Below, in pieces: positions 1 through 64,000 of a stretch of 64,000 nt of DNA. The stretch lies in assembly GCF_003612555.1 (NCBI RefSeq), contig NZ_RAZF01000007.1:62001-126000 (forward strand), written 5' to 3'. Both the position numbers and the translations under genes were made by a program. Every line of letters starts with the position of its first letter. The first letter of the stretch is position 1. The stretch is from Acutalibacter sp. 1XD8-33. Lineage in GTDB: Bacteria > Bacillota > Clostridia > Oscillospirales > Acutalibacteraceae. Under the pieces are notes generated by a model that was not told the DNA's origin, made no database searches, and saw only the letters and a list, made by a program, of their open reading frames with translations.

Positions 1-738
1 TATGGGGCCAACCTGTTCCGGGTGGCCATGTACACCGGGGAGGGGGGCTACCTCTCCCAGCCGGAGGCCATGAAGCAGCGGGCCATAGAGGCGGTGGATG
101 CCGCCGTCCACCAGGACCTGTATGTGATCCTGGACTGGCACATCCTCTCCGACGGCAACCCCATGGACCATCTCAGCGAGGCCAAGGCCTTTTTCTCGGA
201 GATGGCGGAGCGCTACCAGGACCAGCCAGCGGTGCTCTATGAAATCTGCAACGAGCCCAACGGCAATGTGGACTGGGCCCGGGACATCAAGCCCTACGCC
301 CAGGAGGTGGCCGGGGCGATTCGGGAGAAATCCCCCCGGAGCGTGATCCTCATCGGCAGCGGTACCTGGAGCCAGGACATCCATCTGGCCGCCGCCGACC
401 CGTTGGAGGGGGAAAATCTCATGTACACCCTGCACTTCTACGCGGGCACCCACGGGCAGTGGCTTCGGGATCGGGCGGAGAGCGCGCTGGAGGCGGGCCT
501 GCCCCTGTTCGTCAGCGAGTGGGGGACCAGTGCTGCGGACGGCAGCGGCGGGGTCTATCTGGGCGAGGCGGAGGTCTGGCTGGAATTTCTGGAGAAAAAA
601 GGGATTAGCTGGGCAAACTGGTCCCTCTGCGACAAGGACGAGACCTCGGCGGCTTTGAAGCCGGGTACGGACCCCAGCGCCCAATGGACGGAGCAGGACC
701 TGAGCCCTTCTGGGAAGTTCGTGTTCGGGCGGTTTTGA
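1..738 (+). CDS. GH5 endo-glucanase (3' part, truncated by window edge)
   Basis: This is the C-terminal part of a glycoside hydrolase family 5 enzyme, a retaining endo-beta-glucanase/cellulase that acts on beta-linked glucans, probably outside the cell. The frame is open from base 1, so the start and any signal peptide lie outside the window. The GH5 acid/base glutamate is in the NEP motif (ICNEPNG, Glu codon at 253-255) and the nucleophile glutamate is in VSEWGTS (Glu codon at 517-519). The HFYAGTHG histidine/tyrosine region between them also fits. The family is clear. The exact substrate cannot be read from this fragment, though the layout resembles the GH5_2 (CelA-like) group. Confidence 0.9.
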   Translation, partial: YGANLFRVAMYTGEGGYLSQPEAMKQRAIEAVDAAVHQDLYVILDWHILSDGNPMDHLSEAKAFFSEMAERYQDQPAVLYEICNEPNGNVDWARDIKPYAQEVAGAIREKSPRSVILIGSGTWSQDIHLAAADPLEGENLMYTLHFYAGTHGQWLRDRAESALEAGLPLFVSEWGTSAADGSGGVYLGEAEVWLEFLEKKGISWANWSLCDKDETSAALKPGTDPSAQWTEQDLSPSGKFVFGRF

Positions 739-817
739 CAGACCAGCTGGACAGACTGGCCTGGATTCAGCCCGCAGGGCCGGGAGAAAAATCAGTGGGG
801 GACACGTAAAAAAATAG

Positions 818-846
818 TTGTATTCGCAACGAAATAGAGGTATAAT
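818..846 (+). promoter_or_regulatory. Sigma-A-like promoter with palindromic spacer, no obvious target gene
   Basis: TTGTAT (818-823) and a perfect TATAAT (841-846) are separated by 17 bp. The -35 lies in a GTTG...CAAC inverted motif (GTTGTATTCGCAAC, 817-830) that resembles a MarR-type operator; that is an inference. No convincing coding frame follows before repeat A, so the promoter may belong to a lost gene or to a short RNA. The stretch 739-999 otherwise holds nothing recognised. Confidence 0.45.
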
Positions 847-999
847 GGGGGAAGAGAGTTTTTGAGTGTTTGTATGGGGGCGAGTGCGCGTGGCGGCGCG
901 GTAAGGAGCACAAGGCCAGGAGGGCGTTTTGGCTGGGATGGGATACTGCGCCCAAGGCTGGCTGAGAGCGTAAAGCTCCATACATTGACCGGTCCAGTT

Positions 1000-1608
1000 G
1001 GTCTTAAGCTGGCGGGGGTGTGGGGCGCGGAGCCCCACGACCTGGCCCTTAAACACCTGAGAAAACAACGCAGGAGGGTAGCATAAACGTCCCGGTGGGA
1101 CGTTTTGCGTAGGGAGTCTACGCTTCCGCTTCGGTCGGCGCTGAACGGTCCCCACAGGGGACCAGCGCCCCTCGTCGGGGGTCCCCTATTCCGCCTGCCG
1201 TGCAGGCGGAAAGCCCTTGAAAGAGCTGGCTGGTTCCGAGACTAGGGGTGTTTTTTATTCTTGCAAAAAGCACCCCTCTTGGCGGACTTCGTCCGCCAAT
1301 TCACCCCGCAAAAATTGCGCTTCTCAGGTATTAAGGTCAAGGGCAAGACCGTGGGACTTCGGTCTCGGCTGCCGCCTCGGTCGGTTCGCAGCATGTCTGC
1401 CACTGGCAGACGCTCACCCCACACCCTGCAACCTTTGAGAAAGGTAAGACTTCGTTTCACGAAGTCTACGAAACTTTTACGGTTGTCAGGTTAGCTCGGC
1501 AAAAAACATCAAACGTTCACGACGAGCAGAGCGAGGAGTGGGTAAAAGTTTTTGATTAAACTTTTTTCAAAAAGTTTGTGGGGTGTGGGGTGAAACCCCA
1601 CGGTCTAA
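1000..1608. repeat. Modular intergenic hairpin repeat, copy A
   Basis: Longest copy of a dispersed non-coding family also found at 3335-3655, 14872-15225, 17310-17845, 43612-44085, 52178-52680 and 62618-62945. Shared blocks are a GGGGTG.../...CACCCC hairpin, a short GC palindrome (here GGCGGAC-ttc-GTCCGCC, 1281-1297), a core with CGCTTCTCAG and TTAAGGTCAAGG, a CTCGGTCGGTTCGCAG block with a TCTGCCACTGGCAGA hairpin, an AAGACTTCG...CGAAGTCT hairpin followed by ACGAAACTTTTAC, and a GGTTAGCTCGGCAAAAAAC block. No frame crossing it looks coding. Confidence 0.8.
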
Positions 1609-1623
1609 AAAGGAGTTTCGTTC

Positions 1624-3333
1624 ATGAGAATCATTTTCCGTTATCTGAAGCCGTTTGTGCCCCGGATGAGCCTGGGGCTGACCATCAAGTTCACGGGCTC
1701 GGCCGTGGAGTTGCTGCTGCCCTGGATCCTCTCCTACATGATCGACGAGGTGGCCCCCACAAAGGACATGGGACTGATCGCCCTGTGGGGCGGGGCCATG
1801 GTGGGCGCGGCGGTGGCGGCCTGGGTCACCAATATTTTAGCCAACCGCATGGCCGCCTGGGTGGCCCAGCACACCACCCAGGCTATCCGCCACGACCTGT
1901 TCGCCAAGATCTCCCAGCTCTCCTGCGCCCAGGTGGACGCCTTCTCCGTGCCGTCCCTGGAGGCCCGCCTCACCACCGACACCTATCATGTCCACCAGAT
2001 GCTGGGCATGATGCAGCGCATCGGCGTCCGGGCCCCCATTCTGCTGGTGGGCGGGGTGCTCATCACCCTCACCCTGGACCCGGTTCTCACTCTGGTGCTG
2101 GTGTGCACCCTGCCCTTTATCGCCCTTCTGGTGTATGCCGTCTCCAAGCGGGGCGTGCCCATGTATACCCAGCTCCAGCAGAGCGTGGACTCCATGGTGC
2201 GCACGGTGCGGGAGACCATCTCCGGCATCCGGGTGATCAAGGCCCTCTCCAAGGTGGACTACGAGAAGGAGCGCTTCGCCGGGGTGAACGACGGCGTGGT
2301 GGAGAAGGAGACCAGGGCCGGCGTCACCATGGCCCTGACCAACCCCCTGATGAACCTGTTTTTGAACCTGGGCCTGACGGCTGTGATCATTGTGGGCGCG
2401 TTCCGGGTGAACGAGGGTCTGACCCAGCCGGGAAAGATCATCGCCTTTTTGAGCTATTTCACCATTATTCTCAACGCCATGATGGCCATGACCCGGATCT
2501 TCGTGTCCTTTTCCCGGAGCTCGGCCTCTGGCAACCGGATCGCCCAGGTGATGACCGCCCCGGCGGACCTGCAGACCGTTCCCGGAGAGCGGGAGGAGGG
2601 CCCGGACCATGTGGCCTTTGACCACGTGACCTTCTCTTATGGCAAAACGGACCCCAGCGTGGAGGACATCAGCTTCCGGCTGAAGCAGGGGGAGACCCTG
2701 GGAATCATCGGGGCCACCGGCTGCGGCAAGTCCACCCTGATCAACCTGCTCATGCGCCTGTATGACGCGGACAGCGGGAAGATCACCATTGGCGGCAGGC
2801 CCATTGCCTCCATCCCGGACGAGGAGCTCCACCGGAAGTTCGGGGTGGTGTTCCAGAACGACGTGCTCTTCGCGGACACCATCCGGGAGAACATCGACTT
2901 CGGCCGGGGGCTCTCCCAGGAGGCCATCGAAAAAGCCGCCCGATGCGCCCAGGCCATGGAGTTCATCTCCGGCCTGCCGGAGGGCTTCGACCACATGCTC
3001 ACCTCCAAGGGCACGAACCTCAGCGGCGGGCAGAAGCAGCGGGTGCTCATTGCCCGGGCGCTGGCGGGTACGCCGGAGATCCTCATTCTGGACGACTCCT
3101 CCTCTGCCCTGGACTACCGCACGGACGCGGCCCTGCGCCAGGCTCTGCGCCAGGAATACGGCGGGATCACTACAGTGATCATCGCCCAGCGGGTGAGCTC
3201 TATCTACCACGCGGACCATATTCTGGTGCTGGACGAGGGCAAGGAGCTGGGCTACGGCGCCCACGAGGAACTGCTGGAAAGCTGCGGCGTCTATCGGGAG
3301 ATCGCCGTCTCTCAGATGGGCGAGGGTGCCTAA
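1624..3333 (+). CDS. ABC exporter half-transporter (degenerate-site partner)
   Basis: A 569-aa fused membrane/ATPase subunit of a type IV ABC exporter, probably exporting drugs, peptides or lipids. The N-terminal six-helix domain spans about residues 1-310 and the nucleotide-binding domain about 335-569. Visible motifs are Walker A GATGCGKST, signature LSGGQ and Walker B ILILDDSSSALD. The usual catalytic Glu after Walker B is Asp, and the H-loop reads IIAQRVSS with Gln in place of His. These marks define the degenerate half of heterodimeric exporters such as BmrCD or TM287/288. AGGAG at 1611-1615 supports the ATG. Its likely partner is the gene at 3718, although repeat B separates them. Confidence 0.93.
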   Translation: MRIIFRYLKPFVPRMSLGLTIKFTGSAVELLLPWILSYMIDEVAPTKDMGLIALWGGAMVGAAVAAWVTNILANRMAAWVAQHTTQAIRHDLFAKISQLSCAQVDAFSVPSLEARLTTDTYHVHQMLGMMQRIGVRAPILLVGGVLITLTLDPVLTLVLVCTLPFIALLVYAVSKRGVPMYTQLQQSVDSMVRTVRETISGIRVIKALSKVDYEKERFAGVNDGVVEKETRAGVTMALTNPLMNLFLNLGLTAVIIVGAFRVNEGLTQPGKIIAFLSYFTIILNAMMAMTRIFVSFSRSSASGNRIAQVMTAPADLQTVPGEREEGPDHVAFDHVTFSYGKTDPSVEDISFRLKQGETLGIIGATGCGKSTLINLLMRLYDADSGKITIGGRPIASIPDEELHRKFGVVFQNDVLFADTIRENIDFGRGLSQEAIEKAARCAQAMEFISGLPEGFDHMLTSKGTNLSGGQKQRVLIARALAGTPEILILDDSSSALDYRTDAALRQALRQEYGGITTVIIAQRVSSIYHADHILVLDEGKELGYGAHEELLESCGVYREIAVSQMGEGA

Positions 3334-3334
3334 G

Positions 3335-3655
3335 ACCTTGGAGCGTTGCCCCAAACCCCACAAACTTTTTGAAAAAAGTTTGATCAAAAACTTTTACCCA
3401 CTCCTCACTTCGTTCGTCGTGAACGTTTTACGGTTTTCGCGTAGCCACAACACATTACGCGGTCCAGGGGCGTTAGGCCCCTGGCGTGGCGTGGAGCGGA
3501 GCTCCACGGTCTTTCCCTTGACCTTAAACACCTGAGAAGCGCATTTTTGCAAGGGGTGAATTGACGGACGGAGTCCGTCAAGAGGGGACGCTTTTTGCAA
3601 GAGAAAAAGCGTCCCCTGGAAACCGGAACCAGCCAGCTCTGGGCGCAACTTCCAG
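3335..3655. repeat. Modular intergenic hairpin repeat, copy B
   Basis: In inverse orientation to copy A. It contains TTAAACACCTGAGAAGCGCA, the palindrome GACGGAC-gga-GTCCGTC (3563-3579) and a long hairpin with GGGGACGCTTTTT and AAAAAGCGTCCCC arms (3584-3616), then GGAAACCGGAACCAGCC. It sits between the two halves of the ABC exporter pair. The arms of both hairpins differ from copy A, yet pairing is kept. Confidence 0.8.
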
Positions 3656-3717
3656 GCCGAAGGCCCATGAATATATATTAAGAAGCCTTGATTTTCGTTT
3701 TCAGGAGGAACCAGCCT

Positions 3718-5496
3718 ATGCCCCCCAGATTCATGCCGAGAGGCCCCATCGAAAAGCCCCGGGACCGGAAAAAGGTGCTCATCCGCCTGTGGGGCTATAT
3801 CTATGCCCACAAATTCATGGCCCTGGGGGCGGTGCTGCTCACCGTGGCCAGCAATCTTCTGGCCCTGCTGGGGCCGTATCTCTCCGGCCGGGCCATCGAC
3901 GCCATCGGGCTTGTCCCCGGCGGGGTAGACTTTCCCACAGTGTTCTTCTACTGCGGGCTCATGGTGCTGTTCTACGCCATCTCCTCCGCCTTCTCCTACG
4001 CCCTGTCCATCCTCATGATCCACCTTAGCCAGAAGATTGTCCGGGAGATGCGCCAGCAGGTTTTCGACCGGCTCACCCTGCTCCCCGTGCGGTACTTTGA
4101 CCAGCACCAGACCGGGGACATCGTCAGCCACCTCTCCTATGACATCGACACAGTGAACGCCTCCCTCTCAAACGACCTGCTGCAGATCGCCGCCAGCGCC
4201 ATCACCGTGGTGGGCTCCCTTGTGATGATGATTGCCATCTCCCCCATGCTGGTGCTGGTGTTCGCAGTGACCATCCCGCTGTCCGTGCTGTTCACCCGGT
4301 ACATGACCCGAAAGGTGCGGCCCCTCTTCCACAAGCGCTCCGTGAAGCTGGGAGAGCTGAACGGCTTTGTAGAGGAGATCATTAGCGGCCAGAAAACCAC
4401 GAAGGCCTACCACCAGGAGCAAACTATGGTCGGCCGGTTTGATCGGAAAAACAAGGAGGCCGTGGACGCCTACTACAATGCCGACTACTACGGCGCCATG
4501 ACCGGTCCCTCGGTAAACTTCATCAACAACCTCTCCCTGGCCTTTATCAGCATGTTCGGCGCGGTGCTGTTTCTGCTGCAGCGGATCTCCATCGGGGACC
4601 TATCCAGCTTTGTGCTGTACTCCCGGCGGTTCTCCGGCCCCATCAACGAGATGGCCAACATCGTCAGCGAGCTCCAGTCCGCCTGCGCGGCGGCGGAGCG
4701 GGTCTTTGACCTGATGGACCAGCCCTCCGAGCCGGAGGACACTCCGGACGCCCTGGAGCTCTCCCATGTGGAGGGGGACGTGCGCATGGAGGGCGTGGGA
4801 TTTGGCTACGACCCGGACAAGACCATCATCCACAACCTGGACCTGCACGCCCCGCCCGGGGGCCTGACCGCCATCGTGGGCCCCACCGGCGCGGGCAAGA
4901 CCACCCTGATCAACCTGCTCATGCGCTTCTACGACCCGGACCGGGGACGCATCACCCTGGACGGCCGGGACATCCAGAGCATCACCCGAAAGAGCCTGCG
5001 GCTCTCCTACGCCATGGTCCTCCAGGACACCTGGCTCTTTACGGGCACGGTCTTTGAGAATCTGGCGTACGGCAAAAAGGACGCCCGCCGGGAGGACGTG
5101 GAGGCCGCGGCCAAGGCGGCCCGGATCCACCGGTACATAAAGGCCCTTCCCCAGGGCTACGACACCATCCTGGACGAGAACGGCATCAATATCTCCCAGG
5201 GCCAGAAGCAGCTGCTGACCATTGCCAGGGCCATGCTACTGGACGCCCGGATGCTGATCCTGGACGAGGCCACCTCCAACGTAGACACCCGCACCGAGCA
5301 GCAGATTCAGGCGGCTATGCGCACCTTGATGAAGGATAAGACCTGCTTTGTCATCGCCCACCGGCTGTCCACCATCCAGAACGCCAACAACATTCTGGTG
5401 GTCCGGGACGGAGACATTGTGGAGCAGGGGAACCACCAGGAGCTGATGGCCAAAAACGGCTTCTACGCAAGCCTGTATAATTCTCAGTTTCAGTGA
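3718..5496 (+). CDS. ABC exporter half-transporter (catalytic partner)
   Basis: A 592-aa exporter subunit with six predicted helices (about 25-330) and an ATPase domain (about 355-590). It has Walker A GPTGAGKTT, signature ISQGQ, Walker B LILDEATSNVD with the catalytic Glu, and a proper H-loop (IAHRLST). It is therefore the competent site of a heterodimer with the degenerate subunit encoded at 1624-3333. The ATG at 3718 was preferred over upstream TTG/GTG codons because AGGAGG (3703-3708) sits at ideal distance. Substrate cannot be read from sequence. Confidence 0.93.
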   Translation: MPPRFMPRGPIEKPRDRKKVLIRLWGYIYAHKFMALGAVLLTVASNLLALLGPYLSGRAIDAIGLVPGGVDFPTVFFYCGLMVLFYAISSAFSYALSILMIHLSQKIVREMRQQVFDRLTLLPVRYFDQHQTGDIVSHLSYDIDTVNASLSNDLLQIAASAITVVGSLVMMIAISPMLVLVFAVTIPLSVLFTRYMTRKVRPLFHKRSVKLGELNGFVEEIISGQKTTKAYHQEQTMVGRFDRKNKEAVDAYYNADYYGAMTGPSVNFINNLSLAFISMFGAVLFLLQRISIGDLSSFVLYSRRFSGPINEMANIVSELQSACAAAERVFDLMDQPSEPEDTPDALELSHVEGDVRMEGVGFGYDPDKTIIHNLDLHAPPGGLTAIVGPTGAGKTTLINLLMRFYDPDRGRITLDGRDIQSITRKSLRLSYAMVLQDTWLFTGTVFENLAYGKKDARREDVEAAAKAARIHRYIKALPQGYDTILDENGINISQGQKQLLTIARAMLLDARMLILDEATSNVDTRTEQQIQAAMRTLMKDKTCFVIAHRLSTIQNANNILVVRDGDIVEQGNHQELMAKNGFYASLYNSQFQ

Positions 5497-5502
5497 GCAA
5501 AC

Positions 5503-5533
5503 GTACCCGGAAGGCGCCGAATCTTCCGGGTAC
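5503..5533. terminator. Hairpin after ABC exporter genes
   Basis: Perfect 11-bp inverted repeat GTACCCGGAAG / CTTCCGGGTAC with a 9-nt loop, directly after the exporter stop codon. The T-tract behind it is weak, so termination is inferred. It separates the exporter from the convergent restriction operon. Nothing further was seen in 5534-5668. Confidence 0.55.
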
Positions 5534-5668
5534 TGCTATTGAAACCGGTTTGATGCAGGAGAGACTTGCGTTCATAGCCGAAAAGAAACGGCTTAGACCC
5601 TGTTTGCGGGTTATAGAAGATGCCTGCATTACAAATTCTTCTGTGCCGAAGTATGCGAGTACGGCTAT

Positions 5669-7462
5669 TTATTGCAGCTCTGGCAGGCCAAGTTCTTTTA
5701 AAAACTGATTGTGCTTTTTTTTTGCGTCGATAATGTCCTGCTCAATATGGTCCAGGTCCTTTTTTACCTCGGTCAGGTCAATAGGTTCCTCCTCTTCAGC
5801 CGTGTTTACATAATGGGAGATATTCAGGTTAAAACGGTGCCCGCTGATTTCCTTCATGGAAACCCGGCGGGAGTACCTGCTATCTTCCTCTTTCCGGAAC
5901 TGATAGGTTTCAACAATTCGGTCGATATGCTCCGGCAGGAGGACGTTTTGGCGCTTTCCCTTCTCATAATGCTTGCTTGCGTTGATAAATAGCACGTCAT
6001 CGAATTTTCTGCGCTTTTTAAGCACAAGAATGCAGACGGGTATTCCGGTGGAAAAGAATAGATTGGCCGGCAGGCCTATAACCGCGTCAATGCTGCCATC
6101 CTTCAGCAGCTTTGTCCGGATTCGTTCTTCCACACCGCCGCGAAAGAGAACGCCGTGGGGCAGAATGATTGCCATCGTTCCATCGTCGCTTAAAAAGTGG
6201 AAGCCGTGCAGCAAAAAAGCAAAGTCAGCCGCTGACTTTGGAGCAAGCCCGTAGCTCTTAAAGCGGAAGTCCTCCGCCAGAGTGTCGTCAGGGCTCCAAC
6301 GATAGCTAAATGGAGGATTGGCCACAACCGCGTCGCATTTTAGCTTTTTGGCTGGGTTCATCTCGCTGAGGATGGGCCAGTCATTGGTCAGGGAGTCTCC
6401 GTGGAAAATCTGAAATTCGGAATCTTTAAAGCCGTGCAGCAGCATGTTCATACGGGCTAGGTTATACGTTGTAATGTTTTTTTCCTGCCCATAGATTTGC
6501 CCGATACGATTAGGGCCAAGCTGCTTTTGAACGTTGATGAGGAGCGAGCCCGACCCGCAGGCAAAATCCAAGAGATTGCGGATAAAGGTCTTTTTGCCGT
6601 TTTGGGGATCTTGGCTGTCCAGAATGACAATGCGGGAAAGAATGGTGGAGATTTGCTGGGGCGTATAGAATTCCCCAGCTTTTTTGCCAGAGCCGGCGGC
6701 AAACTGTCCAATTAAATATTCATACGCGTCTCCCAAGAGGTCGGTTTCATTTGTAAATCCGGCGAGCCCTTCGGCAATTTGCGTTATGATGGAGCACAGC
6801 ATTCCATTGCGCGCCTCATAATTCCTCCCGAGCTTTTCAGAATCCAGATTCACCTCCGAGAACAGACCGCGAAAGGTGCTGTCAAAAGATTCGTTTTCGA
6901 TAAATTTAAAGCCCCTTTGCAGGATATTTAAGAGCTGGTTGCTTTGCGTTCTGGCCAGTTCATATATAGTGCTCCACAAATAGTAAGGCTGTATGACAAA
7001 ATGGACCTTCCGGCGCATTTGCTTTTCAAACTCGGTTATCTGGTCCAAATTTCTGATATACCAAACTCCCAGCGGGGTCAGTTTGCCGCTCTCAAGCAGG
7101 ACTTCATAGTCGTCAATCCGCGCTTGCCGCGCTTGTTGAATGGCTGTTTTGTCGGTTTCGTTTTCTTTTACTGGCAGCTTTTCTACCGGCAATGATTCAA
7201 AATAGTCTATTACCCGCCGCTTCAATTCGGCTATGATTTCATTCCGGGTTTCGTCATTAGCAGCCACAATTTCCTTTTCACAGATGGCATAGTCCTTTCC
7301 AAGCTCCTTTTGGGCGGCTGTTTCATAATTGTCGGAGAGATAGCGCAGAAAAAGAAACGACAGCATGTAATCCCGAAAGTCGTCCGCGTTCATCGCTCCC
7401 CGGAGCTTGTCGGCAATGCCCCAAAGAGTTTTTCCCAGTTCTTTTTGATTTGCGTCGTTCAT
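5669..7462 (-). CDS. hsdM: Type I restriction-modification DNA methyltransferase subunit
   Basis: HsdM, the N6-adenine methyltransferase subunit of a type I restriction enzyme. It methylates the bipartite site chosen by HsdS and forms the M2S core. About 597 aa. The helical N-terminal HsdM domain (QKELGKTLWGIADKLRG onward) is followed by the SAM-binding motif DFACGSGSLL (about residue 300) and the catalytic NPPF motif (VVANPPFSY, about 385). The ATG at 7462 has AGAGG upstream; an in-frame GTG at 7471 is an alternative. It is the last gene of the operon and lies 11 bp after the prrC-like gene. Confidence 0.95.
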   Translation of the reverse strand: MNDANQKELGKTLWGIADKLRGAMNADDFRDYMLSFLFLRYLSDNYETAAQKELGKDYAICEKEIVAANDETRNEIIAELKRRVIDYFESLPVEKLPVKENETDKTAIQQARQARIDDYEVLLESGKLTPLGVWYIRNLDQITEFEKQMRRKVHFVIQPYYLWSTIYELARTQSNQLLNILQRGFKFIENESFDSTFRGLFSEVNLDSEKLGRNYEARNGMLCSIITQIAEGLAGFTNETDLLGDAYEYLIGQFAAGSGKKAGEFYTPQQISTILSRIVILDSQDPQNGKKTFIRNLLDFACGSGSLLINVQKQLGPNRIGQIYGQEKNITTYNLARMNMLLHGFKDSEFQIFHGDSLTNDWPILSEMNPAKKLKCDAVVANPPFSYRWSPDDTLAEDFRFKSYGLAPKSAADFAFLLHGFHFLSDDGTMAIILPHGVLFRGGVEERIRTKLLKDGSIDAVIGLPANLFFSTGIPVCILVLKKRRKFDDVLFINASKHYEKGKRQNVLLPEHIDRIVETYQFRKEEDSRYSRRVSMKEISGHRFNLNISHYVNTAEEEEPIDLTEVKKDLDHIEQDIIDAKKKHNQFLKELGLPELQ

Positions 7463-7473
7463 GGCGGGCACCT

Positions 7474-8595
7474 CTATTCCTCTGTAAACAAGTCGTCGTT
7501 AAATTTGTAAGTTTCCAAAAATCCAGCCAGCGCCTTTCTGAACAGAGCCTTATTATCGGCCACCATTTCAATAGGCTGAAATACGGAATGATTGCCATGG
7601 CTTAACAGATTGATGATCCGTGCGTAGATTATGCCGTCTAAATCGTCCTCTTCCCACTTTATACATGCTGAAAAATGATTAAATCCATGAAAAGCGGCGG
7701 TTTTTTCCAGGACATTTCTCAAAATATTAAAATGATAGGTGTAAATTTTCCCGCTGTCCGCAGCCCTCTTTAATTCTTTTATCAAAGCGATATGATGGAA
7801 GAAGGGGGTATCCCCTGTATTTTTCACAATATATTTTCCTGTTTCTTTGTTAAAACTTAGGAACCGGCTTGCCGTGCTCTCTTTTTTCAGTTCATTATGC
7901 ATCACATTAAAAAATAACGCGTGATGGGTGGAGATGACCGTTTTAGTCCGGCAGTCCTTAAGCAGTTCCGCCAGCTGGCACGCCATCGCGACGACATTGT
8001 TGTCATCAAGCGAGGAGACCGGATCATCTATGTAGATATACTTAACCCAGTCGTAGGACAGGGATTCCAGCTTTACCAGCTGTATAATGGCAAGAAAAAA
8101 GCACCAGATAAACATGTTTTCTTCGCCGCGGGAGATCTTGATCCCACTGACGGTTTCTAGCCCCTCCCTGGTTCTCACTTCCCGTGAAAAGTTGACATAT
8201 CCCTCGTCATAATTGATGGTAAAATCAAAGTCGACATGGACCCGCAAAAATTCCCGGATATGAGTGTCCATCTCAAGATCCCTCAGCCCGTCGAAGAAGC
8301 GGGAGTCCGTGTTGAAAAGCAGGCGCCTGTCCGTGTCCTCATACAAATCATTGTACCAGGTAAAAAGATCCTCGGTAAAGGCGTTGTAATATAGGGTGTC
8401 CCGGGTTGTTTCTTTGCTTCCGGAAACTTTCTTCTTGCCCAAATCCTTAAATTCCCCTGAAAGTCTGGTTTTTCCGGTCCCGTTATAAGCAAAAAGGAGG
8501 AAGTAATTTTTTGTGTCGGGTGTATCCGACGTGCCAAGGCTATCCCGGATATTTTTTGCCAGGCCTTTCAGGCTTGCAAACTGTTTTGTGCTCAT
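7474..8595 (-). CDS. prrC: PrrC-type anticodon nuclease (tRNA-targeting phage-defence guard)
   Basis: A 373-aa protein with the architecture of E. coli PrrC (396 aa), the anticodon nuclease held silent by a type I restriction complex and released when a phage inhibits that complex; it cleaves tRNA-Lys. The N-terminal ABC-type ATPase has Walker A AYNGTGKT (36-43), the PrrC-like stretch LYYNAFTEDLFTW (68-80), signature SRGEE (155-159), Walker B YIYIDDPVSSLDDNN (186-200) and STHH. The C-terminal HEPN-like part keeps the nuclease triad as Arg293 and Glu297 (LRNVLEK) and His333 (RIINLLSHG). GAGGAGG precedes the ATG. It sits between hsdS and hsdM, where it can be co-made with its restrainers. The tRNA target is inferred from the family. 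Confidence 0.92.
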   Translation of the reverse strand: MSTKQFASLKGLAKNIRDSLGTSDTPDTKNYFLLFAYNGTGKTRLSGEFKDLGKKKVSGSKETTRDTLYYNAFTEDLFTWYNDLYEDTDRRLLFNTDSRFFDGLRDLEMDTHIREFLRVHVDFDFTINYDEGYVNFSREVRTREGLETVSGIKISRGEENMFIWCFFLAIIQLVKLESLSYDWVKYIYIDDPVSSLDDNNVVAMACQLAELLKDCRTKTVISTHHALFFNVMHNELKKESTASRFLSFNKETGKYIVKNTGDTPFFHHIALIKELKRAADSGKIYTYHFNILRNVLEKTAAFHGFNHFSACIKWEEDDLDGIIYARIINLLSHGNHSVFQPIEMVADNKALFRKALAGFLETYKFNDDLFTEE

Positions 8596-8600
8596 TATAT

Positions 8601-9785
8601 TTACCTCCTCAATAGAGGAAAAAGCCCTTGCACCAGGCCCCTTTTATGATTTCGCAAGGCTTGCGTTTTTTGAGCCTGCGCGGTGATCCATTCATCAAGA
8701 GTAGAAAAACAGGCGGCGATTTTTTGCTGTTCGCCGCTCTCTATATTGGGAAACAGGACCAGTGTTTCTTTTAATTCAGAAAAATGCCTTTTGTAGCTAT
8801 CAGACTTTATCGGATGAAAAGAGAGATAATGAAATAGAAATTCTACGCTGATTCTTTTTTTCGCTGACAAAATTTTTATTCCATCGGCGCCTTGAGCAAA
8901 AGGCCTGTCAATCAGCTTTATAATACAGGTGTGATCCCCGAAAATCAATAATTTTTGTTCGAATTTTACTACGGCGCCGGCATCATTCGTCCATCCGCAA
9001 ATCAAATCCTGCCCTTGATCTATAATTGGGAATTTGCCGTTGGCCTGGTATTCAGAAGAGGGGATTTTTTTTGGCGGTGTAATGACGGAGACCAGCTTTG
9101 ATACATAAGCCGTTTCCCACTCCCCACAATCGCGGAACTCCGGAAATCTCCACTCTGGAATGGTTTTGCCCGCAGCAGGGAAGAGCTTCTGCATCAAGCC
9201 TTTTTTGTAGTCCTTCAGCGTGGATAGCTTCTTATCCTCCGCAGCAATCCATTTATCAAGGAAAGAGAGGCAGTCGGCGACTTTTTGTTGCTCCTTTTTA
9301 TCGGGTCTGGGCAGCAATATCGTGGAAAACTGACGATAGCTGACCATTTTGCCATCTCGTATTCCCTCAAGGTCTTTTTTTAAATCCTGGATAAATCTAT
9401 AAGACTTGAAATAATATTTGTAATATCTCTCTTCAATATCGACCCTTTTTCGCAGAATGATATAGGCGGGACTGCAAATGCCGTGATATACGGAATATTC
9501 AATGCCGCCCTGGAACGACCTTAGGGAAATTATAAAATCGCCTTTTTCCACCACTTTATAGCTTTCCAGGCTTTTGGCAGAAACGGAAACGGTATAATCA
9601 ATCTTATCTCTTGGAATTGCGCCATATTCTTGAGAAATAGCGAGGATCGGTAAATCAGCGCGATGATTTCGATTGTTGACCTGCTTAAAAAGCAAGTTTG
9701 CGTTTTCAAAAAGAGGAGGGCCGTTTTCCACAAACTCCGAAAATCTATATTTCAGGTGGAACGCTATCTTTTCTTTTTTACTCAT
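8601..9785 (-). CDS. hsdS: Type I restriction-modification specificity subunit
   Basis: HsdS, which chooses the bipartite DNA target for both methylation and restriction. 394 aa with two target-recognition domains, each followed by a conserved coiled-coil spacer. The repeated spacers read EQQKVADCLSFLDKWIAAE (about 165-205) and EQQKIAACFSTLDEWITAQ (about 350-390), each ending in GLMQKLFP or GLVQGLFP. Start overlaps the hsdR stop by 8 bases (ATGAGTAA), indicating translational coupling. The two recognition domains differ, as expected for a two-part target; the target itself cannot be predicted by eye. Confidence 0.95.
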   Translation of the reverse strand: MSKKEKIAFHLKYRFSEFVENGPPLFENANLLFKQVNNRNHRADLPILAISQEYGAIPRDKIDYTVSVSAKSLESYKVVEKGDFIISLRSFQGGIEYSVYHGICSPAYIILRKRVDIEERYYKYYFKSYRFIQDLKKDLEGIRDGKMVSYRQFSTILLPRPDKKEQQKVADCLSFLDKWIAAEDKKLSTLKDYKKGLMQKLFPAAGKTIPEWRFPEFRDCGEWETAYVSKLVSVITPPKKIPSSEYQANGKFPIIDQGQDLICGWTNDAGAVVKFEQKLLIFGDHTCIIKLIDRPFAQGADGIKILSAKKRISVEFLFHYLSFHPIKSDSYKRHFSELKETLVLFPNIESGEQQKIAACFSTLDEWITAQAQKTQALRNHKRGLVQGLFPLLRR

Positions 9786-12700
9786 ACGCTTTTAGCCCCA
9801 CAATCTCCTGGCCACCGGCCAACTTTTTCAGCAGTGGAATTAAGTCATCCATCAGATCCAATTCCTTTTTGATTCTATCGCGCCAACTAAGATCAAGGGG
9901 CTCCAATAAGTCGCTTAGCTTTTCGCCGTCAAAAATCTTTCTTTCCATAATGCCGTTGACAAAGGTTTGCAAAGAATCCGCCTCAAGACCGTATTTCTGG
10001 GAAAGCGCCCCAAGTTCATCTACTGATTTTTTAGCTTTGAACTTATGATAGCCGTCCATAACTTCTTGTTCTGTAAGGCCCTGATGGTTCTCAAAAGTTT
10101 TGATATATCTGTCGAGTTCCTCGATATACGCTTCAATGTCCTTCCGCTCTTCCATCAAATTAGAGGTAGAAGCAATGAGATCCACCAATTCCTTTTTTGT
10201 CATCTTTTCTTTTTGAGAAACATTGGGCTGGGTGTATCGAGAAAGAAGCGCCATGATGTAGTCATAATCAATAATGGCCGAAGAAAACAGAACAAACTCA
10301 AAATCAAGCCGCGCTGCTTCTGGCTCTTGATCTGGAAGCCCCTTGCCCTGCTGCTCTTTTAGTCTTTCGGCGGTTTCAAGATAGGCTCCTCGGAACGCCC
10401 GCAAGGTGTCCTCAGGCAGCAGCCCGGCAATGATGCCCGCCTGCTCTTTGCCTATTTCCGTATATTGGTCCAGTTGGGTTTTTAACCGCTGCACTTCTTT
10501 AAATTCATCAATGAATTCCGCACGGGCGGCATCCCCCTTCAGATTGCTCACTTCCTCCGGCCTATAGGCAAGGCCCTGGGATTTCATAAACCGTTTAAGC
10601 GCTGTAACGGCTTTTTCCAGCCTTTCAACCACAACCGGGGCCGGATCCACAAGCCAGATTTCTTTGACCCTTTCCGCGTTTTCCCTGCCGGAAAACAGCT
10701 TGATGGCGTCATCGACTTCCGCTTCCAGACCTCTAAAGTCGATGATATTCCCATATGGCTTTGTGGGATTCAGCACACGATTGGTCCTGGAGAAGGCTTG
10801 GATTAGGCCGTGCTGCTTGAGGTTTTTATCCACATACAATGTGTTTAAATATTTGGAGTCAAATCCGGTCAGCAGCATGTCGACCACAATGACGATGTCG
10901 ATCTTGTTTTCATGGGGATAATCCCCATTGCCGTATTGCTGATCCTTAATGCGTTTCTGCACATCCTGATAGTACAGGTCAAACTCGTTTATGCTGTGGT
11001 TTGTTCCATATTTTCCGTTGTAATCTGCAATAATCCTTCTCAGCGCCGCTTTTTTCTTGTCGGGATTTTCCCGATTGTCAGCTTTTTCCTGCTCAAGATC
11101 CTCTTGCAGCTGTTTCACGTCCTTATTCCCCTCCGCCGGTGGAGAAAAAACGCAGGCAACGTTAAGGGGAGTAAAGTTTTCGCGGTCCCGCGCGAATCTT
11201 TTTTGCAGCGCTTGAAACAGGTCAAAGTATTCAATTGCCCCGTTGATAGAAGCTGTAGCGAAAATCGCGTTATAGCGGCGGCCAAAGGTCAGGGCGTCGT
11301 GTTTTGAAAGGATGGCTTCCACAATTTTCGTTTTGCTGATTGCGGAGCCGGCCTTCGCCGCTTTTTTCCAGTCGTTAGGCTTAAAATAGTCGATGTGGAA
11401 ACGCAGCACGTTGCCATCGTCAATGGCGTTGGTAATCGTGTAGGTATGCAGCTCCTGCTGGAACACGTCCTTGGTTGTTCTGTAAGAGCCGATGGTGCCG
11501 TCTATTTTTTTGTAGGTGGAATTTTCGTCAAAGATTGGGGTTCCAGTAAAACCAAAAAGCTGTGCTTTTGGGAAGAAGCTCTTAATCGCGTCGTGGTTTT
11601 CCCCAAATTGGGAACGATGGCATTCGTCAAAAATGATGACGATGCGCTTGTTCTGGAGCTTGGCCAGTCTTTCTTTAAATGTGGGCTGGCCCTTCCTTTT
11701 TTTCTCCTGGTTTTTTTTGCTGCTCTCATCCAGGGCCAACCCCAGCTTCTGAATGGTAGTCACGATCACTTTATCCTTATAGTCGTCGGAGGTGAGACGC
11801 CTGACCAGGCTTTCGGTGTTGGTATTCTCCTCCACGCAGCCCTCCTGAAATTTGTTGAATTCCAAACGGGTCTGCCGGTCCAGATCTTTCCGGTCCACAA
11901 CAAAGAGACATTTTTCGATTTCCGGATTATCCTTCAAAAGCGTAGATGCTTTAAAGGATGTAAGGGTCTTTCCGCTCCCGGTGGTATGCCAGATATACCC
12001 GTTTCCTCTATTTTCATCGATACAGTCCAGGATTGCTTTCACAGCATAAATCTGATAGGGGCGCATAATGATCAATTTCTGTTCACTGGCCATCAGCACG
12101 ATGTACCGGCTGATCAATTCTCCCAGGGCGAATTTTGGTAAAAAGCTTGCGGTGAATTCATAGAGATTGGATATCTTTCTGTTTTCCCTGTCGGCAAACT
12201 CATAGACAGGCAAGAACCTCTCATCTGCGTGAAAGCAAAAATGCTCTGTATGATTATTTGCAAAATAGTAGGTCTTGGTTTCGTTGCTTACAATAAAGAG
12301 CTGCATAAAGCACAACAAAGAATTTGTATAGCCGTTTCCAGGGTCGTTTTTGTAATGGACAATTTGCTCCATGGCTTTTTTAGGGGAGATCTGTAATGTT
12401 TTCAGCTCAATCTGGACAACCGGGATGCCGTTGATTAGGAGAATGACATCATAGCGGTGGCTGCTGTGGTCTGTGTTAATCCGTAACTGATTGACTACCT
12501 CAAATTCGTTTTTGCACCAATCCCGCAAATTTAGAAGGGTGTATTGCAGGGGGGTGTCGTCGTCACGTTTGAAGGTGTTCACTTCCCGCAGAGCTTTGGC
12601 GGCGGCAAACACGCCGGAGGTTATGATGCTGTCCCGCAGCCGCGTGAACTCGGAATCGCTCAGGTTAACACGATTGGATCTTTCAAAATGCGCTCTGAAA

Positions 12701-12804
12701 TTCGCTTCCAGGGAAGCCTTATCTTTAATATCTTCCCGATATTTATACTTCAAGTTCCGCAGGCTATTAATAAAATTTATCTCAATTTCCCGTTCGGATC
12801 TCAT
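9778..12804 (-). CDS. hsdR: Type I restriction endonuclease/translocase subunit
   Basis: HsdR, the motor and nuclease subunit, which translocates and cuts unmodified DNA. 1008 aa, normal for the family. The N-terminal PD-(D/E)xK nuclease is seen in RYDVILLINGIPVVQIELKT (about residue 118-137). Superfamily 2 helicase motifs follow: Walker A TTGSGKT (about 275) and the DEAD-box variant DECHRSQFGE (about 395), then GFTGTP. GGAGG precedes the ATG at 12804. It is the first gene of the hsdR-hsdS-prrC-hsdM operon. The locus is more AT-rich than the ABC and sugar genes around it, which suggests acquisition. Confidence 0.96.
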   Translation of the reverse strand: MRSEREIEINFINSLRNLKYKYREDIKDKASLEANFRAHFERSNRVNLSDSEFTRLRDSIITSGVFAAAKALREVNTFKRDDDTPLQYTLLNLRDWCKNEFEVVNQLRINTDHSSHRYDVILLINGIPVVQIELKTLQISPKKAMEQIVHYKNDPGNGYTNSLLCFMQLFIVSNETKTYYFANNHTEHFCFHADERFLPVYEFADRENRKISNLYEFTASFLPKFALGELISRYIVLMASEQKLIIMRPYQIYAVKAILDCIDENRGNGYIWHTTGSGKTLTSFKASTLLKDNPEIEKCLFVVDRKDLDRQTRLEFNKFQEGCVEENTNTESLVRRLTSDDYKDKVIVTTIQKLGLALDESSKKNQEKKRKGQPTFKERLAKLQNKRIVIIFDECHRSQFGENHDAIKSFFPKAQLFGFTGTPIFDENSTYKKIDGTIGSYRTTKDVFQQELHTYTITNAIDDGNVLRFHIDYFKPNDWKKAAKAGSAISKTKIVEAILSKHDALTFGRRYNAIFATASINGAIEYFDLFQALQKRFARDRENFTPLNVACVFSPPAEGNKDVKQLQEDLEQEKADNRENPDKKKAALRRIIADYNGKYGTNHSINEFDLYYQDVQKRIKDQQYGNGDYPHENKIDIVIVVDMLLTGFDSKYLNTLYVDKNLKQHGLIQAFSRTNRVLNPTKPYGNIIDFRGLEAEVDDAIKLFSGRENAERVKEIWLVDPAPVVVERLEKAVTALKRFMKSQGLAYRPEEVSNLKGDAARAEFIDEFKEVQRLKTQLDQYTEIGKEQAGIIAGLLPEDTLRAFRGAYLETAERLKEQQGKGLPDQEPEAARLDFEFVLFSSAIIDYDYIMALLSRYTQPNVSQKEKMTKKELVDLIASTSNLMEERKDIEAYIEELDRYIKTFENHQGLTEQEVMDGYHKFKAKKSVDELGALSQKYGLEADSLQTFVNGIMERKIFDGEKLSDLLEPLDLSWRDRIKKELDLMDDLIPLLKKLAGGQEIVGLKAYE

Positions 12805-12914
12805 GGCGGGAGTCCTCCTTTCCTGGCGAAATAGCGGTTATCACGAAAGACGGCTTGCCTTTTTGCCGCACATAAAGCATATCCGGCCCAGCACACTTCA
12901 GACATACAACCGCA

Positions 12915-12963
12915 GGGCCTTTCTATCCTCTATGGTTACATCTCGTCGGGAACGGAAAGGCCC
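12915..12963. other. Hairpin between LTA-synthase-like gene and hsdR
   Basis: GGGCCTTTC and GAAAGGCCC pair perfectly across a 31-nt loop, directly downstream of the gene at 12971 on the minus strand. There is no T-tract, so it may be a weak terminator or a processing site. Confidence 0.35.
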
Positions 12964-12970
12964 CGGCGCA

Positions 12971-14848
12971 TTATTGCCCATACAAGAACGCGTGGCGCAT
13001 ATAGTATTCCACCTGCTGAAATTCTAAAATCCGTTCCGCTGTCTCTCCTTCCGGTTCTGGCAGATAGCTGCCCTCTGCCGTTACGCAGGTCCCATTGGGC
13101 TGAATCACCGGCAGGTCCGCCATCAGCTCGTCTGTATACTGCATATAGGCGGGCCCGTCCCAGCCGCACAGCTGGAACACCTGGTTCATAAGGAAGCACG
13201 GGGAAATGTCTGGCCCCTCTCCGGCAAAATCATTGCCTAAGATCTTCTTAGCCGCGTCATTAGCCCAGATCAGGTAGCGGGTAGAGTAGTAGTTCAGAAA
13301 GCCCTCCTTGTGGTCCTGGCCCAGGTCAATCCCCATCTCCTGGTAGGCGCTGTTTCCGTCTCCCATCCAGGGGTTATGGTCCCCAAATACCACGATCACC
13401 ACCGGCCGGTCCAGTTCCCGGTAAGAGTCTACAAACGCTGCCAGCTCCTCGCTGGTGGACTTCACTGAGCCCAGATAGTTGTTCACAATGTTCTCCGTCT
13501 CCTGGCTATATTTTCCGGGCTGGATGAAGTCCTGGCCCCAGTCGTTCACGCCGGTATTATAGGGGCCATGGCCCTGGTAGGTGACGGAAAAGGAGAAATA
13601 GGGGGCTTGGGATGCCTCCACAGCCTCCTGGTGCAGGCGGAACATCTCCGGGAACAAAATCTTGTCCCGGGCAATATTGCCCCCGGCCAGCTCCCCGTAA
13701 TGTTCCTCAAAAAACAGGTAGTCATCCAGACCCAGGTTGGGGTTGATGTTGACCCGGTTATAGAACCAGTTGTAGCAAGGGTGGCTTCCTGTGGCGGCAT
13801 ACCCTTGGCTCTTAAAGTACCAGGGATAGGAATTGGTGGCCCGGCGGAAGCTGCTAAGAGTCTCGTACCCCGTCAAAAAGGATCGCTCGGTTTTCACTGT
13901 GCCCGCCGCAAACACACTGGTAACCAAGTTACCGGTGAAACTTTCTGCTTCCAAAGCGTGATAGGAGGCATAGAGATCCTGGACAAAGGGGATTTCTTCA
14001 AATTTAGAGAGATCGTTATACGCCTCCAGCATAACGGAAACCATGTCTACCCGTTTTTCCTTTGGAATTTCCCGGTCCTCATACTTTGCCAGCAGGGCTT
14101 GGGCCGCTTCCTTATGATAGCCTTCGGGAGGCGTTTCGAAGGCACTCTTCACGCTATATAAAAAAGGATAGACAAACCCCTTGGACGTATAAACGTCTGT
14201 AGCGGACCACCGGTTGGCGTGGTCGAAATTGGCGGTATGGGTGGAGTAGACCCGATTGTCCCCGTATACCTTAGACAAGGGAAATACTGCGGCCAGCAAA
14301 ACCGCCGCCAAGGCAAACCGGAGCCAGCCCGCCCGAAAGCTGGCTTGGAGGTTCTTAAAAAACACCGGCCGAAACCTTCCCCGCCCGCAGAAGAAGATCA
14401 CCACGCCCCAGCCCACAATACAGGCCAACGCCGCCGCCAGCATCGGGGTCATAAACAGGCTGTAGCGCCCCAGCATATTCCCGGCCTCTTTTGCCAAAAG
14501 CAGGTCCTCGAACATGAGGGGGTCGTTGCGGAATTGCAGCTTGAACCAGTTGGCCAGGGCCAATCCAAACACGCCCGCCCCCGTGATTCCGTAGGCGATC
14601 ACGGCACGGTTGGTGAGAAACCACAGAAAGAAGCACAAAAGGACCGGCGGCAGCAGGTTCAGAGTCATGAGCAGAGGACGCTTCAGATAGCTCTGCAGCA
14701 TTAGGGCACGGTTGGCTGTCACGGAGAAGCATAAGGTCAGCAGGCCCACGCCCAGGGCTCCTGCCAGAAGCAGCAGGGCGGTGAACCATTTCTTTTGAAA
14801 CAGGGCGGCAAGTTTGGCCCGCAGCCCCGGATTTTCTCTTTCTTCCAA
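12971..14848 (-). CDS. LTA synthase-like membrane phosphoglycerol transferase
   Basis: A 625-aa protein with about five N-terminal transmembrane segments (residues 15-205) and an extracellular alkaline-phosphatase/sulfatase-fold domain, the layout of LtaS and related phosphoglycerol transferases that decorate or polymerise teichoic acid or membrane glycans. The likely nucleophile threonine is in AAGTVKTERSF (about 318), and metal-binding motifs appear as FGDHNPWMG (about 495) and YQGHGPY (about 430). The start is inferred as TTG at 14848, preceded by GAGGGA. A different polymer substrate is possible because the family is broad. Confidence 0.85.
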   Translation of the reverse strand: MEERENPGLRAKLAALFQKKWFTALLLLAGALGVGLLTLCFSVTANRALMLQSYLKRPLLMTLNLLPPVLLCFFLWFLTNRAVIAYGITGAGVFGLALANWFKLQFRNDPLMFEDLLLAKEAGNMLGRYSLFMTPMLAAALACIVGWGVVIFFCGRGRFRPVFFKNLQASFRAGWLRFALAAVLLAAVFPLSKVYGDNRVYSTHTANFDHANRWSATDVYTSKGFVYPFLYSVKSAFETPPEGYHKEAAQALLAKYEDREIPKEKRVDMVSVMLEAYNDLSKFEEIPFVQDLYASYHALEAESFTGNLVTSVFAAGTVKTERSFLTGYETLSSFRRATNSYPWYFKSQGYAATGSHPCYNWFYNRVNINPNLGLDDYLFFEEHYGELAGGNIARDKILFPEMFRLHQEAVEASQAPYFSFSVTYQGHGPYNTGVNDWGQDFIQPGKYSQETENIVNNYLGSVKSTSEELAAFVDSYRELDRPVVIVVFGDHNPWMGDGNSAYQEMGIDLGQDHKEGFLNYYSTRYLIWANDAAKKILGNDFAGEGPDISPCFLMNQVFQLCGWDGPAYMQYTDELMADLPVIQPNGTCVTAEGSYLPEPEGETAERILEFQQVEYYMRHAFLYGQ

Positions 14849-14871
14849 AATTTTTCCCTCGATTCTTTTTT

Positions 14872-15225
14872 AAGGGCTTGGGGTTTCATCCCAAACCCCA
14901 CAAGGGGCCTAGACGCCTGAGACTTGGCTTCGCCAAGTCTTTGACCGCGCAATGTCACTCCTCATTACATTCGTCGTGAAGGTTTTGATGTTTTGACAAG
15001 CTAACCTAACAACCGTAAAAGTTTGCGAGTATGTGGGAGAGCTCACTTCATGAACTCTTGAGCTCCACGGTCTTGCCCTTAAACACCTGAGAAGCGTATT
15101 TTTGAAGAGGCGAATCATAGTTAACGCTCGCTCCGCTCGGTTAACTATCCGAGTTTTACTTTGCAAAACATCGGCAGGAGGAAATGCAACTGAGAAAAAG
15201 TTTCCTGAAATCCCGTCCAATCCCT
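14872..15225. repeat. Modular intergenic hairpin repeat, copy C
   Basis: Carries ACTTGGCTTCGCCAAGT, the GCTAACCTAACAACCGTAAAAG block, the CTTAAACACCTGAGAAGCG core and GAAAAAGTTTCCTGA. The variable palindrome is here ATAGTTAAC...GTTAACTAT with an inner CGAGC/GCTCG stem (15117-15148), the same ends as the small inverted-repeat element seen at 16263. No coding frame was supported. Confidence 0.75.
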
Positions 15226-15301
15226 CTCGGGAGAGTGGAATCCCGCCGCATACCTATTTTTTCGATTATAGCATAGATTTCGTCATTTTGCAAATACCCC
15301 C

Positions 15302-15332
15302 TTGACTTAAACCGCGCTCCAGGTAGTATACT
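15302..15332 (+). promoter_or_regulatory. Promoter of the DUF362 gene
   Basis: TTGACT (15302-15307) and TATACT (15327-15332), preceded by TAG in an extended -10 context. The 19-bp spacer is longer than ideal. It lies about 40 bp upstream of the DUF362 start and just outside repeat C. Confidence 0.45.
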
Positions 15333-15372
15333 AAATTTTAAAGAATACCAACTATAGAAAGGTAGGATCCAT

Positions 15373-16239
15373 ATGGCAAAAGCAAAGGTCTATTTCTCCC
15401 GTTCCGTCACCCCCGAGGCGGTACTCCGGCTCTATGACGCCCTGGGTGTGGAGCTTCCCGGCAAGGTAGCGGTCAAGGTCCACTCCGGCGAGGTAGGAAA
15501 CCAGAACTTCATCCGCCCCGAATTCTGGAAGCCCATGGTGGACAAGGTCCACGGCACCATCGTGGAGTGCAACACCGCCTATGAGGGCAAGCGCAACACC
15601 ACCGAGGCCCACTGGGGGACCATGAAGCTCCACGGCTGGACGGACATTGCCCCGGTGGACATCATGGACGCCGAGGGGGAGATCTCCCTGCCCGTGGAGG
15701 GCGGTCAGCACCTGAAGGAAAACTTCGTGGGCAAAAACCTTGCGAACTACGACTCCATGCTGGTGCTCTCCCATTTCAAGGGGCACCCCATGGGCGGCTT
15801 TGGCGGGGCACTGAAAAATATCTCCATCGGCATCGCCTCCTCCCACGGTAAATCTCACATCCACAGCGCAGGCGGAGACATGGGCATGTGGGAGACGGAC
15901 CACGACTGCTTCCTGGAATCCATGGCGGAATCCGCCCAGTCTATTGTAAAATACTTTAATGGCAAGATCGCCTATGTGAACGTCATGGCCAACATGTCCG
16001 TGGACTGCGACTGCTGCGCCGTGGCTGAGGATCCCCAGATCGGCGACATCGGTGTGCTGGCTTCCCTGGACCCCTTGGCTCTGGACCAGGCCTGCCTGGA
16101 TCTGGTGTATGCCAGTGACGACCCGGGCCGGGACCATCTCATTGAGCGCATTGAGAGCCGCAACGGCGTCCACACTGTGGATACCGCCGAGAAGCTGGGC
16201 TTTGCCAACCGGGAGTATGAACTGATCGAGATGGACTAA
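15373..16239 (+). CDS. DUF362 domain protein
   Basis: A 288-aa DUF362 protein. The family is common in anaerobes, often linked to iron-sulfur clusters, but the reaction is unknown. Typical pieces are AVKVHSGE (about 34), the LSHFKGHPMGGFGGALKN region (about 135) and SVDCDCCAVAEDP (about 210), which provides clustered cysteines. The ferredoxin-type C-terminal domain present in longer members is absent. A weak AAAGG ribosome site precedes the ATG. It appears monocistronic, followed by a cloverleaf element and a strong bidirectional terminator. Confidence 0.85.
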   Translation: MAKAKVYFSRSVTPEAVLRLYDALGVELPGKVAVKVHSGEVGNQNFIRPEFWKPMVDKVHGTIVECNTAYEGKRNTTEAHWGTMKLHGWTDIAPVDIMDAEGEISLPVEGGQHLKENFVGKNLANYDSMLVLSHFKGHPMGGFGGALKNISIGIASSHGKSHIHSAGGDMGMWETDHDCFLESMAESAQSIVKYFNGKIAYVNVMANMSVDCDCCAVAEDPQIGDIGVLASLDPLALDQACLDLVYASDDPGRDHLIERIESRNGVHTVDTAEKLGFANREYELIEMD

Positions 16240-16262
16240 AGAGACGCTAAGGAAACGCGCTT

Positions 16263-16382
16263 ATAGTTAACGCAGTTCAAAAGACGTAAGATACCTCTTT
16301 TGAACCAGCCTGAGGGGGTCATGCCCCCCTCAGGCGCCCGGCTTGAAAATCGGTATTTACCGGTTTTAAGTGCGTTTACTAT
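16263..16382. repeat. 120-bp cloverleaf inverted-repeat element, copy 1
   Basis: Ends ATAGTTAACGCA and TGCGTTTACTAT form a terminal inverted repeat with one mismatch. Three hairpins lie inside: GTTCAAAAGA/TCTTTTGAAC, GCCTGAGGGGG/CCCCCCTCAGGC and CTTGAAAATCGGTA/TACCGGTTTTAAG. It starts 23 bp after the DUF362 stop. TA dinucleotides flank it, as in Tc1/mariner-derived MITEs. Other copies are at 16474-16581 and 48601-48720. Confidence 0.8.
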
Positions 16383-16410
16383 AAAAACGGGGAATAACTG
16401 GGTAAAAAAA

Positions 16411-16454
16411 GAGAAGGACATCTCGTTATCCGCGAAATGTCCTTCTCTTTTTTT
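16411..16454. terminator. Bidirectional intrinsic terminator
   Basis: Perfect 11-bp stem GAGAAGGACAT / ATGTCCTTCTC with a run of T after it and a run of A before it. It can therefore end transcription from both the DUF362 gene (+) and the XRE gene (-), which converge here. Confidence 0.9.
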
Positions 16455-16473
16455 ACCATGAATTGGGAATCGT

Positions 16474-16581
16474 ATAGTTAATTAAGTTCAAAAGAATCTT
16501 TTGAACTAGACGAGAAGGGAACACCTCCTGAGCCACCGAACTTAAGAACCCGCTTTGTCGGTTTTTAAGTTAATTTACTAT
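16474..16581. repeat. 108-bp cloverleaf inverted-repeat element, copy 2
   Basis: Ends ATAGTTAATTAA and TTAATTTACTAT. Compared with copy 1, CGCA/TGCG has changed to TTAA/TTAA on both sides, so terminal pairing is kept by compensating changes. Inner hairpins GTTCAAAAGA/TCTTTTGAAC and AACTTAAGAACC/GGTTTTTAAGTT remain; the middle hairpin is weak. Its right end touches the stop codon of the XRE gene. Confidence 0.75.
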
Positions 16582-17225
16582 TATTTGTCAGAACCTTGCC
16601 TTTTCCTGCGGCCCGCGCGGCGCAGGAGGAACCAGCTTCCGGCGGCCGCCGCCAGATAGAGGGGAAGGAACACCGCCAGATGGCCCACGTCCACCGGATA
16701 GGGGGCGGGCCAGTTGGGGAACGGGGAGGACCCACCCCGGAAGAACGCCTCGGCCAGGATGGAGCAGGGCATGAAGGCCCCGCCCAGCACGTTCAGCCAT
16801 TTGACGGCGAAGGGCGGCTTCTCCCCGGACAGGACCTTGCCGATGAAGTACCCCGCCGCGCCCATGGCCTGGGCGCACATGCCCCCCAGAAAGCTGGCGG
16901 GGCTCTGGTCCTCGTACCACCCGGCACACCCGGCGAAGAGCCCGATGAAGATTATCGCTGTGGAGGCGATATAGAGCACCCGGCTGCCCAGGCCCCTGTC
17001 CGCCTCCTGCTTTTCGGGCTCCACGCCCTTGAGGAGGTAGTCCGTGGTCACGCCAAAGCAGTCGCTGAGGGCGGTGACCTTGTCCAGCTCCGGCATACTC
17101 TGCCCGCTCTCCCACTTGCTCACCGCCTGACGGGAGATCCCCAGCCGCTCGGCCAGCTCCTCCTGGGAGAGGCCTCGGGCCTTTCGGAGGCTTTGGATTC
17201 TGTCCGCCATTTCCATGATATTCAT
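16581..17225 (-). CDS. Membrane-anchored XRE-family transcriptional regulator
   Basis: A 214-aa protein. An N-terminal helix-turn-helix (residues 5-65; LSQEELAERLGISRQAVSKW is the recognition region) is followed by about four hydrophobic segments (roughly 84-105, 115-133, 145-162 and 183-203) and a basic tail. Such HTH-plus-membrane proteins are frequent in Clostridia and probably sense envelope or membrane conditions; the signal and target are unknown. AAAGGAG precedes the ATG. Its stop codon is overlapped by a cloverleaf element. Confidence 0.85.
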   Translation of the reverse strand: MNIMEMADRIQSLRKARGLSQEELAERLGISRQAVSKWESGQSMPELDKVTALSDCFGVTTDYLLKGVEPEKQEADRGLGSRVLYIASTAIIFIGLFAGCAGWYEDQSPASFLGGMCAQAMGAAGYFIGKVLSGEKPPFAVKWLNVLGGAFMPCSILAEAFFRGGSSPFPNWPAPYPVDVGHLAVFLPLYLAAAAGSWFLLRRAGRRKRQGSDK

Positions 17226-17309
17226 TGCAATGCGCTCCTTTCGATTTTGTGTCTCTATTTTATCCTAAGGAGCGGTTGCGGCGCAAGGGAGCGGGCCTGG
17301 AAATCTGTC

Positions 17310-17845
17310 AACCAGGGGTTGCGGGGTGGAGGGGGATTTGAGTCTCAGCTGCCGCCTCGGTCGGCGACGGGAAATCGCCACTGGCGATTGTCGCCCCCCT
17401 CCGCCCCCACCACCTTTGAGAAAGGTAAGACTTCGTAAAACGAAGTCTACGAAACTTTTACCCACGCCTCGCTTTGCTCGTCGTGAACGTCTTACGGTTT
17501 TTTGCCAAGCTATCCTAACCACCGTAAAAGTTTTGGTCGAGCTTTTTCAAAAGCTCGCAGGGGTTTGGGGGTGAGCGTCTGCCAGTGGCAGACACGATGC
17601 GAACCGACCGAGCCGACAGGCGAGACCGGCGTCCCCAAGATCTTGGCCTTAAACACCTGAGAAGCGCATTTTTTGAAGGTGAATTGACGCGAAGCGTCAA
17701 GAGGAAACGGAGAGTTCATCTCGCCGTGCGAGATGAATCTCTTTTGCAACTGAGAAAAAAGTTTCCTAATCCTGGAGAAAGCCAGCCTGCTCATCTCGCC
17801 TCGCTTGGCGCGGTGTGCCGGAGGCCTTCCATCCCCCAAAATTAG
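17310..17845. repeat. Modular intergenic hairpin repeat, copy D
   Basis: Includes the AAGACTTCG...CGAAGTCT hairpin, GTCGTGAACGTCTTACGG, TCTGCCAGTGGCAGA, the CTTAAACACCTGAGAAGCGC core, the palindrome TTGACGC-gaa-GCGTCAA (17684-17700) and the GAGTTCATCTCG/CGAGATGAA hairpin. No credible gene lies within it. Confidence 0.8.
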
Positions 17846-17864
17846 TCAAACCTTCGGCTCTCTG

Positions 17865-19634
17865 TCAGTCCTCCACCTGGGCGGTATAGAGGTGGTAGTA
17901 CTTGCCCCGCTTCTCCAGCAGCTCCTGGTGGGTGCCCATCTCCCCGATGCCCTTGTCGGCGATGTAGAGGATCCGGTCGCAGTTCTTGATGGTGGACAGC
18001 CGGTGGGCGATGATGAAGGAGGTACGCCCCTTCAGCAGAGCCTGCAGGCCCTGCTGCACCAGCTTCTCCGTCTTGGCGTCGATGGAGGAGGTCGCCTCGT
18101 CCAGCACCAGGATCTTGGGGTCGGAGAGCAGCGTCCGGGCAAAGGCCACCAGCTGCTTCTGGCCCTGGGAGAGCCGGGAGCCCCGCTCGTTCACCTGGGT
18201 CTGGTAGCCCTGCTCCATCTGGGAGATGAACTCGTGGGCGCACACCGTCTTGGCGGCGGCGATCACTTCCTCGTCCGTGGCGTCCAGGCGGCCGTAGCGG
18301 ATGTTGTCCATAATGGTGCCGGAGAAGATGAAGCTGTCCTGGAGCATGATGCCCATCTGAGAGCGCAGGGAGTGGAGGGTCACCCCGGCGATGTCGTGGC
18401 CGTCCAGCAGCAGCTGTCCGCCGGTGAGGTTGTAGAACCGGGAGAGCAGATTTACCACCGTGGTCTTGCCCGCGCCGGTGGGGCCCACCAGGGCCACCGA
18501 CTCCCCTGGGGTGATGTTCAGGTTGAAGTTCTCCAGCACGTTCACAGAGCCGTCATAGGAGAACACCACGTTCCGGAACTCCACCCCGCCGGTGATGGGG
18601 GGCAGCTCCGTGGCGCCGGGGGCGTCGTCCACGGTGATGGGTTCGTCCATCATCTCGAAGATCCGCTCCAGATAGGCCACGGCGTTGATGAAGGTGTTGT
18701 ACAGGTTGGAGAGGCTGAGCATGGGCTGCCAGAACCGCCAGGCGTAGGAGGCCAGGGCGATGATGGTGCCGATCTGCATGCTGGGCCCCAGAGTGCACAG
18801 GCCCACCAGATACATGGCCCCCACCACCCAGGTAGAGATGTTCTCCACAGAGACCCAGATCAGGTTGGAGGTGTACTGGGCCTTCATCCAGGTCCTGCGG
18901 CAGTTCTGGTTCAGCCGGTCGTAGATCTCCCCGTTCTCCTCCTCCCGGGTGAAGGCCTGGGTGATCTTCATGCCGTCCAGGCTCTCGTGGAGGTAGGCGT
19001 TCAGGTTGGAGCTCTTGTTGGACACATCCTGCCATGCCCGGCGCTGGGCGGGCTTGACCAGAAAGATCACAACGAGCAGCAGGGGGATGCCCGCCATCAC
19101 CACCAGGGACAGCTTCACGTCGCAGATGAGCATGAAGATGGCGATGAGGATCAGGTTGAAGATCTCCAGCACAAAGTTTATAATACCATTGGAGAGGGCG
19201 TCGGAGACGCTATTCACATAGTTGATGACCCGTGTGAGGATCTTCCCGTGGGGCCGGTCGTCGTAGAACTGGAAGGGCAGCTTCTGCAGGTGCTGGAACA
19301 GGTCCTTGCGGATGTCGTAGATGATCTCCTGGCCCACCTGGATCATGTACCGGCTGCGGGCAATGGCGAACAGCAGGGAGATGATGATGGAGGCCAGCAT
19401 ACAGGCGGCCAGAATGGCCAGCTCCCTATAGTCCTTGTTGGGCACGGAGACGTTGATTCCCCTCTGCACCAGCAGGGGGCCGATCAGGCCCACTGCGGCG
19501 GAAATGGCGGAAAACACCAGAGAGAGGATCATCTTTTTCTTGTGCCGGCCTATGTAGGTGCCTGCCCGGAGCAGATGCTTTATACTGAACGGGGTTTCCA
19601 GGTTTTCGTCTACGTCAAAACGATTGCGCGCCAT
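17865..19634 (-). CDS. ABC exporter half-transporter (catalytic partner, second pair)
   Basis: A 589-aa subunit with a membrane domain (about 25-320) and an ATPase domain (about 345-585). Walker A GPTGAGKTT, signature LSQGQ, Walker B ILVLDEATSSID with the catalytic Glu, and H-loop IAHRLST are complete. Its ATG directly abuts the stop codon of the upstream subunit (TAAATG), implying coupled translation and heterodimer formation. Distinct in sequence from the pair at 1.6-5.5 kb. Substrate unknown. Confidence 0.94.
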   Translation of the reverse strand: MARNRFDVDENLETPFSIKHLLRAGTYIGRHKKKMILSLVFSAISAAVGLIGPLLVQRGINVSVPNKDYRELAILAACMLASIIISLLFAIARSRYMIQVGQEIIYDIRKDLFQHLQKLPFQFYDDRPHGKILTRVINYVNSVSDALSNGIINFVLEIFNLILIAIFMLICDVKLSLVVMAGIPLLLVVIFLVKPAQRRAWQDVSNKSSNLNAYLHESLDGMKITQAFTREEENGEIYDRLNQNCRRTWMKAQYTSNLIWVSVENISTWVVGAMYLVGLCTLGPSMQIGTIIALASYAWRFWQPMLSLSNLYNTFINAVAYLERIFEMMDEPITVDDAPGATELPPITGGVEFRNVVFSYDGSVNVLENFNLNITPGESVALVGPTGAGKTTVVNLLSRFYNLTGGQLLLDGHDIAGVTLHSLRSQMGIMLQDSFIFSGTIMDNIRYGRLDATDEEVIAAAKTVCAHEFISQMEQGYQTQVNERGSRLSQGQKQLVAFARTLLSDPKILVLDEATSSIDAKTEKLVQQGLQALLKGRTSFIIAHRLSTIKNCDRILYIADKGIGEMGTHQELLEKRGKYYHLYTAQVED

Positions 19635-21407
19635 TTAGACCACCTGCCTTTCGCTGCCGGCCTCCTGGCCGTTTTGCAGCAGGAATACCTCCCGGTAATA
19701 GCCGGGGGCTTGGGAGAGCTCCTGATGGGTGCCCACCTGGGTGACCCGCCCGTCCTCCAGAATCACGATCTTGTCAGCCCGCTTGGTGGTGGAGATCCGC
19801 TGGGCCACGATGATCTTGGTGCAGGGGAAATCCAGGTTCGCCAGCTGCTCCTGGATGTATTTCTCCGTCTCCAGGTCCACCGCGCTGGTGGTGTCGTCCA
19901 GAATCAGAATGCTGGGACGCACAGCCAGGGCCCGGGCCAGGGCAATGCGCTGCTTCTGCCCGCCGGAAAGGCCCGTGCCCCGTTCGCCGATGACAGTGTC
20001 AAAGCCCTCGGCCAGCTTCTCGGCGAAGTCCACGTCCGCCATTTTGGCGAAGCGTTTCACCTCTTCCTCGGGCATTTTGCTGTCCCCGTAGGCGATGTTC
20101 CCGTCCACAGAGTCGGAGAAGAGGAACACATCCTGGGTGGCGATGCCGATGGAGGAGCGCAGGGACTTCAGGTCGTACATCCGCACCGGCGTCCCGTCCA
20201 CCAGCACCTTTCCGGAGCTGGCGTCCGTAAAGCGGGGGATCATGTTTACAAGGGAGGTCTTGCCGGAGCCGGTGGGGCCCATAACCGCCACGGTTTCTCC
20301 AGGATGGATGTCCAGGTTCACATGCTTCAGCACCTCCGTGCCATGAAGCTTGAGACTTACATCCTGGAACTTCACTTCGCCTTTCACCCGGCCCTTGGGC
20401 TTTACCGCATCCGGACGGGTGGTGATGGTGGACTTGGCGTAGTAGAGCTCGATGATCTTGTTGGAGCTGGCGAAGAAGCGCTGCAGGTCGTTTAGGTGCA
20501 TTCCCAGCATCCGCATGGGGTCCACCAGGGTCCAGGTGAGGCCGTTGAACATAGCGAAGGTACCAATGGTGATCCGGCCGCTGATGAGGAACGCGCCCCC
20601 TACCAGCAGCACCACCACAGACAAAGACTGGGACAAAGTCTCCACATAGGGGCAGAACTTCAACCACAGCAGAGAGGCAGTTTTGTTGGCCTCTTTATAT
20701 TCCCGGTTTTTCTCGTCGAACCGGGCGATCTCGTAGTCCTCCCGGGCAAAGGCCTTCACCACCCGGTTGCCGGAGATATTCTCCTGGGCGGCGGTGTTCA
20801 GGCTGGAGAGCTTCTCCCGCAGGTCCACATAGAGGGGGTGCACCCGTTTGGAGAACATCAGGGTCAGGGCGAAGATGAACGGGGTGATGGCCAGCATGGT
20901 CAGGGCCATCTGCCAGTCCGCTACAAAGAAGGTGATGATTGCTGTGAAGAACATCACCGTGCAGCTGATCAGCTGGCGGATCACCCAGTTCACCGCGTGG
21001 CGGATCATGTCCATGTCGCCGGTGAGACGGGTCATCAGGTCGCCGGTGCGGTACTGGCCGTAGAAGGCCTGATCCTGCTCCTGCATGTTCTTATACAGGT
21101 CCCGGCGCAGCTGATAGATGAGCTTTTGGGAGCAGTTTTCATAGGTCATGACGGACAGATAGCCGAAGCTGGTGCGGACCAGCACAAAGCCGATCAGCAG
21201 GGCAACAAGCCATCCCAGCTGCCGGACCGCTTCCGGCGTGACGGTTCCTGTCTCCTGCAAAGGATAGAACACGGTATCCATGATATTGGCGGTAATCATG
21301 GAGTTTCCCAGAGACATGACTGCCAGGACGGCGGTGGAGAATAGGGCGAACACGTAGCGCTTATGGGTGCCGGCCATGCGCGTCCAGACCCATCTGAGCT
21401 GGAACAT
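19635..21407 (-). CDS. ABC exporter half-transporter (degenerate-site partner, second pair)
   Basis: A 590-aa subunit with a six-helix membrane domain and ATPase domain. Walker A GPTGSGKTS and LSGGQ are intact, but Walker B reads ILILDDTTSAVD (Asp in place of the catalytic Glu) and the H-loop is IVAQRIST (Gln in place of His). This is the non-hydrolysing half of the heterodimer with the gene at 17865. The ATG at 21407 is chosen because AAGGAGGG lies just upstream; an earlier in-frame start has no such site. ATTATA at 21485-21490 is a likely -10 on the minus strand. Confidence 0.93.
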   Translation of the reverse strand: MFQLRWVWTRMAGTHKRYVFALFSTAVLAVMSLGNSMITANIMDTVFYPLQETGTVTPEAVRQLGWLVALLIGFVLVRTSFGYLSVMTYENCSQKLIYQLRRDLYKNMQEQDQAFYGQYRTGDLMTRLTGDMDMIRHAVNWVIRQLISCTVMFFTAIITFFVADWQMALTMLAITPFIFALTLMFSKRVHPLYVDLREKLSSLNTAAQENISGNRVVKAFAREDYEIARFDEKNREYKEANKTASLLWLKFCPYVETLSQSLSVVVLLVGGAFLISGRITIGTFAMFNGLTWTLVDPMRMLGMHLNDLQRFFASSNKIIELYYAKSTITTRPDAVKPKGRVKGEVKFQDVSLKLHGTEVLKHVNLDIHPGETVAVMGPTGSGKTSLVNMIPRFTDASSGKVLVDGTPVRMYDLKSLRSSIGIATQDVFLFSDSVDGNIAYGDSKMPEEEVKRFAKMADVDFAEKLAEGFDTVIGERGTGLSGGQKQRIALARALAVRPSILILDDTTSAVDLETEKYIQEQLANLDFPCTKIIVAQRISTTKRADKIVILEDGRVTQVGTHQELSQAPGYYREVFLLQNGQEAGSERQVV

Positions 21408-21928
21408 AGATTTTTCCCTCCTTGCAAAACGCAAAGTTCCCTCCTGGGGATATTTTGCTGCTTCTGTTCAAGCAACTTCACCCTATTATAGCGAACGGGC
21501 AGAAAAATGAAAGATGTTTTTGCTAAAAATTCAATTTTCGGCATTCTGCCAGTTTTTGCCCAACGATGTCGCTCTGCTTTGACAAATTCAGCATATTGAC
21601 TTGCAACAAATCTGCTTCCAGTTTTGCCCGTGGTTCCATAACGCTCCCGTTTTTTCCTCTTGACCTTTTCGATAGATCTGGTATGATTTAGATGGGATTC
21701 CTTGTTCAAATCTGGCAGAACCACTCCTTTTCCTTTTTGTGCGGCATTCTTTCAAAAATCAGCAGAAAATGGCGTAAACAATCCGGTTTTTGGCAGGACC
21801 CTTCAGGTTAAAAGCACTATACTTGTCACTATAGAAAAGACCTGTTTGGGGTCTGGCGGATACGATTTACAGGCCGGCAGGTTCTATAATGCACAGAAAA
21901 TATTGTGCAGGTGAAAGGATGATTCATC
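21408..21928. promoter_or_regulatory. Divergent intergenic region with promoters
   Basis: Between the ABC operon (-) and the sugar cluster (+). On the minus strand there is a TATAAT at 21485-21490. On the plus strand TTGACC (21660-21665) and TATGAT (21682-21687) are 16 bp apart, and a TATAAT at 21885-21890 with a poor -35 lies close to the dehydrogenase gene. A weak -35 would suit an activator such as the AraC protein encoded downstream; that is an inference. Confidence 0.45.
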
Positions 21929-23134
21929 ATGGAAAACAGGAAGCCAGTAAAAATGGCGATGATCGGTGTAGGCGCCATCAGCGGCATCTATCTGCAAAAC
22001 ATCACCCATACCTTCCGGGAAGTGGAGCTGGTGGGGGTATGCGACCTTATTCCCGAACGAGCGGAAAAGGGCGCGGCCTATGTGAAGGGCGAGATCGAGA
22101 AAGGGGCTCAGGCTCCCCAGCCCAAAATCTATAAAGACATGTATGAGGCATTCAATGACCCGCAGGTAGAGGTTGTCCTCAACCTGACCCGTCCCTATGA
22201 GCATTTTGAGGTGACGAAGCAGGCTCTTCTCCACGGCAAGCATGTGTACAGCGAGAAGCCGCTGGGTGTGGATATGGACGAGGCCAGCCAGCTCGTTGCC
22301 CTGGCGGAGGAAAAAGGGCTGCGCCTGGGCGGCGCGCCGGACACCTTCATGGGCGCGGGCATCCAGACCGCCCGGCGGCTCATTGACAGCGGCATGATCG
22401 GTGATATCGTGGGAGCTAGCTGCGCCATGGTATGCCACGGCCACGAGACCTGGCACCCGGACCCGGAGTTCTACTACAAGCGGGGAGGCGGCCCCATGCT
22501 GGACATGGGGCCCTACTACGTCACCGCCCTGGTGCAGCTGCTGGGAGAGGCCAGGGGCGTGATGGGCATGACCAAGCGCTCCTTCCCCCAGCGGCTCATC
22601 ACCTCCGAGCCCCATCGGGGAGAAATTATTGATGTGGATGTAGACACCTGGCTCTCCGGCAATATCGAATTTTCCAGCGGAGCCGTGGCCCAGGTGTTCA
22701 CAACCTTCGACGTGCACTATACGGCACAATCCCGTTTTGAGGTATATGGCACAAAGGGCAGCCTGATGGTTCCCGACCCCAACACTTTCGGCGGGCCCGT
22801 GCTCCTGCTGCGCCCGGAGGATGCCGCGGCGGCGCCTAAGACCGACCCGGGTCTTGCCCGCCATGGTGTGCCGGACTTCTACCAGGGCTGGAAGGAGATG
22901 CCCCTGCTCTTCGACTACCTGGAAAACAGCCGGGGCCTGGGGCTGGCGGACATGTGCAAGGCTCTGCGCACCGGCCGGGACCATCGGGCCAACTACCAGC
23001 AGCAGCGCCATGTGTTGGAGATTATGACCAGCTTCTCCCAGTCCTGCGAGAGCAAGGCATATATCCCCATGCAGACCAAATACACCCGCACCGCGCCCAT
23101 GGAAAACAACCCCATGCACGGAATTTTAGATTAA
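21929..23134 (+). CDS. Gfo/Idh/MocA-family NAD(P)-dependent dehydrogenase
   Basis: A 401-aa oxidoreductase that likely oxidises or reduces a sugar or inositol derivative. The N-terminal Rossmann domain begins MAMIGVGAISGIY (about 9-21), and the family EKP motif appears as YSEKPLGVDMDEA (about 107). The C-terminal alpha/beta domain includes GGGPMLDMGPYYV with the Asp and a nearby catalytic Tyr/His. It begins a three-gene run with a TIM-barrel isomerase and an AraC regulator, which suggests a dedicated sugar pathway. Substrate cannot be fixed from sequence. Confidence 0.9.
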   Translation: MENRKPVKMAMIGVGAISGIYLQNITHTFREVELVGVCDLIPERAEKGAAYVKGEIEKGAQAPQPKIYKDMYEAFNDPQVEVVLNLTRPYEHFEVTKQALLHGKHVYSEKPLGVDMDEASQLVALAEEKGLRLGGAPDTFMGAGIQTARRLIDSGMIGDIVGASCAMVCHGHETWHPDPEFYYKRGGGPMLDMGPYYVTALVQLLGEARGVMGMTKRSFPQRLITSEPHRGEIIDVDVDTWLSGNIEFSSGAVAQVFTTFDVHYTAQSRFEVYGTKGSLMVPDPNTFGGPVLLLRPEDAAAAPKTDPGLARHGVPDFYQGWKEMPLLFDYLENSRGLGLADMCKALRTGRDHRANYQQQRHVLEIMTSFSQSCESKAYIPMQTKYTRTAPMENNPMHGILD

Positions 23135-23149
23135 CAGGAGGAACCTACT

Positions 23150-23977
23150 ATGAAAGTTGCTTACACCGGCTGGACCTGGATCCACGGAGACCCTGACACC
23201 GCCAAGAAACAGTTGGAGCAGAGTTTCAAAGAGTGCAAATTTTTAGGCTATGACACGGTGGAAAATTTCGCCTTCATCCGGGACTATTACAAGGACGACC
23301 CCGGCGAGCTGAAGAAGCTCTGCGCGGACTGCGGCGTGGAGCTGGTAAACCTCTACGGCCACTTCGATTTCGACGTGGAAGGCTCCCTGAAGCGGAGCAT
23401 GGAGCAGGTGGATTTCCTCTCGGAAATCGGGGGAAAATGGTTCAACTGCCAGAACGGCGGCTTTGGAGACAATGGCCCCAGTGAGCGGCCTACCAACCCT
23501 GAAATGCTGGACAAGACCTGTGAGATTGCCAACCGTCTGGGGGAGTATGCCAAAAAGAAGGGGATCACGGTCTGCTTCCACCCTCACTATGGCACCTGCG
23601 TGTTCAGCCAGAGCGACATCGACTACTTTGCCGCCCACACCAACCCGGAGTACGTCTCCTTCTGCTTTGACACCGCGCACACCACTCTGGCGGGCATCGA
23701 CCCTGCGGCCATTATCCGCCAGTACGGGGACCGCGTCGCCTATATGCATTTAAAAGATGTGGATACCTATGCCCTCTCTAAGGCGGAGGGTCCGGCCAAG
23801 ATGGGAACCTTCCGGGCCCTGGGCCACGGTACGGTGGACTTTCCGGCAGTGAAGGCCGCTCTGGAGGAGATTGGCTACGACGGCGTGCTCTGTGTGGAGC
23901 TGGACCGGCCCGAGGTGTGCAATTTCCACTCGGCAGAGGTATCCCGCATCTACCTGCGGGACGTTCTGGGGCTATAG
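23150..23977 (+). CDS. Sugar phosphate isomerase/epimerase (xylose isomerase-like TIM barrel)
   Basis: A 275-aa AP-endonuclease-2/IolE-like TIM barrel. Likely metal ligands are in FHPHYGTCV (about 145), FCFDTAHTTLAG (about 175), MHLKDVD (about 200) and the C-terminal VCVELDRP (about 250). The family includes inosose dehydratases, hydroxypyruvate isomerases and sugar epimerases. AGGAGG precedes the ATG. It lies 15 bp after the dehydrogenase, a pairing known from inositol and keto-sugar routes, so both probably act on the same substrate. Confidence 0.88.
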   Translation: MKVAYTGWTWIHGDPDTAKKQLEQSFKECKFLGYDTVENFAFIRDYYKDDPGELKKLCADCGVELVNLYGHFDFDVEGSLKRSMEQVDFLSEIGGKWFNCQNGGFGDNGPSERPTNPEMLDKTCEIANRLGEYAKKKGITVCFHPHYGTCVFSQSDIDYFAAHTNPEYVSFCFDTAHTTLAGIDPAAIIRQYGDRVAYMHLKDVDTYALSKAEGPAKMGTFRALGHGTVDFPAVKAALEEIGYDGVLCVELDRPEVCNFHSAEVSRIYLRDVLGL

Positions 23978-24048
23978 GCGGCATGGCCTGAACGGCATTT
24001 CTACACGATAAATCCACCCCTTAATACGCCCGGGAAAGGAGCAAAACC

Positions 24049-24843
24049 ATGGAGCGCGCGTTTTTTGAGTACCGCACCCAGCAGTTCCAGGCGATCTCCT
24101 CCCCGGGTTTTCATTTTCCCCCGCACCTGCATCCCCAGCTGGAACTGTTCTTTGTGGAGAAGGGAGAGGTGGGCGTTACGGTGGGGAGCCGGAACGCGGT
24201 ATTGGCCGCGGGAAGCCTGGCGGTCATTTTCCCTAACCAGATCCATAGCTACCGCGACGTCGCGCCGGACTCCTCTATCACCATGCTGATTGCCAGCCTT
24301 TCCCATACAGGAGGATATCTGGACGCCCTTCTGCACCTTCACCCAGCCTCTCCCTTTCTGACCCGGCTTCACCCTAATATCTCCTACGCCATCGGCGAGC
24401 TGGTGAAAGAATATGGGCAGGCGGGTTCCAGCGGCGAGGTATACGGCCCCTTGATTCAACTGATCCTGGCCCGGGCCCTGCCAGAGCTAGATCTTTGTCA
24501 GAACCGCAGCAACAACCACCAGGACCTGATCTGGCAGGTCGCCAATTTTGTAAACGAGCATTATCGGGAGCCTCTGACGCTGTCTATGCTGGCAAAGGGT
24601 GTGGGCGTCAGCCCGGGGCGGCTCTCCCATGTGTTTTCTGAAAAAATGGGCCAGAGCTTTCCTGCCTACTTGTCCAGCATCCGCCTTTCCTATGCTCAAA
24701 TCATGTTGCAAAGCACCGATATGTCTATTACCCAGGTGGGAGAGGAGGCCGGCTTTGAAAGCCAGCGCACCTTTTTCCGAGCGTTCCGCCAACATCATGG
24801 CATGACGCCTTTAGAGTACCGCCGGCGGAATCAAAAAGGTTAG
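24049..24843 (+). CDS. AraC-family transcriptional regulator with cupin sensor
   Basis: A 264-aa protein. An N-terminal cupin sugar-sensing domain (FHFPPHLHPQLELFFVEKG, about 22-40) is followed by a C-terminal AraC double helix-turn-helix (about 165-260; LTLSMLAKGVGVSPGRLSHV and the family end region AGFESQRTFFRAFRQHHGMT). It probably activates the surrounding sugar genes. AAAGGAG precedes the ATG, 71 bp after the isomerase stop. Inducer unknown; fucose or a related deoxysugar is a reasonable guess from the neighbouring isomerase. Confidence 0.9.
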   Translation: MERAFFEYRTQQFQAISSPGFHFPPHLHPQLELFFVEKGEVGVTVGSRNAVLAAGSLAVIFPNQIHSYRDVAPDSSITMLIASLSHTGGYLDALLHLHPASPFLTRLHPNISYAIGELVKEYGQAGSSGEVYGPLIQLILARALPELDLCQNRSNNHQDLIWQVANFVNEHYREPLTLSMLAKGVGVSPGRLSHVFSEKMGQSFPAYLSSIRLSYAQIMLQSTDMSITQVGEEAGFESQRTFFRAFRQHHGMTPLEYRRRNQKG

Positions 24844-24872
24844 GCGGACTAACAGTTAAGACGACGAGACGT

Positions 24873-25070
24873 CTCTGCCGGAGGTCTATCATCTCGACAC
24901 CCGGCGGCAGGCTGGTGGGAATGCTCTCCTATCGGAAGGGGGGCCTGGAGCCAAATGAGCACCCACCCGACAAGCGGGTGGAATTGCCGCTGACGGATGT
25001 GGTTGGAGGGGTTGCGCACACTCTCGCGGAGCTCTTCGGAGGGCAGGGCACCTTTTTTGAACGGCGTTAA
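24873..25070 (+). pseudogene. Possible gene remnant, C-terminal fragment
   Basis: An uninterrupted frame ending with TAA at 25068-25070 encodes protein-like sequence (contains GMLSYRKGGLEPNEHPPDKR and ends TLAELFGGQGTFFERR) but has no start codon or ribosome site. It reads like the tail of a lost protein. I do not recognise the family. The rest of 24844-25200 holds only a TATAAT at 25178-25183 that may serve the next gene. Confidence 0.3.
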
Positions 25071-25227
25071 CGATACTGCCCAAAGAAGCCGTGCTTTGTT
25101 TCCTCAGCTCCTAGAAAAAGTGAATATCCTTTTACTACAGGGCTAGTATTCCTCAAGCGTCTAGGGCGGCCGAGGGATATAATACAAGCAGAATGCTAAA
25201 TTGAATCTGCGAAATGGAGGTTTCCCT

Positions 25228-27012
25228 ATGATTTATCCCAAGATCGGAATTCGCCCGGTTATCGACGGCCGCTGGGGCGGGGTACGGGAGGGCCTGGAGG
25301 CTCAAACCATGGGTATGGCAAAAGCCGCGGCGGCACTTATAGAAGGCACTCTTCGATATCCTGACGGCACCCCTGTCCAGTGCTTTGTCAATCTGGGCAC
25401 CATCGGCGGCGGGGCCGAGGCCGCGAAATGCGCGGAGGCCTTTTCCCGGGAAAACGTCGTGGCCACGCTGAGCGTCACCCCCTGCTGGTGCTATGGCTCC
25501 GAAACGTTCGATATGGATCCCGGAACCATCAAGGCTGTGTGGGGCTTCAACGGCACCGAACGCCCCGGCGCGGTGTACCTGGCGGCGGTGATGGCCGCCT
25601 ACGCCCAGAAGGGTCTGCCCGCCTTCTCGATCTATGGTCATGACGTACAGGACCTGGGGGACGGCAGTATCCCTGCCGATGTGGCGGAAAAAATTCTGAA
25701 ATTCGCCCGTGGGGCTGTGGCCGTGGGCTGGATGAGGAACAAGTCCTATGTGAACCTGGGGGGCGTGGCCATGGGCATCGCGGGCAGCTACTGCAACGCG
25801 GATATGTTCCAGAAATACTTCGGCATCCGGGCCGAATGGGTGGACATGACCGAGATCCTCCGGCGGATTACTCTGGAAATTTACGATAAGGCCGAATATG
25901 AGAAAGCGCTTGCGTGGATCCAGGAGAACTGCAAGGAGGGCTTCGACCTGAACGAGGGCAAGGAATTGCCGGAAATAATCACTGGATCCAAAGTAGTCCC
26001 GGCGGACAAGGACTGGGAGTTCATCGCCAAGATGACCATCATCGTCCGGGACATCCTCTACGGCAACCCCAAGCTGGACGAGCTGGGCTGGCACGAGGAG
26101 GCTCTGGGCAAGAACGCCGTGGCGGGAGGCTTCCAGGGCCAGCGCCAGTGGACGGACTGGCTGCCCAACGCGGACTTCACCGAGGCCATTATGGCCTCCA
26201 CTTTCGACTGGAATGGACAAAAGCCCCCCACGCCCTTTGCCACAGAAAACGACACCCTCAACGGCGTGGCGATGATGCTGGGCATGCTGGTCAGCAACAC
26301 GGCGCCCTGCTTCCATGATGTGCGCACCTATTGGAGCCCCGAGGCCTGCCAGCGGGTCACTGGGCACAGGCCCGCCGGCGTGGCGGAGAACGGCTTTATC
26401 CATCTGATCAATTCCGGAGCCACAGCCCTGGACGGCTCCGGCGCGGCCAAAAACGCTCAGGGCCAGGGCTGCATGAAGCCCTTCTGGGAGATGACGGAGG
26501 AGGACGTTGTCGCCTGCCTTGGCGCCACGGACTGGTGCCGGGCCAACTACGAGTATTTCCGGGGAGGCGGATACTCCAGCCACTTCCGGTGCCGGGCGGA
26601 GATGCCTGTCACCATGCTGCGGGCTAATGTGGTGGAAGGGATCGGCCCGGTGCTCCAGATTGCCGAGGGCTGGACCGCCGATCTGCCGGACGAGATCCAC
26701 ACTGTCATTGACAAGCGCACAGACCCATCTTGGCCTACCACCTGGTTCGTGCCCAAGCTCACGGGCCATGGGGCTTTCACAGATGTGTACAGTGTGATGG
26801 CCAATTGGGGGGCCAACCACGGGGTCACGGTTTACGGCCATGTGGGGGCGGAGCTGATTACCCTGGCCGCCATGCTGCGGATTCCCGTCGCCATGCACAA
26901 TGTGGAAGCAGGGCGGGTGTTCCGGCCCCACGCCTGGGCGGCCTTCGGCACCGAGGACGCGGAGTCCGCCGACTACCGGGCCTGTTGCACCTATGGTCCC
27001 CTGTACCGGTGA
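25228..27012 (+). CDS. fucI: L-fucose isomerase
   Basis: Converts L-fucose to L-fuculose (also D-arabinose to D-ribulose), the first step of fucose catabolism; Mn-dependent. 594 aa against 591 in E. coli FucI. Conserved active-site regions are seen: the Glu in [11 protein letters not shown] (about 313-323), the Asp in [10 protein letters not shown] (about 335-344) and the His in [13 protein letters not shown] (about 528-540). The ATG at 25228 follows TGGAGG. A TATAAT lies at 25178-25183. With the upstream dehydrogenase, isomerase and AraC regulator it suggests use of host mucin or milk sugars. No fuculokinase or aldolase is in the window. Confidence 0.93.
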
Positions 27013-27072
27013 GATTTCCTTCGTGCCGCTTCAGCAAAGTATTAAGAATAAGAGACTTCTGGCGAATGTGCC

Positions 27073-27251
27073 TTAGACATATTCAATTTTCACTTTCTTT
27101 ATCGGGGCATTGGCTACCTTGAAGACAATCTCGTCAACGCAGTCCCCATATTTGCCCTGCTGTATGAGCTGATTTTCAGCTCCACAAGGCTATGGAAAAG
27201 CAATGATTTCTCCCTGCTGTCTACATATAGATGCGTTGTCTTTTTCCTCAT
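27073..27251 (-). pseudogene. Relic of a small integrative-element gene
   Basis: The minus strand starts MRKKTTHLYVDSREKSLLFH at 27251 with reading frame lost after LVELK. The continuation NQLIQQGKYGDCVDEIVFKV and the ending KKVKIEYV are in another frame. It resembles a roughly 60-residue orphan often found beside integrase genes in Clostridia conjugative elements (from memory, not searched). Confidence 0.45.
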
Positions 27252-27337
27252 ACCGTCCACCGTCCTTTCTGGCTACATTATACCGTTATGGGGAAGTCCC
27301 GTCAAAACTGTAACTTTGCATTTTACCGTATCAAGGC

Positions 27338-27526
27338 TCATTCCTCATATGCTGCCAGACGCTCCATTTCTGCCTTTGCGGAATCGTAGGTCGCATGGGC
27401 GTAATAGTTCAGCGTCATCGTGATGTTGGCGTGTCTCATGATACACTACAACGCCTTGGGGTTCATGCCTGCATTTGCTAACCGTGTGCAGAACGTGTGC
27501 TCTATTGGTATAATAAATACGTTCAG
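27338..27526 (-). pseudogene. Tyrosine integrase relic (C-terminal end)
   Basis: The last about 55 codons of a Tn916-type phage integrase. The H-x-x-R catalytic pair is in HTFCTRLANAGMNPKAL, followed by an in-frame TAG where Gln is usual, then the RHANITMTLNYYAH segment with the nucleophile Tyr and a stop at 27338. The rest of the integrase is missing. It marks the end of a decayed integrative element. Confidence 0.75.
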
Positions 27527-27573
27527 TATCAAGGCTTATCAGCGCCTTCGCTGTGCGCTGATAAGCCTTGATA
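27527..27573. repeat. Perfect 19-bp inverted repeat
   Basis: TATCAAGGCTTATCAGCGC and its exact complement GCGCTGATAAGCCTTGATA are separated by 9 nt. It sits directly against the integrase relic and has no T-tract. A recombination or attachment site of the lost element is possible; function unknown. Confidence 0.7.
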
Positions 27574-27690
27574 TTTCAGGATATTCAATATTTCGCACCT
27601 CCACAACGCCGGTAGACGCTGGTGGCGTTTGCAATACATTTGCAACACTGAACAAGGGCTTGAAAATAAACCTTCAAACAGAAAAAGAGA

Positions 27691-27731
27691 ACCCCCGACA
27701 CGGCTCCCCAAAAGCCATTGGCGGGGGTTTA
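27691..27731 (-). terminator. Rho-independent terminator (minus strand)
   Basis: AACCCCCG / CGGGGGTT arms with an inner ATGGCTTTTGGGGAGCC fold, followed on the minus strand by TCTCTTTTT. It would end transcription of the decayed element genes to its right. Confidence 0.55.
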
Positions 27732-27818
27732 GCATGACCAAGGAAAATTGATGGAATGGAGCCTAACTGAAGAATAGGCCACGAATACGATCAAGGGGCG
27801 GACGTGCCTTTTCTTCCA

Positions 27819-28288
27819 TTATGCTTTTTCCCCTTCCAAAAGCTGATTTAGCTGGTCAACACCCCTTTTGCGATATGAAAGAATCGTTTTATCGGCATAA
27901 TACAGGGCTTCATTGCCAATATAGCCATTTGTTGGCACTTCCTTTCTTGGATCAGGAAAAATTGGTGTTTCTCGCCGGACTTCATAGGCCGGTCATAGAA
28001 CGGCAATTCGTCCAGCGTGTCACCGGGGCCGGGATTGAAGTATAGAATTTCACGGAATAAACCATCATCGTTTTGCAAGGCTCCACAGGTGTCAGCCGGG
28101 TTGATCTCGCCGGTGCCTCTCACCATTTTAACCCCGCATTTGTAATCCACCGGGGGAGAGGGTCAGGACAGCCTTCATTTTGGTGTTGCTGGTAGTGACC
28201 GCCTGGGCGCTGTTGGCCCAATAGATATGACCGCCCTTGTGCGCTCCTTTGATAGCGATATAATGTTGGTCAAGTTCCTGGGCTATCC
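27819..28288 (-). pseudogene. Frameshifted relic of an uncharacterised mobile-element gene
   Basis: Three joined reading-frame pieces: AIKGAHKGGHIYWANSAQAV near 28200, then MVRGTGEINPADTCGALQND near 28100, then NGYIGNEALYYADKTILSYR ending with stop at 27819. Each is coding-like, but frameshifts separate them. I do not recognise the family. Its 5' end abuts the HamA relic at about 28289, which looks like a deletion or recombination junction. Confidence 0.5.
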
Positions 28289-28850
28289 TCAACCGACATT
28301 CTTAATCCATTCATCGCGATAAGGAATTGAGTTTGTTTTCTACATCCTCTTTAATAATTAGAAATTGCTCGGCTAAATATTCCCTTTTAAATTGATTCTC
28401 CAAGTCACCAATTAATTCTCTAATTCCTCGTTTACTATCAGTATAAAATTTGCTTTCCCCCAACCATAGAATACCATCATTTGGAGTAATATGTACCGTG
28501 TCAAATTGCCTATTGAATCTTTAAAATAGACTTTTGATATTAAGGGAATTGTATTTTTGAAATCTCTTAGTAATAAATGAAGTATTAATTCCCCAAATTC
28601 TCCTCTACGTGAACCTCCTAATTTTTTTATTTCTTCTTCAACGGATTTTTCATTATCTAAAATACCAACGTCTCATTAATTCGTAATCATTTATTTTATA
28701 AATACTTCTTGCCGCCTCACGGAGCTTTTCGACAGCATCGGTCTGTGGAATTTTCGGATTCGCATACTCCGCAAAAATAAATTCTGGTATAGTATTAATA
28801 CAGCCTGCGTAAACTCGTCTAATTGATATATAAAGGTTTTCCGTTATCAT
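28289..28850 (-). pseudogene. HamA (DUF1837, Hachiman-type nuclease) relic
   Basis: Starts MITENLYISIRRVYAGC at 28850 and passes through at least three frameshifts. Diagnostic DUF1837 segments are GEFGELILHLLLRD, YFKDS, FDTVHITPNDG and LWLGESKFY, the last two carrying the Asp and Glu-x-Lys of the nuclease core, then YRDEWIKNVG before a stop. HamA is the effector of Hachiman anti-phage defence with the helicase HamB; no hamB is seen. The gene is clearly dead. It is AT-rich like the AAA/DUF2971 genes beyond. Confidence 0.75.
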
Positions 28851-28869
28851 CTATATCTGAATCAATCAA

Positions 28870-29640
28870 TATGCGCTGACTCTGCCGCTGTACCGGCAGG
28901 AGCAGGAGTTTCAGCGGCTGCCCATATCCAGGCAGACTATGGCGAACTGGGTGATTGCCGCCCACGAGAGGTGGTTCGGGGAGCTGTTCCGGCGATTGCG
29001 GGAAGAACTGCTCTCCAACGAGATACTTCATGCGGACGAGATCACGCTGACCGTGCTGTGGGAGGATGGCAGGAAGGCCACACAGAAAAGTTATGTGTGG
29101 GTGTATCGGACCTCGGGGGACAGCGAAAGGCCTGCGGTACTGCAACAAGCTGTTTGAGCTGAAGGCCGGGTATGCGGAGAAAAAGCTCTCTTTCCAGGAA
29201 CGGTTTCTGGAGAGGAAGAAGCGTTCTGTGTCAACAGCAGAAGAGTTTTTATTCTGGGAAAGCAATGAATACACCATAATCCCGTGCCAAAATCTGCCTA
29301 CGGCGCGGCACTGAGCTGATGCCGAATAGTTAACATGCGTTAACTATAGCAGAAAGAGTGGGCTGATGCATGTGTTTCTGGACGGACGCTTGGAACTATC
29401 CACAACAACCGCACGGAACGGCCTTTTGCGGTGGGTCGGGAAAACTAGCTGTTTTATAATTCGCCCAGAGGAGCAGAGGCCAGCGCCAGTGCGGCAGCTT
29501 ATTCTATTGTGGAAAAAGCCAAAGCCAATTGACTGCGGCCTTTCCGGCATTTTCAGTTTTTGCTGGAGCGGCTGTCTGTGGGGACTCCTATTGAAGATTG
29601 CCTGCCCTGGGGACAGAGGGCCCAGACTTTGTGCAGGTAG
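28870..29640 (+). pseudogene. IS66-family transposase relic
   Basis: Pieces of an IS66 TnpC-type transposase in shifting frames: LPLYRQEQEFQRL and MANWVIAAHERWFGELFRRL with a catalytic-type HADE, later KAGYAEKKLSFQERFLERKK, then DGRLELS, NRTERPFAVGREN, FYNSPRGAEASASAAAYSIV and the tail RLSVGTPIEDCLPWGQRAQT. Stops and frameshifts break it throughout, and the DDE core is partly deleted. A 22-bp palindrome interrupts it at 29326-29347. Confidence 0.85.
29326..29347. repeat. Minimal remnant of the cloverleaf element inside IS66 relic
   Basis: A 22-bp palindrome made of ATAGTTAAC, two bases and GCGTTAACTAT. These are the left and right ends of the 120-bp element joined with nothing between. It lies where the transposase reading frame is interrupted (CCGAAT before, CAGAAAGAGTGG after). 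Confidence 0.5.
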
Positions 29641-29789
29641 CTTGGCGGCTCATTTTGCTTAATATTTCAAATAGCGATTTCACTTTTGAGGATCGCTATT
29701 GCTTTCTTCTTGTTACGAGGGTTCGTTTCGATTTTTCGCTTACTTACATCCACATTTTCGCACTTTTGAAATCCAGGCTTTCGGGCATC

Positions 29790-29819
29790 AAAAAAACCGC
29801 GCGGCTGCGCGGTTTTTTT
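29790..29819. terminator. Bidirectional intrinsic terminator
   Basis: Stem ACCGCGC/GCGCGGT with loop GGCT, flanked by seven A and seven T. It can stop minus-strand transcription leaving the AAA gene. A second hairpin (ATAGCGAT/ATCGCTAT, about 29672-29700) lies further along. The rest of 29641-29929 holds nothing recognised. Confidence 0.9.
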
Positions 29820-29929
29820 GAGCGAATATTTTTTTATATCCACAGGATGTGAACGCACGACCAAAAAGATATTTTTGCCTAGTTGGTGGGTGTATCTGAA
29901 CCCACGCAAAAACAACTATAGTCATTTAA

Positions 29930-31492
29930 TCAATATCTCCATTTTGCAGTTTCGGCGCGTGCCCGACTTTCTTTAAGCGTTATAGCTGCTTTGACAAAAT
30001 CTTCTTTAACAATCACATTCTTATCTGTAATATCAATATTGGTATTGATTTCAAAGGTACGACCGATATCTACAGTTCTCCTAATTGAATTATAAGCTGC
30101 TTCTGAAACCACAAAATCTATTTCTGCTCCTGAACACCCGACTAACCACTCTTCAACGAAATCATTCTTATCAAAATCTTTCGCGACAGGCATATTCTCC
30201 GTATGTATTCTAAATATGGCTTTGCAACCCTCAAGACTGGGTTTCTGTATTTCTATTACATAATCAAACCGTCCCGGACGCTTTATTGCATCATCAATCA
30301 TGTCGATTCTATTGGTGGAAGCAATTGCACATATTCGGCTGTTTTCATCAATTCCGTCCAACAAGGTTAGCAATTGGTTTACAACTGTGGCCATTAACGG
30401 GTTACCGTCTGCATCTCTTGTAGAAGAAATTGAATCAAATTCATCAAAGTAAATAATTGCTGGGCGCATCTTCTTGGCTTCCTCAAATATCTTTCTCAGA
30501 TTTGCCTCAGACTGGCCAATAAATTTGTTTAATATTTCCGGCCCACTCACAGAAACAAAGTGTGCGCTAATCTCATTTGCAATAGCTTTTGCAATCAATG
30601 TTTTTCCACACCCTGGCGGCCCATATAGCAGGATACCTTTATGAGGCTTAATGCGATAATGTTCAAAAAGATACGGTGCAATCAATGGTAGCTCAATAAC
30701 TTCTCGCACTTGTTGTACAATTTCATCCAAACCACCGATATCTTTAAAGGTGGTCGTTGGAACATACTTTGTATCATTTACTGGTATTTCCTGTTTGTCT
30801 TCAAATAACGAAAGTGAGAAAGGACTCCTATAATCTTTTTCTCGTTTTTCTCTGGGCTTAACACCAATAATTTCACTTTGCCTCATTCCAAGTGGTGCAT
30901 TACGATACTTATACTCCCAGTCCCCATCCTCTGTCACTTCAATGATATTTGGCAGGGTATCCAAGGCTTTCTGAAGCCGTTCATAAGAAAAATGTTTGCA
31001 TATGTTGACTTTTTTCTTTTTGACTTCTTTTTGCAACATAAAAAGAATTTGTTCCTTGTCTATATTCCAGACGTTGTTTTCAAAATGCCCAAATTCGTAC
31101 CAGCAATTACTCAGACGATAGGAATAGTATGAATCTTTTCTTAAAGAAATCAAGTCAAGGGACTTACATCCCCATCCGGCATTCTCATAGCAATACTCTT
31201 CGGGATGGATACACGAACTACATCCGGCTTCACAATCAACAATAGTAAAAATAGTGTTTATATCCGTTAACGTGGCTCTTTCTTCATCAATGAAATATTC
31301 TGTTTTTGTCCAGTTGCGTATTGTCTCCAAAATGCCTTTTATTTCGAATTCGCATTGGCGAATCTCTTCCATTCCAAGTACTAAGGTGTTTGCTGATTTT
31401 TCGCATGAGTAACCAACGAAATTTTCGCATTGCAAGCAAACAGAATCATAATATTTTGATGACGATTTATAAAATATTATTTTTAGATTCAT
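29930..31492 (-). CDS. CDC48-like AAA+ ATPase with N-terminal cysteine-rich region
   Basis: A 520-aa protein. The AAA+ module (about 247-510) has Walker A GPPGCGKT (291-298), Walker B IIYFDEFD (346-353), sensor ASTNR (391-395) and RPGRFD (405-410), closest in style to single-ring CDC48/FtsH-type unfoldases. The N-terminal 110 residues hold clustered cysteines (CLQCENFVGYSC; CEAGCSSC; CYENAGWGC), suggesting metal binding. It follows a DUF2971 gene by 72 bp on the same strand in an AT-rich island among defence relics. A two-gene defence or quality-control module is possible but unproven. Confidence 0.8.
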   Translation of the reverse strand: MNLKIIFYKSSSKYYDSVCLQCENFVGYSCEKSANTLVLGMEEIRQCEFEIKGILETIRNWTKTEYFIDEERATLTDINTIFTIVDCEAGCSSCIHPEEYCYENAGWGCKSLDLISLRKDSYYSYRLSNCWYEFGHFENNVWNIDKEQILFMLQKEVKKKKVNICKHFSYERLQKALDTLPNIIEVTEDGDWEYKYRNAPLGMRQSEIIGVKPREKREKDYRSPFSLSLFEDKQEIPVNDTKYVPTTTFKDIGGLDEIVQQVREVIELPLIAPYLFEHYRIKPHKGILLYGPPGCGKTLIAKAIANEISAHFVSVSGPEILNKFIGQSEANLRKIFEEAKKMRPAIIYFDEFDSISSTRDADGNPLMATVVNQLLTLLDGIDENSRICAIASTNRIDMIDDAIKRPGRFDYVIEIQKPSLEGCKAIFRIHTENMPVAKDFDKNDFVEEWLVGCSGAEIDFVVSEAAYNSIRRTVDIGRTFEINTNIDITDKNVIVKEDFVKAAITLKESRARAETAKWRY

Positions 31493-31564
31493 AATTCAAC
31501 ACCCAAACCACATGGTATACAGTTTTTTAAAACCGACGTGCTGTGTTCTACAATAGTAATAAAG

Positions 31565-32725
31565 TCATAAAACGCTTTGGCCTTTGGCATTCTTATATTG
31601 AGGGCAATCCTCACATTTGATTTCACAATCCTGCATTTCAAATATTGCTGCATTTCTTTTTACACCAATATACGGAATGTGTTTTCTATTGCAAATATCT
31701 ATTATCTTTTTTCTAGAGGAAGGTCTCATACGGTTTCCAAGAAAAACCTTTGTGATGGGGAAAAACTTGACATTAAAGTTGGATATGTTCTCGCCACTCA
31801 ATGGAAGCAATAACCGCCACTCGTTTTGAAATGCCCAATCCATACTTTTTCGTAAAACACCATGAAAATATAGATTCCATAGTGTTTCTTTAGTTAATTC
31901 TTTGTCTTGTGCCGCGACAAGTTGTGAGGTCACATTAGGACGAACTTTACAATAAATCATCGGGAACAAATTATAATAGATTTCCTGGTAGGATTTGTCA
32001 TTGGGTAAAACCGTGTATTCTATGCAAAAACCGTTATGACAATTAGCATATGCTCCTCCCCACATCAACTGTGAATATGGTGTTGTAGTAAAACAAACAG
32101 TGCGGAATATAGTTTTTAACTTGGAAGTGTAGTCCCTATATTCACCTTGTATTGTTTTTGACACAGCCATTCCCATATCAGAAGAATTATGCAACTCAAT
32201 GATTACTTTTTGCTGAAACACCTGATTTGCAAGGTTTTCTATTTCCAAATCAGGTGTTTTTATGAACACAGTATCGAGATTTCCATTGGCAGTATAATGT
32301 TCCAATAGTACTTTAACCAAGATATCTCCAATCTGTTGGGTTTGAAGTTCTGTATCGATCTCCACTCCACATCTCCGGCAGTATTCTATTAAACGAAGAT
32401 GCTCATATTCCGGAAAATCAATATTGATATCAGAATCATATATATCATCGTAGGCGGTTGGTGTTTGAAGAAAAACCGTGTTGTTTTCCAAAGCTTGAAC
32501 AGAATAGTTGATTTCTTTCCCGGTTCCCACATCTTGTATATCTAGATTGGGGTAATACCGGTAAAGCCGTAACGGCATATTGATTTTTGACCGAAGAGCA
32601 AACTCATCATATCCCATATTTTGGATTTCATCAAGTGCCATGATTGCCCCATTTACAAAACAATATGACAATGCCAACTTTGGCCCAAGTTGTTGAAATC
32701 TAGCAAACAAGTTAGATAGTTCCAT
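31565..32725 (-). CDS. DUF2971 domain protein
   Basis: A 386-aa protein. The DUF2971 hallmark is in TTTPYSQLMWGGAYANCHNGF followed by CIEY (split here; about residues 214-238), with the later EWRLLLPL segment. The usual SHYA histidine is GAYA here. The C-terminus carries CEIKCEDC (about 368-375), a small cysteine cluster that matches the cysteine-rich start of the neighbouring ATPase in style. DUF2971 genes are common in accessory islands; function unknown. AAAGGAG precedes the ATG. Likely co-transcribed with the AAA gene. Confidence 0.8.
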   Translation of the reverse strand: MELSNLFARFQQLGPKLALSYCFVNGAIMALDEIQNMGYDEFALRSKINMPLRLYRYYPNLDIQDVGTGKEINYSVQALENNTVFLQTPTAYDDIYDSDINIDFPEYEHLRLIEYCRRCGVEIDTELQTQQIGDILVKVLLEHYTANGNLDTVFIKTPDLEIENLANQVFQQKVIIELHNSSDMGMAVSKTIQGEYRDYTSKLKTIFRTVCFTTTPYSQLMWGGAYANCHNGFCIEYTVLPNDKSYQEIYYNLFPMIYCKVRPNVTSQLVAAQDKELTKETLWNLYFHGVLRKSMDWAFQNEWRLLLPLSGENISNFNVKFFPITKVFLGNRMRPSSRKKIIDICNRKHIPYIGVKRNAAIFEMQDCEIKCEDCPQYKNAKGQSVL

Positions 32726-32766
32726 AAGAGAAACTCCTTTTATGGTTCAAATTCTTAATCTGTTTT

Positions 32767-33348
32767 CTACTTGTGAAAATTGGTAAAGTTCGCAATCAAT
32801 TTGTATCGAAATACAACATCGTCCCACATCTTAAAATCACAAGCAATGAAGGGGTGAGCTGCAGTGCCACTAGCCTTTCCCCGCTTAGAGGTAATCCCAA
32901 CAGCATTTACCCTTTCTATCCATCTGGCAGGAGTCAAGGTATATGAAGGGGAGCGAACATCAAAAAGCAACTGCTAAAATGCCTGCTCGTCAAAGTTGGG
33001 ATTATTTTCTCTTTCCCACTGGTCTAAGAATGCAATCGTGTTCCTACTGCGAAGCCAGCTATGAATCACATAGCTTGGGTTCTCTGAATAAAAACGCCTT
33101 GCGATATCTGTCAGCGAGATATAGTCAACTTCAGGATATAAATACTTTTCTACAACCGCTTGAAGTCTTTGCTCCTCCTTCGGGTCATGAATGTTGGCCT
33201 CCCCACGGTTGATAAGTTCAAAGATACGGTCTCGTATAAACTCCAGGTCTTCCGCTTTGAGCAGCGATTTTTCATTTAGCCTCTTGGCATACTCATCCCT
33301 CGTTATCGCGTAAGCCCATAGTAGTTCAGATTGACTTGCTCGTTCCAT
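32767..33348 (-). pseudogene. KilA-N domain protein interrupted by one amber codon
   Basis: A KilA-N DNA-binding domain protein, typical of phages and mobile elements. The frame from ATG 33348 gives YISLTDIARRFYSENPSYVI and NTIAFLDQWERENNPNF, meets TAG at 32974-32976, then continues in the same frame with LTPARWIERVNAVGITSKRG and HPFIACDFKMW. One base change would restore a 193-codon frame, so it is recently broken or read through. Confidence 0.7.
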
Positions 33349-33698
33349 TCTTCATTGTCCTCGACATTCCGATTGGGATTTCTGCACCGGCTAGATTTCA
33401 TTTCTTCCACAGCCATGTAAGTGGTATGGTCGATAATGCCAAACGTGTACTTATAATTGTTTAGCAGCTTGTTCAAGACATCACGGCTCCACACTGTTCT
33501 CCCAGATGGAGAAGGAATACCTTGCTTGCGCAAATGCTCTTGAATTTTCTCCAAACTGTTTCCTGACAGGTATAGGCCAAATATCTCTCGCACGATTTCG
33601 GCCTCCGGCTCAACTGTTTCTACTCTCTTGTTCTTGTCACGTCGAAAGCCATAGCATACTTTGCCGAAGATTTTTGATTCCAATGGGGACAACTTCAC
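33303..33698 (-). pseudogene. Large serine recombinase relic (middle region only)
   Basis: Encodes the Recombinase domain of a large serine recombinase (KVCYGFRRDKNKRVETVEPE, LRKQGIPSPSGRTVWSRDVL, then LLNNYKYTFG and SSRCRNPN). The N-terminal catalytic domain with the active serine and the C-terminal zinc/coiled-coil part are absent. Its end overlaps the KilA-N frame. Confidence 0.7.
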
Positions 33699-33843
33699 GG
33701 TTATCTTCCTTTCTTACATTATAGTGGGTTGCTCGAGCGTTTTCAAGTAGAACCTACAAATTAGTGGAATTGATTTTGCTCTTTTCTTCTGATAAATATG
33801 ATTATTAGTGGGTTATCAGGCATTTCTTGTAGATAAGAACAAA

Positions 33844-33874
33844 AAAGCGTGGATTATGACGCTATCCACGCTTT
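33844..33874. terminator. Intrinsic terminator
   Basis: AAAGCGTGGAT / ATCCACGCTTT with a 9-nt loop. A-rich before and T-rich after, so it may act both ways between the tRNA operon and the mobile relics. Confidence 0.75.
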
Positions 33875-33905
33875 ATTTGTTTCTGAAATAGAACTTTAGA
33901 GCATA

Positions 33906-33943
33906 AAAAGGGAGGCAAAAGCCTCTAAAATGCTTTTGTCTCC
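33906..33943 (-). terminator. tRNA operon terminator
   Basis: On the minus strand GGAGACAAAAGC and GCTTTTGCCTCC form a stem followed by CTTTTTATGC. It lies 4 bp after the CCA end of tRNA-Pro and ends the Gln-Pro tRNA transcript. Confidence 0.85.
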
Positions 33944-33946
33944 TTT

Positions 33947-34023
<77 letters not shown>

Positions 34024-34112
34024 AAAAATCGTTCAAAACAACAACATAAAAAGAGGGCCAGGAGCAGAAGAGTCCGTCCAGAAAACGAACACCGACCCCA
34101 GGCCCGATCCGT

Positions 34113-34186
34113 TGGCAGCGGTACCAGGATTTGAACCCAGACAAACAGAGTCAGAGTCTGCTGTGCTACCATTACACAATACCGCT
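34113..34186 (-). tRNA. tRNA-Gln (anticodon CTG)
   Basis: Reads glutaminyl codon CAG. Acceptor arms AGCGGTA / TACCGCT, anticodon stem GCAGA / TCTGT with loop CTCTGAC (anticodon CTG), T-loop GGTTCAAATCC, encoded G73-CCA. Transcribed ahead of tRNA-Pro from a shared promoter. Confidence 0.93.
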
Positions 34187-34229
34187 TCATACTCCCCAGT
34201 GGTAAAGCCTCTCGCTAGGGACAAGTTTA

Positions 34230-34257
34230 ATTATACCCAATTTCTCAATTTTGTCAA
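34230..34257 (-). promoter_or_regulatory. Consensus promoter of tRNA-Gln/tRNA-Pro operon
   Basis: On the minus strand a perfect TTGACA (34252-34257) and perfect TATAAT (34230-34235) are separated by 16 bp, ending 44 bp before the tRNA-Gln 5' end. It is one of the strongest promoters in the window, as expected for stable RNA. Confidence 0.85.
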
Positions 34258-34317
34258 GAGGCTTTCACAATTTTTTTGAAATTGCAAGCGTAACCGGTAT
34301 TGCTGCTTTTTTCCCAA

Positions 34318-34603
34318 GGCTTCCTGTACATTGTTTCCAGCCTGGGAACCACCGGCGCTCGCGGCAAACTTCGTATGGACCTTATAACACCACCGTCCGG
34401 GTTGTAAAGGGAGAACAACATCACAGCACCATTCCCCATGCCATTGGCTTTAGCATCTCCACTCAGAAGCAGGCAAAAAAGTGACCGCCCTCTCGGACAG
34501 CGCAATTATAGGCTCAGCGATTATCAAGCCGTTGACGGAGTTTGAAAAGGAGGCACCGGAGTGTGTAGCCCGCTGTGTCTGGGGGGATGAAGGGGTTCTA
34601 TAA
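34318..34603 (+). pseudogene. trpA: trpA relic (tryptophan synthase alpha, C-terminal third)
   Basis: Frame pieces match the end of tryptophan synthase alpha subunit: GFLYIVSSLGTTGARG (the GFxYxVSxxGxTG motif), then HAIGFSISTQKQAKK in another frame (the GFGIS phosphate-binding motif), then ALSDSAIIGSAIIKPL and a stop at 34601-34603. Two frameshifts and a lost 5' part show it is dead. No other trp gene is in the window. Confidence 0.7.
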
Positions 34604-34958
34604 TAGATAGAAAATGGAATAAAAATACCCCCAACTCGCATTATGGAAGTTGAGGGCGATTTTTCTGTTGAACTTCACATATGCTGGGACATGAGGTGGG
34701 CCCAGACTGCTGCCCTTTTTGCTTTGTGCCGAAACTCGTTTGACTGGCAACCAGAGTTTGTACTCCGGCATGCGATGTTCCAAGCGTTCTGACGTGAACC
34801 ACTGCTTTGGGGAAATGTGTTCCTCCAGATAAGTACGGCCGGCAAAGCCCCTCTCATAGCCACCCATATCCAGCATATACTTGTACACTACACTGTTGAG
34901 AGGCCTTCTTCATGAGAAACCCTATATCGGATACTCCCATCTTCACCGTGCGGCAGCA
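34604..34958. other. Intergenic stretch with no recognised feature
   Basis: Lies between the trpA relic and metY. One minus-strand frame (34598-34888, 96 codons) overlaps it, but it has no ribosome site and no recognisable motif. I do not support it as a gene. Confidence 0.4.
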
Positions 34959-36239
34959 TCATCTGACAGCCGCAAAGCCCTTCTCCAGGTCGGCTATAAT
35001 GTCGTCAATATGCTCTGCGCCGATGGACAGCCGGATGGTATTGGGTTTGATGCCCTGGTCCAACAGCTCCTCAGGGCTTAGCTGGGAATGGGTGGTGGTA
35101 GCCGGGTGGATCACCAGAGACTTCACATCCGCCACATTAGCAAGCAGAGAGAATATCTCCAGACTGTCAATAAACCTGTGGGCCTCCTCCTGTCCTCCCT
35201 GGATCTCAAAGGTGAAGATCGACGCGCCGCCATTGGGGAAGTATCTCTTGTACAGGACGTGGTCAGGATGGTCCGGCAGGGAGGGGTGGTTTACCTTCTC
35301 TACCTGGGGATGATTGTCTAGGAATTCCACCACTCGCTTGGTGTTCTCAGCATGGCGCTCTAGCCGCAGGGAGAGGGTCTCTACGCCTTGTAGCAGCAGG
35401 AAAGCGTTGAACGGAGAAATCGTCGCACCCGTATCTCGAAGCAGAATGGCCCGGATGTAGGTGACAAAGGCGGCGGGACCCGCCGCATCCACAAAGGAAA
35501 CGCCGTGATAGCTGGGATTTGGCTTAGCGATGGGGGCATATTTTCCCGAGGCCTTCCAGTCGAACTTACCGCTGTCCACTATGATACCACCCAGGGTGGT
35601 GCCGTGTCCACCGATGAATTTGGTTGCAGAGTGTACAACAATGTCCGCTCCGTGCTCGATGGGCCGGATAAGGTAGGGAGTGCCGAAAGTGTTGTCGATC
35701 ACCAGGGGCAGGCCATGCTTGTGGGCAATCGCCGCAATGGCGTCGATATCCGGGATGTCGGAGTTGGGGTTGCCCAGGGTCTCCAAATAGACCGCCTTCG
35801 TGTTGGAACGGATGGCCTCCTCCAGCTCCGCCAGGTTGTGGGCATCTACAAAGGTGGTCTCCACGCCGAACTGAGGCAACGTGTGAGCCAGCAGGTTATA
35901 GCTGCCGCCATAGATGGTCTTTTGGGCCACGATGTGGTCTCCCGCCTGGGCCAGGGCCTGGATGGTGTAAGTGATAGCTGCCGCGCCAGAGGCCAAGGCC
36001 AGAGCTGCCACGCCGCCCTCCAGAGCCGCGATTCGCTTCTCCAATACGTCCTGGGTGGAATTGGTCAGCCTGCCGTAGATATTGCCGGCGTCTGCTAAGC
36101 CGAACCGGGCGGCAGCATGGGCCGAATTGCGGAAAACATAACTGGTGGTCTGATAGATGGGCACCGCACGGGCATCTGTGGCGAGGTCAGGCTGTTCCTG
36201 GCCTACGTGAAGCTGCAACGTCTCAAATTTATAGCTCAT
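34959..36239 (-). CDS. metY: O-acetylhomoserine sulfhydrylase (PLP enzyme)
   Basis: Makes homocysteine from O-acetylhomoserine and sulfide; the family also includes O-acetylserine/cystathionine enzymes. 426 aa, typical of MetY. The PLP lysine is in [13 protein letters not shown] (about 207-219), with [20 protein letters not shown] (about 55-74) and [12 protein letters not shown] as further Cys/Met-metabolism PLP motifs. Transcribed from a consensus promoter that faces the promoter of an Rrf2 regulator, so it is probably controlled by sulfur or cysteine supply through that regulator. Confidence 0.93.
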
Positions 36240-36282
36240 AAAGCAAAGCTCCCTTCTTTTTCCAGGTCTCTGAAGTAATCCT

Positions 36283-36311
36283 ATTATATTCCTATTTACC
36301 TAGCGTGTCAA
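36283..36311 (-). promoter_or_regulatory. metY promoter
   Basis: On the minus strand TTGACA (36306-36311) and TATAAT (36283-36288), both perfect, with a 17-bp spacer. It lies within an inverted repeat TATTCCTATT / AATAGGAATA (36287-36319) that is a candidate Rrf2 operator. Confidence 0.85.
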
Positions 36312-36329
36312 TAGGAATATCGCTATCTC

Positions 36330-36363
36330 TTGAAATCCTATTTACCTTGTGGTATAATAGGAA
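36330..36363 (+). promoter_or_regulatory. rrf2 promoter with overlapping operator
   Basis: TTGAAA (36330-36335) and TATAAT (36353-36358) with a 17-bp spacer. A second TCCTATT...AATAGGA inverted repeat with the same TTACC after the left arm overlaps the spacer and -10. The shared half-sites over both divergent promoters suggest one protein controls metY and its own gene. Confidence 0.8.
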
Positions 36364-36383
36364 AAGTAAAAGGAGGTTTTAAG

Positions 36384-36794
36384 ATGATTTCCACAAAAGG
36401 CCGATATGCTCTGCGGTTCCTGGTGGATGTTGCGGAGCACCAAGCCGAAGGCTTTGTCCCCCTGAAGAGCACTGCTCTGCGCCAGGGAATCTCCGAAAAA
36501 TATCTTGAAATAGTGGTGAAAGAACTGGTCAAAAACGGCCTGCTTACCGCCGCGCGAGGTAAAGGCGGCGGCTACCAGCTGAGCCGCGTGCCGGAAGAGT
36601 ATAGCGTGAAGACAATCATTGAAATCATGGAGGGGCCTCTGTCGCCGGTGGCGTGCCTGCGTCCCGGGCAGAAGCCTTGCCAGCAGAGGAGCATCTGTCC
36701 AACGCTGTCCCTATGGCAGGGATTGAACCAGGTGATTTCGGAATATCTGGCACAGTTTACCCTGGCAGACTTGTGTCGCAAAAGCGACGTGTGA
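36384..36794 (+). CDS. Rrf2-family transcriptional regulator (CymR/IscR-like)
   Basis: A 136-aa winged-helix regulator. The N-terminal helix-turn-helix includes MISTKGRYALRFLVDVAEH and SEKYLEIVVKELVKNGLL, followed by ARGKGGGYQL wing and a cysteine triad ACLRPGQKPCQQRSIC in IscR-like position, which could hold an Fe-S cluster or sense cysteine state. AGGAGG precedes the ATG at 36384. Divergent from metY with duplicated operator-like repeats between them, which points to a CymR-like role in sulfur amino-acid metabolism with autoregulation. Confidence 0.9.
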   Translation: MISTKGRYALRFLVDVAEHQAEGFVPLKSTALRQGISEKYLEIVVKELVKNGLLTAARGKGGGYQLSRVPEEYSVKTIIEIMEGPLSPVACLRPGQKPCQQRSICPTLSLWQGLNQVISEYLAQFTLADLCRKSDV

Positions 36795-36953
36795 ATATCT
36801 TGAAGGAAACTGTCTGTCCCCTCTTTCGATATGGACCGATTATATATAGATTGAGTTCCTTGTGGGATCCTTTTTGTGGTATATGCCTAACAGAATTTCA
36901 GTTTTTGCAGCTTCGCGCCCCTCAAACGCATCGTGTTCTTTGGGGATTCTCTC

Positions 36954-37060
36954 TTGACTTTCCGGCCCGGGGGAGATATATAAAGATTAGGTTACACGGG
37001 CCGTTTGACCCCTGTGTAACCTAATTGCAATGCTTGGGCAAAAAACTCTTGCTTTTTTTT
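36954..37060 (+). ncRNA. Candidate small RNA or leader hairpin
   Basis: TTGACT (36954-36959) and TATATA (36977-36982), spacer 17 bp, are followed by a perfect 12-bp inverted repeat ATTAGGTTACAC / GTGTAACCTAAT (36985-37024) and by eight T at 37053-37060. No open frame follows. The stretch 36795-36953 shows nothing. Calling it a transcribed RNA is an inference. Confidence 0.35.
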
Positions 37061-37077
37061 AGAATACGTAGTATACT
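37049..37077 (+). promoter_or_regulatory. Promoter upstream of tRNA-Leu
   Basis: TTGCTT (37049-37054) and TATACT (37072-37077) with a 17-bp spacer. It lies about 190 bp before tRNA-Leu, with no gene between. Confidence 0.5.
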
Positions 37078-37268
37078 GTATTATATAATTTGGGGATGTT
37101 CAAATTGATTGGCAAACTGGATTCGAAATCTGCAAGATTATTTCGATTGCCGGGACGTGTAAACATTTAGAAAGCATGAGGAGAATAAAAGGTAAATATA
37201 TAGTTTGGTTTTCATATTCCTCCGTTTTCCAGAGAATGGAGCGGGTGTTGGACGTTGAAAATAGACAT

Positions 37269-37356
37269 GCCGGTGTGATGGAATTGGCAGACGTAGTGGA
37301 CTCAAAATCCACCGGGCTAATAACCCGTGCCGGTTCGAGTCCGGCCACCGGCACCA
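37269..37356 (+). tRNA. tRNA-Leu (anticodon CAA)
   Basis: Long-variable-arm tRNA reading UUG. Acceptor arms GCCGGTG / CACCGGC, anticodon stem GTGGA / TCCAC with loop CTCAAAA (anticodon CAA), long variable arm, T-loop GGTTCGAGTCC, encoded A73-CCA (end 37356). Confidence 0.95.
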
Positions 37357-37391
37357 TGTCGAGTGTTCATAACGCAACTGAACACTCGTAT

Positions 37392-37423
37392 GTAAAGGAA
37401 CAGTCGAAAGGCTGTTCCTTTAC
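37392..37423 (+). terminator. Hairpin terminator after tRNA-Leu
   Basis: GTAAAGGAACAG / CTGTTCCTTTAC with an 8-nt loop, 35 bp after the tRNA. A short T-rich tail follows. Confidence 0.7.
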
Positions 37424-37450
37424 TATTTCTATGGGGCGGTCTGCCCCGGT

Positions 37451-37480
37451 GGAGCGGCTCTCGGGCCGCTCCGTTTTCTT
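37451..37480 (+). terminator. Intrinsic terminator
   Basis: GGAGCGGC / GCCGCTCC stem followed by GTTTTCTTT. It lies at the edge of the decayed recombinase element, between tRNA-Leu and the recombinase relic. Confidence 0.75.
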
Positions 37481-39170
37481 TAGCTGGCCTTGCCGACAAG
37501 ATACTCAATCGCCACACCCTGGCGGCTGTCCAGCACCACGTTCTCCGGGTATTCCTCTACCTCCGGCAAATCCAGGACACCGATGAAGTTATAGTGGATC
37601 ACGATGCGCTGCGTCCGGTTCTTTCCCCTGCCCTGGGTTTGGTACACGTCGATGCGTTCTACAAGCTCATGCAGAATGGTGGGCGTCAGCGTTTTCATCT
37701 CCATGAACTCCGCACTGCTTTCAAAAATTGCTCCTTGCAGAAAGCCCGGTCGTTCTCTTTGTCACACTGGCGCTGCAATTCCTCAATGTCCTTTTTGAGC
37801 GGCTGCTGTTCCGCGTCATACCGCTGGGACATTTTCATAAAGCGTTCATCCGTCAGCTTACCCGATACATTGTCCTCGTAAATACGCTCAAACAGCCGGT
37901 CAACCTCTTTATTCCTGGCAATCAACTCCTAGAGGCGCTGCCGCCTGTTTTGGCTCTCCAGCTCATAGTCCTTGGCGGTTTTCTGAGCCAGCAGTTCGGC
38001 AAATTCCTCGGCATGGTTTTTCAGGTAGCTGACCATGCGGTTGAGTTCCAGCAGTATCACCTGTTCCGGTGAGTCAGCTCAGATGTAGTGGGTTTCGTTG
38101 CAGGTGCCCCGGTAGTTGGAGCAGTTGAAATATTCAATGGAGCTGTTGGGATGGTTAATGTTGTAATACAGCTTATGGCCGCAGTCGGTGCAGTACAGCA
38201 GACCGGCGAACATATTCTTCTTGGTGTTTTTGGGCTTCCGGCGCTTCGCCCCCTCCCGGAGCTTCTGCACCTGTTCCCATGTGGTCTTATCGATGATAGC
38301 CTCATGGTGGTTCTCAAAGATATCCCAATTTTCTTCGGGATTGTCCAGGCGGCGCTTGTTCTTGAAGGACTTTGAGTAGGTTTTGAAATTGACCAGGGTG
38401 CCCGTGTACTCCCGGAGGGTCAGGATTTTGGTTGATGGGTGGTCTTACACCCTTTGTAAGGGGTATCCTGGCTCTTTTTGCCGCCCTTGCGGATGCCTTT
38501 GCTCTCCCAATACTGCGTGGGGATCAAAATACCATCCTCCTGCAACAAGTGGGCCGTGGTTTCGATTCCCTTCCCCTCTACGCAAAGCCGGTAAATCCTG
38601 CGGACGACATCGGCAGCTTCGTTGTCGATGATCCATTTCCGGGGGTTATCTGGGTCTTTTTTATAGCCGTAGGGCGGCGGACACATGGGGTCGCCAGGCG
38701 TCGCCGCGCAGTTTTTTTGAACTGCGTACCTTGCGGCTGATATCCTTTGCATACCACTCGTTCATGATGTTTCGGAAGGGCGAAAAATCATCGTCGCCCT
38801 GGTCGCTGTCCACGTCATCGTTTACGGCAATATAGCGAACGCCCTTGCTGGGAAAGTAAATCTCCGTGTACTGCCCGGTCGGGATGTAGTTTCGGCCTAA
38901 TCTGGACAAAGCCTTCGTCACTACGCAGTTGATTTTGCCGTCCTCAATGTCGTCAATCATGCGCTGGAAAGCGGGACGATCGTAGTTCGTGCCACTCCAT
39001 CCGTCGTCAACGTACTCCTGAGTTATGGTCAGTCCATGCTCCAGTGCGTACTGTTGTAACATCATCCGCTGGTTCACGATGAAATTGCTCTCGCCTTGGA
39101 GATCATCGTCACGGCTGAGGCGGAGATATAACGCGGTAACGTCGTGCTTATTGCCTGTTCTGGACTGCAT
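37480..39170 (-). pseudogene. Large serine recombinase, full length but frameshifted
   Basis: A DUF4368-type large serine recombinase in at least five frame pieces. The N-terminus MQSRTGNKHDVTALYLRLSRDD holds the catalytic Ser, and KALSRLGRNYIPTG the DNA-cleavage Arg. Later come PYGYKKDPDNPRKW and NEAADVVRRIYRLC (Recombinase domain), FAGLLYCTDCGHKLYY (zinc beta-ribbon), a coiled coil, and ENVVLDSRQGVAIEYLV near the end. AGGAGG precedes ATG 39170. It mobilised the element whose debris lies to the right; now inactive. Confidence 0.85.
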
Positions 39171-39210
39171 ATTTCCTCCTTCCCGGCAGCCAGACAAACA
39201 CATTTCTATT

Positions 39211-39420
39211 TCATTGTAATGGCCCTGACTGCAAAACACAAAGGTGCAAATCACTTTTCCTCGGCTTGATGTCCTCGGTCAGAATGAGCCGTTTCATCTT
39301 GTCGGTCAAATCCTCCGCTTCTTTTCCAGCTTCAGATTCCTTAAAGGCGGAAACGACCTCATATTTCACGTTGTTGACCGTATGCTCGGTCAGCGGGGCG
39401 GCAAGGCTTTTTTCTTCATA
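39211..39420 (-). pseudogene. TnpW-like small transposon protein relic
   Basis: The minus-strand frame with APLTEHTVNNVKYEVVSAFK and EDLTDKMKRLILTEDIKP resembles the short TnpW-type proteins that accompany serine-recombinase elements in Clostridia (recognised from memory). No proper start is visible. Confidence 0.4.
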
Positions 39421-39589
39421 CCTGTCCCCGATCCCCCCCCTGGGGCGTCACGTCAAAATACACCCCCCATGCGCTTCTTGCAGTAGGCGCAAATCTCTTT
39501 TTCAGGCTGTCCCGACGCGGCCTCCGCAAAGCAAAAGCGCCTGTGCCGCGAAAAGCGTCAGCACAAGCGCAGCATAAGCAGAGGGTTAG

Positions 39590-39957
39590 TTTCGGGGGTA
39601 CGGGTTCGATCAGGCCGATGCTGACCGCCAGGGCGTGGTTGATGCCCCGGATATGTTTCTCGTCCAGCCTGCCGATGTAGCCGGACAGCCGCCGCTTGTC
39701 CACGGAGCGAATTTGCTCCAACAGGACAAGGGAGGGCTGCGTCAGCCCGTTCCCGGCGTCCAGAGATAGTAGTGGGTGGGCAGCTTGGCCTTGGCGTTGG
39801 CCTTGCTGGTGATGGCGGCGATGATAACGGTGGGGCTGTACTTGTTGCCCACGTTGTTCTGAATGATAACGACGGGCCGGGTGCCCTTCTGCTCCGAGCC
39901 GATCCCATGGCCCAGGTTGGCATAATACAGGTCGCCGCGCAAATATGTCCTGCTCAT
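39590..39957 (-). pseudogene. MazF/PemK-type mRNA interferase, frameshifted
   Basis: Starts [20 protein letters not shown] after GGGAGG, followed by [20 protein letters not shown] and IIAAITSK, the core of MazF endoribonucleases. The frame then shifts near 39770; the remainder (QPSLVLLEQIRSVDKRRLSG) continues in another frame. No antitoxin gene is recognisable upstream. A decayed toxin of the mobile element. Confidence 0.75.
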
Positions 39958-40259
39958 GGTGTTTGACCTCCCCATAAAAATTAGACGGCCTGCGCCGCCT
40001 ATGTAGGGGCCGGACAGCATGACATATCAAGGTTGGTGGAGCATAAATGCTCCCGTTTCCATAAACCTGTCCCGCTGTCCTGTCCGGCACATCCTGGCGC
40101 GGCGACAAAAGTGGCTCACGGCAATAGGAATGTGCTTGATGAATGGGGATGAAGTTGTCAAAGGTCAAACCCATTCGCCGCACAAACGAGGAACAGGTGA
40201 AGGGCTTTCCATCGCCCTTCACCTGTTCCTCACTCAAATGCGAAATTTGCCCCCCTAAA

Positions 40260-40620
40260 TCAAAAAACTTTCAAGTTCTCGATTGCCTTCTCAATAGACC
40301 TTTTGACCGGCGAAATCGTGCATCCCTCCATATCCGCAATCTGCTCGTATGTAAACTCCCCGAAGTAGTACAGCACCAGACGGCGGCGCTGCTTTTCAGG
40401 CAGTTGGGGCCTGATGCAGCTTGTCCACTTCCATCCGCTGTGAAACGGTTTCCTCCACGCTCTCCTGGGGCTTCAAGGCCCGCCTGCTCAGCGTGACCTC
40501 CGTCTGTTCCGTCCGCTCATAGTGCTTGTCCACTTTGTGCGTGAAAGAAATATCCTCCAACTCAAAACGGTCAAAGGCATCAAACAAGGGCTTGTCGATC
40601 TTAACGCACCGTTCCCAGAT
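40260..40620 (-). pseudogene. Sigma-70-family regulator relic of a conjugative element
   Basis: FDAFDRFELEDISFTHKVDK and VSQRMEVDKLHQA continue, after a small deletion near 40410, as LPEKQRRRLVLYYFGEFTYE and IADMEGCTISPVKRSIEKAI ending at 40260. This is the sigma-70 region 4-like protein common in Clostridia integrative elements. The N-terminus is lost near 40620. Confidence 0.7.
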
Positions 40621-40653
40621 TAGCGTATAAAATAGATACGGAGGTTTGTATCA

Positions 40654-41157
40654 ATGGAAACGAGAAATACAATTTTAGAGTTATGAAAATATCTAAACTT
40701 ATCTCAAAATGAGTTTGCAGAAAAGCTACTGGTCACACGGCAGGCAGTTTCTCGTTGGGAAAACGGGGACACTGTACCGAATATTGATACACTGAGACTT
40801 ATTGCTGAAACTTTTGATGTGTCGGTGGACTTCCTGCTGGGACGCTCCGCCGGACAGTGCCAGAGTTGCGGGATGATCTTAGTAAAGAATAGTGACAAAG
40901 GAACAGAGAGCAATGGATGCAAATCAGAGGAATACTGCGCCTATTGCTACCAAAAAGGTCAATTTGTGCAAGATTTTTCAATTGAGGAATTGATAGAAAT
41001 ACTTTTGCGACATTTGGATACCTGGAACAAGGAAAATCATGTGAATTTTACAGCGCAGGAGGCAAGAGCTGAACTGCAACAATTCTTACCAACGCTAAAA
41101 CGTTGGCGGGCAAAGGATGGTGAAGAAGAAAAACAAACCGGTGTCTCGCCGAAATAA
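40654..41157 (+). pseudogene. XRE regulator with zinc-ribbon, broken by an early TGA
   Basis: From ATG 40654, after GGAGG, the frame meets TGA at 40684-40686 (codon 11) and then runs without a break to 41157. It has NEFAEKLLVTRQAVSRWENG (helix-turn-helix), FDVSVDFLLG, then CQSCGMI...CAYCYQKG (four-cysteine zinc ribbon) and a helical tail. The context is LSQNEFAEKL-type HTH; a CGA-to-TGA change explains the stop. No later start restores the full domain. Confidence 0.7.
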
Positions 41158-41185
41158 GGACATAAAATTCCAAGGAGCTGATACT

Positions 41186-41409
41186 ATGAAATTCACTTGT
41201 ATAGTTATTTCTGTGGCTGACATAAATGCCGCAAGAAAATTTTATGAGGATCTGTTTGGATTAGCGGTGTTTCAGGATTGTTTCAGGATTACGGTAAGAA
41301 TATTGCCTTTACCTGCGGTCTGGTATTGCAGCAGGATTTTGACTGGCTTGTGAATCTGCTTCTGGGAAAAGAAACTGGATTGCAGGAAATAGAGGCGGAT
41401 CGTTTTTGA
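41186..41409 (+). pseudogene. VOC/glyoxalase-fold protein relic with tandem duplication
   Basis: MKFTCIVISVADINAARKFY and EDLFGLAVFQD match the first half of vicinal-oxygen-chelate proteins. An exact 11-bp tandem duplication (GTTTCAGGATT at 41269-41279 and 41280-41290) shifts the frame. Removing one copy restores YGKNIAFTCGLVLQQDFDWL. AAGGAG precedes the ATG. Confidence 0.7.
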
Positions 41410-41460
41410 ATTTTAGACCCGGTTGATGGGACCACAAACCTTATGCACGACTGGCCTGTT
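41410..41460 (+). pseudogene. Inositol monophosphatase fragment
   Basis: About 17 codons reading ILDPVDGTTNLMHDWPV, the metal-binding DPxDGTTN motif of IMPase-family enzymes. It directly abuts the VOC relic and an IS fragment, so it is a transplanted scrap. Confidence 0.55.
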
Positions 41461-41643
41461 TTACCCACAGGGACTGGTACTCCGCCTCCGTGTGCTGTCT
41501 GGGGGGCTGTGCGGTCGCCGGGACTGACAAGTTAGAGACTCTATACTTCCGCGCCAGTGCGCCGTCCAGAAGTAGATGTAGGACCGGCTTTTATTGCACT
41601 TCCGGCTGGCCCTGCTCACACCATATTTCTCTGCGTACTTCAT
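41461..41643 (-). mobile_element. IS3/IS481-type transposase N-terminal fragment
   Basis: MKYAEKYGVSRASRKCNKSR then IYFWTAHWRGS and SLTCQSRRPHS resemble the helix-turn-helix start of IS481-like transposases; the frame is then lost. The remaining 41644-41820 holds no recognised gene. Confidence 0.5.
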
Positions 41644-41833
41644 TAGGGATGACGGAGTTTCATGCTCTATGTTATACTTTTACGCATGAAGGATGTGGCC
41701 TCTTCTTGGTACGGCTAAGTGTGGTAACTCAACTTTAAACCGACCTGACTTCATTCTTCTACTTTTTTCTTTCGCCTCTGTCTAATTTGTATTGTACTCC
41801 TGCATTTGGACGCTCCCATGGCCGAAGGAACGG

Positions 41834-41862
41834 TTGACATCTCCCTCCGGCTGTGATATACT
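41834..41862 (+). promoter_or_regulatory. Consensus promoter of the rsgA-like attenuated leader
   Basis: Perfect TTGACA (41834-41839) and TATACT (41857-41862), spacer 17 bp. Drives the leader that carries a short peptide frame and a terminator ahead of the GTPase gene. Confidence 0.85.
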
Positions 41863-41895
41863 GTATCCGCAATCCATAAAAAAGGCGGTGAGCGT

Positions 41896-41955
41896 ATGGC
41901 AATTATATATTTTCCGAAAAACAGAGAAGCCGCCGCCCGCCTTGCCTTTTCATAG
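41896..41955 (+). CDS. Leader peptide (19 aa) upstream of attenuator
   Basis: A 19-residue frame, MAIIYFPKNREAAARLAFS, with GGTGAG upstream, about 27 nt after the expected transcription start. It ends inside the CATAGGC/GCCTATG hairpin (41951-41973) that precedes the terminator, so ribosome position could decide which hairpin forms. The layout is that of leader peptides that sense stalled translation. That it is translated is an inference. A second small frame (42041-42199) overlaps the GTPase start. Confidence 0.5.
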   Translation: MAIIYFPKNREAAARLAFS

Positions 41956-41990
41956 GCTTGTTTCGCGCCTATGACTGAAATCAAACGGCA

Positions 41991-42020
41991 AAACCGGCCT
42001 CCTGTGGGGCCGGATTTTTT
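41991..42020 (+). terminator. Attenuator terminator
   Basis: CCGGCC / GGCCGG stem with an 8-nt loop followed by ATTTTTTG, located between the leader peptide and the GTPase gene. Termination here would switch the gene off. Confidence 0.8.
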
Positions 42021-42108
42021 GCGTGAAAGGAGAGAGGTTTCATGAGCGTGCATATGTTTTCCAGAAAAACCAGAAACCCCAAGACCAATTTTCGATTGGA
42101 GGAATTCA

Positions 42109-43230
42109 ATGACAGATCTACTCGCTTACGGCTTTCCCCAAGAGTTTCTTCCCCCAGAGGGAAGCCCCGCCCTGCCCGCCCGGGTAACGGCGGTTTTTAA
42201 AGAACGCTTTCAGTTGATGACCCAGGAGGGTGAACATTATGGCAGGCTGAAAACCAAGGAATACCTTTACGACGGCGGGCGGAAGTTTCCCACCACCGGG
42301 GACTATGTGCTGGCCTTGCCAGCTGCCGGCGACTGGCAGATTGTGGAAACCCTGCCCCGCAGGAGCTTTTTTTCCCGGATAGACTCCTGGCACGGTACAG
42401 AGCAGGCCGTGGCCGCCAATATGGATGTGGTGTTTGCGGTGCAATCCCTTAATGAGAATTTCAGCCCCAAGCGCCTGGAGCGCTACTTGACCCTCAGTTG
42501 GAACTCCGGCGCACGGCCTGTGGTGCTGCTCACCAAGTTGGACCTGCCCGGGGACCACGGAGAGCAGATCGCCACTGCCCGGAAAACCGCCGGAAAGGTT
42601 CCTGTAGTGGCTCTCAGCGCAAAAACCGGAGAAGGCATGGACCGGCTTTTGCCCTATCTGGCCCCGGGGACCACGGCGGCGTTTCTGGGGTCCTCCGGTG
42701 TGGGCAAGTCCAGCCTGATTAACCGCCTCTGGGAGGACTCCTTTTCTGCCGCGCAACCAGGTTCGGCGGAGGAAACGGCCTCGCCGCCCGGGATCCCCCG
42801 AGAACGGATGGCCACCGGAAGCGTCCGGGAAAAGGACGGCATGGGCCGTCACACCACCACCCACCGGCAGCTTTTGCGCCTGCCCTCGGGCGTGCTGCTC
42901 ATTGATACTCCCGGGATGCGGGAACTGGGCATGTGGGACTCTCTTGACGGCCTTAGCGAAGCCTTCCCGGATGTGGAACAGTACCTGGGCCAATGCCGGT
43001 TCTCAGACTGCCGCCACGAGAACGAGCCCGGCTGCGCCGTCCGCGCGGCGCTGGCCAGCGGTGAGCTGGACCCCGGACGCTGGGAAAGCTATAAGGTCCT
43101 TAACTGGGAATCCCGGCACAGCCATCACCTGAGCACGGTACGCATGAAGCAGGGCCAGCCCAGCAAGGCTTTGGCAAAAGCCCGGCGCCAGGAGAAAAAG
43201 TACAGGAAAAATTTTTCAGAACCGTATTGA
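42109..43230 (+). CDS. rsgA: RsgA/YjeQ-type ribosome-associated GTPase
   Basis: A circularly permuted GTPase that checks maturation of the 30S ribosomal subunit. 373 aa. An N-terminal OB-like region (about 25-100) precedes the permuted G domain: G4 LLTKLD (about 140), G5 SAKTG, G1 GSSGVGKSS (about 195), G3 DTPGMREL (about 265), then the zinc motif CRFSDCRHENEPGC (about 305) and a basic tail. TTGGAGG precedes the ATG. It has its own attenuated leader, so it may be a stress-induced paralogue rather than the housekeeping RsgA; that is an inference. Confidence 0.88.
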   Translation: MTDLLAYGFPQEFLPPEGSPALPARVTAVFKERFQLMTQEGEHYGRLKTKEYLYDGGRKFPTTGDYVLALPAAGDWQIVETLPRRSFFSRIDSWHGTEQAVAANMDVVFAVQSLNENFSPKRLERYLTLSWNSGARPVVLLTKLDLPGDHGEQIATARKTAGKVPVVALSAKTGEGMDRLLPYLAPGTTAAFLGSSGVGKSSLINRLWEDSFSAAQPGSAEETASPPGIPRERMATGSVREKDGMGRHTTTHRQLLRLPSGVLLIDTPGMRELGMWDSLDGLSEAFPDVEQYLGQCRFSDCRHENEPGCAVRAALASGELDPGRWESYKVLNWESRHSHHLSTVRMKQGQPSKALAKARRQEKKYRKNFSEPY

Positions 43231-43605
43231 CTTTTACCCCTTTCCAGGATATAATATTGAAATATATAGAATAAAGGCTATGACGAAGCCGGTCGGAGAG
43301 CCATCCGCTTCAGAGAGTTGGCGGTTGCTGTGAGCCAACGGGACGCTTTCCAGCAGGAGAATCCCTGGGCGCTGTTTTGTGCGCCGCCTATCCCTTCCGA
43401 GCCGGAGGTCCGAAACCGAGCCCATGTTGTTCTTTCGAGCGTGTTGCCGGGTGTAGACGCCTCCCGTGAACGCCGCGTTAGTGCGAAGGGCTTGTTGGAG
43501 CCCGGCGAGGGGCGGCCCTGGTGAAAAGGGGCCGCAATATGAGTGGTACCGCGGATTCTGTCCGTCTCATAGGGGATACTTCCCTGTGGGGCGGTTTTTT
43601 TGTGT
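43227..43605 (+). promoter_or_regulatory. T-box riboswitch with own promoter, target unclear
   Basis: Promoter TTGACT (43227-43232) and TATAAT (43250-43255), spacer 17 bp, overlaps the rsgA stop. The leader has a stem I apical block AGAGAGTTGGCGGTTGCTGTGAG near 43313 (shown only as a landmark), the T-box GAGTGGTACCGCGG (43541-43554) and a terminator CCGTCTCATAGGG / CCCTGTGGGGCGG plus seven T (43562-43601). T-boxes bind uncharged tRNA and let synthetase or amino-acid genes be read. The next gene is over 500 bp away and is an acyl-CoA ligase fusion. The specifier codon was not resolved. Confidence 0.85.
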
Positions 43606-43611
43606 CCATGC

Positions 43612-44085
43612 TCACAGAGCTGGATTAGTTCCGGGACTGAGGGGCTTTGTCCCGCCTGCCACTGGCAGGCGCTCATTCCCCGACGAGGGACAGCTGGTTC
43701 CGGTTTCCAGGGGTCTCGCCTACCGGCTCGGTCAGTTCGTAGCTTGTCTGCCACTGGCAGACACTTACCCCCATACGTGGGACGCTGGCCTTCTCCGGGA
43801 CCCAGGGGTGCTTTTTATTCTTGCAAAAAGCACCCCTCTTGGCGGACTCCGTCCGCCAATTCACCCCGCAAAAATTGCGCTTCTCAGATGTTTAAGGTCA
43901 AGGTCGTGGAGCTCTGCTCCACACCGCGCAACCTTTGAAAAGGTTGACGAAACTTTTACCCTGGACGGCTTTGGCCGGTCCAGCTGGCCTTAAGCTGGTC
44001 GTTATGTGGGGGCGAAACCCCACGACCTTGCCGTAGCCGCGCCCTTTGCGGCGAAGGCCACTCCGTATTACTCTCAAAAAGCATA
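43612..44085. repeat. Modular intergenic hairpin repeat, copy E
   Basis: Starts right after the T-box terminator. Has two TCTGCCACTGGCAGA-like hairpins, AGGGGTGCTTTTT/AAAAAGCACCCCT, the palindrome GGCGGAC-tcc-GTCCGCC (43841-43857), the CGCTTCTCAG core and ACGAAACTTTTACC. Nearly identical to copy A over about 90 bp. Confidence 0.8.
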
Positions 44086-44121
44086 TTATTTTCAATATAA
44101 ATCTTTAAGGGGGAAAGCCCA

Positions 44122-46419
44122 ATGGAAAGAGCAGATTTGAAAGCACAGTTGGCGGAGGTGGCGGAGCGCATCCGCACCATGCGGGAGATCACCGGACTCT
44201 CCGAGGAGGAGATGGCAAAGTGCACGGGGGTGAGCCCGGAGGAATACGCCCGGTGCGAGGCCGGAGAGCAGGACTTCAGCTTCACCTTCATCTATAAGTG
44301 CGCCAAGCGCTTCGGCGTGGACCCCACCGACCTGATCCGGGGCGTGAGTCCCACCCTGTCCAGCTATACCATCGTGCGCCACGGGGACGGCCTGCCCATC
44401 ACCCGCCGCCACGGCTTCAAATACCTGAATCTGGCGCCGCTATTCAAGAATAAGACCGCCGAGCCTTTCTTCGTCACCATGCCCTACTCCGAGGCCGAGC
44501 AGCACGTGGCTATCAAGCTGGCCTCCCACGCGGGCCAGGAGTTCGACATCGTGGTGAGGGGATCCATGAAGGCCCAGATCGGCTCCCACATTGAGGTGCT
44601 CAACGAGGGGGACTCCATCTACTACAACTCCGGCACCCCTCACGGCATGATCGCCACCGGCGGCCAGGACTGCCAGCTCTACGCCATGGTCATGAAGGGA
44701 ACAGAGGATAAGCCCGCCGAGCCGGACAAATTCCAGACCCTCATCGACCGCAAGCTGGCCCGCCGGCACCGGGAGAACGTCTCCAACCCCTTTGTGGAGA
44801 CCACGCTGGACGAAAACGGCATCCTCTCTGAGATCCGCTTTAAAAACGAGGACAATTTCAACTTCGCCTTTGACATCGTGGACGAGATCGCCCGCCGCAC
44901 CCCGGAGAAGCTGGCCATGCTCCATGTGGATCGGAACAAGGTGGAGCGCCGGTTCACCTTCTCGGACATCAGCCGCCTGAGCAACCAGACCGCAAACTAC
45001 CTGGAATCCCTGGGCATCCGCCGGGGGGACCGGGTGCTGGTGGTGCTCAAGCGCCACTACCAGTTCTGGTACGTGATCACTGCCCTGCACAAGATAGGCG
45101 CGGTGATCATCCCCGCCACCAACCAGCTGATGGAGCACGACTTCGATTACCGCTTTCAGGCCGCAGGGGTCAAGGCCATCCTGTGCACCAGCGACGGCCA
45201 GACCGCCGACGAGGCCGACCGGGCCGCCCGGAACTGCCCCGGCGTGGAGATCAAGATCATGGTGGGGGAAAACAGGCTGGGTTGGAGAGATTTTGACAAG
45301 GAGATGGCCGCTTTCCCGGATGAGTATGAGAGGAAGCCCGACTCCCCCTGCGGGGACGACCTGATGCTCATGTATTTCACCTCGGGCACCACGGGCTATC
45401 CCAAGATCGCGGAGCACAGCTACAAATACGCCCTGGGCCACTATATCACCGCCCGGTACTGGCACAACGTGAACCCTGACGGCCTGCACTTCACCATCTC
45501 GGACACAGGCTGGGGCAAGGCCATGTGGGGCAAATACTACGGCCAATGGATGTGCGAAGCCGCCATCTTCACCTACGACTTCGACCGGTTCGACGCCCAC
45601 GACATCCTCCCCATGTTCGCCAAGTACCACATCACCACCTTCTGCGCCCCGCCCACTATGTACCGGTTCTTCATCAAGGAGGACCTGTCCAAGTATGACC
45701 TTTCCGGCATCGAGTATTCCACCACCGCCGGAGAGGCTCTGAACCCGGAGGTCTACGAGCAGTGGAAGCGGGCCACGGGCCTGATGCTCATGGAGGGCTT
45801 CGGCCAGACGGAGACCACCTGCGTGATCTACAACCCCGTGGGGTCCATCCCCAAGACCGGCTCCATGGGCGTGCCCAGCCCCCTGTATGATGTGGACCTG
45901 GTCCTGCCGGACGGTTCCCCAGCTCCCGTGGGCGAGACCGGCGAGATCGTCATCCGTACGGACAACCGGGTTCCCTGCGGGCTCTTCCGGGGCTACTACC
46001 AGAACGAGGAGCAGACCAAGGAGTCCTGGCACGACGGCATGTACCACACCGGCGACACCGCCTGGAGGGACGAGGATGGCTATTTCTGGTATGTGGGCCG
46101 CACGGACGACGTGATCAAGTCCAGCGGCTACCGCATCGGGCCCTTTGAGATCGAGAGCGTGATTATGGAGCTGCCCTATGTGCTGGAGTGCGCCGTCACC
46201 GCCGCGCCGGACCCTATCCGGGGGCAGGTGGTCAAGGCCACCATTGTGCTGACCAGGGGCACTGAAGGCACTGACCAGCTGAAAAAGGAGATCCAGACCT
46301 ACGTGAAGAAGCACACCGCACCCTATAAATATCCCCGGATTGTGGAGTTCCGGGAGGACCTGCCCAAGACCATCAGCGGCAAGATCCGGCGGGTGCAGAT
46401 CAGAGAGGAGGACAAATAA
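44122..46419 (+). CDS. XRE HTH-cupin-acyl-CoA synthetase fusion protein
   Basis: 765 aa with three domains. First is an XRE-like helix-turn-helix (about 8-72; ERIRTMREITGLSEEEMAKC). Next is a cupin (about 90-195; HVAIKLASHAGQEFDIVVRG and NSGTPHG). Last is a full AMP-binding ligase (about 215-765) with TSGTTGYPK (about 417), EGFGQTE (about 560), GRTDDVIKSSGYRIGP (about 655) and the C-terminal catalytic Lys in TISGKIRR. The ligase activates a carboxylic acid to acyl-CoA, probably medium-chain or aromatic. The fusion suggests a DNA-binding enzyme that couples substrate to transcription; that is an inference. It overlaps the next gene by one base. Confidence 0.9.
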   Translation: MERADLKAQLAEVAERIRTMREITGLSEEEMAKCTGVSPEEYARCEAGEQDFSFTFIYKCAKRFGVDPTDLIRGVSPTLSSYTIVRHGDGLPITRRHGFKYLNLAPLFKNKTAEPFFVTMPYSEAEQHVAIKLASHAGQEFDIVVRGSMKAQIGSHIEVLNEGDSIYYNSGTPHGMIATGGQDCQLYAMVMKGTEDKPAEPDKFQTLIDRKLARRHRENVSNPFVETTLDENGILSEIRFKNEDNFNFAFDIVDEIARRTPEKLAMLHVDRNKVERRFTFSDISRLSNQTANYLESLGIRRGDRVLVVLKRHYQFWYVITALHKIGAVIIPATNQLMEHDFDYRFQAAGVKAILCTSDGQTADEADRAARNCPGVEIKIMVGENRLGWRDFDKEMAAFPDEYERKPDSPCGDDLMLMYFTSGTTGYPKIAEHSYKYALGHYITARYWHNVNPDGLHFTISDTGWGKAMWGKYYGQWMCEAAIFTYDFDRFDAHDILPMFAKYHITTFCAPPTMYRFFIKEDLSKYDLSGIEYSTTAGEALNPEVYEQWKRATGLMLMEGFGQTETTCVIYNPVGSIPKTGSMGVPSPLYDVDLVLPDGSPAPVGETGEIVIRTDNRVPCGLFRGYYQNEEQTKESWHDGMYHTGDTAWRDEDGYFWYVGRTDDVIKSSGYRIGPFEIESVIMELPYVLECAVTAAPDPIRGQVVKATIVLTRGTEGTDQLKKEIQTYVKKHTAPYKYPRIVEFREDLPKTISGKIRRVQIREEDK

Positions 46420-46979
46420 TGCGCACAAGAGAAGTGGAATTCACCCTGAAGGACGGCAGGAAGGCCCTGCTCCGGAATCCCCGGAATGAGGATATCCCCG
46501 GCCTGCTGGAATATCTGGTGCAGTCAGCCGGCGAGACGGAATTCATCGTGCGCAGCCCCGAAGAGTGTGGTAAGTATACCCCTGAGAGAGAGGCCAAGTG
46601 GATTGAGAGTATGAACGCCTCGGAGAACGCCGCCACGCTGGTCTGTGAGGTGGAGGGCAGAATCGCCGGGAACTGCGAGGTCACAAGAAGTGCCGCCCTG
46701 ATAACCCGGCACCGGGCTGCCATCGGCATTGCCCTCTTGAAGGAGTTCTGGGGCCAGGGGATCGGCACGGCCATGTTCCGGGAGATAGAGCACATCGCCA
46801 AGGGCTGGGATGATGTCTCCCAGCTGGAGCTGGAATTTGTGGAGGGCAACACCCGAGCCCGGGGGCTCTATGAGAAGATGGGCTTTCGCATAGTGGGCGT
46901 GCGGCCGGACGCGTTCCGCCTGAAGGACGGCACGCTGCATCATGAGTATATCATGATGAGAAAGTTATCCCAAGAGTAA
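46419..46979 (+). CDS. GNAT-family N-acetyltransferase
   Basis: A 186-aa acetyl-CoA-dependent acetyltransferase. The GNAT acetyl-CoA loop is in EFWGQGIGTAMFREI (about 108-122), preceded by the beta strand GIALLKEF and followed by LEFVEGNTRARGLYEKMGFR. Start ATG overlaps the stop of the acyl-CoA ligase fusion (TAATG), so the two are co-translated. Substrate unknown (small amine or protein N-terminus). Confidence 0.9.
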   Translation: MRTREVEFTLKDGRKALLRNPRNEDIPGLLEYLVQSAGETEFIVRSPEECGKYTPEREAKWIESMNASENAATLVCEVEGRIAGNCEVTRSAALITRHRAAIGIALLKEFWGQGIGTAMFREIEHIAKGWDDVSQLELEFVEGNTRARGLYEKMGFRIVGVRPDAFRLKDGTLHHEYIMMRKLSQE

Positions 46980-47060
46980 GAAACTTTTCAGAAACCCGCA
47001 AGCCATTCTTTCAAACCATGCGGTATCATGATCCCATAAAAAAGTCAGGAGTGATGCCCC

Positions 47061-47909
47061 ATGAAAAAGACAGCCCTGTTTTTTGCCCTCTGCCTGCTGG
47101 TAATCCTGGCGGGCTGCGGCGGAAAGAAAGGCGCGGCGGAGTCCGGAGAAGCCGGAAGCCAAAGCCTCTATACCACGGTAGTGCAGTATAGCGGCGAGGA
47201 CGAGAGCACGGAAAAGTACCTGGAGATTGCGGGGCGCAGCCAAAAACTCCTGCCCCTGCTGGAGAAGAATCTGGACGCGTTCGTGATGGACGCCTATAAT
47301 TTCCAGGATGCGGACGGCGAGGGTACTCTCCTATATACTCTGAACGGCATGAATTACCCGGAGGAGATCGACCCCAATGGCTGTTCTGTGCGGATCGACC
47401 CGAACTATCTGAAGGTAAACCCGATTGAATCTGCCGACGGCCGGCCCATTGAGGAGCAGCTCGTCATGGACGACTGCACGTTGAACCTGCTGGTGCCGGA
47501 GAAATTCCGGGAGCAGGAGGCGGATATTCTGGAGGGCTACCGGAAACACTTTTACTTTGAGAAAGTGGAGGCGGAGAACAGCTATAACCAAGAGGCAGGG
47601 ATCCAGGAGCGGCTGGACCTGTCTTTGGAGGATCTCTCCGTTCATATCATCTATGTGAAGAACGGCCAGGAATATTGCACCTTTCGAAAAGACTGCGCGG
47701 CGGACACGGGGAACCGGATCTCAGACCCTGTCGCCCAGATATACACCGGCAATATTCACTGCAACTATGCCCACAGCCTGCTGTCCCAGTGGACCTATTT
47801 CTATTGGGACGGAAACGCTTCTCAGGCTTTTGAGGCAATGAAGCCCTATGTGAAGCAGTGCGGGGCCTCGGAGAGCTTCCGGGCAGTTGACCTGGCGGGA
47901 GAATTCTAG
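47061..47909 (+). CDS. Lipoprotein of unknown function
   Basis: A 282-aa secreted lipoprotein. The signal peptide MKKTALFFALCLLVILAGCG has the lipobox LAGC with the acylated Cys at residue 19. The mature part is acidic, with no domain I recognise. AGGAG lies upstream of the ATG. It stands alone between the GNAT gene and a DUF308 gene. Confidence 0.8.
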   Translation: MKKTALFFALCLLVILAGCGGKKGAAESGEAGSQSLYTTVVQYSGEDESTEKYLEIAGRSQKLLPLLEKNLDAFVMDAYNFQDADGEGTLLYTLNGMNYPEEIDPNGCSVRIDPNYLKVNPIESADGRPIEEQLVMDDCTLNLLVPEKFREQEADILEGYRKHFYFEKVEAENSYNQEAGIQERLDLSLEDLSVHIIYVKNGQEYCTFRKDCAADTGNRISDPVAQIYTGNIHCNYAHSLLSQWTYFYWDGNASQAFEAMKPYVKQCGASESFRAVDLAGEF

Positions 47910-48070
47910 GTAATTCCCGCGTGGGGTGTTCATACGGGGTTTGGGGGCGGTTTTACCTGCCTCTGCGTTATTCCGTTATCTGCAACTCGAAAAGGCATCT
48001 TTTAAGTTAATTGGCTATATTCAGCCTGTGTGAACACGCGTTGGAAAAACTATTTGAAGGAGACGGTCTT

Positions 48071-48604
48071 ATGTTGAAAAGTATCCGCAACAGTCTGGTG
48101 CTCACGTCAGTACTGTATACAGCTCTGGGCGTGGTTCTGATGCTTTTCCCCAGCTCTGCCCTGCGGTGGACCTGTACGCTCATTGGGGTAGTGACGCTGG
48201 GGTACGGCGTTGTCCGGGCCGTGGGCTATTGGAAGGACGGGGGCGGCTATGCCCAGCGCTTTGATCTGTTTCTGGGGGTGGCGCTGGGCCTGTTGGGAAT
48301 CTTTCTGCTGGTAACGCCTCAGGTACTGGCCTCCCTGATTCCCATCGCTCTGGGCGTCTATATTTTGGTAGACAGCGTTTCCGCCATCAAAAAAGCCCTG
48401 GACATGAAGGCCCTGGGCTTCCCCAAATGGCAGATCTCCCTGGCGGCGGCCGTTATTTTGGCGGCCTTCGGCCTGGTGATGGTCCTGCGTCCCTTTGCTA
48501 CCCTGGAAACTTTGGTAGTATTCATTGGGCTTGGCTTTGTATTTGACGGAGTCTATACCCTGGCCAACACCATCGCCGCTGACCATCTGTATAAGGACCT
48601 ATAG
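48071..48604 (+). CDS. DUF308/HdeD-like membrane protein
   Basis: A 177-aa protein with six hydrophobic segments in three pairs, the HdeD/DUF308 layout. GYGVVRAVGYW and LGIFLLVTPQVLASLIP are typical repeats. The family helps acid or envelope stress in enterobacteria; the role here is unknown. GAAGGAG precedes ATG 48071, which was preferred over an upstream start lacking such a site. Its stop codon lies inside the left end of cloverleaf element copy 3. Confidence 0.85.
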   Translation: MLKSIRNSLVLTSVLYTALGVVLMLFPSSALRWTCTLIGVVTLGYGVVRAVGYWKDGGGYAQRFDLFLGVALGLLGIFLLVTPQVLASLIPIALGVYILVDSVSAIKKALDMKALGFPKWQISLAAAVILAAFGLVMVLRPFATLETLVVFIGLGFVFDGVYTLANTIAADHLYKDL

Positions 48605-48720
48605 TTAACGCAGTTCAAATGGGGTATCCTACCTCTTTTGAACCAGGCGGGGAGGTCACGACCTCCTCAGCCGCCCAGCTTGAAAATCGGTATATACCGA
48701 TTTTTAAGTGCGTTTACTAT
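48601..48720. repeat. 120-bp cloverleaf inverted-repeat element, copy 3
   Basis: Ends ATAGTTAACGCA / TGCGTTTACTAT as in copy 1. Inner hairpins GTTCAAA/TTTGAAC, GGCGG...GGAGGTCACGACCTCC...CCGCC and CTTGAAAATCGGTA/TACCGATTTTTAAG. The second hairpin has changed sequence relative to copy 1 but is still paired. It overlaps the DUF308 stop codon and is flanked by TA. Confidence 0.8.
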
Positions 48721-48754
48721 ATAACCGGCGGACCGGGATGCCGCTTCCGGTGGA

Positions 48755-49129
48755 TCAGCCTTCTGATGGCTTCTTTTTCCGGTGGAACACTTCCCGCAGT
48801 CCTACCGCCAGGATGAATGCCCCAAAGCACCGGCGCAGCAGGCTGGTATCCATCCCCGCCGCCGCTAGCGAAGCTGCGATGCATACCGGGACTCCCCCAA
48901 GGGAACACCATAAAACGGCTTGAGTTTCCATCAGGCCGTTTTTTATATGGCCCCAAATCGCGGGCAGAGCGCAGCTGATAAAGTACAGGAGATTCGTTCC
49001 CCCCGCCTGAAGCTGTTCTATGCCCTGAACCGCCGTCAGCCAGAGAAGCAGCAGGCTGCCGCCGCCTATTCCAAACCCGGACAGAATGCCGGTCAGAAAT
49101 CCTATGCCGGAACTCCAGATCCACTCCAT
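48755..49129 (-). CDS. TauE/SafE-family half-size permease (second half)
   Basis: A 124-aa membrane protein with about four helices, beginning with the TauE/SafE motif GFLTGILSGFGIGGGSLLLL. Full-length family members are about 250 aa with two such halves and move sulfite, sulfoacetate or similar anions. Here each half is a separate gene; the other is 12 bp upstream. AGGAGG precedes the ATG. The two products probably form one carrier. Confidence 0.85.
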   Translation of the reverse strand: MEWIWSSGIGFLTGILSGFGIGGGSLLLLWLTAVQGIEQLQAGGTNLLYFISCALPAIWGHIKNGLMETQAVLWCSLGGVPVCIAASLAAAGMDTSLLRRCFGAFILAVGLREVFHRKKKPSEG

Positions 49130-49141
49130 GCTTCCCCCTCC

Positions 49142-49510
49142 TCACGCAAAAAACAGCGCTCGAACTCCGCCATACAGGATGAGCAGGCCAAACCCCCTGC
49201 GCAGCCAGTCTACCGGCACCTTTTGAAAGACACGCCCCGAAACCAGGCCTCCCAGGAAGCCCCCCAGCAGGTAGGGCCAGGCGGCGGAAAGGTCCACGGC
49301 GCCTTTCCACCAGTACACTGCCGCGGACACAGCCGATAAGGGCAGAATCACTCCCACGGAGGTGGCGAAGGCCTTTCGCTGGGGGAGCTTTGTCCACTGA
49401 GCCAGCAAAGGAGCCAGGAACATTCCGCCCCCAGCGCCGAACAGCCCGTTGGCAAGCCCTGCCAGCGCTCCTGCGACCGAATACTTCCATTTCTGCTTTC
49501 TACCCTGCAT
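49142..49510 (-). CDS. TauE/SafE-family half-size permease (first half)
   Basis: A 122-aa membrane protein with about four helices and the TauE/SafE start motif GALAGLANGLFGAGGGMFLA. It pairs with the half-size gene 12 bp downstream. The start at 49510 is supported by GGGAGG; an upstream in-frame start has no ribosome site. Likely substrate is a small sulfur- or carboxyl-containing anion, from family knowledge only. Confidence 0.85.
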   Translation of the reverse strand: MQGRKQKWKYSVAGALAGLANGLFGAGGGMFLAPLLAQWTKLPQRKAFATSVGVILPLSAVSAAVYWWKGAVDLSAAWPYLLGGFLGGLVSGRVFQKVPVDWLRRGFGLLILYGGVRALFFA

Positions 49511-49674
49511 GGTATCCTCCCTGTCTGATATCATTAAGCAAGAAGCTCTTTTGATCTATTTCAGCCGTGTTACAGATAGCTTTCCTCTCTTTCAAGAGAA
49601 AATGCGTATTTTTCTCAGACAGGAAGAAATACTATGAAAACACGTCAAAACTATTGGGAAAGAGGGATTCCAAA

Positions 49675-51315
49675 TTGAAAAGCAGCCGCAAAGGAAATCT
49701 GTCAAGAGCCAAAAACCGGGCCTATCTGCTCATGTTTTTGTTGCTGATTCTCATGGGCGTGGCGGGACACTCTCTGGCAAATGTCTCCGGCGACGCGGAG
49801 TATGTGGCGGCGGCTGGACAGCAGAGCCTTTACCAGCTGGACATTGCCAAATCCCGGGGCACCATCTATGACTGCGCGCTGCGCCCCTTAACCGGCGGTT
49901 CCCACAGCTGGGTTGCCGCCGTGGCCCCCACCATTGAGGCCATAGGCGCGCTGGAAACCGCCACCGGCGGAAAGCACCGGGACCGCCTGGCGCTGGCTTT
50001 GGAAAACGGAAAACCCTTTTTCCTTGCCCTGGACCGGCCAGTGGAGCATGACTGCATTGATATGTTTCTGGTAGCGGACCGGTATGGGGAGGAACAGCCG
50101 GCCCCCCATGTGGTTGGATATCTGGACAGCCAGGGCCGGGGCGCGTCGGGAATTGAGCTGGCCATGGACGACGCCTTGGACCGCAGCCAAGGACAGCTTT
50201 CCGTCTATTATCAGGTGGATGCCTTGGGCCGAGCCATTGCCGGAGCTAAGCGTATGGTGGCAGACTCCATGAAGGAGACAGCTGGAGGCGTAGTGGCCGC
50301 CATCGATCTGGACATCCAACAGATCGTGGAAGAGGTTTCCCAGACTCTTGGCCAGGGAGCTGTAGTGGTAACGGAGGTTCCCAATTGCGAAATCCGGGCG
50401 CTGGCCAGCCTGCCGGACTTTCAGCCCGACCGTATTGGCGAAGCCGCCCAGCGAAAGGACTCTCCTCTGGTAAACAGAGCCTTTCAGGCCTATGCGCCTG
50501 GATCGGTGTTTAAGCTGGTCACCGCTGCGGTGGAGCTGGAAAGCGGACAAGAATTGAAGTCCTTTGACTGCACCGGTTCCCTTAACGCCGGCGGAATGCT
50601 TTTCCAGTGTTTTGACGGCACTGCTCATGGCCAGGTGGATTTGAAAGGTGCCATTGAAAAATCCTGCAACTGCTATTTTATCAGCGCGGCCCGAGCCATT
50701 GGAAGCCAGCCGATCCTGAACATGGCGTATAATCTAGGGCTGGGGGTAGAACAGGAATTTGGTCGGGGACTGTTTACCGCTTCTGGCACTCTGCCGCAGG
50801 GGGAGTCTCTCACCAACTTCAGAGCCCTGGCAAATTTCTCTTTTGGTCAGGGGGATGTTACCGCTTCTCCTCTGCAACTGTGCGCCATGATGAACGCCAT
50901 CGCCTCTGACGGAGTTTACCGCTCGCCCAAGCTCATTGCGGGCCTGGTGGACGGCGAGGGCTCCCTCACCCCCCACCGTCCGGTCACCGATGTGACGCTC
51001 CAGGCCATGAGCCAAAAAACCGCCCGGCGGCTGCAAGACTGTCTTATTAACGCGGCGGAGAACGGCACGGGAGCAAGGGGCGCGCCGGAAAACTGCGTCA
51101 GCGGCATCAAGACCGGAACCGCTCAGACAGGCCGCTACGAAAACAGTCAGGAACTGTCCCATTTCTGGTACTGCGGATTTCTCAGCGATGGCTCCGGTCC
51201 CCGGTATTGTATTACCGTGCTGAAGGAGTCGGCGCTGGAAAGCGGGGATACTGCCAGGATCTTCCGGGAGATTGGGGAGCGGATCGCGGGGCTGAAGTTC
51301 GCCCCGGAAGCATAG
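49675..51315 (+). CDS. Class B penicillin-binding protein (transpeptidase)
   Basis: A cell-wall D,D-transpeptidase of the PbpA/FtsI/SpoVD type, about 546 aa. An N-terminal membrane anchor (LLMFLLLILMGVAGHSLA) is followed by a dimerisation region and the transpeptidase domain with SxxK as APGSVFKLVTA (about 298), the SxN-like KSCNCYF (about 353) and KTGT in GIKTGTAQT (about 488). The TTG start at 49675 follows GAGGGA and is the least certain point. It may serve elongation or sporulation; the neighbours do not decide. Confidence 0.88.
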   Translation: MKSSRKGNLSRAKNRAYLLMFLLLILMGVAGHSLANVSGDAEYVAAAGQQSLYQLDIAKSRGTIYDCALRPLTGGSHSWVAAVAPTIEAIGALETATGGKHRDRLALALENGKPFFLALDRPVEHDCIDMFLVADRYGEEQPAPHVVGYLDSQGRGASGIELAMDDALDRSQGQLSVYYQVDALGRAIAGAKRMVADSMKETAGGVVAAIDLDIQQIVEEVSQTLGQGAVVVTEVPNCEIRALASLPDFQPDRIGEAAQRKDSPLVNRAFQAYAPGSVFKLVTAAVELESGQELKSFDCTGSLNAGGMLFQCFDGTAHGQVDLKGAIEKSCNCYFISAARAIGSQPILNMAYNLGLGVEQEFGRGLFTASGTLPQGESLTNFRALANFSFGQGDVTASPLQLCAMMNAIASDGVYRSPKLIAGLVDGEGSLTPHRPVTDVTLQAMSQKTARRLQDCLINAAENGTGARGAPENCVSGIKTGTAQTGRYENSQELSHFWYCGFLSDGSGPRYCITVLKESALESGDTARIFREIGERIAGLKFAPEA

Positions 51316-51338
51316 CCTGAAAAAAGCGGCGGGCCCTC

Positions 51339-51572
51339 TTAGCGTTCCGTTTCTCCAAACCACTCCGGATAGATAAAAACATCTGCGGAAACCCCGTAAA
51401 ATTCCGCCAACTTTCGGATCGCCGCCAGCCCCGGCAGACTTTTTCCTGTTTCGTAATATGAATAGGCGGGCCTGCTGATGCCCAGCACTTTGGCGACCTC
51501 CTCCTGGGAGAGGCCACGATTTACCCGCAGCAGACGCAATATCCGACTTATCTCTCTGGATTCTTTTTCCAC
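51339..51572 (-). CDS. Small XRE-family regulator
   Basis: A 77-aa stand-alone helix-turn-helix protein (LSQEEVAKVLGISRPAYSYY, about 20-40) with a short tail DVFIYPEWFGETER. Convergent with the penicillin-binding protein gene. Target unknown; it may control its neighbours. Confidence 0.85.
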   Translation of the reverse strand: MEKESREISRILRLLRVNRGLSQEEVAKVLGISRPAYSYYETGKSLPGLAAIRKLAEFYGVSADVFIYPEWFGETER

Positions 51573-51674
51573 TTATACCACCTCAGTTGTAGTATACCAT
51601 TAATCTTGCCGATGGTCCATCTACAAGGACTATTTCTGTCCTATGGATTGCTACAATCGCTATGGGTGATCCAG

Positions 51675-51914
51675 ATGAAATTGAATCAGGCGGTAAGCCA
51701 GCGGCTCACAGAACTGCTGGTCCAGAGGAACATGACCCAATACCAGCTTTTCCTGCGCAGCGGCGTGCCAAAATCCACCATCAACAATATCGTCCACTGC
51801 GCCTATGACTCCATCAAGCTGAGAATTCTCCATGAATTGTGCCAGGGGCTGGGAATCGGGCTGGAGGCGTTCTTCGCCTCCCCTTTGTTTCAGGAGGACA
51901 ACCTGGAGCCATAG
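51675..51914 (+). CDS. Small XRE-family regulator
   Basis: A 79-aa helix-turn-helix protein (MTQYQLFLRSGVPKSTINNI, then LCQGLGIGLEAFF). The start is uncertain: the ribosome site before ATG 51675 is weak and a GTG at 51666 is possible. Followed after 44 bp by another small HTH gene. Confidence 0.75.
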   Translation: MKLNQAVSQRLTELLVQRNMTQYQLFLRSGVPKSTINNIVHCAYDSIKLRILHELCQGLGIGLEAFFASPLFQEDNLEP

Positions 51915-51958
51915 GGGGTATTCCCTAGAATTCCACTGGAATATGCGGGGTGGTTCCA

Positions 51959-52249
51959 ATGATCGACTACAGTCCGCTCTGGGAAACCATGAAAAGCCGC
52001 GGCGTAACCCAGTACCGGCTTCTGCGGGAGGGGATTGACAACAAAACCCTGGATTCCCTGAAAAAGGGGAAGAATATCACGCTGCTCACCCTGGAAAAGC
52101 TCTGCGCCATCCTCCAGTGCACACCCAACGATGTGGTCCGGTTTGTGGAGGACGCTTCGGCTTCTGGCACACCGCGCGGCTGGCTTGCTCCGGTTTCCAG
52201 GGGACTTTTTTCTCAGTTGCAAAAGAGTTCATCTCGTTATACGAGATGA
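51959..52249 (+). CDS. Small HTH regulator whose 3' end runs into repeat F
   Basis: A 96-aa product. Residues 1-65 form a Cro/C1-type HTH (MIDYSPLWETMKSRGVTQYR, ending LEKLCAILQCTPNDVVRFV), the usual full length for this family. The last about 25 residues (from GWLAPVSRGLFSQLQKSS) are encoded by the start of repeat F, which also supplies the stop codon. The repeat has therefore replaced the natural end of the gene. GTG 51950 is an alternative start. Confidence 0.7.
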   Translation: MIDYSPLWETMKSRGVTQYRLLREGIDNKTLDSLKKGKNITLLTLEKLCAILQCTPNDVVRFVEDASASGTPRGWLAPVSRGLFSQLQKSSSRYTR

Positions 52250-52680
52250 ACTCTCCGTCCCCTCTTGCAAGAGTTTTGCTTCGCAAAACTCGGATAGTTA
52301 ATCGAGCGAAGCGAGCATTAACTATTATTCACACCCGCAAAAATACGCTTCTCAGGAGTTAAGGTCGAGGGCAAGACCTTGGGGACGTTGGTCTCGCCTG
52401 CCGGCTCGGTCGGTTCGCAGCGTGGTCTGCAATACTTGGCTTTGCCAAGTATCCGGCAGAACGCTCACCCCCAATCCCCTGCGAGCTTTTGAAGAAAGCT
52501 AAGACTTCGCAGAGCGAAGTCTGCAAAACTCTTACGGCTGTTAGGTTAGCTCGACAAAAATACGTTAATTGTCTGCGACGAACGTAGTGAGGAAGCAGGG
52601 TAAAAGTTTCGCCCACCTTTTCAAAGGTGGCGGGAGTGTGAGGGCAGAGCCCTCACGACCTTGCTGGGGGCAAAAAACGC
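52178..52680. repeat. Modular intergenic hairpin repeat, copy F
   Basis: Has GGTTTCCAGGGGAC, the GAGTTCATCTCG/CGAGATGAACTC hairpin, GAGTTTTGC-ttc-GCAAAACTC (52271-52291), ATAGTTAAT...ATTAACTAT (52294-52325), the CGCTTCTCAG core, CTCGGTCGGTTCGCAG, ATACTTGGC/GCCAAGTAT and AAGACTTCG/CGAAGTCT. Begins within the HTH gene at 51959 and ends just before the T-box promoter. Confidence 0.8.
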
Positions 52681-52693
52681 GCGGCCGGGCCTA

Positions 52694-52999
52694 TTGACAA
52701 ACCGGGAAAATCGCGGTATACTGTGCTTGATACTGGATTCAGCGTGGAGAAGACGTTCCCTGCGGCCCATGGGGCCGTTCCCATCCAGAGAGGCGGCGGC
52801 GGGTGAAAGCCGCTTGGGAAAAGGGTTCGGGCCGCTCCTGGAAACTTTTTTGGGGGAAGTTTCGCGCTTTCGCCGCGACGAGCGGCGGCGTACCCCGGCG
52901 TTAACGGGATTTGAGTTGGCGCTTTTCTTGGCGCAATTTGGGTGGTACCGCGGGCATGCCCGTCCCAATGGGGACAGGTATGCCCTTATTCTTTTTTGA
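52694..52999 (+). promoter_or_regulatory. T-box riboswitch leading the small-protein/alaS region
   Basis: Promoter TTGACA (52694-52699) and TATACT (52717-52722), spacer 17 bp. A stem I block AGAGAGGCGGCGG is followed by T-box TGGGTGGTACCGCG (52939-52952) and terminator arms GGGCAT / ATGCCC with inner GTCCC/GGGAC and a T-rich run (52952-52997). It controls the run of genes from 53012, probably through alaS at 54050, and would then sense uncharged tRNA-Ala. A GCT triplet lies in the expected stem I region, but the specifier is not proven. Confidence 0.88.
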
Positions 53000-53011
53000 G
53001 GAGGGATCTGC

Positions 53012-53158
53012 TTGGGAAAATTTCTACAGAGCCTTATTCTGTTCTTGTTGGCGGCGGCGCGGCTGGCCTGCCTGCTGGCGGTCTTTACAGCGGCGGAGTT
53101 CGTGATGGATTTCCTGCGGCACAGAAAGGGGCAGAAGGCGAAAGGGGCGTCAGGATGA
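53012..53158 (+). CDS. Small single-pass membrane protein
   Basis: A 48-aa product starting with TTG (MGKFLQSLILFLLAAARLAC), one hydrophobic helix (about 7-33) and a basic tail RHRKGQKAKG. GAGGAGGG lies at ideal spacing just after the T-box terminator. It overlaps the next ATG (ATGA). Function unknown. Confidence 0.6.
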   Translation: MGKFLQSLILFLLAAARLACLLAVFTAAEFVMDFLRHRKGQKAKGASG

Positions 53159-53391
53159 AGCGAGTAGTGATCGGCGGCTTTCTTAGCCTGATCGGCAGCA
53201 TCTGGGCGCTGGCGGCCCTGCTGGTGGGCGGCGCCTATATGGACCGGGTTGGCAGCTGGTCCACGCCGCCCGGCCGCTACGGCACAGCCATGCTGGCCAG
53301 CGGCATGGCCGTTCCCCTGGCCGTCGGCGGTATTCTTCTGCTGCTGGGGCTGGCCAGCATGGCCGTGGAGTATTTCAGAAAGGAGAAGTAG
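53155..53391 (+). CDS. Small two-helix membrane protein
   Basis: 78 aa with two hydrophobic helices (about 5-27 and 46-70) joined by MDRVGSWSTPPGRYGTA. Starts inside the stop of the preceding small gene (ATGA overlap) and ends 2 bp before the kinase-like gene, so it is part of a tight operon. Function unknown. Confidence 0.7.
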   Translation: MKRVVIGGFLSLIGSIWALAALLVGGAYMDRVGSWSTPPGRYGTAMLASGMAVPLAVGGILLLLGLASMAVEYFRKEK

Positions 53392-53393
53392 CC

Positions 53394-53903
53394 ATGGTTC
53401 TTTTGATCGCCGGAACCACCCACACGGGCAAAACCGCCCTGGCCCAGCGGCTGCTGGAAAAGTACCATTACCCCTATCTCTCCATCGACCACCTGAAGAT
53501 GGGCCTGATCCGCAGCGGGCAGACGGAGCTCACCCCGGAGGACGACCCGGAGCTGACGGAATACCTGTGGCCCATTGTGCGGGAGATGGTGAAAACCGCC
53601 GTGGAGAACCGGCAGAACCTGATCGTGGAGGGCTGCTACATCCCTTTTTGCTGGAAGGAGGACTTCGGCCAGGAGTATCTCCGGGAGATCCGCTATGTGT
53701 GCTTGGTGATGACCCGGCGGTATATTGAGGGACACAGGGCGGACATTCTCGGCTATGCGGGGGTGGTTGAGGAGCGCCTGGAGGACAGTTTGGACTGGGA
53801 GGCGCTGATCCGGGAGAATGAGGAGAACCTGCGCCGGTGCCGGGAGAAAGGGCTGGAGTATCTTTTGATCGACGGGAGCTATCAGGTGGAGCTTGAGTTA
53901 TAA
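53394..53903 (+). CDS. P-loop kinase-like protein
   Basis: A 169-aa P-loop NTPase. Walker A is in LIAGTTHTGKTALAQRLLEK (residues 4-23), followed by SIDHLKMGLIR and the strand LIVEGCYIPF. The size and layout resemble small nucleoside or 2-phosphoglycerate kinase-like proteins; substrate unknown. AGGAGAAG precedes the ATG. Located in the T-box-led operon just before alaS. Confidence 0.75.
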   Translation: MVLLIAGTTHTGKTALAQRLLEKYHYPYLSIDHLKMGLIRSGQTELTPEDDPELTEYLWPIVREMVKTAVENRQNLIVEGCYIPFCWKEDFGQEYLREIRYVCLVMTRRYIEGHRADILGYAGVVEERLEDSLDWEALIRENEENLRRCREKGLEYLLIDGSYQVELEL

Positions 53904-54049
53904 CGTGGTGATATGGGGCCTGAGCTCGCGCGCTCAGCTGGCGCGGCCCAAGGTCTTGCCGTAAGGCGCAGAGAGTTGCGAAGCAAAATTCTCTGCGTCT
54001 GGAGGACACACAGTATTATTTCAAAAAATTCAAGAAGGAGACGATACAC

Positions 54050-56680
54050 ATGCAATGGACCGGACTGAACGAACTGAGAGAGAAATACCTGAGTTTCTTT
54101 GAGAGTAAGGAGCACCTGCGCCTGCCCAGTTTCTCCCTGATCCCCCAGGGGGACAACAGCCTCCTGCTCATCGGCGCGGGCATGGCCCCCATGAAGAAGT
54201 ACTTCACCGGCGAGGTGGAGCCCCCCCGCCACCGGGTCACCACCTGCCAGAAGTGCATCCGCACCCCGGATATCGACAGCGTGGGCATCACCGACCGCCA
54301 CGGCACCTTCTTCGAGATGCTGGGCAATTTCAGCTTTAACGATTACTTCAAGCGGGAGGCCATCTCCTGGGCCTGGGAGTTCTTTACCAGGGTGCTGGAG
54401 ATCCCCGAGGACAAGCTCTATGTCACCGTGTTCGAGTCGGACGACGAGGCCTGGAACATCTGGACCAAGGAGATCGGCGTGCCGGAGAGCCACATGAAGC
54501 GCATGGGCAAGGAGGACAATTTCTGGGAGCACGGCAGCGGCCCCTGCGGACCTTGCTCCGAAATCTACTTCGACCGGGGCCCCGAGCACGGCTGCGGCAA
54601 GCCTACCTGCGGCGTGGGCTGCGACTGCGACCGCTACGTGGAGATCTGGAACCTGGTGTTTACCCAGTTCAACAACGACGGCCAAGGCAACTACAGCCCC
54701 CTGGGCCGGAAAAATATCGACACCGGCATGGGCCTGGAGCGGCTGGCCTGCGTGATGCAGGGCGTGGACAACCTGTTCCTGGTGGATACCGTGCAGAACA
54801 TCATGAAGAAGATCAGCCAGATCACCGGGGTGGAGTACGGCGCGGACAAGAAAACCGACATCTCCCTACGGGTCATCACCGACCATATGCGCTCCACCGT
54901 GTTCATGATCGGCGACGGCGTCCTCCCCAGCAACGAGGGCCGGGGCTATGTGCTCCGCCGCCTACTCCGCCGGGCCGCCCGCCACGGCCGGCTACTGGGG
55001 GTCCACGGGGCCTTCCTGAAGGACGTGGTGGACACGGTGATTGAGGAGAACGGCGGGGCCTATCCTGAGCTGCGGGAGAAGCAGGAGACCATCCGCAAGG
55101 TGGTGGCCTTTGAGGAGGAGAGCTTCGAGCGCACCATCGACCAGGGCATGGCCATGCTCAACAGCTTCATCGACAGGGCCGACAGCAAGACCTTCTCCGG
55201 CGAGAACGCCTTCACCCTGAACGACACCTTCGGCTTCCCCCTGGACCTGACCAAGGAGATTCTGGCCGAGCGGGGGATGCTGGTGGACGAGGAGCGCTTC
55301 CGGGAGTTGATGCGCCAGCAGAAGGAGCGGGCCCGTTCTGCCCGGAAGAACGCTGGGGCCGATGCCTGGAAGGGCGAGGGCGGCGCCGTCAGCGGTCTGC
55401 CTGCCACTGCGTTCACCGGCTACACGGAGCTTGCCGGCGAGGCCAAGGTGTTGGCCATCATTGAGAACGGCCAGCGGGTGGAGTCTGCCGGCGAAGGGGC
55501 CGAGGTGTCCGTTGTGCTGGACCGCACCCCCTTCTATGGGGAGAGCGGTGGCCAGACCGGAGACAGTGGCCAGCTGAAGGCCGAGGGTGTCACGGTAGAC
55601 GTGATTGACGTTACCCGGCATGAGGGAATATTTCTCCACCGGGCACAGGTCAGCGAAGGCTCTTTGAATGTGGGGGACACCATCAGCGCTCAGGTGGAGG
55701 AGGCCCAGCGGTTTGACACCATGCGCAACCACACCGCCGCGCATCTGCTCCAGGCGGCTTTGCGCCAGGTGCTGGGCGACCATGTAGAGCAGGCTGGCCA
55801 GCTGGTAAACGAGCAGCATGTGCGGTTTGACTTTACCCATTTCACCGCCCTTACTCCCGAGGAGCTGGCCAGGGTGGAGGGGCTGGTTAACCTGGAGATT
55901 ATGAAGGCCGTGCCGGTTGAGGTACGGGAGATGCCTCTGGACGAGGCCAGGAAGCTGGGGGCTATGGCCCTGTTCGGGGAAAAATACGGCGACGTGGTAC
56001 GGGTGGTCTCGTTGGCAGACGGCTTCTCCATGGAGTTGTGCGGCGGCACCCATATGGACAACACCGCCCGGCTGGGCCTGTTCAAAATTGTCTCCGAGTC
56101 CTCGGTGGCGGCGGGAGTGCGGCGCATTGAGGGCGTTACCGGCCGCAGCGTGTTGCTGGAGCTGGGCAAGCAGATCGACGCCTTACAGGAGACTGCCCGC
56201 GCCTTGAAGGTGATGAACCCCTTGGAGCTTCCCGCCCGGGTAAAACAGCTGACAGCAGAGCTGAAAGAGAAGGACCGGCAGATCGAAAGCCTGAATGCCA
56301 AACTGGCCTCTTTGAACCTGGAGGGCGTGTTCCGGGACGCCCAGGACGTGGACGGCATAAAAGTGGTGTATGCCCTGCTCTCCGGCACAGGCAGCGACGC
56401 TCTGCGGGCCCTCTGCGACAAGGCCAAGGAGAGAGAGGAACCCATTGCGGCGGTGTTTGCCGGAGTCAGTGACGGCAAGGCCACGCTGGCGGCGGCCTGC
56501 AATAAAGCCGCCCAGAAGAAGGGCCTGAAGGCCGGAGCCTTGGTGAAGGCCGTGGCCCAGCTCACCGGGGGCAACGGCGGCGGTAAGCCGGACTTCGCCA
56601 TGGCCGGGGCCAAGGACCAGACCAAACTGGACGAGGCCTTGGCGGCGGTGCCGGGACTGGTGCGGGAGCAGATGTCCTGA
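54050..56680 (+). CDS. alaS: Alanyl-tRNA synthetase
   Basis: Charges tRNA-Ala with alanine and edits Ser/Gly mischarging. 876 aa, normal for bacteria. The class II catalytic core includes RHGTFFEMLGNFSFNDYFK as motif region (about 85-103; first residue shared with the preceding Asp) and GMGLERLACVMQG (about 226). The editing domain has NHTAAHLLQAAL (about 561) and CGGTHMDNT (about 664); the C-terminal DHHA1 part follows. AAGGAG precedes the ATG. It is the probable target of the T-box at 52694-52999, three small genes upstream. Confidence 0.97.
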   Translation: MQWTGLNELREKYLSFFESKEHLRLPSFSLIPQGDNSLLLIGAGMAPMKKYFTGEVEPPRHRVTTCQKCIRTPDIDSVGITDRHGTFFEMLGNFSFNDYFKREAISWAWEFFTRVLEIPEDKLYVTVFESDDEAWNIWTKEIGVPESHMKRMGKEDNFWEHGSGPCGPCSEIYFDRGPEHGCGKPTCGVGCDCDRYVEIWNLVFTQFNNDGQGNYSPLGRKNIDTGMGLERLACVMQGVDNLFLVDTVQNIMKKISQITGVEYGADKKTDISLRVITDHMRSTVFMIGDGVLPSNEGRGYVLRRLLRRAARHGRLLGVHGAFLKDVVDTVIEENGGAYPELREKQETIRKVVAFEEESFERTIDQGMAMLNSFIDRADSKTFSGENAFTLNDTFGFPLDLTKEILAERGMLVDEERFRELMRQQKERARSARKNAGADAWKGEGGAVSGLPATAFTGYTELAGEAKVLAIIENGQRVESAGEGAEVSVVLDRTPFYGESGGQTGDSGQLKAEGVTVDVIDVTRHEGIFLHRAQVSEGSLNVGDTISAQVEEAQRFDTMRNHTAAHLLQAALRQVLGDHVEQAGQLVNEQHVRFDFTHFTALTPEELARVEGLVNLEIMKAVPVEVREMPLDEARKLGAMALFGEKYGDVVRVVSLADGFSMELCGGTHMDNTARLGLFKIVSESSVAAGVRRIEGVTGRSVLLELGKQIDALQETARALKVMNPLELPARVKQLTAELKEKDRQIESLNAKLASLNLEGVFRDAQDVDGIKVVYALLSGTGSDALRALCDKAKEREEPIAAVFAGVSDGKATLAAACNKAAQKKGLKAGALVKAVAQLTGGNGGGKPDFAMAGAKDQTKLDEALAAVPGLVREQMS

Positions 56681-56686
56681 GCGCCT

Positions 56687-57505
56687 ATGCCGAGCCTGAA
56701 CTGGTCTGAGATGAGCCACCTGCAGCTGGGAAGGTGCGCGGAATATCTTGCCATGGCGGAGTTCCTCTCATACCGGTATGAGATCTATCCGTCGGAGGTG
56801 GATGACCACGGCGTGGACTTCCTGGTGAAAAGTCCGGAGGGAGTCCTTTACGAAGTGCAGGTCAAGTCCACCCGGGGCAGCTATGTCTATATTCCAAAGA
56901 GCAAAATGCCCCGGTTGGACGCCCAGCGTCTGGTCTGCTACCTGCGATTTGCCGACCGCTTCCCGCCGGAGCTCTATGTGATCCCGGCCTATGCCTGGAA
57001 AGCCCCTAACGCCGTTTTGGTAAGCCGGGACTATGGCAAGGGGCGGCGTTCCAAGCCTGAATGGGGCATCAACTATGCCAAAAAGAACCTGGACCTGCTG
57101 AGGCCCTACCGTTCAGAAAACATTTTCTCAAAAATTAAGGAGCGTGACAAAATGGCAAACTGCGTATTCTGCAAAATCGCGGCAGGGGAGATCCCCTCCA
57201 CAAAAGTCTATGAGGACGAGACCGTCCTGGCCTTCCGGGACCTGGACCCTCAGGCCCCCACCCATGTGCTACTCATCCCCAAGGAGCATATTGCCTCCGC
57301 GGCGGAGATCACCCCGGAAAACAGCGCCGTAGTGGCCCATATCTTTGAGATCGCGGCAAAGGTGGCGGAGGAGCTGGGCCTGGGAAACGGCTTCCGCATA
57401 GTAAACAACTGCGGCGCGGACGGAATGCAGAGTGTTCCCCATCTGCACTTCCATCTGCTGGGCGGAAAGAAAATGGGCTGGCCGCCCTTCCCTGAGGACG
57501 AATGA
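56687..57505 (+). CDS. PD-(D/E)xK nuclease-like domain fused in frame to HIT hydrolase
   Basis: A single 272-aa frame. Residues 1-145 look like a PD-(D/E)xK (DUF4365/Hjc-like) nuclease: GRCAEYLAMAEFL, DDHGVDFLV and YEVQVKS provide the Asp, Glu-x-Lys core. Residues 156-272 form a complete HIT protein (nucleotide hydrolase) with CVFCKIAAGEIPSTKVYED at the start and the histidine triad HLHFHLLGG. No stop separates them. An internal ATG at 57152 with GGAG upstream could also yield free HIT protein (117 aa). The first part could thus be a separate gene that has lost its stop. Whether the fused form is made is unknown. Confidence 0.75.
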   Translation: MPSLNWSEMSHLQLGRCAEYLAMAEFLSYRYEIYPSEVDDHGVDFLVKSPEGVLYEVQVKSTRGSYVYIPKSKMPRLDAQRLVCYLRFADRFPPELYVIPAYAWKAPNAVLVSRDYGKGRRSKPEWGINYAKKNLDLLRPYRSENIFSKIKERDKMANCVFCKIAAGEIPSTKVYEDETVLAFRDLDPQAPTHVLLIPKEHIASAAEITPENSAVVAHIFEIAAKVAEELGLGNGFRIVNNCGADGMQSVPHLHFHLLGGKKMGWPPFPEDE

Positions 57506-57516
57506 ACCCCAAAGGG

Positions 57517-57561
57517 GTGCGCGGCGCAATCTGATAAAGGGACTTGCGCCGCCGCGCATCC
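57517..57561. other. Long GC-rich hairpin
   Basis: TGCGCGGCGCAA pairs with TTGCGCCGCCGCGCA (one bulge) after the HIT gene. The T-tract is weak, so terminator function is uncertain. Confidence 0.45.
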
Positions 57562-57642
57562 AAGCCCGCCAATGCTTCGTGTTTTAACCCAAGAAACTTA
57601 TGAGGAATAAATGATATTCAGGAGTTGTAGGAGCTGAGGAAT

Positions 57643-58350
57643 ATGAAAATTGGGTTAGCCGCCTATTCGTTTGTCAACGGAGACATTCAGCACAATCTGT
57701 CTCAAGTGGAGAAGGGCCTGAGAGCCGCTGGGGGAAGGGTGGACCTGCTTTGCTTTGGAGAGAGCTTCCTCCAGGGATTTGACGCCCTTAGCTGGCGGTA
57801 TGAGGCCGACCGGACTGTGGCGGTTTCCGCAGATTCTCCGGTTATGGGGGAACTGGCGCGGCTGGCGGGGGAATACAAGACGGATCTGCTGCTGGGCTAC
57901 TTCGAACGGTCAGGCGACTCGCTCTATTCCTCCTGCGCGGTGTTTATAGACGGGAGATTGGCCTACAACTACAGGCGGATCTCCAAAGGCTGGAAGGAGT
58001 ACTCCATCACCGATGAGCATTACCGGGAGGGGGCGGAAACCAAAGGCTTCCTCTACCAGGGGCGGAGGATCCAGCTGGCTCTGTGCGGCGACCTGTGGGA
58101 CTTTCCAGAGCGCTTTTTCACAGACGGCCTTCTCATCTGGCCTGTCTATGTGAACTTTACCCAGGAGGAATGGGCCGGATATGAGGCGGAGTATGCCAAG
58201 CAGGCGGCTCTGGCGGCCCATACGGCGCTGATGGTTAACTCTATCTCTCACAGCCCGGAGTCCTGCGGCGGGGCGTTCTGCTTTACCGGCGGAAAAACGG
58301 AAAGCCGGCTGGATTTTGGAAAAGAGGATATTTTGATTGTGGAGGTATGA
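57643..58350 (+). CDS. Carbon-nitrogen hydrolase (nitrilase superfamily)
   Basis: 235 aa. The catalytic triad is visible: Glu in LLCFGESFLQG (about 40), Lys in YRRISKGWKEYS (about 112) and Cys in LALCGDLWDFP (about 148). Enzymes of this family hydrolyse amides or nitriles such as omega-amidated acids or carbamoyl amines. The gene overlaps the next by four bases (ATGA), so both likely act together. Specific substrate unknown. Confidence 0.88.
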   Translation: MKIGLAAYSFVNGDIQHNLSQVEKGLRAAGGRVDLLCFGESFLQGFDALSWRYEADRTVAVSADSPVMGELARLAGEYKTDLLLGYFERSGDSLYSSCAVFIDGRLAYNYRRISKGWKEYSITDEHYREGAETKGFLYQGRRIQLALCGDLWDFPERFFTDGLLIWPVYVNFTQEEWAGYEAEYAKQAALAAHTALMVNSISHSPESCGGAFCFTGGKTESRLDFGKEDILIVEV

Positions 58351-59123
58351 GCATGAACGGGAAAACACCCTACCAACTGGCGGTGGAGACAGATGCCCGA
58401 CTAATAAAGGGGGAAGTGATTTCCCGTCAGGAGCGGGAGAATATTGTTCTTGTGTTGCTGGAATCCGCCCGACCCTTTTCCTCCAGCGGGGGCAGTTCTC
58501 AAAAACGGGAGCTTGCTCCGGTGTTTTACGCCCCGGAGGAGGGGATAAAGATAAAAAGCCTGCTGGGGCAGACCCCAAAGACCAAGATCCTGGCCGGGAA
58601 CATGGTGGAGCTGGAGATCCTCCGTCTGCTTTGCCTGCTGGCCCCGGAGAGCTCCCAGGTGGTCCTTATGCGGGATGAGACTCTCCGCCGGCTGAAAAAC
58701 ACCTGCTTCGGCTATGAGGATGACGGGGTAGGAGAGTGCTTCGACGCCTCCTTGGTGGCCCTGCGTTTCCTCTGTGCCGCCGCGCCGGGGGATCTGGACT
58801 GGATTCAGAGCCGGGTGGACAACTATAATCGCCATGCGGAGGAGAAAAAGCGGCCTTGGTTTCCCAAATGGTATTTCTGGCTGTGCCTGTCGGAAATGCC
58901 CATGGAGATCGCCGCGTCGGAGATCGAGCGGCACAAGAAGGAGCTCTTGGAAAAGCTGCGGAGAAGCTATGTGATGCACAGCGAACATGATAAAACGGTC
59001 CATCCGGTGGTTCTGTGTATGCTGCGGAATCTCATGGCCCGTCTGCCGGAGTATCGCTGGGTGGGAGAGCGCCAGATCGCCGTCAGCCCCAAAGACGGGC
59101 GGCTGCGGCTGGACCTGGCATAA
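58347..59123 (+). CDS. Uncharacterised protein
   Basis: 258 aa, soluble and mostly helical by inspection, with no motif I recognise. Segments include FYAPEEGIKIKSLLGQTPKT and CFGYEDDGVGECFDASLVAL. Its start overlaps the stop of the nitrilase-family gene, and the GyrI-like gene follows 18 bp later, so it belongs to a three-gene unit. Confidence 0.8.
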   Translation: MSMNGKTPYQLAVETDARLIKGEVISRQERENIVLVLLESARPFSSSGGSSQKRELAPVFYAPEEGIKIKSLLGQTPKTKILAGNMVELEILRLLCLLAPESSQVVLMRDETLRRLKNTCFGYEDDGVGECFDASLVALRFLCAAAPGDLDWIQSRVDNYNRHAEEKKRPWFPKWYFWLCLSEMPMEIAASEIERHKKELLEKLRRSYVMHSEHDKTVHPVVLCMLRNLMARLPEYRWVGERQIAVSPKDGRLRLDLA

Positions 59124-59141
59124 CGAGAGAGGAGGTAGAGA

Positions 59142-59777
59142 ATGCCGTTTGATTTCAAAAAGGGGTACAAGGAGCTATACGCTCCCAAGGCGAAGCCGGA
59201 GATCATCACCGTGCCGCCCATGAACTACATCGCGGTGGAGGGAGAGGGGGACCCCAACCAGGAGGGTGGAGCCTACCAGCAGGCCATCGGCGTTTTGTAC
59301 GCCGTGGCCTACACCCTGAAGATGAGCTATAAGGGGGGCAGAGAGATTTCCGGCTTCTTCCAGTATGTGGTGCCGCCCCTGGAGGGATTCTGGTGGCAGC
59401 CTGGGGCAGTGGGCATCGACTATGGGAACAAGGCCTCCTTTCACTGGGTTTCTGTGATCCGTCTGCCGGATTTCGTGGGCCCGGAGGATTTCGCCTGGGC
59501 GGCAGCGGAGGCTTCCAGAAAGAAAAAGCTGGACTGCTCCCCGGCGCGGATGATCACCGTGGACGAGGGACTGTGCGTGCAGGCCCTCCATGTGGGCCCC
59601 TATGACAGCGAGCCGGAAACCGTGGCTCGGATGGACCGATACCTTTTGGAAAACGGCTATGAGAACGACTGGAGCGACACCCGGCGGCACCATGAGATCT
59701 ATCTGAGCGACCCACGCAAAACCCCGCCAGAAAAGATGAAAACCGTAATCCGGCACCCAATCCGCAGTTCGGGCTGA
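59142..59777 (+). CDS. GyrI-like small-molecule-binding domain protein
   Basis: A 211-aa stand-alone GyrI-like protein (PF06445-type): MNYIAVEGEGDPN (about 27-39), then the C-terminal LHVGPYDSEPETVARMDRYL (about 150-169) and HHEIYLSDPRKTPPEKMKTV. Such proteins bind or hydrolyse small electrophiles or act as ligand sensors. AGGAGG precedes the ATG. It closes the three-gene unit with the nitrilase-family and unknown genes. Confidence 0.85.
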   Translation: MPFDFKKGYKELYAPKAKPEIITVPPMNYIAVEGEGDPNQEGGAYQQAIGVLYAVAYTLKMSYKGGREISGFFQYVVPPLEGFWWQPGAVGIDYGNKASFHWVSVIRLPDFVGPEDFAWAAAEASRKKKLDCSPARMITVDEGLCVQALHVGPYDSEPETVARMDRYLLENGYENDWSDTRRHHEIYLSDPRKTPPEKMKTVIRHPIRSSG

Positions 59778-59802
59778 CCAGCTCTTTGCCCAAAAATCAG
59801 GC

Positions 59803-59831
59803 TTTACAAACCGGATAGAGTGTGGTAAAAT
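59803..59831 (+). promoter_or_regulatory. rpsO promoter
   Basis: TTTACA (59803-59808) and TAAAAT (59826-59831), spacer 17 bp. An 88-nt leader follows before the rpsO ATG, with several small hairpins that could serve S15 autoregulation (inferred). Confidence 0.7.
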
Positions 59832-59918
59832 AATGCGAGTACCTTTCCCTCGGATATTGGCTCCACCGGCCATAGCCTGCGGGATGGGCGAATCCTAATA
59901 TTAGAAAAGGTGAAGAAA

Positions 59919-60182
59919 ATGACAAAAATCGAAAAGACCGAGATTATCAAGAAGTATGCCCGCCACGAGGGAGACACCGGTTCTCCCGAGGTGCAGATTG
60001 CCGTTTTGACCAAGCGGATCAACGACCTGACGGACCATCTGCGGGTAAACAAGAAGGACCACCATTCCCGCCGGGGCCTGCTGAAAATGGTCGGCCAGCG
60101 CCGCAGCCTGCTGAACTATCTCATCAAGATAGACATTGAGCGTTACCGCGCCATCATCGCTGAACTGGGCATCCGCAAGTAA
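59919..60182 (+). CDS. rpsO: 30S ribosomal protein S15
   Basis: S15, an early-assembling 16S rRNA central-domain binding protein. 87 aa, standard length. Typical residues [40 protein letters not shown] and RRSLLNYL are present. ATG 59919 was chosen over GTG 59910 because AAAAGGTG fits as its ribosome site. It lies just ahead of pnp, the conserved bacterial order. Confidence 0.97.
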
Positions 60183-60203
60183 GACCGAAACAAGAGGAGC
60201 ATA

Positions 60204-60250
60204 GGCGGGGCGGTGGTTTTGCCCTCGGGGTGAGCCGCCGCCTTTTGTTT
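60204..60250 (+). terminator. Terminator after rpsO
   Basis: GGCGGGGCGG paired with CCGCCGCC around a GC-rich loop, followed by TTTTGTTT, 22 bp after the rpsO stop. Confidence 0.65.
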
Positions 60251-60276
60251 ATCTTCTCCGATGCGCCGGACGGACC

Positions 60277-60347
60277 CCCTGTTTTACAAATAAACCAGCC
60301 GTGGATATGGCAAGAAAATTCTCGGCTTGCTTATTTGTCAAACAGGG
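60277..60347 (+). promoter_or_regulatory. Long hairpin in the pnp leader
   Basis: CCCTGTTTTACAAATAA pairs with TTATTTGTCAAACAGGG (one mismatch in 17), with an inner AGCCG/CGGCT stem. It lies 55 bp before pnp. In E. coli an RNase III-cut leader hairpin mediates PNPase autoregulation; a like role here is an inference from position and length. Confidence 0.7.
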
Positions 60348-60401
60348 CACCGGAAAGCGCGGAAAAATTACCCCCAAAGCCGGGGGAGAAAGGGAATCCT
60401 A

Positions 60402-62594
60402 ATGTTTGAGAATTTTAAGCGTTATGAAACAGATTTTGCGGGACGGCCGCTGACTGTTGAGACGGGAAAAATGGCCCAACTGGCCAATGGTGAATGCCTG
60501 GTGCGCTACGGAGATACCGTGGTGCATGTGGCTGCCACCGCTTCAGCCAAGCCCCGGGACGGTATCGACTTCTTCCCTCTTTCCGTGGACTTTGAAGAAA
60601 AGCTGTACTCTGTGGGCAAAATACCCGGCTCGTTTTTAAAGCGGGAAGGGCGTCCCAGTGAAAAGGCCACTCTGGTCTGCCGCATGATCGACCGCCCCAT
60701 CCGCCCCCTGTTCCCCAAAGATATGCGCAATGATGTGTCCATAGTCTGCACGGTGATGTCCGTGGACCAGGACTGCTCTCCGGAAATTGCCGCCATGGTG
60801 GGCACTTCTATTGCCCTCTCCATCTCTGACATCCCTTGGAAGGGACCCATTTCCGGTGTGTCTGTAGGACTGATTGACGGGGAATTCGTGATCAACCCCA
60901 ATGCCGAACAGCGTAAGCTGAGCGAAATGGCCGTTACCGTGGCCTCCACCACAGAGCGCATTGCCATGATTGAGGCCGGGGCCAACGAAGTCTCCGATGA
61001 AGATATGTATAACGGCATTATGGCCGGCCATGAGGCCAACCAGCATATTCTGAAGTTTATCCAGGGCATCCAGGCGGAGATCGGCAAGGAGAAATTTGAG
61101 TATCCCAGCAACGAGCCGGAGCCGGAGATGTTCGAGGCCATTAAGGCCTTTGCCGAGGACGACGTCCGCGCCGCCATGGACACCGATGACAAGACGGTCC
61201 GAGACGCCCGGCTGCGCCCGGTCTATGACAAAGTGCACGAGCGCTTTGACCCGGAGTATCCGGAGCAAGAGGCTAAGATTGACGAGTGCATGTACAAGAC
61301 CCAGAAATATGTGGTGCGCCGCTGGCTTCTGGACGAGCAGAAGCGTGTGGACGGGCGGGGTATGGACGAAATGCGTCCTCTGGCTGCGGAAGTGGCCCTG
61401 CTGCCCCGGACCCATGGCTCTGGAATGTTCACCCGGGGCCAGACCCAGGTGCTTACTGTAGCCACCCTTGGCTCCATCCGGGACAACCAGCTGCTGGACG
61501 GCATTGACGAGGAAGAGAGCAAGCGGTATATCCACCACTACAATTTCCCCTCCTATTCGGTAGGAGAAACCCGGCCCAGCCGGGGCCCTGGCCGCCGGGA
61601 GATCGGCCACGGCGCTCTGGCGGAGCGGGCTCTGGTGCCTGTGGTGCCGGGAATTGATGAATTCCCCTATACCATCCGGCTGGTGAGCGAAGTCCTCTCC
61701 TCCAATGGCTCCACTTCCCAGGCCTCTATCTGTGGCTCCACACTGGCGCTGATGGACGCCGGCGTGCCTATCAAGGCTCCTGTGGCGGGCATCTCCTGCG
61801 GCCTGATCACAGAGGGCGACCGCTGGATGACTATGGTGGACATTCAGGGCGTAGAGGACTTCTTCGGCGACATGGACTTTAAGGTTGGCGGCACCAAGAA
61901 GGGCATTACCGCTATCCAGATGGACCTGAAGATCTCCGGTTTGACCCCTGCCATGGTGAAAGAGGCCCTGGAAAAGACCCATAAGGCCCGGAACTATATT
62001 ATCGATGAGATTATTCTGAAGGCGATTCCGGAGGTACGGCCTGAGCTCTCCGCCTATGCGCCCAAAATGCTTTCCATGCAGATTCCCGTGGACAAGATCC
62101 GGGAAGTGATCGGCACCGGAGGCAAGGTCATCCAGAAGATCTGCGCCGAGTGCGAGATCACAATGGATGTGGAAGAGGACGGCCATGTGTTTATCTCTGG
62201 CCTGGATGTGGAGAAGTGCCGTCGGGCCATGGATATTGTGGACACCATCGTCAACGATCCGGAGCCGGGCAGCTACTATAACGGCCGGGTGACTAGGCTC
62301 GTGGATTTCGGCGCCTTTGTGGAGATTGCCCCGGGCAAAGAGGGGCTAGTGCACATCTCCCGCTTAGACATCAAGCGCACCGAGAAGGTGGAGGACGTGG
62401 TGAACGTGGGCGACGTGGTGAAGGTGAAGGTGCTGGAGATCGACGACAAGGGCCGGCTGAACCTCTCCCGCCGGGACGCCCTCATCGACCTGGACGGCGC
62501 GGTGCCGGAGAACGACATCTCCAACGACCGGGGCCCCCGCCGGGAAGGCGGCCGGGACCGCCGCCCGCCCCGCCGGGACCACGACAGACGCTGA
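60402..62594 (+). CDS. pnp: Polyribonucleotide nucleotidyltransferase
   Basis: PNPase, the phosphate-dependent 3'-5' exoribonuclease of RNA turnover, a trimer in the cytoplasm. 730 aa. Two RNase PH-like domains are seen (FPLSVDFEEKLYSVGKIPGS and the second with SRGPGRREIGHGALAERAL and FGDMDFKVGGT), then KH (VIGTGGKVIQKI, about 570) and S1 (YYNGRVTRLVDFGAFVEIAP, about 625), with a basic Arg-rich tail. AAAGGGA precedes ATG 60402. Likely autoregulated through the leader hairpin. Confidence 0.97.
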   Translation: MFENFKRYETDFAGRPLTVETGKMAQLANGECLVRYGDTVVHVAATASAKPRDGIDFFPLSVDFEEKLYSVGKIPGSFLKREGRPSEKATLVCRMIDRPIRPLFPKDMRNDVSIVCTVMSVDQDCSPEIAAMVGTSIALSISDIPWKGPISGVSVGLIDGEFVINPNAEQRKLSEMAVTVASTTERIAMIEAGANEVSDEDMYNGIMAGHEANQHILKFIQGIQAEIGKEKFEYPSNEPEPEMFEAIKAFAEDDVRAAMDTDDKTVRDARLRPVYDKVHERFDPEYPEQEAKIDECMYKTQKYVVRRWLLDEQKRVDGRGMDEMRPLAAEVALLPRTHGSGMFTRGQTQVLTVATLGSIRDNQLLDGIDEEESKRYIHHYNFPSYSVGETRPSRGPGRREIGHGALAERALVPVVPGIDEFPYTIRLVSEVLSSNGSTSQASICGSTLALMDAGVPIKAPVAGISCGLITEGDRWMTMVDIQGVEDFFGDMDFKVGGTKKGITAIQMDLKISGLTPAMVKEALEKTHKARNYIIDEIILKAIPEVRPELSAYAPKMLSMQIPVDKIREVIGTGGKVIQKICAECEITMDVEEDGHVFISGLDVEKCRRAMDIVDTIVNDPEPGSYYNGRVTRLVDFGAFVEIAPGKEGLVHISRLDIKRTEKVEDVVNVGDVVKVKVLEIDDKGRLNLSRRDALIDLDGAVPENDISNDRGPRREGGRDRRPPRRDHDRR

Positions 62595-62617
62595 GCCGGG
62601 GCCGCCTGCTTTAAGAC

Positions 62618-62945
62618 CTTGGGGCTGTCTCGCCTGGTCTCATCTGCCGACTCGGGAGTTTATGCTTGCATGAACTCTTCGCCACCGGGGAGCTTCCCCG
62701 GCTCGGTCGGTTCGCAGCGTTGTCTGCAATACTTGGCTTTGCCAAGTATCCGGCAGAACGCTCACCCCCAAACCCCACAAATTTTTACCCTGTTTTCTCA
62801 CTACGTTCGTCGCAGAGAATTCACGTATTTTTGTCGAGCTAACCGAACAACCGTAAAAGTTTCGTAGACTTCGTGAAACGAAGTCTTACCTTTCTCAAAG
62901 GTGGCGGGGAGGGGTGGAACCCTTCCCCGCCGGAGGCCAACACAT
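62618..62945. repeat. Modular intergenic hairpin repeat, copy G
   Basis: Contains CTCGGTCGGTTCGCAG, ATACTTGGC/GCCAAGTAT, CAGAACGCTCACCCCCAAACC, GCTAACCGAACAACCGTAAAAG and ACTTCGT/ACGAAGT. It lacks the CACCTGAGAAGCG module, so it is a partial version. Very close to copy F over about 60 bp. Confidence 0.75.
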
Positions 62946-62953
62946 GCTCTCGT

Positions 62954-62991
62954 AAAAAATCCCCTATGCGAAGCCCGCATGGGGGATTTTT
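62954..62991. terminator. Bidirectional intrinsic terminator
   Basis: AAAAATCCCC...GGGGATTTTT with inner TGCG/CGCA pairing. It can serve pnp (+) and the convergent lipoprotein gene (-). Confidence 0.88.
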
Positions 62992-63091
62992 GCGCTTTCC
63001 ACTGCGCGGAGCTCAAGGGGAGCAGTCCCGGGCGGCCCGCTCCAAAATGGGCAGCATGGCTTTTCTTTTCCATATTCTTTCGGGAGGGGAG

Positions 63092-63685
63092 TCACTCTTC
63101 TTTGTCAAAGGGCTCCCGGGGATAGTACTGAAGCTGGACGACAAGAGCTCCACTGTCCATCCGGAATGCGGTCAGGATGCACTCGGTCATTTTCCCGATC
63201 TGCCACCGCTCGGAAACAGAGCTTTTCAGGGAGGTATCCCCCGTGAGGAGTCTCTCAGAGATGCGGTTATCAGAGCCCTCCTCGCTACTGGTGGTGCCAT
63301 AGACCTTTTTGCACTCTTTCAGCAAGGTTTCCAGAATTTCCCAGACTGCGTCCTCCGCCTTGGTGGAAAAGTTAAACAGAACGCGGCAGAAGTCTCCCTC
63401 CACTCCGCCCATGTGCAGGAGCATTCGAAATTCCTGACCGGCCATCTCGCGCTTTTCTTTTAGGACAAGCTCATCCCCCATCTTTGCTTTAATGTCATTT
63501 TCCGAGAAACCCAGGCCCTCCAGCGCGATGTCCCGGTCTTTCCAAAAAAGGCTCTCATATTTCTCCACCTCTTTCAGGCTGGGAACGCTGGCTTCCTCCC
63601 CCGCGCAGGCGGGGAGGAAGAGCAAAGCGGCCAGCAGCAGGCAGAGAGCGGTACAGGAGCCTTTCCAAAATCTCCTCTGATTCAT
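63092..63685 (-). CDS. Lipoprotein of unknown function
   Basis: A 197-aa secreted lipoprotein with signal peptide ending in LLAALLFLPAC, the lipobox Cys at about residue 27. The mature part is acidic and shows no domain I recognise. GAGGTG lies upstream of ATG 63685, which was chosen over an earlier start without a ribosome site. It converges on pnp. Confidence 0.8.
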   Translation of the reverse strand: MNQRRFWKGSCTALCLLLAALLFLPACAGEEASVPSLKEVEKYESLFWKDRDIALEGLGFSENDIKAKMGDELVLKEKREMAGQEFRMLLHMGGVEGDFCRVLFNFSTKAEDAVWEILETLLKECKKVYGTTSSEEGSDNRISERLLTGDTSLKSSVSERWQIGKMTECILTAFRMDSGALVVQLQYYPREPFDKEE

Positions 63686-63803
63686 AAAAGCACCTCGGTT
63701 CTCACTCATCCAATGCTATCATATCATAATATTCTTTTCCATTTACTACTGCATTGAAAGTCAAGGAATGCCCCTTCAGCGGAGTACCACCGAAATAGAT
63801 AAT

Positions 63804-63833
63804 AAAGGTTATTGCCTTTTTATGATAACCTTT
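63804..63833. terminator. Weak intrinsic hairpin
   Basis: AAAGGTTAT / ATAACCTTT with a T-rich loop. The region 63710-64000 is AT-rich. A minus-strand frame contains RMGTDADGQFIRNL and may be the end of a gene that has lost its start, but I cannot support it as a gene. Confidence 0.4.
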
Positions 63834-64000
63834 CCTTTCTCAAAATCCAAATTGGTTGTCTTTTCGTTTCTCTTGCTTTTGAGACAACTTAGATTCCTGA
63901 TAAACTGCCCATCGGCATCAGTCCCCATTCTGATGAATCTAATTGCTTATTCATTGAAAGAGCAAAACAATGAGAGTTCACTTATTTGTTCAAAGTGTGG

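Follow-up and report, generated by a model that had tools for sequence, protein, structure and literature searches.

A probable PrrC-type guard within a type I restriction-modification operon of Acutalibacter sp. 1XD8-33

Does the putative ATPase gene between hsdS and hsdM on an Acutalibacter sp. 1XD8-33 contig encode an anticodon nuclease of the PrrC type, and would that nuclease guard the restriction-modification (R-M) enzyme encoded around it? We analysed a 64,000-nucleotide stretch of DNA from this genome, hereafter the window, and conclude that the locus is very probably a type I R-M operon that encodes its own PrrC-type guard. HsdR, HsdS, and HsdM would carry out DNA restriction and modification, and PrrC, encoded right after HsdS, would be kept silent by the assembled R-M enzyme. 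The features of the operon are as follows.

5501–13000, no strand: low-GC stretch coinciding with the operon, approximately 43–49% GC against mostly 53–64% in the flanks (composition profile)
5669–7471, reverse strand: hsdM, methyltransferase subunit (Pfam N6_Mtase, E 1.4e-100; FACGSG and NPPF motifs)
7474–8595, reverse strand: prrC, 373 aa, putative latent anticodon nuclease (PADLOC PrrC, Pfam AAA_13, E. coli PrrC alignment, AlphaFold model)
7477–7812, reverse strand: C-terminal putative HEPN-like anticodon-nuclease domain, residues 262–373 (alignments; separate model, pLDDT 84.8)
7813–8595, reverse strand: NTPase head, residues 1–261 (alignment; Rad50/SMC heads as top structural matches)
8601–9785, reverse strand: hsdS, 394 aa, specificity subunit (Pfam Methylase_S; PADLOC Specificity_I, E 2.7e-94)
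8604–8610, reverse strand: Shine-Dalgarno-like GAGGAGG for prrC, within the end of hsdS (read directly; 8 nt upstream of the ATG)
9778–12804, reverse strand: hsdR, 1008 aa, restriction/translocation subunit (Pfam EcoR124_C and HSDR_N; PADLOC REase_I, E 0)

All four genes are open and contain the expected domains or motifs. The initial annotation was right to link the gene to an R-M operon, to place it between hsdS and hsdM, and to give the order as hsdR-hsdS-prrC-hsdM. The open prrC frame begins with an ATG 5 nt after the end of hsdS, and hsdR, which overlaps hsdS by 8 nt, contains GSGKT, DECH, and TGTP motifs. The EcoR124_C domain of HsdR is an observation that bears on type IC membership of the linked system. 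The hsdM frame is listed from a GTG at 7471; a GAGG sequence lies 9–12 nt upstream of an ATG at 7462, which appears to be the likelier start. Window HsdM is 600 aa long and that of the E. coli locus 518 aa, and many HsdM relatives align in one piece only from residue 112–125 onward. This suggests that an insert particular to the lineage or to a clade lies at about residues 60–115. Because the GC content of the operon is well under that of its flanks, the sequence also suggests that this island was horizontally acquired. In 25 of 29 same-genus genomes, own included, DNA matching one flanking gene over nearly its full length is present; some match occurs in all 29, but ABC-transporter paralogues abound. 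The protein on the other flank is matched in 4 of the 29, own included (E 1e-100). A megablast search of plasmids found no close DNA copy of the window operon, and promoter and terminator scans of the sequence came out near shuffle expectation.

The PADLOC PrrC model (E 1.3e-127), alignment with E. coli PrrC, a protein tree, and a structural model all agree that the gene encodes a PrrC, as the initial annotation had proposed. The same PADLOC model also matches E. coli PrrC, the same-genus PrrC of the prototype lineage, and a Klebsiella quasipneumoniae relative. In Pfam, AAA_13 alone is above the cut-off (E 3.1e-17), and NCBIfam gave nothing above its cut-offs for window PrrC. The expectation that such a protein would be annotated only as an AAA ATPase describes most annotated relatives among those listed, but some records read "anticodon nuclease" and PADLOC names PrrC. 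As the prototype reference we used an E. coli plasmid protein of 396 aa (L056), with Asp, Arg, Glu, and His at positions 287, 320, 324, and 356, the last three being the published catalytic triad R320/E324/H356 in the accessible text of PMC2610378. Window PrrC is 33.7% identical to this protein over 371 columns, and its R293, E297, and H333 align with the triad, so that the Arg-x3-Glu...His residues and their numbers were correctly called from the beginning, as were the ATPase motifs. The latter comprise a Walker A motif (A36YNGTGKT43), an ABC signature (S155RGE158), a Walker B/D-loop (D190DPVSSLD197), and a switch His (H224). A block at residues ~69–83 (YNAFTEDLF.W.ND) is common to window and E. 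coli PrrC and is the likeliest candidate for the 15-residue "PrrC box" of the N domain. All 37 aligned relatives keep the triad unchanged, as do all 59 proteins of a wider alignment, and triad substitutions abolish the activity of E. coli PrrC, according to the accessible text of PMC3014915. Sequences related to window PrrC were also sought in phages. A tblastn search of 50,697 phage records with window PrrC gave no match at 1e-5, and one PHROG family, phrog_23661, matches it (E 3.4e-59).

An AlphaFold2 model of the whole protein, made from 37 sequences, has a pLDDT of 85.3 and a pTM of 0.79. Residues 5–264 match a Rad50 head with a Z of up to 13.2 (rmsd 3.5 across 217 residues), and the predicted head is of the Rad50/SMC type. 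Septu PtuA and retron-associated ATPases, which are among the Foldseek matches, have similar SMC/Rad50-like heads. They differ in working with a separate HNH-type partner nuclease in place of a fused HEPN domain. A separate prediction of residues 262–373 is mostly helical (pLDDT 84.8). Foldseek gave no match for this domain at E 0.001 or below, the best being AbiV at E 0.74. No VIA row is strong by itself (Z 7.3 at most), and the best, Csm6', is tied with an unrelated ESCRT protein. The first 12 rows nonetheless comprise nine HEPN proteins (AbiV three times, Csm6' twice, 4nqf, 8yuf, 1wol, and 1ufb) and three others (the ESCRT protein, CheA, and a designed bundle). HEPN is in the title of five rows, two of them AbiV; 9bj7 is also AbiV, and Csm6' (two rows) and 1ufb we take to be HEPN proteins. 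Sequence searches of the PDB brought up nothing relevant, whether with the protein by itself (E up to 1), a whole-protein profile (E up to 0.01), or a C-domain profile (E up to 10). The structural matches are consistent with assignment of the C-terminal domain to HEPN, short of proof. Structure prediction had been proposed as the check on a HEPN-like fold around the triad; a helical domain with HEPN proteins among its nearest matches was obtained, but the match is weak. PrrC has been assigned to HEPN in the literature (PMC3710099, accessible text).

The initial annotation contrasted the order of the window operon with the prototype hsdM-hsdS-prrC-hsdR, which is indeed the order described in the part of PMC3014915 accessible to us. 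We therefore compared operon order among PrrC loci from a genome-contig scan (38 loci) and a plasmid search (113 records). A class-wide profile search found PrrC in 6 of 391 genomes, own included. Sixty-three loci were examined for a full prrC frame, and the broken L013, L064, L045, and L069 were left out of the tree, unmended; L013 and L045, which belong to the 38, were likewise left out of the 37-relative alignment for their broken frames. Among the 59 intact PrrC proteins, the next hsd gene after prrC is hsdM in 47 and hsdR in 12, the latter including E. coli, in a sample that is biased in that window PrrC was the query behind the 38 loci and most of the plasmid loci, and the plasmid loci were picked by hand. 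The full order R-S-prrC-M is present in 42 of the 47 and M-S-prrC-R in 11 of the 12; in the rest a gene went undetected on the stretch covered. On the 59-protein tree the order label changes once, at a branch with 100/100 support, and once in all 200 bootstrap trees (shuffled labels, mean 11.2 changes), though the program warned of the long branches that join the two groups. The PrrC systems in this sample are two lineages of opposite operon order. The R-S-prrC-M lineage is found in many phyla, so the order of the window does differ from the prototype but is usual in its own lineage. We had also considered a rearrangement specific to this locus, which the tree rules out, order being a lineage trait.

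HsdM splits along the same line as the prrC gene order. Window HsdM scores 664–1052 bits within its own lineage (cut genes left out) against 293–333 in the other, the E. coli locus giving 305, and window HsdR scores 412 bits against the E. coli locus and ~1235–1800 within its own lineage (621 for L019, which is partial). E. coli HsdM and HsdR thus belong to the other lineage. Both lineages occur in the window's genus, where genome G008 carries the prototype type (L063, hsdS-prrC-hsdR). No hsdM was detected at L063 within the 16 kb taken. Classical PrrC work concerns one of the two lineages. The open-licence PMC literature, a search that leaves the key PrrC family papers outside, yielded no statement of the order split or of the pairing frequencies given below, and we make no claim that these are absent from print.

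Most loci of both orders share the position of prrC relative to hsdS. Using start codons chosen by script, we determined that in 49 of 59 loci (39/47 with hsdM next, 10/12 with hsdR next) prrC begins no more than 8 nt before and 6 nt after the last base of hsdS; the hsdS-prrC junction is therefore retained by both orders in most loci. The other ten include two without a detected hsdS, one contig-end artefact, three gaps of 13–176 nt, and four gaps of 0.7–3.9 kb (L015, L016, L021, and L067). The gaps of L015, L016, and L021 measure 1.3–3.9 kb. Retention of prrC right after hsdS in two lineages long separated and opposite in order may point to HsdS, or to co-translational assembly with HsdS, as the conserved coupling point.

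The pairing of HsdM with PrrC was assessed independently of the PrrC query, by a plasmid search with window HsdM (E up to 1e-100). Forty-three plasmid records contain a window-like HsdM at 59% identity or more, 42 of them at 60% or more; other listed rows are at ~40% identity, and 314 further records are all below 60%. Thirty-eight of the 43 records, which were not deduplicated, are also in the plasmid PrrC list, and in these the HsdM and PrrC coordinates lie side by side, within ~1.6 kb, one pair across the record start. The five exceptions are all Arsenophonus nasoniae plasmids. In the two that we examined (L103 and L104), no prrC remnant was detected between hsdS and hsdM. The same R-S-M operon is present on both, with 48 nt at the prrC site (8814–8863 in each), a natural prrC-less version. 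Of 398 same-phylum genomes, two in addition to that of the window encode a close HsdM, and prrC is just upstream in both. Conversely, E. coli-type HsdM at 60% identity or more is present in 1088 plasmid records (not deduplicated, mostly enterobacterial), of which at most 74 have PrrC beside it (the 113 PrrC records minus 39 listed as window lineage). That close relatives of window HsdM are nearly always beside PrrC, and those of E. coli HsdM seldom, is the result we least expected. It is conceivable, though we hold this only tentatively, that R-S-prrC-M is an R-M family dedicated to its anticodon nuclease, with PrrC as a near-obligatory fourth subunit, HsdS as the coupling point, and an enzyme whose retention may owe as much to sensing for PrrC and silencing it as to DNA restriction, PrrC being an optional extra in the E. 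coli lineage. If so, the window lineage would be the better place to study how an R-M enzyme silences a tRNA nuclease. As for PrrC-less ancestors, eight non-self HsdM matches in 291 genomes are distant (342–364 bits) and uninformative on the lineage, and a search for PrrC in the short loci that surround these matches found none.

How would such a nuclease act? The E. coli enzyme lies dormant and cleaves the lysine tRNA of its own cell once a virus has put restriction out of action. E. coli PrrC is held latent by EcoprrI, is activated by T4 Stp together with GTP hydrolysis and unmodified target DNA, and cuts tRNA-Lys, as described in the accessible text of PMC3014915. Window PrrC and the E. coli PrrC/EcoprrI system, a type IC R-M system, share the ABC NTPase head, the R-E-H triad, the length, and the position of prrC right after hsdS in a type I operon; they differ in sequence, as noted above, and in order, M-S-prrC-R there and R-S-prrC-M in the window. 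Another counterpart is PrrC170 of Klebsiella quasipneumoniae, which was cloned as HsdR, HsdS, PrrC, and HsdM from 300 nt before HsdR and is 35% identical to EcoPrrC. It gives protection from T1 and T7, its overexpression halts growth, and its target is tRNA-Lys; phage tRNA-Lys rescues phage from it (PMC11555353, accessible text for all of these). The gene set and the HsdR-first cloning fit the window lineage, with the difference that PrrC170 has been tested by experiment and the window is known from its sequence. We compared PrrC170 by its description, with a K. quasipneumoniae plasmid PrrC (L075) as stand-in. The latter is 54.4% identical to window PrrC and 32.3% to E. coli PrrC, and it has the same flanking genes as the window plus two extra genes between hsdR and hsdS. 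PrrC170 is probably of the same lineage as window PrrC. The two extra genes are found in two Klebsiella loci of the window lineage (L047, 2931–6718; L075, 2955–6742) and encode a TrlF-family ATPase and an RNA-binding-domain protein.

In the host, a pattern search detected tRNA-Lys genes for both the UUU and the CUU anticodon, beside which others may exist. From the data on PrrC170 and E. coli PrrC, the fit of the gene set, and these host tRNA-Lys genes, we infer the same guard mechanism for the window: silencing by the R-M enzyme, the trigger, and the tRNA-Lys target would, by analogy, be those of E. coli PrrC and PrrC170. Given that its order is typical of the lineage and that an operon with this gene set has already been put to experiment elsewhere, the locus is not novel in kind. 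Judged from its sequence, the window operon is a well-preserved further example of a known PrrC guard type, a clean, open one from a host of the class Clostridia. The initial annotation had assigned the DNA to a "gut Clostridium"; the host is better described as a member of the class Clostridia and, by genome kinship, of the same genus as Neglectibacter sp. X58, which NCBI places in Oscillospiraceae.

The nuclease could guard the R-M enzyme in this way without being specific to tRNA-Lys, its target being a different tRNA or more than one, which we consider unlikely. The anticodon-contact segment of E. coli PrrC has diverged in the window lineage, reading SYHL in the prototype lineage and FHHV/I in that of the window, and since this segment differs between lineages, tRNA-Lys is here the presumptive target of window PrrC. 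The equivalent of E. coli D287 is Asp in 27 of 37 relatives and Ala, Glu, or Lys in the other 10, and the accessible text of PMC3014915 warns that PrrC substrates may vary. Window PrrC itself, however, retains this residue as D262, and PrrC170, with the same gene set and probably of the same lineage, targets tRNA-Lys (PMC11555353, accessible text). L075, the plasmid PrrC of K. quasipneumoniae whose flanking genes are also the same, stands close to that of the window, and tRNA-Lys thus remains the target we favor.

Also doubtful, and in our judgement quite improbable, is that the nuclease mainly answers host stress, such as a change in the dTTP pool or the loss of an R-M subunit, and makes the operon an addiction module rather than an anti-phage guard. 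Latent E. coli PrrC is activated by dTTP even when Stp is absent, and a function of PrrC unrelated to phage has been proposed (PMC3014915, accessible text for both). An island that looks acquired would fit such a module, and so would the near-constant presence of PrrC beside window-type HsdM on plasmids, which is expected if loss of the R-M system is costly. Yet the PrrC170 operon, with the same gene set, gives phage protection in the accessible text of PMC11555353. The toxin can also be dropped, because prrC is split beside a strong hsdM match in L013/L064 and L045 and the Arsenophonus operon lacks it. An anti-phage guard remains the preferred reading of the window locus.

That prrC is a decaying, inactive passenger is very improbable. 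Broken frames do occur in 4 of the 63 recovered loci (L013 being the same as L064), one in the window's genus, but window prrC is open with all motifs present, and two pairs of prrC relatives are under strong purifying selection (pairwise dN/dS ~0.044 for L009-L011 and ~0.054 for L009-L012). Between window prrC and L008, dS is saturated and pN is 0.075. The L009 copy, from Streptococcus orisratti, and the L011 copy, from a 6.3-kb contig of a Clostridia MAG, are close (dS 0.33), which points to prrC transfer between classes if the L011 contig is rightly binned.

RloC resembles window PrrC in its ABC head and Arg-x3-Glu...His RNase domain and differs in its zinc-hook coiled coil, a length about twice as great, its rare linkage to R-M genes, and its excision of the wobble base (PMC2610378, accessible text). 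Although the broad family AAA_13 alone passes the Pfam cut-off, an RloC-type or generic AAA_13 ATPase is scarcely credible for a protein whose 373 residues are inside the range for PrrC (341–416 aa) and outside that for RloC (658–897 aa; PMC2610378, accessible text), which has no CxxC and no zinc-hook insert, and which scores 423.9 bits with the PADLOC PrrC model against 55.7 for the next.

Several relatives of the locus are broken or otherwise unusual. In a Neglectibacter sp. X58 contig, from the window's genus, prrC is split over two frames with a strong hsdM match alongside (L013, 8001–9112, the same as L064); this close relative has therefore lost the nuclease, or the contig is misassembled at that point. 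The split prrC of L045 likewise adjoins a strong hsdM match. In L069, from genome G102, a broken prrC lies upstream of hsdM and hsdS near a contig end, and this is the sole locus of the 63 with hsdS detected downstream, and not upstream, of prrC. In Salinivibrio a small winged-helix gene is situated between prrC and hsdR (L060, 8144–8344). Near the prrC operon, Zymomonas carries the antiviral reverse transcriptase Drt3b (L058, 1–1746) and Prosthecochloris a diversity-generating retroelement (L046, 15244–16616).
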